A stretch of DNA of 38,053 nucleotides from Desulfuromonas sp. (lineage in GTDB: Bacteria; Desulfobacterota; Desulfuromonadia; Desulfuromonadales; UBA2294), in NCBI GenBank assembly GCA_002869615.1, contig PKUH01000039.1, positions 1 through 38,053 on the forward strand, read 5' to 3'. Positions 1-38,053 of this stretch are shown here, piece after piece. Position 1 is the stretch's first letter, and each line of letters begins with the position of its first letter. Made by a program: the position numbers and the translations under genes. The notes under the pieces were generated by a model. That model saw nothing but the letters and a program-made list of their open reading frames with translations, searched no databases and had not been told where the DNA came from.

Positions 1-28
1 CCAGAAGATCAGCGTCTATCCGAACTGA
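1..28 (+). CDS. rpmA: 50S ribosomal protein L27, C-terminal end (partial)
   Basis: Only the last eight codons and a TGA stop (26-28) lie in the window. Frame 2 reads QKISVYPN-stop, which resembles the usual C-terminus of L27 in this group (..KKVSVYP..). The gene sits directly upstream of obgE, as is normal for rplU-rpmA-obgE, and a strong terminator follows 25 bases later. The identification rests on this short tail plus position. Confidence 0.7.
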
Positions 29-53
29 TCATCCGGGCTAATCAGACTTATAA

Positions 54-88
54 CGCCCGAAGTCCCTTTGCGGACTTCGGGCGTTTTT
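54..88 (+). terminator. Rho-independent terminator after rpmA
   Basis: A perfect 12-bp stem (54-65 with 72-83, sequence cgcccgaagtcc and its complement) with a 6-nt loop is followed by five T. It ends the ribosomal-protein transcript and separates it from obgE. Confidence 0.93.
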
Positions 89-199
89 CATTTGTACGGA
101 CCGCCAGGACAGGGAATCAGGGGGAATTCTATTAATACCCAATACCCGCGGATCAGAATTTATAATTTTGCAGCATACGGACATCAACATGTCGATAAG

Positions 200-228
200 T
201 TGAATGAATGCCGTCAACACCGTAGAAT
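200..228 (+). promoter_or_regulatory. Candidate sigma-70 promoter for obgE
   Basis: TTGAAT (200-205) and TAGAAT (223-228) are separated by 17 nt. Transcription would start near 235, giving a 5' leader of about 19 nt before the obgE ATG. An own promoter is expected because a terminator lies just upstream. Confidence 0.45.
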
Positions 229-238
229 AGAATCTTAA

Positions 239-1294
<1,056 letters not shown>

Positions 1295-1318
1295 CAACCT
1301 TTTTCGGAGGACGTTAAG

Positions 1319-1348
1319 ATGCCTGAACTCAACCGGTTTTACTTGTGA
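1319..1348 (+). CDS. Possible nine-codon leader peptide upstream of proB
   Basis: A strong Shine-Dalgarno GGAGG (1306-1310) lies 8 nt before ATG 1319, which opens a nine-codon reading frame (MPELNRFYL) ending in TGA at 1346-1348, only 10 nt before the proB ATG. The proB start itself has a poor ribosome-binding site. The arrangement would suit translational coupling, with ribosomes ending the leader and restarting at proB. This is inferred from layout only; the strong site could also be the remnant of an older proB start. Confidence 0.35.
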   Translation: MPELNRFYL

Positions 1349-1358
1349 TTTTAAAGAT

Positions 1359-2480
1359 ATGCGCAAAGAACTTCTGAAATATGTCAAGCGGATCGTCATC
1401 AAGATCGGCAGCGGTGTCATCAGTGATAACGGCGGTCTCGACAGTGCGCTGATCGAAGCGCTCTGCGCCGATGTTGTAGCGCTCTACAATAAAGGCTACG
1501 AGGTCGTGATTGTCTCCTCCGGCGCCGTTGCGGCTGGCAAGGGGGATCTCGGCATCACCGGCCGCCCGGAGACGATACCGCTGCAGCAGGCCGCTGCAGC
1601 CATCGGCCAGAGCCGGCTGATGCGTACCTACAAGGATGCTTTCCGCAAGCATGGCAAAACAGTCGGCCAGATCCTGCTGACCCGTGACGACCTTGCCAAC
1701 CGGCGACGCTTCCTGAATGCCCGCAATACGCTGATGACCCTGCTCGAACACGGCGTGATTGCCGTGGTCAATGAAAACGATTCGGTTGTCGTAGATGAAA
1801 TCAGGTTCGGCGACAACGACAATCTCTCGGCGATGACGACCAATCTGGCTGAAGCGAGCCTGCTGGTGATCATGTCGGACGTCGACGGCCTGTTTGACCG
1901 AAACCCGCATACCGATGACAAGGCAACATTGATCCCGCTGGTTGAGCGGGTCGATGCGAAAATTGAACAGATGGCAGGTGAGTCAGTCACCGCCGTCGGC
2001 ACCGGCGGTATGAACTCGAAAGTCAAGGCCGCAAAGCGGGCCACGCTCTACGGTGTCGGGGTCGCTATTATCAACGGCCGCAGCCCAAACGCCCTGACCC
2101 GCCTGCTCGACGGTGAGGAGATCGGGACCTACTTCCTGCCAGCCAGCAACCGGCTGACCGCCCGCAAACACTGGATCGCCTTTACCAAGAAACCGCGCGG
2201 CAAACTGTTCCTCGATGAAGGCGCCTGCAAGGCCCTGCTTGAACGTGGGAAAAGCCTTCTGCCGTCCGGTATTGCATCAATCGAAGGGGTATTCGACCGG
2301 GGCGATGCAGTCCGGCTTTGCGATCTCGAAGGGAATGAAGTCGCCAAGGGAGTCATTAATTACTCACAATCCGAGCTCGAAAAAATCAAAGGAGAGAATA
2401 CGACCCGGATCGAAACGATTCTCGGCTACAAATACAGCGATGAGGTTGTGCACCGCGACAACATGGTGCTAAACAACTGA
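1359..2480 (+). CDS. proB: Glutamate 5-kinase
   Basis: First step of proline synthesis: ATP-dependent phosphorylation of glutamate to glutamyl 5-phosphate. The 373-residue protein has an amino-acid kinase domain (KIGSGV near residue 15, SSGAVAAG, NENDSV, FGDNDNLSA, VGTGGM) and a C-terminal PUA domain (from about residue 280, with LLPSGI and GDAV). ATG 1359 is chosen because MRKELLKYVKRIVIKIGSG matches the family N-terminus; the frame is open back to 1230, inside obgE, but that extension looks unrelated. The nearest strong Shine-Dalgarno belongs to a short leader frame ending 10 nt upstream. proA follows after a repeat element. Confidence 0.95.
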   Translation: MRKELLKYVKRIVIKIGSGVISDNGGLDSALIEALCADVVALYNKGYEVVIVSSGAVAAGKGDLGITGRPETIPLQQAAAAIGQSRLMRTYKDAFRKHGKTVGQILLTRDDLANRRRFLNARNTLMTLLEHGVIAVVNENDSVVVDEIRFGDNDNLSAMTTNLAEASLLVIMSDVDGLFDRNPHTDDKATLIPLVERVDAKIEQMAGESVTAVGTGGMNSKVKAAKRATLYGVGVAIINGRSPNALTRLLDGEEIGTYFLPASNRLTARKHWIAFTKKPRGKLFLDEGACKALLERGKSLLPSGIASIEGVFDRGDAVRLCDLEGNEVAKGVINYSQSELEKIKGENTTRIETILGYKYSDEVVHRDNMVLNN

Positions 2481-2510
2481 CAGGATTAATACCTGGCAAA
2501 GGTCGCCGCG

Positions 2511-2711
2511 CAGGCACCATGAAAAAATTAACGGAGAGCCGGAGAGAGACAGAGAAAACGAGAACTTCATAAGAAAAAAACCTGCTTATTGGTTCTTCTA
2601 CCGCCATAATCTTCCGGTTTTGATCTTACCATGAGAGTCTGATTTTTCTCTCCATCTCAGCGTCTCTCCGTTAAAAAAATCTTGACCTTCTCGCTGTCCT
2701 TGGTGCCTTAG
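2511..2711. repeat. Imperfect inverted-repeat element between proB and proA
   Basis: Two arms pair across the proB-proA gap: ttaacggagag (2528-2538) with ctctccgttaa (2664-2674), and outside them aggcaccat (2512-2520) with tggtgcct (2701-2708). The arms have the flavour of the widespread 'accacggagacacggag' type intergenic repeats. No reading frame is convincing. It may be a small non-autonomous element that split a once tighter proBA operon. Confidence 0.5.
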
Positions 2712-2774
2712 TAGCAACAAGCATTTTTCTGGAAAACAACTAGTACCGTATTGATTCACGGGGAGATCATAACA

Positions 2775-4031
2775 ATGAGTCTCGAAAAAGAAATAAAGCA
2801 ACTGGCACGGGAAGCCCGTGCAGCCTCGCATATCCTGGCGGCTCTTTCGACAACGGTCAAGAACGAGCTGTTGCAGCAGATGGCGAGTGCCCTTGAGCAG
2901 AACAGGAGCAGCCTGATTTCCGAAAACGAAAAGGATCTCGCGGCGGCGCACGACCGGGGTCTTTCGACCGCGATGATCGATCGTCTCGTCCTTGACGAGG
3001 ACCGGATCAAGGGAATGGCCGACGGTCTGCGCGAGGTCGCCGAACTGCCCGACCCGGTCGGTGAAATAACCGGCATCTGGCGTCGCCCGAGCGGCATCGA
3101 AGTCGGGCGCATGCGGATTCCGCTCGGCGTGATCGGCATCATTTATGAATCCCGACCGAACGTCACCGCCGATGCCGCCGGACTCTGCCTGAAGAGTGGC
3201 AACGCCGTGGTTCTGCGTGGCGGATCGGAGGCCATTCACTCCAACAACGCCATCGGCCGGATTTTGCAGCAGCAGCTCGAAACGCTGGGCCTGCCGAAGG
3301 CGGCAGTACAGGTCATCATGACGACCGACCGCAACGCCGTCAACGTGCTGCTCGAACAGGAGGAGTATATCGACCTTATCATCCCGCGCGGCGGCGAAGG
3401 CCTGATCCGCTTTGTCAGCGACAACTCGCGCATCCCGGTGATCAAACATTACAAGGGGGTCTGTCACACCTTTGTCGATGCCAGCGCCGACTTTGAAATG
3501 GCCGAATCGATCTGCATCAATGCCAAAGTCCAGCGCCCCGGCGTCTGCAATTCAATGGAGACCCTGCTGATCCACAAGGATATTGCCGAAACCTTTGTGC
3601 CACGCATTGTTGCGGCGATGCAAAAAAACGGGGTTGAGCTGCGGGGCTGCCCGCTTACCCGGGAGTTCGCACCGGATCTGAAAGAAGCAACCGAGGAGGA
3701 CTGGTACGCCGAGTTTCTCGACCTGATTCTTGCCGTCCGGGTCGTTGCAGACATGGCACAGGCAATCGAACACATCCAGACCTACAGTTCGCTGCATACC
3801 GAGGTCATTATCACCAGCGACTACAGCAATTCACAGGAATTTCTGCGCAAAGTCAACTCGAGTGTCGTCATGGTCAACGCCTCATCCCGCTTCTCCGACG
3901 GCAACCAGTTCGGGCTCGGTGCCGAAATCGGCATTTCGACAACCAAGCTCCACTCCTTCGGCCCGATGGGACTGGAAGACCTGACAACCCGCAAGTTCAT
4001 CGTCCTTGGCGATGGCCAGATAAGAACATAA
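2775..4031 (+). CDS. proA: Gamma-glutamyl phosphate reductase
   Basis: Second step of proline synthesis: NADPH-dependent reduction of glutamyl 5-phosphate to glutamate semialdehyde. The 418-residue protein belongs to the aldehyde dehydrogenase superfamily, with the PLGVIGIIYESRPNVT block near residue 115, IPRGGEGLI, and the catalytic cysteine in QRPGVCNSMETLL. It ends in the usual GLEDLTTRKFIVLG block. The ATG at 2775 (MSLEKEIKQL) is preceded by GGGGAG at a suitable distance, so it is preferred to the in-frame start 24 nt upstream. It is separated from proB by a repeat-bearing gap of about 290 nt. Confidence 0.96.
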   Translation: MSLEKEIKQLAREARAASHILAALSTTVKNELLQQMASALEQNRSSLISENEKDLAAAHDRGLSTAMIDRLVLDEDRIKGMADGLREVAELPDPVGEITGIWRRPSGIEVGRMRIPLGVIGIIYESRPNVTADAAGLCLKSGNAVVLRGGSEAIHSNNAIGRILQQQLETLGLPKAAVQVIMTTDRNAVNVLLEQEEYIDLIIPRGGEGLIRFVSDNSRIPVIKHYKGVCHTFVDASADFEMAESICINAKVQRPGVCNSMETLLIHKDIAETFVPRIVAAMQKNGVELRGCPLTREFAPDLKEATEEDWYAEFLDLILAVRVVADMAQAIEHIQTYSSLHTEVIITSDYSNSQEFLRKVNSSVVMVNASSRFSDGNQFGLGAEIGISTTKLHSFGPMGLEDLTTRKFIVLGDGQIRT

Positions 4032-4099
4032 AGGAAAGAGAAGCCGGGAGTAAGGTATCAGCACCCTTGTCACCTCACTCCAGACTCTCGATACGCCCC

Positions 4100-4744
4100 A
4101 TGAAAACCGGCATTCTCGGCGGTACATTCAATCCGATCCACAAGGCACATCTGGCGATCGCCGAAGTGAGTATGCGCCGCTGCGGCCTCGATCGCATCCT
4201 TTTCCTACCGGCCGCAATTCCGCCCCACAAGGAGATCGCCGCCAACGTCAGCTTTACCCACCGCATGACGATGGTCGCCCTCGCCACCGCCGACACCCCG
4301 GAGTTCATCTGCAGCGACCTCGAAGCAAAGCGCCAGGGTGCCAGCTTTTCAGTCGACACCCTCGCCCAGCTCCGGGATCTCTACCCCGGGGACGAACTCT
4401 ACTTCATCATCGGGCTTGACTCCTTTCGTGACATCACGACCTGGAAAAACTACCAGCGACTTTTCGAGCTCTCGAACATTATTGTTGCCGGGCGCCCGGG
4501 TCCGGGCGCCGAAGCCCCGGAAAAGCTCCTCCCCGTTGCCATCAAAGACGACTTCTGCTATGATGAAAGATCGTTGAAATTACGACATAAATCAGGGCAT
4601 CAGCTGATTTTTATCATCGAAACAAAATTCGATATTTCTTCGACCGGGGTTCGAAAAAAAGTGGCTGAAGGGTTGCCGATCGAAGCCGAAGTTCCGACGG
4701 CGGTCATCGACTATATTGAACAGAACAATCTCTACCGCGAGTAA
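4100..4744 (+). CDS. nadD: Nicotinate-nucleotide adenylyltransferase
   Basis: Joins nicotinate mononucleotide and ATP to make deamido-NAD in NAD synthesis. The 214-residue protein shows the nucleotidyltransferase motif GGTFNPIHKAH at the N-terminus and the closing ISSTGVR motif near residue 190. ATG 4100 gives MKTGILGGTFNPIH, the normal family start; an in-frame ATG 33 nt upstream would add an unrelated extension. It precedes rsfS by 15 nt, the common nadD-rsfS-rlmH order. Confidence 0.95.
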   Translation: MKTGILGGTFNPIHKAHLAIAEVSMRRCGLDRILFLPAAIPPHKEIAANVSFTHRMTMVALATADTPEFICSDLEAKRQGASFSVDTLAQLRDLYPGDELYFIIGLDSFRDITTWKNYQRLFELSNIIVAGRPGPGAEAPEKLLPVAIKDDFCYDERSLKLRHKSGHQLIFIIETKFDISSTGVRKKVAEGLPIEAEVPTAVIDYIEQNNLYRE

Positions 4745-4759
4745 GTAAGAGGAGACCAC

Positions 4760-5140
4760 TTGAAAGCAGACGAACAGGCCCGGCTATGCGCCGAATGTGC
4801 GCTCGACAAAAAGGCCTTCAACCTCAAATTGTTACAGGTCAGCGGGATATCATCCCTGACCGATTACATACTGATTGCTTCCGGACGATCCGACCGCCAG
4901 GTTCAGGCTATTGCCGAAGGGGTCAGGATTGATATGAAAAAGAAGTACGGGATCGAACCTCTGGCGATCGAAGGTGTCAACGAGGGTCGTTGGGTTCTGC
5001 TCGATTATGGCGACGTTATGGTCCACGCCTTCCAGGAACCGGTGCGCGAGTTCTACGATCTCGAGGGACTCTGGTGCGACGCGCCGGAAATAGACTTGAG
5101 CCAACTGACTGAGCCCGGAAAAGCTGCCGCCGAATTGTGA
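4760..5140 (+). CDS. rsfS: Ribosomal silencing factor RsfS
   Basis: Binds ribosomal protein L14 and blocks joining of the subunits when nutrients are short. The 126-residue product has the family core: SDYI-like region (TDYILIASGRSDRQVQAIA), GVNEGRWVLLDYGDVMVHAF and FYDLEGLW. The start is TTG at 4760, with GAGGAG about 6 nt upstream. Its stop overlaps the rlmH start by 4 nt (GTGA), suggesting coupled translation. Confidence 0.95.
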   Translation: MKADEQARLCAECALDKKAFNLKLLQVSGISSLTDYILIASGRSDRQVQAIAEGVRIDMKKKYGIEPLAIEGVNEGRWVLLDYGDVMVHAFQEPVREFYDLEGLWCDAPEIDLSQLTEPGKAAAEL

Positions 5141-5613
5141 AGATTTCACTGCTCTGTATCGGCAAACTCTCCGCAGGCTGGCTCCAGGAGGGGGCGGGGG
5201 ATTATCAGAAAAGGCTCCAACGCTACCTGCCGATCGGGATTGAGGAGCTGAAAGAGCATAAGGCGGGCGGAAAAAAAGCCGATACTCGTAAAATTATTCA
5301 GCAGGAGGGCTCGCATCTGCTTGCCAGAGTGCCACGGGGAGCCTATACTGTTGCACTTGATGAACAGGGAGAGCTTTTCAGTTCGGAAGACCTGGCCGGC
5401 TTTATCGACCGGCACATGGTTGATGGAACGCCGGAGATCACGTTTATTATCGGCGGTGCATACGGACTGAGCGACGACGTTAAACAGGCCGCCCGGGTAA
5501 AGATGTCGCTGACACCGATGACGCTGACGCACCAGATGGCGCGCGTCTTACTGCTTGAACAGTTGTATCGGGGCATGACGATCCTGCGCAACGAACCATA
5601 CCACAACCGCTGA
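5137..5613 (+). CDS. rlmH: 23S rRNA (pseudouridine-1915-N3) methyltransferase RlmH
   Basis: SPOUT methyltransferase that modifies pseudouridine 1915 in helix 69 of 23S rRNA. The 158-residue product starts with GTG overlapping the rsfS stop. Typical features are VALDEQGELFSSEDLA, the SAM-binding FIIGGAYGL, and the C-terminal LLLEQLYRGMTILRNEPYHNR-like tail. The tail has an extra Asn in the usual YH(R/K) ending. It is cotranscribed with nadD and rsfS. Confidence 0.96.
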   Translation: MKISLLCIGKLSAGWLQEGAGDYQKRLQRYLPIGIEELKEHKAGGKKADTRKIIQQEGSHLLARVPRGAYTVALDEQGELFSSEDLAGFIDRHMVDGTPEITFIIGGAYGLSDDVKQAARVKMSLTPMTLTHQMARVLLLEQLYRGMTILRNEPYHNR

Positions 5614-5627
5614 ACAGGAAAGATTTA

Positions 5628-5981
5628 ATGAAAAAGAAAGATGTTGAAAAAGCAAAAAAGATGCTTTTACAGATGCGCCGTGAGGTAACCAGCGAGGTCC
5701 AGGAGAACTATGCCGCATCGCGTGAAATCGGCCAGAGCAACCTGCCCGATCTGGCCGACGTTTCGAGCAATGCCTACAGCCGGGAGATGCTGCTCAACCT
5801 GACCGACGCCCAGCACCGGAAACTCAAGGATATTGATGCCGCTCTGGAGCGCCTGGAAAATGACGAATACGGAATCTGTGCCAGCTGTGGTGACGATATC
5901 GCCCCGCGCCGCATGGAAGTCCGGCCTTTTTCCCGTTACTGTATTGAATGTAAAACCGATATCGAAAAATTTGGCGAATAA
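5628..5981 (+). CDS. DksA/TraR-type zinc-finger protein
   Basis: Small transcription factor of the DksA/TraR family, which acts through the secondary channel of RNA polymerase. The 117 residues contain a coiled coil (about 1-75) and a four-cysteine zinc finger CASC-x17-CIEC near the C-terminus. The usual acidic tip DxxDxA of DksA is replaced by PDLADVSS, so function as a full DksA is not assured. RBS AGGAAAG lies upstream of ATG. Same strand as rlmH (14 nt gap) and lapB (48 nt gap). Confidence 0.88.
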   Translation: MKKKDVEKAKKMLLQMRREVTSEVQENYAASREIGQSNLPDLADVSSNAYSREMLLNLTDAQHRKLKDIDAALERLENDEYGICASCGDDIAPRRMEVRPFSRYCIECKTDIEKFGE

Positions 5982-6029
5982 ACTGCCTGCCTCGGTTCCC
6001 CCGAACCGGGCCGCCCTGGAGAGACTCCC

Positions 6030-7400
6030 ATGATAATCGTCTTCCTCTTTTTTATTGCTCTTGTTGCCTTCTGCGCTGCGATTCTCTATCTGATGAATCT
6101 CAACCCCGGCGATGTGACTATCTTTCTGGCTTCCGATTTCAGTTTCAATTCGCCGATCACCTTTATCCTGCTCGGTTCAATTCTGCTCGGGATCCTGCTC
6201 GGCCTCGGAGTCAATTTCTTCACGCTCATCGGCCACTCCCTGACCCAGTGGCGCCGCGACCGCAAGGAGAAAAAGCTTCAGGAAGTTGGTGCCATTTACC
6301 GGGAAGGAGTCGGTCGCCTGCTGTCGGGAGACATCAAGAAGGCTCACAGCCTGCTGCAAAAAGCTCTCGACAAGGATCCGGTCCGGATTGAGGCCTATAT
6401 CGCCATGGCCAGTGTTTATTTCCAGGAAGGCCGCAGTGAGGAAGGCACCAACCTTCTTCTCAAGGCGAAAAATATTGATCCGAAAAGTCTCGAAGTCCTG
6501 TTCAAACTGGCGACGTCTTATGAAGAAACGGGTAACGATGATGAAGCGGCCGCCGCCTATCAGGATATTCTGAACATTGAAAAGGATAACCGCAAGGCGC
6601 TGCGGGCCCTGCGTGAACTCCACATCAAACATGGCCGCTGGCCCGAGGCTCTCGACTTGCAGAAAAAGGTTCTCAAGGTCGGCCCCGGCAGCAATCGTCT
6701 CAACGAAGAGAAGAAGAAACTACTTTCGCTCCGCTATGAAGTGGCGCACAACTCCCTGGATGGCGATGAGATTGACCAGGCCAAGAGCACCTTTAAGGAA
6801 ATCATCCGTGAAGACGCCGAATTCACCCCGGCGCGGGTCTCTCTCGGTGACGCCTATCTTAAACAGAATCGGGCTGACGACGCGGTCAAGGTCTGGCAGG
6901 ACGGCTACCTGGCCCTTGGCAAGTCGGTTTTTCTTTCCCGACTTGAGGACTTTTATCTCAATGCCGAGGATCCCTCGACCCTGCTCGGAATTTACAAATC
7001 CTTCCTCGATCAGCGCGACAACGATTTGATCCTGCGTCTCTTCTATGGCAAACTCTGCCTCCGACTGGAGATGGTCGACGAAGCCCTGGAGCAACTTTAT
7101 GCGGTCGAAAGCGCCGGTGTCGAAACGCCGCAGCTCCACCTGCTGCTGGCTGAAGCACACCGCCGCCGCAACCGGATTGACGAATCAGTTGATCAATACA
7201 AGAAGGCTCTCGGCGTTGATGGCCGTCTGCGCATTAACTATGTCTGCGACACCTGCAGTGCAATCGCCGAGGAATGGAAGAGCCGCTGTGGCAGTTGCGG
7301 CAGTTGGGGCAGTTTCAGCGTCGCCGGCCGACAGCAGATACTCAGCGCGCTGACCACCCGGGATGATGCCCGGCCGATTCATCACGGCGAACGGAAATGA
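6030..7400 (+). CDS. lapB: LapA-LapB-like membrane-anchored TPR protein with rubredoxin-type metal domain
   Basis: Resembles LapB/YciM, which in enterobacteria controls LPS synthesis by steering LpxC degradation. The 456 residues comprise two N-terminal membrane segments (about 2-25 and 40-70) separated by a short NPGDVTIFL-type region that looks like the LapA (DUF1049) domain, then a run of TPR repeats (about 85-390), then a metal-binding domain with two CxxC pairs (CDTC, CGSC) as in LapB. E. coli encodes LapA and LapB separately, so this looks like a fusion. The stop overlaps the gpmI start (ATGA, 7397-7400). The role in LPS control is inferred from family. Confidence 0.85.
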
Positions 7401-8941
7401 CACAGGGAGACCGCAAACGCCCCGTTGTCCTGACAATCCTCGACGGCTGGGGCTACAACCCTGCCTGCAAGAACAATGCAGTCTGTCTGGCCAACACCCC
7501 CAACCTTGATGCCCTGTTCGCCCGCTACCCACACGTTCTGATCGGTGCTTCCGGCCACGACGTTGGACTCCCGGAAGGCCAGATGGGTAATTCGGAAGTT
7601 GGCCATCTCAACCTCGGGGCCGGCCGGATTGTCTACCAGGACCTGACCAGAATCGGCCTGAGCATTGAAGATGGCAGCCTCTTCGAAAACCCGGTCCTTG
7701 GCACCTCCCTCAAAAAACTGAAGGAGAACGGCGGCAAGCTGCACCTGATCGGCCTGCTTTCCGATGGCGGTGTCCACTCACACAACAGCCATCTTTACGC
7801 CCTGGTCAAGATGGCAGCTGATGCCGGCATAGACGAGATCTGCATTCACCCTTTCCTCGACGGCCGCGACACCCCGCCGAAAAGCGGGATCAACTACCTG
7901 CAGCAGCTTGAAAATGAACTGAGTCGGATCGGCAGCGGCCGCATCAGCACCATCATCGGACGTTTCTACGCAATGGATCGGGACAACCGCTGGGACCGGG
8001 TTGAACGGGCCTATCGGGCGATGACCGAGGGGACCGAAAACCCGGCTGCCTCAAGTGCCGAAGCAATTACCGAAGCCTACGCCGCCGATCAGACCGATGA
8101 ATTCGTCGAACCACGCACAATCCAAAACGACAACGCGCCGACCGGTCTTGTCGATGACGGTGATGCGATTATTTTTTTCAACTTCCGCGCCGACCGGGCC
8201 CGGGAAATCACCCGCTGTTTCACGGAAAAGGATTTCACCGGCTTTGTTCGGAACAAAACACCGCAACTCGTTGACTACGTCTGCCTGACCGAATACGACG
8301 AGACCTTTAATCTGCCGGTTGCCTTTCCACCGGAACAGCTGACCCATATTCTTGGTGAGATTATTGCCGATGCCGGAATGAAACAGCTGCGGATAGCCGA
8401 AACGGAAAAATACGCGCATATCACCTTTTTCTTCAACGGTGGACGGGAAGAACCCTTTGTCAATGAAGACCGCGCCCTGATTCCCTCGCCACAAGAGGTT
8501 TCGACCTACTACCAGAAACCGGCCATGAGTGCGGTTGAAGTCACTGACGAAATGGTCAGAAGGGTCGAATCGGCCAACTACGATCTGATTGTTCTCAATT
8601 TTGCCAATCCCGACATGGTCGGTCACACCGGCATTCTCGAGGCAGCGGTGACGGCGATGGAAACCGTCGATAAAAGTGTCGGCCGGGTGGTCGAAGCGGT
8701 GCTCGCAGCCGGCGGCGAACTCCTGATTACCGCCGATCACGGCAACTGTGAACAGATGGCCGACCAGGCCGGCCAGCCGCATACGGCGCATACGACCAAT
8801 CCGGTCTCCCTGCTTCTGGTTGGCCATTCCGATCCGGTCGAACTCAAACCGGGCATCCTCGCCGATATTGCTCCGACCCTGCTTGATCTGATCGGTCTCG
8901 ACAAGCCGGCGGAGATGACAGGAAAAAGCCTGATCAGCTGA
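7397..8941 (+). CDS. gpmI: 2,3-bisphosphoglycerate-independent phosphoglycerate mutase
   Basis: Interconverts 3- and 2-phosphoglycerate in glycolysis and gluconeogenesis with two Mn ions. The 514-residue protein fits the family length. Asp in [10 protein letters not shown] (near residue 16) and Ser66 in [14 protein letters not shown] are the metal ligand and phosphorylated serine; [18 protein letters not shown], the NPDMVGHTG block and [11 protein letters not shown] complete the alkaline-phosphatase-like metal site. It overlaps the preceding gene by 4 nt and has no strong ribosome-binding site of its own, which suggests translational coupling. Confidence 0.97.
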
Positions 8942-8969
8942 TCTGCCTGTACAATCCGGAGGGGGGAAA

Positions 8970-9707
8970 ATGGCGGCCATTAAACTGCTGCGGCAAAGCG
9001 TTATTGACCTCTTCAATTACCTGCTGCCACCGGCCTGTGCCCTCTGCCTGGCGCGTCTTGAACCGCCCGACCCCGACCACTTCTGTTCCGTCTGTACCGA
9101 ACAGATTCCCGAACTTGGCAAGGCCCGCTGTCCCCATTGCGCCCTGCCATATCCCGCTCCGGAAAACCCGGCCCATCTCTGCAAAACCTGCCTTACGGAA
9201 AAACGGCCGCTATTTTCCGGAGTGACTGCCATCGGTCGTTATGACGGACTGTTGCGCGAGGCGGTTCATCGTCTGAAATACCGGGGCGATATCAATCTCG
9301 ACCGCCCCCTCGCCAATCTGCTCGTGCGCAGGTTGCGCCAGGACAAGGTCAGGGCGACCATCGCGATTCCGGTTCCGCTGCATGCGAGCAAGACCCGGCA
9401 ACGAGGGTATAATCAGTCGGCCCTGCTGGCGACACGTATCGGTCGCCGCCTTGACATTCCGGTAGCAACCGACCTCCTCGCCCGGCATCGGCCCGGTCTG
9501 CCGCAACAGCAGCTCGCTGCCGCCGACCGGATCGACAACATCAAGGGTGCCTTTGCCCTGCGTCGTCCGGTCGATGGTGAAGATATCCTGCTGATTGACG
9601 ATGTTATGACAACCGGAGCAACCGCCCGGGAATGCGCCAGAGTCCTTGGCGCCGGCGGGGCAGCATCGGTTCACCTGGCGATTCTCGCCCGGGCACCGCT
9701 GAAATAA
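8970..9707 (+). CDS. ComF family phosphoribosyltransferase-like protein
   Basis: ComF-type protein, linked to DNA uptake or processing in competent bacteria though its biochemical role is unsettled. The 245 residues have an N-terminal double zinc finger (CALC, CSVC, CPHC, CKTC between about 21 and 75) and a PRTase domain ending in the PRPP-binding motif LLIDDVMTTGATA. A strong GGAGGGGGG lies before ATG 8970. It follows gpmI by 28 nt on the same strand. Confidence 0.9.
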   Translation: MAAIKLLRQSVIDLFNYLLPPACALCLARLEPPDPDHFCSVCTEQIPELGKARCPHCALPYPAPENPAHLCKTCLTEKRPLFSGVTAIGRYDGLLREAVHRLKYRGDINLDRPLANLLVRRLRQDKVRATIAIPVPLHASKTRQRGYNQSALLATRIGRRLDIPVATDLLARHRPGLPQQQLAAADRIDNIKGAFALRRPVDGEDILLIDDVMTTGATARECARVLGAGGAASVHLAILARAPLK

Positions 9708-9758
9708 ATGAGTTAAAACTAACAATTCATTATGCTACATTGTTCTGAGGAGTCTTGT

Positions 9759-11249
9759 ATGGCAATAGAAAGCGACAAGTTTCTCGAAGCGTTGGGCCAG
9801 ACCCAGATTCTCGAGACAATTCCGAGCGGTCTCTTCCTGGTCGACACAGAACAGGTTATCGTTTACTGGAACCGCGAGGCGGAGCGCATCACCGGCTACT
9901 CGGCCGAAGAGGCGATCGGCCAGCACTGCTCATTCCTTGAAGGGATCGAGTGCGGCTCCGGCTGCGGTCTCTATGATGCCGACGCCGAAGAGAAACCGCT
10001 CATTGGCGCCGAATGCAACATAACCACCAAATCCGGCGAGCCGATAACCATCGCGAAAAATATTGATTTCCTCAGGCGGAACGATGAGATTGTCGGTGGA
10101 ATTGAATCTTTTATCGAGATAACCGGGCAGAAAAAACTCGAAGAGGAACTCCGGCAGCATGGCGAGGAACTGGAAGAGACCGTCCGTGCGCGGACAAAGG
10201 CTCTCGACGAGGAACGGACCCGCCTACGCTCTGTCCTCGATGCCATGAACGATCCGGCCTATATCGTCACCGAGGACTTCCAGATTGACTTTATCAACCA
10301 TGCGATGTTCGAAATGTTCGGCGAGAGCAAGGGGCGACTCTGCTACAACCTGCTGCATGACCGGGATCAACCCTGTGAACATTGCCCATGGCCGGACGTC
10401 AGCAAAGGCCAGAACCTGCAGGAGGAGCGTGAATTCGGCAAGAATGGTCGAACCTACGAAATCATCCACACGCCGGTCCACACGCCGCAGGGGGTGCTGC
10501 AGAAGCTAGCCGTCTGCCGCGACATCACCGAACGCAAGGAATCGACTGAACGCCTGATCGAGTTGAACAAGCACCTTGACTCTTTCGTCTATACCGTTTC
10601 ACACGACCTCCGCTCACCGCTGACTCCGATCATCGGTTTCGCAGAATTTCTCAAGGAAGAATATCGGGACAAACTGGACGATCAGGCGATCGAACTTTTG
10701 CAGGAGATTGAAAACCAGGGCGGCCGGATGCTCAACCTGATGGAAGACCTGCTTGAGCTCTCACGGGTTGGCCACCTGCCGCCGCCGGAAAAACCGGTTA
10801 ACACCGATAAGGTTATCGAACAGGTGATCCTCGACTGCCAACCGGAGATAGCTGAAAAGGGGATCACCGTTTCAACATCGCCCCTGCCCGATCTTTTGAT
10901 CGCCGAAACCATGCTTTACGAGCTGTTCAGCAACCTCTTGCGCAATGCCATCCGTTACGGCTGCAGCAGTGGCGGCGAGATCGAAATCGGCAGTGAGCAG
11001 TCGGCAAAACAGAACACTCTCTTCATCCGCGATCACGGCCCGGGAATCCCCGACAAGGAGAAAGAAAAGGTCTGTAATGTCTTTTTCCGGGGCGCCACCG
11101 CAACCGGGACCAAAGGGACCGGAATCGGACTCGCAACCGTGCACAAAATAGTACGTTTACATAACGGCACAATCCGCATCGAGGATACGCCCGGTGGCGG
11201 CTGTACCATCCGTATCATTTTGCCGACCGACGGACCGACTCCTGAATGA
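9759..11249 (+). CDS. PAS-PAS sensor histidine kinase (no membrane segment)
   Basis: Predicted cytoplasmic sensor kinase of 496 residues. Two PAS domains (about 10-130 and 160-265) are joined by a coiled coil, followed by HisKA with His282 in VSHDLRSP and a HATPase_c domain (N box NLLRNAIRYG, G1 DHGPGIP, G2 GTGIGLA). Both PAS domains have clustered cysteines (HCSFLEGIECGSGC; CYNLLHDRDQPCEHCP), a pattern that could hold a metal or sense redox state. ATG 9759 is chosen because TGAGGAG lies 6 nt upstream. No response regulator lies nearby, so the partner is unknown. It overlaps the glycosylase gene by 4 nt. Confidence 0.88.
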   Translation: MAIESDKFLEALGQTQILETIPSGLFLVDTEQVIVYWNREAERITGYSAEEAIGQHCSFLEGIECGSGCGLYDADAEEKPLIGAECNITTKSGEPITIAKNIDFLRRNDEIVGGIESFIEITGQKKLEEELRQHGEELEETVRARTKALDEERTRLRSVLDAMNDPAYIVTEDFQIDFINHAMFEMFGESKGRLCYNLLHDRDQPCEHCPWPDVSKGQNLQEEREFGKNGRTYEIIHTPVHTPQGVLQKLAVCRDITERKESTERLIELNKHLDSFVYTVSHDLRSPLTPIIGFAEFLKEEYRDKLDDQAIELLQEIENQGGRMLNLMEDLLELSRVGHLPPPEKPVNTDKVIEQVILDCQPEIAEKGITVSTSPLPDLLIAETMLYELFSNLLRNAIRYGCSSGGEIEIGSEQSAKQNTLFIRDHGPGIPDKEKEKVCNVFFRGATATGTKGTGIGLATVHKIVRLHNGTIRIEDTPGGGCTIRIILPTDGPTPE

Positions 11250-11911
11250 CCGAAAAGTTGCTCGACATCTACAACCGCCTGCTGAGCACCTTCGGCGAAC
11301 AGCACTGGTGGCCGGCAGATACCGTTTTCGAAGTCATTATCGGTACGATCCTGACCCAGAATACCAACTGGAAGAACGTCGAAAAAGCAATTGCCAATCT
11401 CCGCTCGGCCGCTGCCCTCAACATCCGGGCTATCGACCGGATGTCGCCGGAAAAGCTTGAACAACTGATCAGGCCCTCCGGATACTTTCGTCAGAAAACG
11501 GTACGTCTGCAAAGCTTTACCGGATGGATTCTCGAAACCTGGGGCGGCCTTGACCAGCTACTCACCGCGCCGGCCGATGAATTAAGACAAAAGCTCCTGC
11601 AGCAACCCGGCATCGGACCGGAGACCGCCGATTCAATTATTCTTTATGCAGCCGGGCAGCCGACGTTTGTTGTCGACGCCTACACCCACCGCATTTTGGT
11701 CAGGCTCGGCCTCGAGCAACCCGGAACAGCGTATGAAGAGACCCGGCGAATGTTCATGGACAACCTGCCGCCGACGCCGTCCCTGTTCAATCAATACCAC
11801 GCGCTGCTGGTCCGCCTGGCCAAAGAACACTGCCGGAAACGGGAACCGCTCTGCACCGACTGCCCGCTACTTGTTCTCTGTCCGACCGGAGAATTGAATG
11901 TCGGGCATTGA
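11246..11911 (+). CDS. HhH-GPD base-excision DNA glycosylase, endonuclease-III-like (MagIII-like site)
   Basis: DNA repair glycosylase of 221 residues with helix-hairpin-helix PGIGPETAD (121-129), conserved Asp144 in VVDAYTHR, and a C-terminal 4Fe-4S cluster motif C-x6-C-x2-C-x5-C. At the position of the catalytic lysine of E. coli Nth (GRKTA) it has Glu126 (GPETA). This predicts a monofunctional glycosylase without lyase activity, as in the MagIII-type 3-methyladenine glycosylases, rather than a true Nth. It starts within the ATGA overlap with the histidine kinase gene. Confidence 0.88.
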   Translation: MTEKLLDIYNRLLSTFGEQHWWPADTVFEVIIGTILTQNTNWKNVEKAIANLRSAAALNIRAIDRMSPEKLEQLIRPSGYFRQKTVRLQSFTGWILETWGGLDQLLTAPADELRQKLLQQPGIGPETADSIILYAAGQPTFVVDAYTHRILVRLGLEQPGTAYEETRRMFMDNLPPTPSLFNQYHALLVRLAKEHCRKREPLCTDCPLLVLCPTGELNVGH

Positions 11912-11964
11912 CCGATGGCCTGGTTTCGATTACCTTTTAGAAAGCCATTGACAGGAGAGACCCA

Positions 11965-13302
11965 ATGCCGCAGACAAAACTAGCCCGCCTGATGCGCCCC
12001 TTCGAAGACTTTTTCAAAAACCAGGCTTCAGGTGGTATCATTCTGCTTGGCACAACTGTCCTTGCTCTGATCCTGGCCAACTCACCGCTCAGTCATTTCT
12101 ACCATCATTTCTGGGAGATGAAATTAACCGTCGGCAGCGAGGCGTTCGGCCTGACCCAGTCGTTGCACCACTGGATCAATGACGGTCTGATGGCGGTTTT
12201 CTTTTTTGTTGTCGGGCTTGAAATCAAGCGGGAGTTCCTCGCCGGCGAGCTGGCATCGAAGCGCAAGGCCACCCTGCCTATCGCTGCCGCTCTCGGCGGC
12301 ATGATCATTCCGGCGCTGATTTTTGCTTTTATCAACCGCTCGAACGGAAACCTTCATGGCTGGGGCATTCCGATGGCGACCGACATCGCTTTCGCTCTCG
12401 GCATCATCGCCCTGCTTGGTGATCGCATTCCCCGCTCGCTGGCGATCTTCCTGACCGCTCTGGCGATCGTCGATGACCTCGGTGCCGTCCTGGTTATCGC
12501 CATTTTCTATACCGGTGACCTCTCGTGGCCGGCTCTCGGACTGGTCAGTCTCTGTCTGACCGTCCTGATGATCGGCAACCGGATCGGTCTACAACATCCG
12601 AATTTCTACGCCCTGGTCGGCCTGGTCCTCTGGATCGCCCTGCTCAAATCGGGTATTCACGCTTCGGTTGCCGGCGTCCTTATCGGCGCGACCATACCGG
12701 TGCGACCGAAGCATCCGCATGATGAGTTAGTCGAAAAATCCGAGAAACTGTTACAGAGATACCATGCCTCTGAAACGATCCCGGGACCGTTTCACAATGA
12801 ACAGCGCCTCGGAACCCTGCTTGCTCTTGAACATATCACCCACGACGCGATGAGCCCGCTGCAGCGGATGGAACACGAAATGAACCCCTGGGTCATCTAT
12901 GGCGTCATGCCTATATTCGCGTTGGCGAATGCCGGAATATCGCTAAGCGCCGCCGAGCTGTCAGCCGCTCTGAGCCATCCGATCACCATCGGTGTCGGAG
13001 CCGGCCTTCTGCTCGGAAAACCCCTCGGAATCTTCCTTTTTTCCTGGCTCGCCGTTAAAATGAGGCTCTGTGACCTTCCGACCGGAAGCCGATGGAGCGA
13101 TGTTGTTGGCGTCGGCATTCTTGCCGGCATCGGCTTCACCATGTCGATGTTCATTACCAACCTCGCCTACCTTGATCTGGCGCGAGTGGCAAACGCAAAG
13201 GTCGGTATTTTTGCAGCATCTTTGTGTGCCGGCATTATCGGCTATATCCTGCTTTCGCGGCGCAAGAAGGAACCGAGCCTGATTGTCAAGACGATGGGAT
13301 AG
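11965..13302 (+). CDS. nhaA: Na+/H+ antiporter NhaA
   Basis: Inner-membrane antiporter exporting Na+ in exchange for protons. The 445-residue protein has about a dozen hydrophobic segments, the FFFVVGLEIKRE block, the MATDIAFALGI segment, and the ion-binding Asp pair in ALAIVDDLGAVLVIA, together with GIGFTMSMFI near the end. AGGAGAG precedes ATG 11965. It is a single gene between the DNA glycosylase and a repeat-rich gap. It suits a saline habitat but is also common elsewhere. Confidence 0.96.
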   Translation: MPQTKLARLMRPFEDFFKNQASGGIILLGTTVLALILANSPLSHFYHHFWEMKLTVGSEAFGLTQSLHHWINDGLMAVFFFVVGLEIKREFLAGELASKRKATLPIAAALGGMIIPALIFAFINRSNGNLHGWGIPMATDIAFALGIIALLGDRIPRSLAIFLTALAIVDDLGAVLVIAIFYTGDLSWPALGLVSLCLTVLMIGNRIGLQHPNFYALVGLVLWIALLKSGIHASVAGVLIGATIPVRPKHPHDELVEKSEKLLQRYHASETIPGPFHNEQRLGTLLALEHITHDAMSPLQRMEHEMNPWVIYGVMPIFALANAGISLSAAELSAALSHPITIGVGAGLLLGKPLGIFLFSWLAVKMRLCDLPTGSRWSDVVGVGILAGIGFTMSMFITNLAYLDLARVANAKVGIFAASLCAGIIGYILLSRRKKEPSLIVKTMG

Positions 13303-13402
13303 AAAAGAAATTGACTGCCCGTTCGGCTATCGTTCGCTCGTGACACGGAGAGAACAAAACCTTCCGTATTCAAAAACACAAAGACAGAAGTTCATTATAG
13401 AA

Positions 13403-13482
13403 TGTCATCCCCGCGAAAGCGGGGATCCATTTTTGTATGCATGTAATTTCAAATGGATTCCCGATCGGAGCCGGGAATGACA
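13403..13482. repeat. Palindromic intergenic repeat, copy 1
   Basis: 80-nt unit beginning tgtcatccccgcgaaagcgg and ending ccgggaatgaca; its ends are imperfect inverted repeats (tgtcatcccc / gggaatgaca), and an inner hairpin ccccgcgaaagcgggg is perfect. This motif type is common between genes in many bacteria. Confidence 0.8.
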
Positions 13483-13586
13483 ATCAATTTTACCGCTCGT
13501 TCTCTTTCGCTCAATCGACAACTGAGGGCTTGCGCTGAGGACAAATCGTTCCCGTGCAAAGCCATAAAAACATGAATAATGAACAA

Positions 13587-13666
13587 TGTCGTCCCCGCGA
13601 AAGCGGGGATCCATTTTTGTGAGATTTTTTTTCAGCATGGATTCCCGATCGAGGTCGGCAATGACA
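13587..13666. repeat. Palindromic intergenic repeat, copy 2
   Basis: Second 80-nt copy in the same orientation, 104 nt after copy 1, beginning tgtcgtccccgcgaaagcgg and ending cggcaatgaca. The middle (after ccatttttgt) differs from copy 1 while the ends are kept, as expected for a hairpin-forming element. Confidence 0.8.
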
Positions 13667-13804
13667 GAATTTTCACCTGGCACTTAACACCTGAATCCTG
13701 ACACTTTTCCCCGCCCCATCCCTGCCTTTCCGCTTGTACTTATGCGGCTATTTTGCTAGTTTACGAAGTTCTATTTTCGCGAAGAAAACTCGTTGGAGGA
13801 CGTG

Positions 13805-16585
13805 ATGGAATACAAGGACACGCTTAATCTGCCGCAAACCGAATTCCCGATGCGGGGCAACCTGCCGAACCGGGAGCCGGAATTTATCGAAAAGTGGCAG
13901 GAACTCGACCTGCAAGGGAAGATTGAGGAGGCCGGAGCCGGCCGCCCGAATTTCACCCTGCATGATGGCCCGCCGTATGCCAACGGTCACATCCACATCG
14001 GTCACGCCCTCAACAAGATCCTCAAGGATATCGTCATCAAGTCGAAGCGGATGCAGGGCTTCTACACCCCCTACGTTCCGGGTTGGGACTGTCACGGCCT
14101 GCCGATCGAGCTCAAGGTCGACCAGGAGCTCGGCAAGAAGAAACGCGAAATGAGCAAAGCCGAAATCCGCAAGGAGTGCCGCGCCTACGCCCAGAAGTGG
14201 ATCACGATCCAGAGCGAGGAGTTTCAACGCCTCGGCATCTTCGGTGACTGGGAGAACCCGTACCTGACGATGACCACCGATTACGAGGCGGCGACGGCCC
14301 GCGAGCTCGCCCGCTTTGCCGAACGCGGTTGCATGTACAAGGGCAAGAAACCGGTCCACTGGTGTCCGAGCTGCGTCACCGCCCTGGCCGAGGCCGAGGT
14401 TGAGTACGACGATCACACCTCGCCGTCGATCTACGTCAAGTTCCCGTTCACCGACGAACTGCCGACCGAACTTGCCGAGCTAAAGGGAAAGAAGCTCTCC
14501 TTCGTCATCTGGACGACGACGCCATGGACGATCCCGGCCAATCTCGCCGTCTGCCTGCATCCGGAGCTGCCGTATGTCGCGGTTGAAGTCGGCACCGATG
14601 TGCTGGTCATGGCCGAAGGGCTCTACGAGCAGGTGATGAAGAACCTCGAGATTGAGGACTACAAAGTTCTGGCAACCTTCCAGGCGCCGCTTTTCGAGAA
14701 GAAGACCTGCCGGCACCCGATCTACGACCGCGATTCTCTGCTGGTCCTCGGTGACTACGTCACCCTCGAGGCCGGCACCGGCTGTGTTCACACCGCTCCC
14801 GGCCACGGCCAGGATGACTACGTGACCGGCCTGAAGTACGGCCTTGAGATCTACAACCCGGTCGACGACTACGGGCGCTACCGCGAGGACCTTGAGTTCT
14901 TCGGCAAGATGAATGTCAAGAGTGACGCCAACCCGGCAGTCACCGCAAAACTGACTGAAGTCGGCGCCCTGCTCAGTGAAAGCAAGATGTCGCACAGCTA
15001 CCCGCACTGCTGGCGCTGCAAGAAACCGATCATCTTCCGCGCCACCGAGCAGTGGTTCATCTCGATGGAAGCGAACGAACTGCGCCAGAAATCGCTCAAG
15101 CATATCAACGACGTGCAGTGGATTCCGCACTGGGGTCGCGAGCGGATCTACAACATGATCGAGAACCGCCCCGACTGGTGCATCAGCCGCCAGCGGACCT
15201 GGGGGGTACCGATCACGGTGCTTTACTGCAAGAAGTGCGGCGAGGCGATTGCCGACGGCAAGGTGATGCATCACATCGCCGACCGGTTCGAACAGGGCGG
15301 CAGTGATATCTGGTTCGAGCAGGAGGCGAAAGAGCTGGTTCCGGCAGGGACCGCCTGCGGTGCCTGCGGTCATGACGACTTCGACAAGGAGATGGACATC
15401 CTCGATGTCTGGTTCGACTCCGGCGTCTCACACGCCGCCGTACTCGAGCAGCGCGATAACCTCAAGACCCCGGCCGATATGTACCTCGAGGGGAGCGACC
15501 AGCATCGTGGCTGGTTTCACTCGAGCCTGCTCGCTTCGGTCGGCACCCGCGACGTCGCTCCGTACAAGGCGGTTCTGACCCACGGCTTCGTGCTCGATGA
15601 AAAAGGGCGGCCGATGTCAAAATCGGTCGGCAATGTCGTCGCCCCGGAGAAGGTCATCAACAAGTTCGGCGCCGAGATCCTGCGCCTCTGGGTCGCCACC
15701 CAGGACTACCGCAACGACACCCGGGTCGGCGACCACATCCTGCAACAGGTCTCCGAGGCCTATCGCCGCATCCGCAATACCGCCCGTTACATCCTCGGCA
15801 ACCTCAGCGACTTCGATCCGGCGACCGATATGGTTGCGGCCGGCGACATGCAGGAGATCGACCGCTGGGCCGTCTCGCGGCTCGAGGATCTGGTCAGCCG
15901 GGTCGAGAAATCGTACGACGATTACGAGTTCCACGTGCTCTACCACGCCGTGCACAACTTCTGCTCGGTCGACATGAGCTCCTTTTATCTCGATATCCTC
16001 AAGGATCGGCTCTACACCACCAAACAAGCGAGCCCGGAACGGCGCAGCGCCCAGACCGCGATGTACATGATCATCGACGCCCTGACCCGCCTGGTCGCTC
16101 CGGTACTCTCCTTCACCGCCGACGAGATCTGGTGGCAGCTGCCGGGAGAGCGTGAAGAATCGGTGCATCTCGCCGGCTTCCCGCGCTTCGAAAAAAAGCT
16201 GCGTGATCCGGAACTCGAAGAGCGCTACAAGCAGCTGATCGCGATCCGCAGCGATGTCACCAAGGCCCTCGAGCTGGCCCGCAACGAAAAGACCGTCGGC
16301 CACTCCCTCGACGCCCGGGTCACCATCGCCGCCAGCGGCGACGCCAAAGCCCTGCTCGAGCAGTACCGGGATGAGCTTGCCACCCTGTTCATCGTCTCCC
16401 AGGCCGAATTGACCGACAGCCTCGGTGCCGAGGCCCAGAGCGGTGACGAGGTTGAAGGGCTCAAGGTTGCGGTCGCCAAGGCCGACGGCGAGAAGTGTGA
16501 GCGCTGCTGGAACTACAGGACGACCGTCGGTACCAACAGCGACCACCCGTCGATCTGTTCCAGCTGCAGCGATGCCCTGAGCTAA
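13805..16585 (+). CDS. ileS: Isoleucyl-tRNA synthetase
   Basis: Charges tRNA-Ile. The 926-residue class I synthetase has HIGH at 64-67 ([10 protein letters not shown]), the editing domain ([29 protein letters not shown]), the signature loop as PMSKS at 603-607 (KMSKS variant) and a C-terminal zinc site (CERCWNY and CSSC). ATG 13805 gives the usual [12 protein letters not shown] start; GGAGGA lies only 4 nt before it. An in-frame TTG at 13793 overlaps that Shine-Dalgarno and is rejected. lspA follows after 14 nt, the classic ileS-lspA pair. Confidence 0.97.
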
Positions 16586-16599
16586 GAGGTCTTTTCAGC

Positions 16600-17106
16600 A
16601 TGGCGGTAAAATACCGGATACTCCTGGCGGTCACTATTGTCTCGCTGGTCCTCGATCAGTGGACCAAGTGGCTGGTCGACCAGAAAATGGCGCTGCACGA
16701 ATCGATCCCGCTGATCGATAACTTTCTCGCCCTGACCTACGTACGCAACAAGGGCGCCGCCTTCGGTATCTTCGCCGACAGCTCGTTCCGGATCCCTTTT
16801 TTCATTACCGTATCAATCGCCGCCGTCATCGGCATCATCTGGTTCTACCGCAAGGTCGCAGAAGAGCAACGGCTGCTGCAGTGGGCCCTGGCCCTGGTCT
16901 TTTGCGGCGCCGTCGGCAACCTGATCGACCGGATCCGTTTCGGCGAAGTGATCGATTTTATCGACGTCCACTGGTATCAGCACCATTGGCCGGCCTTCAA
17001 CGTCGCCGATTCCTGTATCAGTGTCGGCGTCGCCCTGATGCTGGTCGATCTTCTGCGTGATGAGTGGCAGAAGAAAAAAGGGAAAGAGGCGGGTTCCGAA
17101 GCATAA
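16600..17106 (+). CDS. lspA: Lipoprotein signal peptidase (signal peptidase II)
   Basis: Inner-membrane aspartyl protease that removes signal peptides from prolipoproteins. The 168 residues have four membrane segments and the family motifs YVRNKGAAFGIF, GNLIDRIRFGEVIDFIDVHW (first catalytic Asp) and FNVADSCISVG (second catalytic Asp). Two lipoproteins elsewhere in the window (26549 and 36887) are plausible substrates. It is followed by the tRNA-Pro gene. Confidence 0.96.
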   Translation: MAVKYRILLAVTIVSLVLDQWTKWLVDQKMALHESIPLIDNFLALTYVRNKGAAFGIFADSSFRIPFFITVSIAAVIGIIWFYRKVAEEQRLLQWALALVFCGAVGNLIDRIRFGEVIDFIDVHWYQHHWPAFNVADSCISVGVALMLVDLLRDEWQKKKGKEAGSEA

Positions 17107-17172
17107 TTATTTCTTGCGAAAACAACCGGTATATGTTAGAAAATCGGGTCCGAAAAGAGAGAAGAACCAAGT

Positions 17173-17249
<77 letters not shown>

Positions 17250-17410
17250 GTTATAAAAAGAGCGATCCTAAACAGGGTCGCTCTTTTGTTTTGGCCTCCG
17301 GGGCATGTCCGGGGAGTATGTCGTTCGGATGGTGTCTTTGGAGATGTTGGAAAGGCTGCCTATCCATGTTCCGGTCCGAAGTTTTTCTCCGGTGCTATTC
17401 CGTGGCAGAG
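17250..17410 (+). repeat. Left-end repeat of the tRNA-Pro blocks, copy 1
   Basis: The 160 nt after the tRNA (terminator, then a GC-rich stretch with tgtctttgg.gatgttgga, then a 40-nt core at 17360-17399) matches 24402-24550 after another tRNA fragment, and the core recurs at 19603-19642. The recurrence after tRNA fragments suggests a shared left end of mobile elements. Confidence 0.75.
17256..17290 (+). terminator. Terminator after tRNA-Pro
   Basis: Stem aaaagagcgatcct (17256-17269) with agggtcgctctttt (17274-17287), one G-T wobble, followed by gtttt. The same hairpin family follows each tRNA-Pro fragment downstream. Confidence 0.88.
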
Positions 17411-17421
17411 TGAATAATTGT

Positions 17422-18165
17422 TTAATGGACGTTCCTGTGAAAAGGCAGTGTATTTATCAAGACTGTATCTATAGCAGTACCCTTGAGTTTAGCGTATGAA
17501 GCTAAACTTTCTGAGTAAATACAAAGCTCCCTATAAGACAGATCTTCAATTCCTGCCAAGTAGCGTATTGTTTCTTCTGACACAAACAGTCCTATCTCAT
17601 CATATTTAAACTTCAAAACAGCGAACTTTGTTTCAAGGTCAGGCTCAAATCCAAACATTTCTCCCTTGCACAGGAAAGCTATGATTTCAGCATTGACCTT
17701 CCCAAGTCTTCTCGGATGGTCTCTTGACGAAACTACAATTGATGCCTTTTCAGCATAAAGATTTGACAATACCATCAGAGCTACCTCTTGAGCACATTCA
17801 TCTGATTCCAATTGGTCAATATCATCAAATAAAAGAACGTCTAGATGTGAAAAACTTTCAATGAAGTCATCTACCCGGTCAATACATTTAAAGCTTTTCA
17901 GCTCCGCAATAAACATCGTTGCAGTGTAATAGCAAAAAGTTTTGTCAGTCGAGCTTAGCAGATCGTTGCCAATTGCAGCTAACAGATGTGTTTTGCCTAG
18001 TCCTGGCCCACTGTAGAAAGACAGTAGATTAGAATCTTTGTGAAGACTAGCAACCCTTTTGGCAGCATCAAACAATTGCTGATTATTAGAACCTGTAACA
18101 AACTAATCAAAGGTGAATTTCGAAAAATTCAATTCATCTTGTATATCATTGAAGTGATTTTGCAT
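17422..18165 (-). pseudogene. DnaA/Hda-like AAA+ ATPase interrupted by an amber codon
   Basis: Reading on the minus strand from ATG 18165 (AAGGA 7 nt upstream) gives 20 codons ending ..KFTFD, then TAG at 18105-18103, then FVTGSNN and a full AAA+ domain. Around the stop the frame reads TFD-stop-FVTGSNNQ, matching the DnaA domain III start (..TFDxFVvGxsN..), so both sides are one gene. Walker A GPGLGKTH is at residues 53-60, Walker B LLFDDID at 111-117 and a sensor I VVSSRDHPRR follows. There is no DnaA DNA-binding domain, so the build is Hda-like (247 codons). A CAG-to-TAG change would explain it. The part after TAG could still be made from TTG 18075. It is the last gene of an AT-rich minus-strand cluster. 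Confidence 0.75.
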
Positions 18166-18210
18166 CTCATATTCCTTGAACTTCGCAACAAAATCCAACA
18201 GCAGACAGAA

Positions 18211-18951
18211 CTACCACTGGAGTTTGCGTTTCACATTCCCATCCAACTCTTTTCGAACTTTGCAGAAAAAGTCCTCAATGGCGACATTTGTAATTCCGCG
18301 CCCAAACATTTTTGCATAGCAGAACTCTAGTTTCCCATTGATATAATATTTTTCAAACTGTGTAGATTTAAGGTCACGATGTTCAAACGGCACAACTCTT
18401 ATTGATTCTCCATAGACAAACTTCTTCAAAAATGAAACCCACTCATTTTTGGCTCCCAAAATGATATGAAAATTTTCTCCAGTAAAGGCTTTTTTCATTT
18501 TGGGGTGTTTAGATATCGATGCAGGCCTAAGACTGTTGCACAATTCCATATACTCCCAATGTTTCAGACCTAAACCATTTTCAATCTTATTGTCCCAAGT
18601 ATTTTGAGTCTGCCTCCCTATCGGATAGAATTTTATATTGCATTCATTCTCTAAATAAATTCTATTGCCCCTGTAGTCTGCCCATTTTTTCAATGAACCA
18701 TCAATCAAAGTTGCCATGATTTTAGAAATCCAGATGCCAGGTTGACCGAGTTCTTCATTTTGCCCGATCTTCCTTTCCCAAATTTCTTCTTCTTTATTTT
18801 TGTAGAATTCAACCAACTCAGAATAGGTCTTAATTTCGCCCTTATCTCTTTTCCATAGCTCACCTCCGTCTTCAATAGTAAGAAAACAGATAGGCGCTGT
18901 TTCAGGGCCATCCCTCCGGACATAGTTCATGAAATACTCAATATCATTCAT
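18211..18951 (-). CDS. Hypothetical protein (246 aa) of an AT-rich cluster
   Basis: Not recognised. The 246-residue product starts MNDIEYFMNYVRRDGPET and is soluble and charged. Segments CFLTIEDGGELW, IKFYPIGRQ and FHIILGAKNEWVSFLKKF weakly recall the layout of uracil-DNA-glycosylase-fold proteins, but the catalytic motifs are not evident, so no function is given. It ends in TAG 45 nt before the start of the DnaA-like gene, in the same frame. Its base composition is far more AT-rich than the core genes before the tRNA. Confidence 0.65.
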   Translation of the reverse strand: MNDIEYFMNYVRRDGPETAPICFLTIEDGGELWKRDKGEIKTYSELVEFYKNKEEEIWERKIGQNEELGQPGIWISKIMATLIDGSLKKWADYRGNRIYLENECNIKFYPIGRQTQNTWDNKIENGLGLKHWEYMELCNSLRPASISKHPKMKKAFTGENFHIILGAKNEWVSFLKKFVYGESIRVVPFEHRDLKSTQFEKYYINGKLEFCYAKMFGRGITNVAIEDFFCKVRKELDGNVKRKLQW

Positions 18952-18966
18952 GCTAAATCTACTCCT

Positions 18967-19206
18967 TCACCAATCAAGCGCTCCCCTAACTACAAAAGGG
19001 TTTTCATCTGAATCAGGCATAGATATGGCTCTAGCCTGTATTTCAATACCGCCCAAACAACTATAAACAATTGACACCTGGATATCCCCCACATCGGAGC
19101 CTTCATTTGAGGCTGTCTCCTTCATCGAGGCTACCCAACTATCCAGTCTTTTTCTTTCATCATCTTTCAATTGAAGAACTTCATAAAAATCATCGTAACG
19201 CTGCAT
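18967..19206 (-). CDS. Hypothetical small protein (79 aa)
   Basis: Not recognised. Starts MQRYDDFYEVLQLKDDERKR; an acidic N-terminal helix is followed by a beta-rich part (VSIVYSCLGGIEIQARAIS). Two adjacent ATG codons (19209, 19206) follow AAAGGGGG; the second has the better 6-nt spacing. It ends 15 nt before the 246-residue gene and appears cotranscribed with it. Confidence 0.6.
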   Translation of the reverse strand: MQRYDDFYEVLQLKDDERKRLDSWVASMKETASNEGSDVGDIQVSIVYSCLGGIEIQARAISMPDSDENPFVVRGALDW

Positions 19207-19237
19207 CATCAACCCCCTTTAGATAGGAACAATCTAC

Positions 19238-19528
19238 CTACAATACCTGCACTACACAAAATCGACAACTTTCCCTATTGCCAACATCCTCCAGATATTC
19301 CTCAATCTGCCATTTCTCTTGCTGCCACTGTGGTCCATCTTGTATCAATGCCATCCTTGCTCCAAATGCAATCAAATCGGTAGCACAGTCAGTGACATAA
19401 ATTTCCTTGTCAGTCATACGGCTATAGAAACTGACGTCTTCATCACTAAAGCCATACATGAGAATTCTGTCTTTCCAGTTGTTAGGGTACTGTTTCCCGA
19501 CTTCAATACGTTCTACCCTCACTGCCAT
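19238..19528 (-). CDS. Hypothetical protein (96 aa)
   Basis: Not recognised. Starts MAVRVERIEVGKQYP at ATG 19528, with GGGAGGG 8 nt upstream; the frame is open 24 nt further but that start has no site. Contains a DCATDLIAFGARMAL segment and ends with CRFCVVQVL. First gene of a minus-strand group (three intact genes and the broken ATPase); the 40-nt repeat core lies upstream of it. Confidence 0.6.
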   Translation of the reverse strand: MAVRVERIEVGKQYPNNWKDRILMYGFSDEDVSFYSRMTDKEIYVTDCATDLIAFGARMALIQDGPQWQQEKWQIEEYLEDVGNRESCRFCVVQVL

Positions 19529-19602
19529 CAAACTTACCCTCCCTGTAGTCATACATTTACAATCTAAACCTAAATGCCATTAGAGACAAAATAAGTCACT
19601 AC

Positions 19603-19642
19603 CTATCCATGTTCCGGCCCGAAGTTTTTCTCCGGGGCTATT
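19603..19642 (+). repeat. Core of left-end repeat, copy 2
   Basis: 40-nt sequence starting ctatccatgttccggcccga, with one or two differences from 17360-17399 and 24502-24541. Here it stands without a tRNA fragment, between two minus-strand gene groups, so it may mark an internal junction. Confidence 0.8.
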
Positions 19643-19667
19643 TCGGGGCGGGGGGAAAGGGTAAAAC

Positions 19668-21017
19668 CTATTGAATATCACTATTGTCATAAGTCCAAAC
19701 ATACCCATGAGATTGTTTAGTCTTACCCTGTAAACAAGCCCGAATAGCACTACTGTATTCTTTCATTGCTGCAGTCAAAGATGGCCAACTTTTCACAACC
19801 TCACCATCAAACGTTTTTTGCAAAATAGGTCGACGGCTTTTTCTATTCCTATTTCGATTAGCACAAGAGGGGCACCAACTCCCTTGATAGATTTTGTTAG
19901 CAGATGTTTCCCATTTATTATTACAAAGATTGCATTGGAATTTATATTTTTCCATGACACCTAGCCAAACATTCGACAAACAGATACCCCCTTTGCTTAG
20001 GACATAGTTTTTTAGCCTCGTAAGGTTTGTTGTTTCTAGCGAAAAGTTCTCTATGGGGGTATCGAAACAGTTCAACAGTTCCGCCGCTTGTGGAAAACGT
20101 TTCTCAAAACGAGTCAAGACTTTCTTGATATGGTCAGGGACCATCTTCAAGCTCATACTTTCGAAAACCTCTACCAATAGGACACCCTGTTTCTCACACC
20201 ATTCTTTCTTGGCCCTGTCTCTTCTCTGCCTTTCTTCAAATTCCTTTACTTCCTTGTCAAAGGCATTGGGAAATTCATAGTGTTGATGTCCTTGGTATTC
20301 AAACGCCAAAGCTAGGTCTTCAAAATAAATATCAAGTTCAAGCCATGAGAACCCTTCAAAAGCATCATCCTTGATCTGAATTTTTCTAGATGTCCTTTCC
20401 AACACAAACTCGAGGTACCCCCTCAGAAGGTTTTCTCCTTTGAATGTGCAAAAAGGGCAACCTTTTTTCATCGAGCGCAACTGTGACAACAGAACATGAA
20501 ACGGAGGGTGGCCATCTCTACATTTGACAAGCAAACGTTTTCTTGTAGTTTCGAATGATTCAAAAACAGGCTCATATCCAAGATTTCTGATTTCATCATG
20601 TAGTTTTTCTATAGGTGTTCTCTGCCTTTCTGATTGCTCCTTCCCTGAGCAGGCAGGACAACCCTGCCCACTTTTGACATTATCAAGTCTAAGCTTCACA
20701 TCCTGTGAACACACTGGACACTTTACCAGGACAGGCTCTCTAGCATTTTTGTACTTTCCTTTGAGCTGATAACCGAACTTCCCGAACTCTACTTTTGCAT
20801 CTTCTTGAGAGAACCGCCTACTAGCAGCACGTTTTTCAATGGCACAAACTAAACACCCTTTTCCTTGTCCCAAGTCACCAACTCTCTTCTTGGTAATATG
20901 GCCACAGGCTATACCTTCGACTTCTATCGGTTGATTGGCGTTTTGATATTCACCTAACAACCTGAATCCGTGATCAAGAAATCTCTTTTCAACTTGCTCA
21001 TGAGTAAGCTTTTTCAA
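19668..21017 (-). CDS. Zinc-ribbon PD-(D/E)XK nuclease with NUMOD1-like tail
   Basis: Predicted DNA endonuclease of 449 residues. Three N-terminal zinc-ribbon/treble-clef units (C38..C55xxC58; C100xxC103..C120xxC123; C166..H170..C187xxC190) precede a restriction-type nuclease core with E227 and D229 in WLELDIYF, E240 in AFEYQGHQHY and a following D267xxK270 helix, then GVLLVEVFE. A fourth zinc ribbon (C362xxC365..C382xxC385) and a NUMOD1-like helix-turn-helix (about 398-442, KSWPSLTAAMKEYSSAIRAC then GYVW) close the protein. The NUMOD module is typical of homing endonucleases. The start is TTG 21017 with GAGGGGA close by, 6 nt after the previous gene's stop. Confidence 0.72.
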   Translation of the reverse strand: MKKLTHEQVEKRFLDHGFRLLGEYQNANQPIEVEGIACGHITKKRVGDLGQGKGCLVCAIEKRAASRRFSQEDAKVEFGKFGYQLKGKYKNAREPVLVKCPVCSQDVKLRLDNVKSGQGCPACSGKEQSERQRTPIEKLHDEIRNLGYEPVFESFETTRKRLLVKCRDGHPPFHVLLSQLRSMKKGCPFCTFKGENLLRGYLEFVLERTSRKIQIKDDAFEGFSWLELDIYFEDLALAFEYQGHQHYEFPNAFDKEVKEFEERQRRDRAKKEWCEKQGVLLVEVFESMSLKMVPDHIKKVLTRFEKRFPQAAELLNCFDTPIENFSLETTNLTRLKNYVLSKGGICLSNVWLGVMEKYKFQCNLCNNKWETSANKIYQGSWCPSCANRNRNRKSRRPILQKTFDGEVVKSWPSLTAAMKEYSSAIRACLQGKTKQSHGYVWTYDNSDIQ

Positions 21018-21023
21018 ATCCCC

Positions 21024-21458
21024 TCACAATTTTCTCTTCCAAAACTCGATAAGTTTTCCCAGAAACACATCGGCTGAAACTTCATTACCATCCGAGAGAA
21101 TGATATTCAATGGACGGGCAAAAGCATCACTGAATGCAGAGATGAAACCTGTTTGAGTTCTAGTTTTGGTATCCTTGTTTCCGAAATGCTTTGTGCCATT
21201 GGTCAAATGGCCTGCAACCTTCATGATCGAACAAATTTCTATATCCGATGGGTATAGACTTCGAAACTCGTCTTCTGAGCAACGGCTAAACTTCTTTCCT
21301 CCATGAACCCATTCATACAGGTGATACGCAAGTATTGTCGTCAACAATGCATGTCTACTTGAAGCGTTGTTTTCAAGGAATTCTTGATATTGAGGCAATA
21401 CCATCTGGTTGAAAAAATCAGATGCATTTTTGATATCGAAACTAGATTGGTGTTCCAC
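21024..21458 (-). CDS. Hypothetical protein (144 aa), all-helical, paired with the nuclease
   Basis: Family not named by me. GTG 21458 follows GGGGG by 4 nt. The helical product has RHALLTTILAYHLYEWVHGGKKF and HLTNGTKHF blocks, a pattern seen in uncharacterised helical proteins and loosely like HEPN folds, though no R-x4-6-H ribonuclease motif is clear. The stop lies 6 nt before the nuclease start and overlaps its Shine-Dalgarno, so the two genes form a tight pair. Confidence 0.62.
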   Translation of the reverse strand: MEHQSSFDIKNASDFFNQMVLPQYQEFLENNASSRHALLTTILAYHLYEWVHGGKKFSRCSEDEFRSLYPSDIEICSIMKVAGHLTNGTKHFGNKDTKTRTQTGFISAFSDAFARPLNIILSDGNEVSADVFLGKLIEFWKRKL

Positions 21459-21658
21459 GATACCCCCTAATGTTCAAAACATTTCACCACAGCAACATAC
21501 TACAACTTTTCTCTACTGGCAAAACCCCTCCTCTTCTCACCTCCGTACCGGACACGGACCGGACTTCTAGCAGCACCTCTCAAGAATCCAACTAAAAAGA
21601 GCACCTCTTTGTGTAGCACACAGAATATCCAATCCTACGTTCAAGAAAGGAGACTGAA

Positions 21659-21760
21659 ATGAACAGACGATTCCCATTTTCCAAACGCTTCGTAGAAACC
21701 ATCCCACCGCACGATCCCGAAAGTCCAAGTCGGGAAGCAGGATCTTATTATTCATGCTGA
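21659..21760 (+). pseudogene. N-terminal relic of a tyrosine integrase (probable)
   Basis: A good AAGGAG lies before ATG 21659, which opens 33 codons starting MNRRFPFSKRFVETIPPHD and containing SPSREAGSYYS before TGA. This resembles, from memory, the N-terminal arm-binding region of a family of tyrosine integrases (..IPPHDPDSPSREAEYSD..). Nothing after about residue 31 continues the integrase, and the catalytic domain is absent, so the gene is cut off. Its place inside a tRNA-anchored island supports the reading. Confidence 0.4.
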
Positions 21761-21856
21761 GATATGGAATTGTCTCGTCAGCTATATCTCCAGATTGCGA
21801 GATATGGGTCCCAGTTTCACATTAAAACCGCCCCCGTGACAAAAAGACCAAATATC

Positions 21857-21907
21857 GCGCCACTTTATTTGGCGCAAAAAAGTGTTGCGCGCCACTTTAT
21901 TTGGCGC
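21857..21907 (+). promoter_or_regulatory. Double palindromic operator and possible promoter of the Fic gene
   Basis: Two direct copies of the palindrome gcgccactttatttggcgc (21857-21875 and 21889-21907) are 32 nt apart, about three helix turns. Between and after them, TTGCGC (21885-21890) and GATAAT (21908-21913) are 17 nt apart. Transcription would begin near 21920, the Fic ATG, hence possibly a leaderless mRNA. The winged-helix N-terminus of the Fic protein is the likely ligand. Confidence 0.6.
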
Positions 21908-21919
21908 GATAATGCCAAC

Positions 21920-23302
21920 ATGCCAAAACAAATCAAAACAGAAGAGTTATCGGGAATTCTGGAAGAGATCAAAAAGCACCCGGCAGGGATCGGCATTGAT
22001 GCCCTCCATGAAATCATGCAACAGTATGCAAGGCGGACCCTGCAAAGGCGTCTGGCTCTGCTTGTCGAGAAGGGCTTGCTGCTGGCTACGGGTAGCGGCC
22101 GAAGCCTGAAATACAAGATTGCGCCAATTCAAATCACCGCAGACGTGACCTTGCCACCGCTCATGGCCGAGGCTGAAGCAGAAACATATATTTCGATTTC
22201 TCCGGAAGCACAAGAAATAAAGGATCACGTTCGCCAAACCATCCAGCAACGGCCACCGACAGGCTACAACCCCTCTTTTCTTGAATCATACACTCCCAAC
22301 GAAACCTCTTTTCTATCGGAAGAAACAAGGCAACAGCTTCATCTTATCGGTCGGACGACGCAGAATGACCAACCGGCCGGAACTTTTGCGCGAGACATTC
22401 TCGGTCGTCTCCTCATCGACCTTTCATGGGCATCTTCACAACTGGAAGGGAATACCTACAGCCTTCTGGATACTCAAAAACTTATCGAATATGGGGAAGC
22501 CGCTGAAGGGAAAGATGCTCTTGAAACACAGATGATCCTGAACCACAAAGCCGCCATTGAAATGCTTATTGATCAAGTGGATGAAATCGGGTTCAACCGC
22601 TACACATTGCTGAACCTCCATGCGATCTTGTCAGATGGTCTCCTTCCTGATCCGAGAGATTGTGGCAGACTAAGGGAAAAGGCTGTCGGCATTGGCGGGA
22701 GCACTTATCTCCCATTGGCTTTGCCGCAAAAGATTGATGAACAATTCAATCTATTTCTTGAGAAAGCGCAAGCAATTTCCGACCCGTTTGAGCAAGCAAT
22801 TTTTTCAATGGTATTCATTCCGTATCTTCAACCTTTTTCAGACGTCAACAAACGGGTTTCCAGGCTTGTCGCAAATGTACCGCTGATTCTCAACAACCTG
22901 TGCCCGCTTTCGTTTATAGATGTACCGGAACATGCATATGTTGATGCCACACTCGGAGTTTATGAATTAAATCGTCCCGAGCTGCTGCGTGATGTTTTCA
23001 TCTGGGCATATGAAAGATCTTGCCAGCAATATCTCGCCATTCAACAAAGCCTGATCCCACCAGATTCTTTTCGACTCAGGTATCGAACAGTTTTATACGA
23101 AACCATCAGAGAGCTTGTTTCGGGAAACCGTAAAATAAACCCGGAAAATGTTCTTTCCATAGCAAATAAATCGGTTGACGAAAGCGACATGAACTCATTT
23201 GTAGAACTCGTTCAAAATGAAGCAGAGCTGCTCCATGAGGGGAACATCGCCCGCTTCGGCCTGCGCCCATCCGAGTTCAGGCGCTGGAAAGACAACAGAT
23301 GA
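21920..23302 (+). CDS. Fic-family protein with N-terminal winged helix and altered active site
   Basis: 460-residue protein: an HTH/winged-helix region (about 1-70, with RRTLQRRLALLVEKGLL), an inhibitory-type motif in SSQLEGNTYS, and a Fic core. The usual HPFxDGNGRxxR reads QPFSDVNKRVSR, with Gln304 at the catalytic histidine and Lys311 at the second glycine of the usual GNGR, so normal AMP transfer is doubtful. Related Fic proteins with a DVNKR motif are, to my knowledge, widespread. ATG 21920 is chosen because the 52-codon upstream extension runs through the double operator. No ribosome-binding site is visible. The stop lies 2 nt before a tRNA-Pro fragment. Confidence 0.85.
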   Translation: MPKQIKTEELSGILEEIKKHPAGIGIDALHEIMQQYARRTLQRRLALLVEKGLLLATGSGRSLKYKIAPIQITADVTLPPLMAEAEAETYISISPEAQEIKDHVRQTIQQRPPTGYNPSFLESYTPNETSFLSEETRQQLHLIGRTTQNDQPAGTFARDILGRLLIDLSWASSQLEGNTYSLLDTQKLIEYGEAAEGKDALETQMILNHKAAIEMLIDQVDEIGFNRYTLLNLHAILSDGLLPDPRDCGRLREKAVGIGGSTYLPLALPQKIDEQFNLFLEKAQAISDPFEQAIFSMVFIPYLQPFSDVNKRVSRLVANVPLILNNLCPLSFIDVPEHAYVDATLGVYELNRPELLRDVFIWAYERSCQQYLAIQQSLIPPDSFRLRYRTVLYETIRELVSGNRKINPENVLSIANKSVDESDMNSFVELVQNEAELLHEGNIARFGLRPSEFRRWKDNR

Positions 23303-23304
23303 TC

Positions 23305-23372
23305 TAGCGCAGTCTGGTAGCGCACTTGCTTCAGGAACAAGGGTTCGGAGGTTCCTCCTCTCGCCCCGACCA
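23305..23372 (+). pseudogene. Degenerate tRNA-Pro copy (fragment 1)
   Basis: 68 nt matching the real tRNA from tagcgcagtctggtagcgca to the CCA end. The 5' acceptor strand is missing, the T loop has lost about four bases, and the anticodon position reads cag instead of cgg, so it cannot be a working tRNA. Reads as an attachment-site duplication from element integration. Confidence 0.85.
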
Positions 23373-23377
23373 GTTAT

Positions 23378-23413
23378 AAAAAGAGCGACCCTATTTAGGA
23401 TCGCTCTTTTTAT
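23378..23413 (+). terminator. Terminator after tRNA fragment 1
   Basis: Stem aaaaagagcgaccct (23378-23392) with aggatcgctcttttt (23397-23411) and a T-rich end. It would end transcripts from the Fic gene. Related to the terminator of the real tRNA, with a diverged loop. Confidence 0.85.
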
Positions 23414-23458
23414 TGTCTTTCGGGACATGTTCGGAACAATTGCAGTCATCTTTTCCTG

Positions 23459-23486
23459 TTGATTTATATTCAATTATTCATATAAT
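23459..23486 (+). promoter_or_regulatory. Candidate promoter of the DUF4405 gene
   Basis: TTGATT (23459-23464) and a perfect TATAAT (23481-23486) with a 16-nt spacer, 48 nt before the start codon. Confidence 0.6.
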
Positions 23487-23533
23487 CAAAGAACGGCATA
23501 AATCTCGAGACATTTGTGTACAAAGGGAAAACA

Positions 23534-24346
23534 ATGATGCGCAAAACTATTTCTTTAACAGCACTACTGAGCTTTTTTTTGTTGATGCTAACAAGCATCA
23601 TCCTTTACATAATCCCGGCAGGGAGAGTTGCTTATTGGGCGGACTATCATCTGTGGGGCTTAAGCAAAACCCAATGGGGAAACCTGCATATAAATCTTGG
23701 CTTTCTGTTTTTCGTAACAATTCTGGTTCACTCCTATTACAACTGGAAAGCGATAACTACGTATTTAAAAAACAAGGCAAAAGAGTTCAGGATATTCACC
23801 AAAGATTTCAATATAGCCCTGATTTTGACCGCACTATTTTCATTGGGAACGCTATATGAGATACCACCTTTTGTAAATATTCTGCAGCTCGGCGAAAACA
23901 TCAGTGCCAAGGCTAACGCATTCTACGGCGAACCACCCTACGGACACGCAGAACTATCTTCATTACAGACTTTTACCAGCAAAATGGAGCTCGATCTTAC
24001 GCAAAGCAAAGAACGCTTGAGCAACTCCGGGATTCGTGTTGAAAACAGCGGACAATCTCTCCAGGAAATTGCGAAAGCTAATAATGTCTCGCCAAATGAT
24101 ATTTATCTGATAATTTCGCCACCCGGGGAGCGAGTAAAAACATTCCCGAAGGAACCTCCGGCGGGCCTCGGGCAACGCGCCCTTATTGATCTTTGCCAGG
24201 ACTACTCTGTCAGTATCAAAAAGGTTCTTATGATTCTGGCTGACAACGATATTGAAGCTAATGAATCAATGAGTATCAAAGAAATAGCAAATGTTGCAGG
24301 AAAAGATCCTTTCACCGTTTATGAACTGATTCTAAACCAACTGTGA
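23534..24346 (+). CDS. DUF4405-type membrane protein
   Basis: 270-residue protein. Three to four N-terminal membrane segments (about 4-25, 42-65, 85-105) with histidines in LHINLG and ILVHSYYNWK, the pattern of the DUF4405 family, which looks like a b-haem-binding cytochrome fold. The soluble C-terminal part has two short repeats of HTH/LysM-like look (SLQEIAKANNVSPNDIYLI and SIKEIANVAGKDPFTVYELI). AAGGGA precedes two adjacent ATG codons (23534, 23537); either may be used. It is the only gene between two tRNA-Pro fragments and has its own promoter. Confidence 0.75.
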   Translation: MMRKTISLTALLSFFLLMLTSIILYIIPAGRVAYWADYHLWGLSKTQWGNLHINLGFLFFVTILVHSYYNWKAITTYLKNKAKEFRIFTKDFNIALILTALFSLGTLYEIPPFVNILQLGENISAKANAFYGEPPYGHAELSSLQTFTSKMELDLTQSKERLSNSGIRVENSGQSLQEIAKANNVSPNDIYLIISPPGERVKTFPKEPPAGLGQRALIDLCQDYSVSIKKVLMILADNDIEANESMSIKEIANVAGKDPFTVYELILNQL

Positions 24347-24355
24347 AGTTACATT

Positions 24356-24402
24356 CTGCTTCGGGAGCAAGGGTACGGAGGTTCCTCCTGCCGCCCCGAC
24401 CG
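24356..24402 (+). pseudogene. Degenerate tRNA-Pro copy (fragment 2)
   Basis: 47 nt from the anticodon arm (tgcttcgggagcaagg) to the 3' end, here ccgaccgg, with a T-loop deletion like fragment 1. Begins 9 nt after the DUF4405 stop. Confidence 0.85.
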
Positions 24403-24550
24403 GTTATCAATAGAGCGATCCTGAACAGAATCGCTCTATTGTTTGGGAGGCCGGGGAGGCGGTCATGAGGACGGTGTCTTTGGGGATGTTGGAGAACCTA
24501 CCTATCCATATTCCGGTCCGAAGTTTTTCTCCGGGGCTATTCCAGGGCGT
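24402..24550 (+). repeat. Left-end repeat of the tRNA-Pro blocks, copy 3
   Basis: About 150 nt matching 17250-17410 with scattered differences, including the 40-nt core (24502-24541). Both copies directly follow tRNA-Pro sequence. Confidence 0.75.
24409..24445 (+). terminator. Terminator after tRNA fragment 2
   Basis: Stem aatagagcgat (24409-24419) with atcgctctatt (24430-24440), followed by gttt. Same hairpin family as after the real tRNA. Confidence 0.7.
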
Positions 24551-24565
24551 GTAAACTCATTGGTG

Positions 24566-24609
24566 CAGAAAACGATGACCACTTGAAATCAATCATAGTG
24601 GCCATCGTT
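24566..24609 (-). terminator. Terminator of the cytochrome c gene
   Basis: 13-bp stem (24571-24583 with 24597-24609, one mismatch) that on the minus strand is followed by ttttct, about 50 nt after the cytochrome stop. Confidence 0.65.
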
Positions 24610-24658
24610 AATAGACTGTCGCTAAAAACCGTAGACAATCGGTGGTAGCTCGTCCCAA

Positions 24659-25090
24659 TCAGTAGAGAACTTTGATACTTGCCAACTCTTCTTTTGTTAA
24701 TGCATCGAAACGTTTGAGAGTCCAGCCTCCGACCCAAGATTTGAAAATGGCAAGATTCTGCTGTCTCTCCTGCTCGTTATCACCCAGATGTTGATACATA
24801 TTCCCAGGTTTGGTGTCGTCAAGGCGCCGCATCAAGGCACCAGTGTCCGGCCATCCGGTGAAATAGACCAGATAAGTATAACTATCCATGCGCGGGCCAA
24901 GGTCTTCAGCTAGCCATTTTTGTTTGTCCTGTTTGAAAACCTTATACTCGGGTGCACTCTCACCATGACAAGTGCTACAGCGAGCATCAAAAATGTCCTT
25001 AACGTCGTTGCGGTAGGTAACATCAGCAACTACTGTGTTGGTAACAGCCACTACAGCTGTCAAAACAATAATAAAAACAATCTTTTTCAT
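24659..25090 (-). CDS. Periplasmic monohaem cytochrome c
   Basis: 143-residue exported protein. A signal peptide (about 1-22, KK then a hydrophobic run ending VVA) precedes the haem-binding motif CSTCH (C38, C41, H42). Methionines further on (RMDSYTY, ALMRRLDD) are candidate sixth ligands. ATG 25090 follows GGAGG and gives the signal peptide directly; the frame is open 63 nt further. A clear promoter lies just upstream. Likely an electron carrier; its partner is unknown. Confidence 0.82.
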   Translation of the reverse strand: MKKIVFIIVLTAVVAVTNTVVADVTYRNDVKDIFDARCSTCHGESAPEYKVFKQDKQKWLAEDLGPRMDSYTYLVYFTGWPDTGALMRRLDDTKPGNMYQHLGDNEQERQQNLAIFKSWVGGWTLKRFDALTKEELASIKVLY

Positions 25091-25124
25091 TTTTTCCTCC
25101 AAGTGATATTGAAAACCGTTTTCG

Positions 25125-25153
25125 TTTATAGGGGAAATACAGGATTCCGTCAA
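25125..25153 (-). promoter_or_regulatory. Promoter of the cytochrome c gene
   Basis: On the minus strand TTGACG (25153-25148) and TATAAA (25130-25125) with a 17-nt spacer; transcription would start about 28 nt before the ATG. Confidence 0.65.
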
Positions 25154-25350
25154 TATGTTTTTTGTTAGTAAATTCCAACAAGCTGGTTTGCAAATAAATC
25201 CTCATAAGTCACGCATTCCAATATGCTCAGGACATTCTTAAAAGTAAAAATTTTTCATTTCTGCCAAATTAATCGCCTCAGAGCAATGCAGGAGGTTTTC
25301 AGTAAACCGAAGAGGCAGCGAGGGACTCTATATAAGTCAGTACTTCCTGG

Positions 25351-26247
25351 CTAACCTGTCTGGTTAACGTTTTCATTGTTTTGTGTGATGGGGAAATGCA
25401 GATAAAAGGTGTTGTTCTTACCAGAAGATTTAACCTGGTACATCAGGTTGTCAGCCACAGAGATCAATTGGTCAAAGCTATGGGTGCCGGCTTCACAAAT
25501 GATAGCACCTGCGCTAATAGAAGTTCTGTAGGAAAGGCTGTCTACAAGTTCAGCAAGCTTTATGTGGATTTTTTGCATGACTGTCTCAACAGATGATCGA
25601 TCTGTGGCAGGGAGGAAGATTGCAAATTCATCACCTCCAAGGCGGCCGAGGATATCTGTTTTGCGCAAATTCTGAGAGATCGTGCCAACGATCGATTTGA
25701 GTAATTGGTCTCCTGCCGAATGACCATAGGTGTCGTTTATTTGTTTAAAATCATCCAGATCAATATATGCAATGGTGTAAGTCAATCCTTCCCGTTCTGA
25801 TCTCAACATTTCATGTTCTACCATTTCCTTAAATGCTCTTAAGTTTATGGCGCCGGTCAAAGTGTCGGTGCGAGACAGAGCTTTTTCATTCTCAAATAAT
25901 TCTCTGGTTTTGTTGAGGAGAAACACGAGCATCGAGAAAAACACAAAAGTAGATAAAATGTTCCAAACAGTAATTATTACCTCCGGGTGGATATTGTTCA
26001 TGGCCCAGATAGCGGTACACAAAACAGACAACGCTATCCCATAGATTCTGTTACAAAACCACGAGACAAAAGAAATTGGAAGTAAGTACATGAAAGAATG
26101 TGTCATTTCCTTGGGAGCATATTGGTCAAATACGCCAACCAGAAACACACACAGAATCGCAACCGGGAAAACAAACCGGGGTCCCTTTGAATCAAGGTAT
26201 TTATAATAGTCCCTAAGGATTCGTTCAATTTTATCCAGGTAAGACAA
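25351..26247 (-). CDS. Membrane-bound diguanylate cyclase (GGDEF)
   Basis: Makes cyclic di-GMP from two GTP. The 298-residue protein has an N-terminal membrane region of about four to five segments (25-115) and a GGDEF domain from about 125, with the intact signature GGDEF at 204-208 and an inhibitory RxxD site (R195-D198) five residues before it, plus DLDDFKQINDTYGH. The start is TTG 26247, the first possible after an in-frame stop, with a weak ribosome-binding site, so a later start is possible. Same strand as the cytochrome gene, 260 nt upstream. Confidence 0.85.
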   Translation of the reverse strand: MSYLDKIERILRDYYKYLDSKGPRFVFPVAILCVFLVGVFDQYAPKEMTHSFMYLLPISFVSWFCNRIYGIALSVLCTAIWAMNNIHPEVIITVWNILSTFVFFSMLVFLLNKTRELFENEKALSRTDTLTGAINLRAFKEMVEHEMLRSEREGLTYTIAYIDLDDFKQINDTYGHSAGDQLLKSIVGTISQNLRKTDILGRLGGDEFAIFLPATDRSSVETVMQKIHIKLAELVDSLSYRTSISAGAIICEAGTHSFDQLISVADNLMYQVKSSGKNNTFYLHFPITQNNENVNQTG

Positions 26248-26503
26248 AACTCAGCCCATTTGATGATCGTAATAATACGTATTTTTAATTGCTGACGAAA
26301 ACCATCAATATGAGAGTCATTGAGACATCTCAGTATGTTGCTGGACCAGAGCTTCTTGCAATTGCCCAACTTTTGCAAGTTACAATATTACCATCCTTTT
26401 TAAAAGCCCCGACCAGCATTAAAAAAGCGATCTCATTTGAAGTCGCTCTTTTCTTTCCCGCGCGCAAGACAAAAGTCCAATTGAACGACATTCCATTTAT
26501 TAC
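26248..26503. other. Gap between GGDEF gene and lipoprotein gene
   Basis: About 300 nt without a credible gene. It contains the shortest tRNA-Pro fragment with its hairpin, and ends at the lipoprotein promoter. The GGDEF promoter should also be here; I cannot pick a convincing one. Confidence 0.5.
26405..26454 (+). pseudogene. tRNA-Pro 3'-end fragment 3 with hairpin
   Basis: Only gccccgaccag of the tRNA 3' end remains (26406-26416), followed as in the other copies by an agcga..tcgct hairpin and a T run (ctcttttc). Weak alone; position and order with the hairpin make it credible. Confidence 0.55.
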
Positions 26504-26512
26504 TGTTATAAT
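26504..26512 (+). promoter_or_regulatory. Extended -10 promoter of the lipoprotein gene
   Basis: TGTTATAAT, a perfect TATAAT with the TG extension; a possible -35 TTGAAC (26481-26486) is 20 nt away, which is long. Confidence 0.45.
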
Positions 26513-26548
26513 TGGACAGGCAAAACACCAACTCAAAGAGGTCTGATC

Positions 26549-27082
26549 ATGATACGTGCTATAATTTTAATTCCGATTGTGCTCTTCATCATGGTGTTGA
26601 CCGCCTGCAGCACCATCCAGGTCAGCGACTACTCTGACCGATCTCCCGAAATGGTCCCTGAGCTCTTTTTTGATGGTAATTTAACAGCTCACGGTATCGT
26701 CAAAAATCGCTCCGGGAAGGTGATTCGAACATTCACTGCCGACATAAAAGCCTACTGGGAAGGTGATGTGGGCACTCTTGAAGAAGACTTTATTTTTGAT
26801 GATGGTGAAGAACAACGTCGTGTCTGGAAACTGGTTCGCCAGCAGGACGGCGGTTATATCGGAACGGCTGGCGACGTCATCGGCCCCGGCGAGGCAGAAA
26901 TTGCCGGAAACAGTATGTTTCTGGACTATATTCTGGCTGTGCCGTACAAGAATGATACAATCAATCTGTCAATCGACGATCGGATGTATCTCGTCGAGCC
27001 GGACATCCTGATCAATGAATCAGAGATGAGCAAGTTCGGATTTCGGGTCGGAGAGATTGTCCTTGTGATTCAGAAAAAATAA
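26549..27082 (+). CDS. DUF3833-type lipoprotein
   Basis: 177-residue lipoprotein with lipobox LTAC (Cys20) after a hydrophobic signal, then a beta-rich lipocalin-like body (ELFFDGNLTAHGIVKNRSGKV, YWEGDVGTLEEDFIFDDGE, GEAEIAGNSMFLDYILAVPY) typical of the DUF3833 family. Function unknown. AGAGG precedes ATG 26549. Only gene of its block, bounded by tRNA-Pro fragments 3 and 4. Base use is closer to the host core than the AT-rich cluster upstream. Confidence 0.82.
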   Translation: MIRAIILIPIVLFIMVLTACSTIQVSDYSDRSPEMVPELFFDGNLTAHGIVKNRSGKVIRTFTADIKAYWEGDVGTLEEDFIFDDGEEQRRVWKLVRQQDGGYIGTAGDVIGPGEAEIAGNSMFLDYILAVPYKNDTINLSIDDRMYLVEPDILINESEMSKFGFRVGEIVLVIQKK

Positions 27083-27126
27083 GCGAATTTTCAATTTACA
27101 TTCGAGAAGCGCCACCCGGATGCGTC

Positions 27127-27175
27127 CTTGCTTCGGGAGCAAAGGGTCGGAGGTTCAATTTTCTCGCCCCGACCA
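27127..27175 (+). pseudogene. Degenerate tRNA-Pro copy (fragment 4)
   Basis: 49 nt from cttgcttcgggagcaa to the CCA end, closer to the real tRNA than fragments 1 and 2 (T loop gttcaattttc, full length). Lies 45 nt after the lipoprotein stop. The last copy, so probably the outer edge of the island. Confidence 0.85.
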
Positions 27176-27187
27176 GTTAATACAAGG

Positions 27188-27217
27188 GAGCGGCCTTTAG
27201 GGGCCGCTCTTTTTTTG
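27188..27217 (+). terminator. Terminator after tRNA fragment 4
   Basis: Stem agcggcc (27189-27195) with ggccgct (27202-27208) followed by eight or more T. The stem sequence differs from the aaaagagcgatcct family, as expected if it belongs to the flanking chromosome or an older element. Confidence 0.9.
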
Positions 27218-27252
27218 CAATTTTCCAAGGACAATAAATCATATGCGAGGAC

Positions 27253-27280
27253 TTGAACTAAAATTATTACAACATATAAT
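27253..27280 (+). promoter_or_regulatory. Promoter of the YeeE/YedE pair
   Basis: TTGAAC (27253-27258) and perfect TATAAT (27275-27280) with a 16-nt spacer; start expected near 27287, leader about 24 nt with AGGAGG. Confidence 0.7.
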
Positions 27281-27310
27281 ATTAGAGATGCTTAACAATA
27301 GGAGGTACTG

Positions 27311-27844
27311 ATGAATCTGCGTTTAAAAAATGATGATCAGAGCTGGAACCCGTATTTCGCCGGCGCGCTATCCGGACTGGTTTCAGTATTGTCTGTCTGG
27401 GTTGCGGGAAAATATCTTGGGGCCTCAACTTCATTCGTAAGGACAGCCGGATTGTTCGAGAAAGTTTTCACACCCGAACGGGTTGAACAAATGGATTATT
27501 TTGTCAAAACGGTCCCTAAAATAGACTGGCAATGGATGTTTGTTTTCGGCATCTTCATCGGGGCCCTGATTGCCGCCCTGACTTCTAAAAGCTTCAGATG
27601 GCAAGCCCTGCCCGACCTCTGGCAACAACGCTTTGGTAGTCAAAGTCAAACCAAACGGGCCATCTTTGCCTTCAGCGGCGGGGCAATTGCAATGTTTGGT
27701 GCGCGTCTGGCAGGTGGCTGACCAAGCGGCCACGGGCTGAGCGGTTCGCTTCAGCTAGCTGTCAGCGGTTTCATCTCACTCGCTTGCTTCTTTATCGGGG
27801 GCATGATTGTCGCCCGATTGATCTACGGAAGGTCACAATCATGA
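27311..27844 (+). CDS. YeeE/YedE-family sulfur transporter subunit, predicted selenoprotein (UGA at codon 137)
   Basis: Membrane protein of the YeeE/YedE family (import of thiosulfate-type sulfur compounds). Translation stops at TGA 27719-27721 after ..GARLAGG, but the same frame continues PSGHGLSGSLQLAVSGFISL to a TGA at 27842-27844. The family motif is GGCTSGHG, so UGA falls exactly on the conserved cysteine. A hairpin with a GG-starting loop lies 21 nt after it (listed). With UGA read as selenocysteine the protein has 177 residues and its stop overlaps the next ATG (ATGA), as in an intact pair. AGGAGG precedes ATG 27311. The alternative is a nonsense mutation in a dying gene. Confidence 0.82.
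27736..27755 (+). promoter_or_regulatory. Bacterial SECIS hairpin for UGA 27719
   Basis: Stem gctgagc (27736-27742) with gcttcagc (27748-27755, one bulged T) and a five-base loop ggttc. It begins 15 nt, and its loop 22 nt, after the UGA; the loop opens with GG. Both fit the known rules for SelB-binding bacterial SECIS elements (guanine among the first two loop bases, loop about 16-37 nt from UGA). Confidence 0.75.
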
Positions 27845-28368
27845 AAATGCTCATTTACGGACTCATTACCGGCATCGCCTTCGGCTTCTTGTTGCAAAAG
27901 GGGCGAGTTCTTCGATACGACAAACAACTTAGTGCCTTGCTCTTGAAGGATCTAACAATCATCAAGTTTATGCTCTCTAGCGTCTTTGTCGGGATGGTCG
28001 GGGTTTACCTTTTGGTTGACCTGGAACTTGCCAACCTGAGCATCAAGTCAACGGTGCTGGGCGGAAATATTCTGGGCGGTCTGATTTTCGGAGTCGGTTG
28101 GGGGCTTCTGGGATACTGTCCCGGAACTTCAGCAGGCGCCCTTGGAGAGGGTCGATGGGACGCAGTATGGGGAATCCTTGGAATGCTTGTTGGAGCGGCA
28201 ATCTTCGCAGAAGCATTTCCGGCGTTAAAATCGACTGTCCTAACCTGGGGCGATTTCGGGAAAATCACACTTCCACAACTCCTCGGTATCAACCACTGGT
28301 TCGTCATTGTTCTGGCAATTGCCGGAGGAATTTTCCTGTTTAACTTTATTGAAAAGAAGGGTCTCTAG
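27841..28368 (+). CDS. YeeE/YedE-family second subunit (DUF6691-type)
   Basis: 175-residue membrane protein that completes the split YeeE/YedE transporter. About four to five hydrophobic segments; the conserved GLLGYCPGTSAGALGEG block (cysteine in GYCPGT) corresponds to the second half of single-chain members. ATG 27841 overlaps the stop of the first subunit by 4 nt, so translation should be coupled to read-through of the upstream UGA. The frame is open to 27784 but that start lies inside the first subunit. Confidence 0.85.
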   Translation: MKMLIYGLITGIAFGFLLQKGRVLRYDKQLSALLLKDLTIIKFMLSSVFVGMVGVYLLVDLELANLSIKSTVLGGNILGGLIFGVGWGLLGYCPGTSAGALGEGRWDAVWGILGMLVGAAIFAEAFPALKSTVLTWGDFGKITLPQLLGINHWFVIVLAIAGGIFLFNFIEKKGL

Positions 28369-28418
28369 CTTAAACATTCTTTACGTGCTTCAATCATAAT
28401 GAATAGAAAACCCTTTAA

Positions 28419-28482
28419 GGGTCAAGTCTCAACTCTTAACACAATCCATTGTACCTCCGTGTCAAGAATTGAGACCTGACCC
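28419..28482. repeat. REP-like inverted repeat
   Basis: Two 24-nt arms (28419-28442 and 28459-28482) are near-complementary with three mismatches, starting gggtcaagtctcaa and ending ttgagacctgaccc, with a 16-nt loop. The 'gggtcaggtctcaa' type is common as REP sequence near RAYT/IS200-like transposases; none is present here. It may also act as terminator for the YeeE pair. Confidence 0.7.
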
Positions 28483-28644
28483 CTGGACCAACCTCGCCCG
28501 TTTCGGTCTGTGGCCGCCAGAATTTCGGAAGTTGAAAAGCAACATATAACCAAACGCAGTCGGGAAGAAGTAGCTCACCAATTCACTCCCAAGTTCAGGT
28601 TTGATTACTAACTCTATGTTTTCCACTTTTTTTATGAATTACTA

Positions 28645-28673
28645 TTGACCGACGGTCGGTCATTTGCTATAAG
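28645..28673 (+). promoter_or_regulatory. Promoter and TetR-type operator of the mipA-CPBP-tetR operon
   Basis: Perfect inverted repeat tgaccgac-g-gtcggtca (28646-28662) covers the -35 TTGACC (28645-28650) and the spacer; TATAAG (28668-28673) follows at 17 nt. A TetR regulator is encoded as third gene of the operon, so autorepression is the simple reading. Confidence 0.8.
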
Positions 28674-28739
28674 TTACAAAAATGCACAACAAAACCAAAT
28701 TGAAAAACTCAATTTAATAAAAGAAATGTGGAGGCTGTT

Positions 28740-29594
28740 ATGAAAAAAACAAGGATATTACCGAGTCTGGAATCAATCGTTATAGGTGTTCTTTTTTTCT
28801 GCGCAACGACCGTTACCTCTCAGGCCGAGGATGGCATGAATTTCTCTCTCGGCACTGGCGTCTACACGGCGGGCGTCTACATGGGCTCCGACGAAACCTA
28901 TGTGGCACCGGCACTTCTGCTCCAGGGCACCTACTCGGTCGGAAATGTAAGTTTATCCCTCGACCTCCTTGAGGGTCCCGGGGTTATCTACACCAACCCG
29001 CAGCACAATATTATGTTCAGATTTGGTGCGACTTTTGACCAGGAGCGAAACAGCCAGACATATTCCGTATTTGGCCAGGACAAGGATCTCAGCAACAAAA
29101 CCAGGAACCTCCTCCAGGACACACCGACCGTAAAAACGGACTTTGCCCCTGAAGCCGCTACCCAGTTCATGTCTCGGGCGGGCATACTCGGAATCTCCGC
29201 AGCATACCATCCGACATCGGTTGATTATTCCTTTCCGGGGCAGATTTACAAAGATCTGGACGGCTGGCTCTACGCGATCTCCTACGCCAACGAATACACC
29301 CTGGCTGAAGGGCTGCTTCTCAGCGTCATGGGCGAGCTGACGTATATGAATCAGGATTACGCCCGGGCGTGGTATTCGGTCGAATATGCAACCCCGAAAC
29401 TTGAGAAATTTGCCGCGCAGGCGGGATTCAGGGATCTAACCCTGGGCCTTCAGGCCACAAAGAAACTCTCTGAAAGGATCGGTGTCGCGCTGCTGCTTGC
29501 CGGAACCCGACTGCTCGAAGATGCGGCTGACACCCCCTATACGGTTGAAACATTTCAGCCGACAGCGATGCTCTACGCGTTCTATACATTCTGA
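28740..29594 (+). CDS. MipA/OmpV-family outer-membrane protein
   Basis: 284-residue predicted beta-barrel with a signal peptide (about 1-30, ending SQAED) and the MipA/OmpV look: GTGVYTAGVYMGSDETYVAPAL near the N-terminus, alternating strands, and a C-terminal aromatic ending LYAFYTF typical of outer-membrane proteins. MipA binds the murein hydrolase MltA in E. coli; other members act in osmotic or drug response. GGAGG lies 5 nt before ATG 28740. First gene of a TetR-controlled operon. Confidence 0.82.
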   Translation: MKKTRILPSLESIVIGVLFFCATTVTSQAEDGMNFSLGTGVYTAGVYMGSDETYVAPALLLQGTYSVGNVSLSLDLLEGPGVIYTNPQHNIMFRFGATFDQERNSQTYSVFGQDKDLSNKTRNLLQDTPTVKTDFAPEAATQFMSRAGILGISAAYHPTSVDYSFPGQIYKDLDGWLYAISYANEYTLAEGLLLSVMGELTYMNQDYARAWYSVEYATPKLEKFAAQAGFRDLTLGLQATKKLSERIGVALLLAGTRLLEDAADTPYTVETFQPTAMLYAFYTF

Positions 29595-29629
29595 ACAAAC
29601 ACAACCACCATAGGGACAGGGAGTTAACC

Positions 29630-30526
29630 ATGTTGAACAGATACTCACGGCCAGTTTTCTTTTACGGACTTTCATTATTGATTCCATGGGCATTGTGGTT
29701 CACGGCGGCATATCTGAGCCACCTGCCGGACCAGACCTCCCTGGTAAAAACCAGTGCGCAGCTGCTCGGACTTATCGGTTTGATCGCGCCGACATTCGTT
29801 GTCATCTACCTGATGACAAAAGACCGGGGACTGCTCATGGATGTAACAAAACGCTTCCTGCCGCAACCCCGGATTGCCGGGATCTACTACCTCTATACAC
29901 TTGGACTGATTTTTGTTTCCCTCGTGATCGCGCAATGCATCTCCGTCGCGTTCGGTCACTCGCTCGACCAGTTCCATATTTCAGGGAATGCATCCTTTTC
30001 TTCGGCGGTCTATTCGCCGTGGTTTATCCTGGTCTTTGCGCCGATTGCCGAAGAACTTGCCTGGCACTCCTACGGTACCGACACGTTGCGCCGAAAATTC
30101 AACCTGTTTGCTACCTCGATGATCTTTGCAGTCTATTGGGTTTTCTGGCATCTCCCGCTGGCATTTATCAAGTGATACTACCATGCGAATGTGGTCGCCG
30201 AAGGTCTTCTCTATTCCCTTAATTTCGTATTCAGCCTGTTTGTTTTAGTCATTATCATGAACTGGCTGTACTACAAGACCGGGAGGAACATTGTTGTCAC
30301 GATCGTTTTCCATCTGACGGCAAATATAAGCAACGAAATGTTTGCAACACATCCCGACAGCAAAGTCATTCAAACCGTTTTACTTCTTGCGTTTACCGTC
30401 GTGATCCTAGTAAAAGACCGAAAGATGTTTTTTTCGAATTCGGCATCCGGTGTTGATGATCCAGAATCCCTGAGCTATGACGTTCAGGGTAACCTTGTCC
30501 GTTTCGGTCGACAGGAGATCTCGTAA
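29630..30526 (+). pseudogene. CPBP-family membrane protease with in-frame UGA at codon 182
   Basis: Member of the CPBP (CAAX protease and bacteriocin-processing) family of membrane glutamic proteases. The first 181 residues include the EE motif in APIAEELAWHSYG and the FWHLPLAFIK motif, then TGA (30173-30175). The frame continues YYHANVVAEGLLYSLNFVFS.. with further membrane segments and the IVFHLTANISNE motif to 30526, giving about 298 residues, a normal length. GGA-to-TGA at a glycine position after FIK is a simple cause. No proper SECIS hairpin follows, so selenocysteine is unlikely. Either a recent nonsense mutation, read-through, or a shortened protein. Confidence 0.75.
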
Positions 30527-30549
30527 GGAACATACGAGGAGATAGAGAA

Positions 30550-31179
30550 ATGACGCGTATTGTCAAAAAACCGGAAGAGCGCCGTCGGGAGATTCTCGGC
30601 GCAGCCCGTGAGATCTTTCGTTCCAGCGGCTACGAAGGGGCGACGATGCAGGCCCTGATGGAAAAACTCCAGGTCGCGAAAGGAACGATCTACCACTACT
30701 TCGCCTCGAAAGAAGAGTTGCTGGAGGCGGTGGTCGAGGATCTCATCGACGAAGACCTGCAACGCAAGCAGAAATTGATTGAGACACCGGACTTTATCGC
30801 GCTCGATGCCCTGGCCAAGATGCGGACATTACAACAATCGGCATTGCTCGCCGATGAAAACGAGGAGATTCTTGAGGGGCTGCATCATGCGAGCAACAGC
30901 GCTATGCATACCCGCCAACTCGGCAGCTACATCAGCCGACTGGCGCCACTTTATGCAGGAATTATCGAGGAAGGGTGCAGCGAAGGGGTCTTCGCCACTC
31001 AACATCCGCTGGAATGTGCGGAATTCCTTCTCGCCGGCATTCAGTTTATCACCGACATCGGTTTCTTCCCGTGGAGCGAGGAACAACTGCTCCGGCGCGC
31101 CAGGGCTATCCCTTCACTGGTAGCAGCTCAACTCAATGCGCCGGAGGGGTCATTCAATTTCCTTGTTTCGGCAGAATAA
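30550..31179 (+). CDS. TetR/AcrR-family transcriptional regulator
   Basis: 209-residue repressor with the TetR helix-turn-helix at about 10-60 (GATMQALMEKLQVAKGTIYHYF ASKEELL region) and a helical ligand-binding C-terminal part. CGAGGAG precedes ATG 30550. It closes the operon after the MipA-like and CPBP genes, whose promoter carries a perfect operator; likely a self-controlled efflux or envelope-stress type switch. Ligand unknown. Confidence 0.9.
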   Translation: MTRIVKKPEERRREILGAAREIFRSSGYEGATMQALMEKLQVAKGTIYHYFASKEELLEAVVEDLIDEDLQRKQKLIETPDFIALDALAKMRTLQQSALLADENEEILEGLHHASNSAMHTRQLGSYISRLAPLYAGIIEEGCSEGVFATQHPLECAEFLLAGIQFITDIGFFPWSEEQLLRRARAIPSLVAAQLNAPEGSFNFLVSAE

Positions 31180-31283
31180 AGGGACCTGATTTCACACCTG
31201 CCGCCACCTTTCTATGCTAACATTAGAATTCTTCAGTTTTACCACAGTAAAGAATAAATGCGATAACTTGCCAGAGGCTCCTG

Positions 31284-33518
31284 TTGCTTAGAAACAAAAA
31301 ACCAATCATAATCCTTTTCTTTTGTCTTTTTCTTCTTCTTATAGTGTCTGTTTCGGCGATTTTTTATTACACACTGGAACAGGATAAAGCCCACTCCTCA
31401 CTCGAAAAGGCCATCAAAAGACAACACCGGGCAATTTTACTGGCAGATCAGCTGCGCCAATCTTCTGATGATTTAACCAGAATGGTCCGCTCCTACGCAG
31501 TGACCGGTGAGGAAAAATACAAGGAGGCCTTTTACCAGATCCTTGACATCCGCGCCGGCAAAGCGAAGCGCCCCCTTCGCTATGGCCAGATATACTGGGA
31601 TTTCAAACTGGTGGATCCGGAATACGGTAAAGATGCGGTGGAACTTGCCAGTCTCGAATCCCTGATGGCACCGCTGGGGCTGACGCCCGCCGAGAAGCAA
31701 TTGCTGGCAAAGGCCGAGTCACGGTCCAACGACCTCGCAAAGCTCGAGGAAATTTCAATACATGCCATGCAGGGCCTGTTCCGGGACAATGAGGGGCAAT
31801 TTACCGTCACCGCTGAACCTGACCGAAGGCTGGCCCGGCAGATTCTCTTCAGCCCCGGTTATTTTGAAGCCAAACGCGAAATCATGACCCCGATCAATCA
31901 GTTCATGATTATGCTGGACAAGAGAACTTCGCAGGAGGTTGAAGCTGCACAAGCGGAAATCGATCAAAACCTGAAGTGGCAATCACTCTTTTCCTACCTG
32001 CTCATCCTCTGTGCGCCGCTGATTTTCGTTCTCTCGATTCGTTACCAGAAGATCTCCGCCAGCGGGCTGGTCGAAAGCGAAGAACGCTTCAAGTCTCTTT
32101 CGGAAGCATCCTATGGCGGTGTCATCATTCATGACCAGGGCAAGATCCTCGACTGCAACCAGGGCTTGGCCGACATGACCGGCTTTACCATGAACGAACT
32201 GGTCGACATGGACGGACTGAAGCTGATCGCACCCGGATCGCTGGATAAGGTCCTGCACAATATCAGGAGCGGCTACGATCAACGCTACGAAGTTGAGGGG
32301 GTGCGCAAAGACGGGACGGTCTATCCCCTGTCAATTCAAGGGAAGAACATTCAGTACAAGGGGGAGACGGTTCGCGTCATTGAATTCCGCGACATCACCG
32401 AGATCAAAGAAGTCGAAAACAAGCTGAAAAGAAGCGAAGCCGAACATAGAGCGATGATCGAGAACATTCACGATGTCATCGCCATCATCGATCGCAACGG
32501 CATCAATCAATTCAAGAGCCAGAACATCAGCAAATGGTTTGGCTGGCAGCCTGAAGATGTTATCGGCCGATCCACCTGGGAGAACGTCCATGCGGAGGAT
32601 GTCGAATCGACTCAGGCAATCTTTGCCAAAATGATTGAAGAGCCTGGCAAGATAAACACAGGTGAATGCAGGTACCGCTGCCTTGACGGAACCTACCGAT
32701 GGATAGAGTTCACCGCTGTCAATTGCCTGAACAACCCTTTGATCGAGGGCATTCTGCTCACTTACCGGGATATCTCGGAGCGCAAAAAGATGTTCCGGGA
32801 ACAGCGCCGTTCGGCTCAGCTGGCGGCATTGGGCACCGTCGCGGCCGGTGTTGCTCATGAAATCAACAATCCGATCCAGGGAATCATGAATTTGGCCACG
32901 CTGATCGAAAGAAACCCGGAGAATACTGACAGGATTATAGATTGCTCTGCACGCATTATCGCTGAAAGCAAACGGATCGCCAACCTTACCAAGGACCTTC
33001 TTTATTATTCCAAGGACGATTCGTCCCAACTTATCGTTTCCGACATCGAAGAGCTTATATCCGGTGCACTGGGATTGATCACTTCCAAGCTTAACGGGAA
33101 AGGTGTTTTTGTCGAGACCTCTTATGCAGAAAACCTTCCGCACATAGCGGTACAGCCACAGGGGTTGCAGCAGGTGATAATCAACCTGGTCGATAACGCT
33201 TTCGACGCAATTTGCGACAAAGCGCTCTCTGATAACAACAAAGTGATCCGAATCGACGTTGAGGTGACCAAACTGAAGCAAGAGCCGTATTTATTGATCG
33301 AGGTCCATGACCAGGGCACCGGCATGACCAGTGACGTCATTGAACGGGCCAAAGAGGCGTTCTTCAGCACAAAACCCTCAAGACAGGGGACTGGCCTCGG
33401 CCTATCGATTGTCAATGACATTGTGGCCAGCCATAACGGTTTTCTCGATATAGAGAGTCGCCCCGGTGAATACACCAAAATCTCGGTTTATCTCCCGACA
33501 GAACAAAACAAGCACTGA
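31284..33518 (+). CDS. Membrane-anchored PAS-PAS sensor histidine kinase
   Basis: 744-residue sensor kinase. Two membrane segments (about 8-29 and 235-255) enclose a helical periplasmic sensor; then PAS domains at about 265-375 and 385-500, HisKA with His525 in GVAHEINNP, and HATPase_c with N box NLVDNAFDA, DQGTGM and GTGLGLSI. The HEINNP box is that of NtrB/ZraS-like kinases, which pair with NtrC-type regulators; none is in the window. TTG 31284 follows AGAGG by 6 nt and gives MLRNKKPIII. Confidence 0.87.
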   Translation: MLRNKKPIIILFFCLFLLLIVSVSAIFYYTLEQDKAHSSLEKAIKRQHRAILLADQLRQSSDDLTRMVRSYAVTGEEKYKEAFYQILDIRAGKAKRPLRYGQIYWDFKLVDPEYGKDAVELASLESLMAPLGLTPAEKQLLAKAESRSNDLAKLEEISIHAMQGLFRDNEGQFTVTAEPDRRLARQILFSPGYFEAKREIMTPINQFMIMLDKRTSQEVEAAQAEIDQNLKWQSLFSYLLILCAPLIFVLSIRYQKISASGLVESEERFKSLSEASYGGVIIHDQGKILDCNQGLADMTGFTMNELVDMDGLKLIAPGSLDKVLHNIRSGYDQRYEVEGVRKDGTVYPLSIQGKNIQYKGETVRVIEFRDITEIKEVENKLKRSEAEHRAMIENIHDVIAIIDRNGINQFKSQNISKWFGWQPEDVIGRSTWENVHAEDVESTQAIFAKMIEEPGKINTGECRYRCLDGTYRWIEFTAVNCLNNPLIEGILLTYRDISERKKMFREQRRSAQLAALGTVAAGVAHEINNPIQGIMNLATLIERNPENTDRIIDCSARIIAESKRIANLTKDLLYYSKDDSSQLIVSDIEELISGALGLITSKLNGKGVFVETSYAENLPHIAVQPQGLQQVIINLVDNAFDAICDKALSDNNKVIRIDVEVTKLKQEPYLLIEVHDQGTGMTSDVIERAKEAFFSTKPSRQGTGLGLSIVNDIVASHNGFLDIESRPGEYTKISVYLPTEQNKH

Positions 33519-33717
33519 CCCCTGACCTGCGGCTACGGGGACACATCCACCGGCGGCACGCACATAAAATCTCCGGGAAAACTTTTACCAGAATTTATTT
33601 TGCGCAAAAAGGTGACGACAACCAGGTCGCTGATATTTATTCTGGAAATCTCCGGGGCCTTATGTAAAGCTGTGCGAAAGTTGACTAACCTCGGGTCACC
33701 CCGGAAGGCTATAACAG

Positions 33718-35010
33718 ATGCCTAAACCAGCATTTAATGCCATTAAAAACAGCCTGAGGGCTTTCCTTGGCGGTGCCGAAGTTTCCCTTATTGAACTGGA
33801 GAAAGGCGAAAAGAAGCCGACCACAACCGGTGACGACCTCGGCCTGCTTATAAAAGAGATAAAAATCGACGGAATCAGGTACGTATTCCGCGCCAGCCGT
33901 GACGATCTCGCTTTCACTGCCATGGAAAGTGACTTTATCGGTGAATTGATGGTTGCTTTTGAGGGTCTTTTCGCCGGTTTCTCTGCCGACGGGTTCGCTG
34001 CCCACTTCCGCACCGCCCTGTTAACCTCCCTTACCGATATTGCCGTGGCCCGCTACATCCGCGGTGATCGCAAAGGTGTTTTCTGGCCGACGCAAAGCCT
34101 TATACAGCTGCTCAAGAGCCTCTCTTACCAGCGTTACGAAAGTACGCCGGCGACGACCGGCTTCCTCGTCTATCGAACGCAACTCGATGATTTCGTAAAG
34201 ACTCTTCAGAACACCCGTTATGACTGGCTCGACCTCGGCAAAAACAGCCCTGCCATCAATTCCGACTTTTTCCGCAACCCGCTCCCCTATCGGTTGATTG
34301 ACGGATACCGGGCCCTGTTTGTCTGCGACATCAGAATGAGCCTGAAGGGCGCAATCCGGACCAGTGCTCCCGGCCCGCGCGACAACATCGAACAGCTGGC
34401 AAATCGAGAAACGGTTGCTCTTCTGACCGATGCCGGCGACGATGCTTTTGCGATCTTCGTCAATAAATCCTCGGAAGTTGAGGTTGTCCTGCAAAACGAC
34501 AAGTTGCTGCTGTGGCGCAAGGGCTACTGGGGAATTTTTGATCCGGATATCATGCGCGAATTCCTCGCAAAAAAACTTAATAAACGCTCGATTGAAAATC
34601 TGATCTGGACAATGTATGCCCTTTCGAAATCACGCCATGGAACAGTCGTGCTTATTACCGATGATCAGAAAGATCTTGACGCTTTACGCATGGGCTCTAT
34701 CGGAGGACGCGACCCGCTCAGCCGGGCCCTGATCAAACATGTTCGCGGTAGAAAGATCGGCACTCTGAAGCGCTCTGGAGAACTGAGCCGTATTCTCTCC
34801 TCGGACGGTCTGACCGTGATCAACCGCAAAGGGGAGGTGCTCGACACGGGGGTCATTATCGACACCTCGAAAGTGAGCGACCTGGTCACCGGAGGTGGGC
34901 GCACGACCGCGGCGACCGCGGCATCACACTTTGGACCCGTAATCAAGGTCTCGGAAGACGGTCAGATTGTTTTATTTCGCAACGGTCAGCAGATATATCA
35001 TTTCGGCTAG
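33718..35010 (+). CDS. Protein with C-terminal DisA_N-like (diadenylate cyclase-type) domain
   Basis: 430-residue soluble protein. The C-terminal part (about 295-425) has the layout of DisA_N/DAC domains: VVLITDD, then DGLTVINRKGEVLDTGVI (DGL 363-365 at the DGA motif), GGGRTTAAT (392-400) at the RHR motif, and VIKVSEDGQIVLFRNG near the end, as in DAC proteins. The key RHR is not kept, so c-di-AMP synthesis is uncertain; it could be a binding or altered-substrate version. The N-terminal 290 residues may be a sensor of the kind found before DAC domains. GGAAGG lies before ATG 33718. Stands alone. Confidence 0.65.
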   Translation: MPKPAFNAIKNSLRAFLGGAEVSLIELEKGEKKPTTTGDDLGLLIKEIKIDGIRYVFRASRDDLAFTAMESDFIGELMVAFEGLFAGFSADGFAAHFRTALLTSLTDIAVARYIRGDRKGVFWPTQSLIQLLKSLSYQRYESTPATTGFLVYRTQLDDFVKTLQNTRYDWLDLGKNSPAINSDFFRNPLPYRLIDGYRALFVCDIRMSLKGAIRTSAPGPRDNIEQLANRETVALLTDAGDDAFAIFVNKSSEVEVVLQNDKLLLWRKGYWGIFDPDIMREFLAKKLNKRSIENLIWTMYALSKSRHGTVVLITDDQKDLDALRMGSIGGRDPLSRALIKHVRGRKIGTLKRSGELSRILSSDGLTVINRKGEVLDTGVIIDTSKVSDLVTGGGRTTAATAASHFGPVIKVSEDGQIVLFRNGQQIYHFG

Positions 35011-35028
35011 ACGGGGTCAGATCTTCAG

Positions 35029-35649
35029 CTACATAGCAATCGGGAAAAGTACTTCATTGCGACGCATGAACCAGGGGATAAATGGCGCGTTGTAGCGTGC
35101 CCAGAGGGGACTTCCGGTAATCTCCAGACCTTCTTTTTCGATCCATTTTTCCAGTTTCAATTTATTCTTTCTGTAGTTCTTTTCGCTCCAGAAGCCGGAA
35201 TAACGTACGGCGGCCATACGCCTTGCAGGCACCTGTCGCAATGTCACCCTCGGGTCGTCCGGTACCGGCAAGGTTTCCATGGTATAGGATGCCGGCATCA
35301 TGAAGCTGACCACCCACTGATCTCCCGATTTTGCCTGTCCGACCGGAGCCGTCATGGCGATCTTTTCTCCCGATGCCTGGGAAACGGGAGCTGTCATGGC
35401 GATCTCTGATCGGGCTCTGTTGTCACCCGAGATGTAACCGAAAAGCCGTTTAAAGGCGTCGCTTCCCGCATCTTCAAAATCGCCTTCAACAAATGTTTCT
35501 GCGACAATATAGGAAGCATAATCCCGGATTTCAAAGGGATCATCCTTCTTGACCAATTCGAACGGCGCTTCTTCAATCGACATGGCAGGAGTTCCTGTGA
35601 AAGTGATAATAAATAAAACAAACAGAATCTTCAGGTTTTGTCGGTTCAT
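35029..35649 (-). CDS. SOUL-family haem-binding protein, exported
   Basis: 206-residue protein with an N-terminal signal peptide (about 1-24, ending PAMS) and the SOUL domain: FELVKKDDPFEIRDYASYIVAE, the repeated KIAMTAPV-type blocks (EIAMTAPVS, KIAMTAPVG) and the C-terminal YNAPFIPWFMRRNEVLF. SOUL proteins bind haem or related tetrapyrroles; in this cytochrome-rich lineage a haem role is plausible. GAGGAAAA precedes ATG 35649. It converges on the DisA_N-like gene. Confidence 0.9.
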   Translation of the reverse strand: MNRQNLKILFVLFIITFTGTPAMSIEEAPFELVKKDDPFEIRDYASYIVAETFVEGDFEDAGSDAFKRLFGYISGDNRARSEIAMTAPVSQASGEKIAMTAPVGQAKSGDQWVVSFMMPASYTMETLPVPDDPRVTLRQVPARRMAAVRYSGFWSEKNYRKNKLKLEKWIEKEGLEITGSPLWARYNAPFIPWFMRRNEVLFPIAM

Positions 35650-35823
35650 TTTTCCTCGCCTGTAGAAGGTTAATGCCGGATAAAAATCGGGCTTGTCAGA
35701 GATTCAATTTTACCAGAATTTTCTTGCTGGAGAGCATCAGACCCCTTGTTTTTATTCCATTTCACCTTTAAACATGACACGATACCTCGATATCACAAAA
35801 AACCGGATAAAAGCAGATCGACT

Positions 35824-36684
35824 ATGAGTTCTCCGATTTTATACGCATTACTGAGCCTGACTTTTGCCGCAATGCACGACGTGGTGTTCAAGCGCTATGC
35901 AAAAAAGGATCGCTCCCGCGGAACGTACATCGCATGTATCGGACTCATCTGGCTTCTGCTGCAGCTGGCGACAGCTTACTTCTGCGGAGACATTGATTCG
36001 GTTTCATCGGAAACGATATTATTCGGAGTTATTGCCGGCCTATTTTTAACTGCATCGAATCTCATGCTTCTCGAGAGTATGACCCACATTGATGCGAGCA
36101 TGGGATCGACAATCTACCGACTCAACACTTTGGGCGTCGTTGTCCTGGCAGTGTTATTTCTGAATGAGCCATTCCGACTGTATAAGGGACTCGGCATCCT
36201 GGCAGGGGTCGTGTCGGTGATCCTGTTGTATCGTCATGACACGGATGCACATATTGACAAACGTACTTTCGCGATCTTCTTTGCCATTGCTGTTGCCGCC
36301 TCCCTTTTCAGGGCGCTGTATGGAGTCACTTCCAAGGCCGGGCTATTGGCGGGCGCCGATATCCAACCGATGTTGATGATTGCGGCTTTCTGCTGGATGA
36401 TCGGCGGCTCCGGTTACGCCCTCCTGCGTGAAAAAAGACTCCGTTTGACCAGAACAAAAGCGATTTATTCGCTGGTATCGGGCATCCTCGTTTTCCTGAT
36501 TGTCAACTTTCTGCTGCTCGCCATCGAGCATGGCGAGGCCAGCACGGTTATTCCGATCGCCAACATGAGTTTTGTGCTCGCCCTTGTCCTGTCGATATTC
36601 CTCGGGATGGAACGATTCACCATGCGCAAACTGGGGGCTATATTGACTGCGGCCTGCTCGATTATCCTGCTGTCGATGACATGA
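35824..36684 (+). CDS. EamA/DMT-family transporter
   Basis: 286-residue membrane protein with about ten hydrophobic segments in two repeated halves, typical of the drug/metabolite transporter superfamily (NEPFRLYKGLGILAGVVSVILL at the end of half one, MERFTMRKLGAILTAACSIILL at the end of half two). ATG 35824 (MSSPILYALLSL) starts in the first membrane segment; the frame is open to 35746 but that part is hydrophilic. The ribosome-binding site is weak. Substrate unknown. Confidence 0.87.
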   Translation: MSSPILYALLSLTFAAMHDVVFKRYAKKDRSRGTYIACIGLIWLLLQLATAYFCGDIDSVSSETILFGVIAGLFLTASNLMLLESMTHIDASMGSTIYRLNTLGVVVLAVLFLNEPFRLYKGLGILAGVVSVILLYRHDTDAHIDKRTFAIFFAIAVAASLFRALYGVTSKAGLLAGADIQPMLMIAAFCWMIGGSGYALLREKRLRLTRTKAIYSLVSGILVFLIVNFLLLAIEHGEASTVIPIANMSFVLALVLSIFLGMERFTMRKLGAILTAACSIILLSMT

Positions 36685-36758
36685 TCATAAACGGGGACAC
36701 ATAGTTTATGCACCCCCGGATGCTACCCCGCACAACCCCGGAAAGGAGAGAAAAACAG

Positions 36759-36869
36759 ATGAGAGCACTCTTCCGTCTGGCGTTTCAGGGCATGCCGCTC
36801 TTCTCGAAAATAATCTGTCCGCCTATTGTACATATCGAAATCTATGGTCTAATGGAATTGATTGAATAG
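36759..36869 (+). CDS. Possible small protein (36 aa)
   Basis: A strong AAGGAGAG lies about 8 nt before ATG 36759, opening 36 codons (MRALFRLAFQGMPLFSK.. to ..MELIE) with TAG at 36867, 17 nt before the next gene. Amphipathic, mildly hydrophobic start. No family known to me; may be a leader for the lipoprotein gene or chance. Confidence 0.3.
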   Translation: MRALFRLAFQGMPLFSKIICPPIVHIEIYGLMELIE

Positions 36870-36886
36870 CCTTTTGGGAGGATACG

Positions 36887-37522
36887 ATGAACCGTATTTT
36901 TGTTGCCGTACTTAGCTTGATGGTCTTGACCCTCGTGGCAAGCTGCTCTTCAACAACCCTTACCGCCTCCTGGAAAAACCCTGAATATGGCAAATTCCTG
37001 GACAAGGTCTATATCGTTGGTGTTGCCAAGAACAACACGACTCGACGCATCTTCGAAGATTCATTCAAACAGGAATTGGCAAAAACGGGAGTTGCCGGAA
37101 TCGTCAGCTACAAAAGCATAACAGCCGAAGAAGACAACAAAGACATCATCATGCAGAAGGCTCTCGAAAACAGGGCCGACAGCATCCTTATCTCCCGGAT
37201 GGTAAAAAAAAGGACTGAAACCGTTGAAACCCCGGGCCGGATTACGACCTACAAAACGGGAGAATACTACCCGTACAACTATTCTCCGCACTATCGTTAC
37301 TATAATGACTACTATAGCCATCGATACGAAACGATCTACGAGCCACCCACAGTCAGCCGATTCGAGGTTGCGACCATCGAATCAAACATCTATGGTACCG
37401 ATTCGGGGGAATTGATCTGGTCGGCACAGTTTGAAACGGTTGTCGACGGGAACTTGCAACGGATCATTAACGACTTCATTGCCGTCGTCATCAATGATTT
37501 AAAAGCAAAGGCTTTAATCTGA
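36887..37522 (+). CDS. Lipoprotein (DUF4136-like), function unknown
   Basis: 211-residue lipoprotein with lipobox LVASC (Cys20) after a hydrophobic signal. The body starts TLTASWKNPEY and contains a tyrosine-rich stretch around residues 122-150 (YYPYNYSPHYRYYNDYYS), then EVATIESNIYGTDSGELIWSAQ. This resembles DUF4136-type lipoproteins. GGGAGG precedes ATG 36887. No operon partner apart from the possible small frame upstream. Confidence 0.8.
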   Translation: MNRIFVAVLSLMVLTLVASCSSTTLTASWKNPEYGKFLDKVYIVGVAKNNTTRRIFEDSFKQELAKTGVAGIVSYKSITAEEDNKDIIMQKALENRADSILISRMVKKRTETVETPGRITTYKTGEYYPYNYSPHYRYYNDYYSHRYETIYEPPTVSRFEVATIESNIYGTDSGELIWSAQFETVVDGNLQRIINDFIAVVINDLKAKALI

Positions 37523-37572
37523 TTTACCAAACCCGGATCGCTACCAGCTTTTCATTACAACCAGGAAGAGTC

Positions 37573-37669
37573 AGGAGCCCGCCGTTCGATAGGAGCGACC
37601 TTGACTGGTTGGATGGAGACGCTGTCAGGTGGGGACACTGCCCGAGTTAAGGGAAGTCTCTCCTGAAGA
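37573..37669. repeat. 97-nt dispersed repeat, copy A
   Basis: Starts aggagcccgccgttcgatag and ends tcctgaaga; matches copy B at 37865-37962 over its whole length with scattered changes, both including gaccttga.tggttgga and caggtggggacac. Confidence 0.75.
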
Positions 37670-37730
37670 AAGCTTTTTTGATAGTTTCCACTACTCCACC
37701 GGGGCCCCATGTAAGACCGCCGAGCGAGTG

Positions 37731-37779
37731 GATTTCAATCCGGTGTTCAGGTAACGCCAGTGACTGACGGATTGAAATC
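37731..37779. repeat. Inverted repeat with 12-bp perfect arms
   Basis: gatttcaatccg (37731-37742) pairs with cggattgaaatc (37768-37779) around a 25-nt loop. Lies between the two 97-nt repeats. Confidence 0.75.
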
Positions 37780-37864
37780 TGCGCAGGGAGGGAACCTGAT
37801 CATCAGGCGGGCTTGCCGGGGTGTCTTTCTTTTGCTTCCTTTTCCTAGACAAGTAAGAAAAGGG

Positions 37865-37962
37865 AGGAGCTCGCCGCGCGATACCGGCGACCTTGATTGG
37901 TTGGACAGGGATGATGCCAGGTGGGGACACGATCCGAAGTTCAGGGAAGTGTCCCCTGAAGA
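37865..37962. repeat. 97-nt dispersed repeat, copy B
   Basis: Second copy. Its right half is palindromic: ggggacac (37923-37930) pairs with gtgtcccc (37949-37956), a REP-like hairpin that is degraded in copy A. Confidence 0.75.
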
Positions 37963-37997
37963 CAGGAGAACCGCGCGGTCGCGGCCGCGCACTCCGC

Positions 37998-38029
37998 CAT
38001 ACTCTTTTATTAAGCCATAAAAGAGTATG
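37998..38029. terminator. Perfect 13-bp hairpin, possible bidirectional terminator
   Basis: catactcttttat (37998-38010) pairs with ataaaagagtatg (38017-38029) around taagcc. No long T run follows on either side, so termination is only possible, not clear. Confidence 0.5.
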
Positions 38030-38053
38030 CAGAAAACGGCTCCCTTGCAGGGG

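Follow-up and report, generated by a model that had tools for sequence, protein, structure and literature searches.

An AT-rich gene cluster behind a Desulfuromonas tRNA-Pro(CGG) gene as the probable cargo of two separate island cassettes

The window analysed here is a whole contig of 38,053 bp from a draft genome of Desulfuromonas sp. (121 contigs). The core genes ileS and lspA are followed by tRNA-Pro(CGG), an arrangement shared with a congener (G001) and with three other genomes of the order; the relatives compared are L024/L043 and L032-L034. Behind the tRNA gene, the GC content drops from about 60% to 37-43%, and it stays at this level at 17.5-21.5 kb, compared with 53-63% on the ileS-lspA side. 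This AT-rich stretch holds six minus-strand open reading frames in two groups, A (four genes, with intergenic spacings of 15-46 nt) and B (two genes, with a gap of 6 nt). A preliminary description had placed six closely spaced minus-strand genes here, in two groups, AT-rich against the core and within an island. The six frames and the base composition bear this out, and the island location is upheld by a complete tRNA-Pro gene at the left and displaced copies of it further on. The bounds given to the cluster are correct as to its place, but the island continues past it to 23305, with joints to 27214. The features are as follows:

13793-16585: ileS, core gene
16600-17106: lspA, core gene
17173-17249, plus strand: complete tRNA-Pro(CGG), left island boundary (ARAGORN; Rfam tRNA, 67 bits)
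17253-17287: terminator hairpin behind tRNA-Pro
17356-17414: D3 repeat copy 1, 59 nt, behind the tRNA
17422-18165, minus strand: group A, gene with a DnaA-type AAA+ domain, lacking DnaA domains I, II and IV (Pfam Bac_DnaA, 5e-20; TIGR00362, 1e-32)
18211-18951, minus strand: group A, P0001, 246-aa orphan, coding by codon test
18967-19206, minus strand: group A, P0002, 79 aa, coding by codon test
19238-19552, minus strand: group A, P0003, 104-aa orphan
19599-19657: D3 repeat copy 2, marking the joint that separates group A from group B (86-92% identity to copies 1 and 3)
19668-21017, minus strand: group B, 449-aa zinc-ribbon nuclease with three ribbons, a Vsr/EDxHD-like domain (about residues 190-315), a DUF4379 ribbon and a weak NUMOD-like tail
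21024-21458, minus strand: group B, P0005, 144-aa all-helical protein with a HEPN-like predicted fold
21764-23302, plus strand: Fic-family gene (Pfam Fic, 8.5e-9; PADLOC SoFic, 3e-12)
23305-23434, plus strand: displaced tRNA-Pro (nt 8-76) and terminator, 86% identity to 17180-17312
24357-24556, plus strand: second displaced tRNA-Pro 3' part, terminator and D3 copy 3
27108-27216, plus strand: third displaced tRNA-Pro remnant and terminator, the last traceable joint

Bacteria routinely gather foreign DNA at tRNA genes. The displaced tRNA-Pro copies in the window are decayed, and begin either at nucleotide 8 or at the anticodon stem. D3 has three copies in the genome, all of them on this contig and only at joints. 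When relatives are aligned, D3 makes up the distal part of the region behind tRNA-Pro in several genomes of the order. Pairs of D3 in G001 and G031 bracket other short AT-rich cargo at the tRNA-Pro locus; like group A in the window, this cargo runs against the tRNA. The tRNA-Pro locus of G031, a member of another family, also has a DUF4405 gene that is 79% identical to the one in the window; for ileS, the window and genomes from other families of the order (L032-L034) share 61-63% identity. The Fic gene ends 2 nt before a tRNA-Pro remnant and lies in the same island segment as group B. A Fic gene in another genome (G010) was considered as a copy of the same mobile gene and rejected, the two being 22% identical.

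With a complete tRNA gene at one end and a displaced tRNA fragment at the other, the locus has the layout of a tRNA-gene island or CIME. No Phage_integrase match lies within the window, and thus none between the att-like ends, and P4-type integrase genes are found near the same tRNA in two relatives (G031 and G013). The pattern resembles that described for tRNA-gene islands and CIME accretion (PMC4383910, Islander; PMC5704250) in that segments without an integrase are bounded by a complete tRNA gene and by displaced tRNA fragments, more than one unit stands in tandem, and the cargo at the same locus varies among relatives. It differs from CIMEs in that the joints carry a conserved region of about 210 nt (tRNA 3' end, terminator and D3), some joints keep D3 only, and the cargo between joints goes down to a single gene. 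A literature search for tRNA-Pro arrays in this lineage found no description of them. From the joints, we infer that the island grew by accretion, in which repeated insertion at tRNA-Pro(CGG) would have produced the tandem units; some of the tRNA copies could instead have arisen by duplication of the tRNA gene in tandem or by homologous recombination.

The joint itself, which occurs with different cargo in several genomes, is the most interesting lead at this locus. It might be the recombination site of a cassette system of this order, in which integrase-less cassettes of one to four genes, each closed by such a site, are inserted in trans, first of all at tRNA-Pro and secondarily at other places. 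The logic would be like that of integron cassettes, but with a tRNA-derived site, and we regard the proposal as speculative and rather improbable. D3 was also considered as an integron attC site and rejected, no RYYYAAC/GTTRRRY pair being visible by eye.

All four frames of group A have the best codon log-odds among the six frames, and a 251-codon open frame within the group exceeds the longest frame in every one of 500 shuffles (199 at most). Three of its proteins had been described as unknown, and the family libraries place none of them. Searches with P0001 through four family libraries, the PDB, viral contigs, phages and plasmids, as well as 147 relatives and 385 genomes of the phylum, gave no hit. 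For P0003, which probably starts at its second Met, there was likewise none in the families, in plasmids and viral contigs, or in 375 genomes from the phylum. For P0002, no family in the libraries rises above noise. A single-sequence AlphaFold model of P0001 is unusable (pLDDT 31).

The fourth gene of group A had been described as a DnaA/Hda-like ATPase. The ATPase domain is real, but it is nearer to DnaA (TIGR00362, E=1e-32) than to Hda (2e-13), and the gene is interrupted. The match to the Hda equivalog falls short of its cut-off (TIGR03420, 50 bits vs 194.8), as does that to full DnaA (TIGR00362, 113.9 bits vs 343.9), of which the gene has the AAA+ part alone. There is also a weaker similarity to DnaC-like helicase loaders. 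The domain shares Walker A and B, the N-box TFDxFVTGSxNQ and the sensor 2 arginine with the AAA+ domain of DnaA (and with the Hda/IstB helicase-loader ATPases). Unlike DnaA, it stands alone, its N-box contains a stop codon, and the box VII arginine region (RLRSRFEWG in the host DnaA) is not conserved, being replaced by AEIIAFLCKGEMF. The gene starts at ATG 18165 and has an in-frame TAG at codon 21, which falls in the N-box (TFD*FVTG, against TFDEFVTG in the host DnaA, where the motif reads TFDEFVTGSSNQ); the 217-aa frame at 17422-18075 is only the part after the TAG. Read from the sequence, the gene appears to be disabled, or to be expressed only in a shortened form. In a draft assembly, the TAG could stem from an error in the sequence, and translation could also start at the downstream TTG.

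In group B, the nuclease had been credited with four zinc ribbons and a NUMOD-like tail. Four CxxC/CxxxH pairs are indeed present, and the CapR and DUF4379 ribbons score above the Pfam cut-offs, but the match to the tail is weak, with PF22083 below its cut-off (E=0.025) and PADLOC HEase at 2.6e-4. Against PHROG HNH/endonuclease families, the protein matches at 6e-54, and relatives are very common on viral contigs. Nine homologues from phages and plasmids share D229, E240, Q245, H246, D267 and K270 without exception, and the pattern is mostly kept in 14 viral relatives. In Enterococcus phage 113, a relative that lies between two pieces of terL bears the annotation "group I intron Vsr homing endonuclease". 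Because of the invariant core residues and this annotated relative, the nuclease is likely a member of the EDxHD family, although profile searches run with the nuclease alignments against solved structures found no EDxHD match. Its likeness to the I-Bth0305I-type EDxHD (Vsr-like) homing endonucleases (PMC3943268) extends to the conserved acidic residues and QH motif of the core, to multi-part DNA-binding regions with zinc ribbons, and to the abundance of related genes in phages, including the one within a split terL gene. Unlike those enzymes, it is free-standing in a chromosomal island with no detectable intron, has its nuclease core flanked by ribbons, and adjoins a HEPN-like gene. For the intron, the Rfam search gave no match at 16.9-27.6 kb, which is weak evidence because the gathering threshold also missed an annotated intron in L015. 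A scan of genome contigs with the nuclease alone gave no match.

The neighbouring protein, P0005, is predicted to be all-helical (AlphaFold with 12 sequences, AF2 pLDDT 84), in line with the preliminary description, and lies 6 nt from the nuclease gene. In a second look at structural matches, HEPN entries lead (PDB 2hsb and 8yuf, VIA Z 7.1 and 6.8 over 109 residues), with no Z above 7.1, a value of about 7 being in the range of ordinary helical bundles, and Foldseek E values above 1. The likeness of the predicted helical arrangement to these HEPN proteins is one of fold only. Unlike the HEPN RNases, which have RxxxxH, the P0005 family has the motif AYHLxEW ... NGxKHF; the Rx4-6H RNase motif is not conserved, and alignment A3 contains no invariant Arg. 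The nearest homologue (64% identity) is in an Armatimonadota MAG (L055), with a PIN-like gene upstream; its flanks contain no such nuclease. More distant homologues adjoin a patatin and a nucleotidyltransferase gene (L060, L011), an AbiE-like pair (L059) or HNH-like genes (L056, L054), or have nothing recurrent beside them; where these neighbours are not annotated, their identities are our own reading of the sequence. The P0005 homologues examined lack a neighbouring nuclease of the 449-aa type and, conversely, a P0005 homologue is absent from all 80 viral nuclease loci inspected. Look-alikes in three further genomes (G126, G177 and G180), with E about 0.005, were discarded because unrelated proteins match there by chance.

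The 6-nt gap, the HEPN-like predicted fold and the Fic gene that comes next in the same segment would all fit a two-gene anti-phage system, in which the nuclease recognises and cuts invading DNA and P0005 acts as an RNA-cutting effector or a regulator. The family neighbourhoods listed above point the same way, but the pair recurs neither at the closest homologue nor at any of the 80 viral loci, the canonical HEPN residues are not conserved, and PADLOC makes no defence call for any of the six proteins, offering only its homing-endonuclease model and weaker matches. We consider such a system quite unlikely. Since the pair is absent from L055 and from the viral loci, it is on present evidence a local association, and the expectation that it would recur as a unit is not borne out. 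The wider profile of an anti-phage or maintenance system keeps an indirect basis in the CBASS, AbiE and HNH-like genes beside relatives of P0005 in some genomes, although neither a PADLOC system nor a unit was found. A defence role is possible for P0005, since several genomes have members of its family next to CBASS, AbiE or nuclease genes, and likewise for the nuclease.

For group A, the AAA+ domain nearest to DnaA, its weaker similarity to DnaC-like loaders and the four-gene operon structure with coding signal suggest a module that replicated or maintained a former integrative element, in which the ATPase would load the helicase at the element's origin and the small proteins would serve as origin-binding or copy-control factors. 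This is unlikely, given the TAG in the N-box, the replaced box VII region and the missing DNA-binding domain IV; no relaxase or origin was seen, and the partners that were searched have no homologues. Nor was this set found again elsewhere: in the genomes searched, neither P0001 nor P0003 has a homologue, and none has group A. That all six genes form a single operonic defence or maintenance system, as their common strand, common base composition and adjacency might imply, is highly improbable. A D3 joint separates the two groups, the nuclease and its partner are apart elsewhere, the ATPase gene is interrupted, and no other genome was found with group A, still less with both groups. For the nuclease and P0005, homologues are largely scattered singly, the pattern that the preliminary description had itself named as speaking against its proposal; its mobile cargo and its nuclease are both real.

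The six genes are thus two or more independent island cargoes, and the view of the cluster as one defence system is not supported. In our preferred reading, which we hold to be probable, the cluster is cargo of a composite integrase-less island built by repeated insertion (tandem accretion) at tRNA-Pro(CGG), and consists of two separate cassettes: B, a homing-type nuclease with a HEPN-like protein, and A, three unknown proteins with an interrupted DnaA fragment. In cassette B, the zinc ribbons and the C-terminal module would bind a long DNA target, which the Vsr/EDxHD-like centre would cut, and the cutting may serve the spread or retention of the carrier DNA or the destruction of competing DNA. 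The nuclease is probably co-transcribed with the HEPN-like protein, which would be independent of it and probably forms a separate module with a defence or accessory role. Cassette A would be an operon of the three unknown proteins and the DnaA AAA+ fragment, which may once have served the element's replication or helicase loading and is now seemingly disabled by the stop codon.

A plausible-looking defence operon is in this way split into independent pieces, with an account of how the pieces may have come together. The P0005 family, taken by itself, becomes a candidate for a HEPN-like defence accessory. If the tRNA-Pro/D3 units are mobilised in trans, they would describe how integrase-less cargo of single genes builds up at tRNA genes in this lineage.

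Degenerate tRNA-Pro 3' ends with their terminator are present in numerous copies, spread over several contigs, in the congener G001 (loci L044, L045, L046 and L047), in G031, a member of another family (L050, L051, L111, L112 and L113), and in G010 (L048). Frequently the copy lies directly 3' of a gene's stop codon. Because many copies adjoin contig ends, they could represent either one long, fragmented array or true dispersal, the two being indistinguishable outside contig C58 of G001. There, core-like hypothetical genes lie between the copies, which perhaps allows the alternatives to be separated.

Some tRNA-Pro copies are preceded by a conserved stretch of about 70 nt (GGTACGT...GAGTGAACG.AGTGAACG), which is possibly an element end with integrase-binding repeats:

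L043, about 5738-5804
L044, 18632-18707
L050, about 5530-5602
L051, about 550-619

A repeat around TTATTATTAATCCTACTATTTCTAAT lies 3' of some tRNA-Pro copies in G001, and is dispersed in the window's own genome (C69, C82 and C110; L107 3280 and 4576, L108 2025, L109 5649). Near the window's contig end is an 89-nt direct repeat (37557-37645 and 37849-37937; 75% identical, 292 nt apart).

In two genomes, a tRNA-Pro remnant lies no more than 3 nt from the end of a Fic-family gene:

window, 21764-23302 (+), Fic-family gene
L048 (G010), 7191-8345, Fic-family gene

The two proteins are only distant relatives (22% identity). At the start of the window's gene (21856-21912), two copies of the palindromic GCGCCACTTTATTTGGCGC stand directly upstream of ATG codons; they look like operator sites and suggest that the gene's start is downstream of 21764.

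A DUF4405-like gene is common to the tRNA-Pro loci of two genomes from different families, with 79% identity:

window, 23516-24346, DUF4405-like gene
L116, 12908-13744, DUF4405-like gene

We take this shared gene as a sign of transfer at the tRNA-Pro locus.
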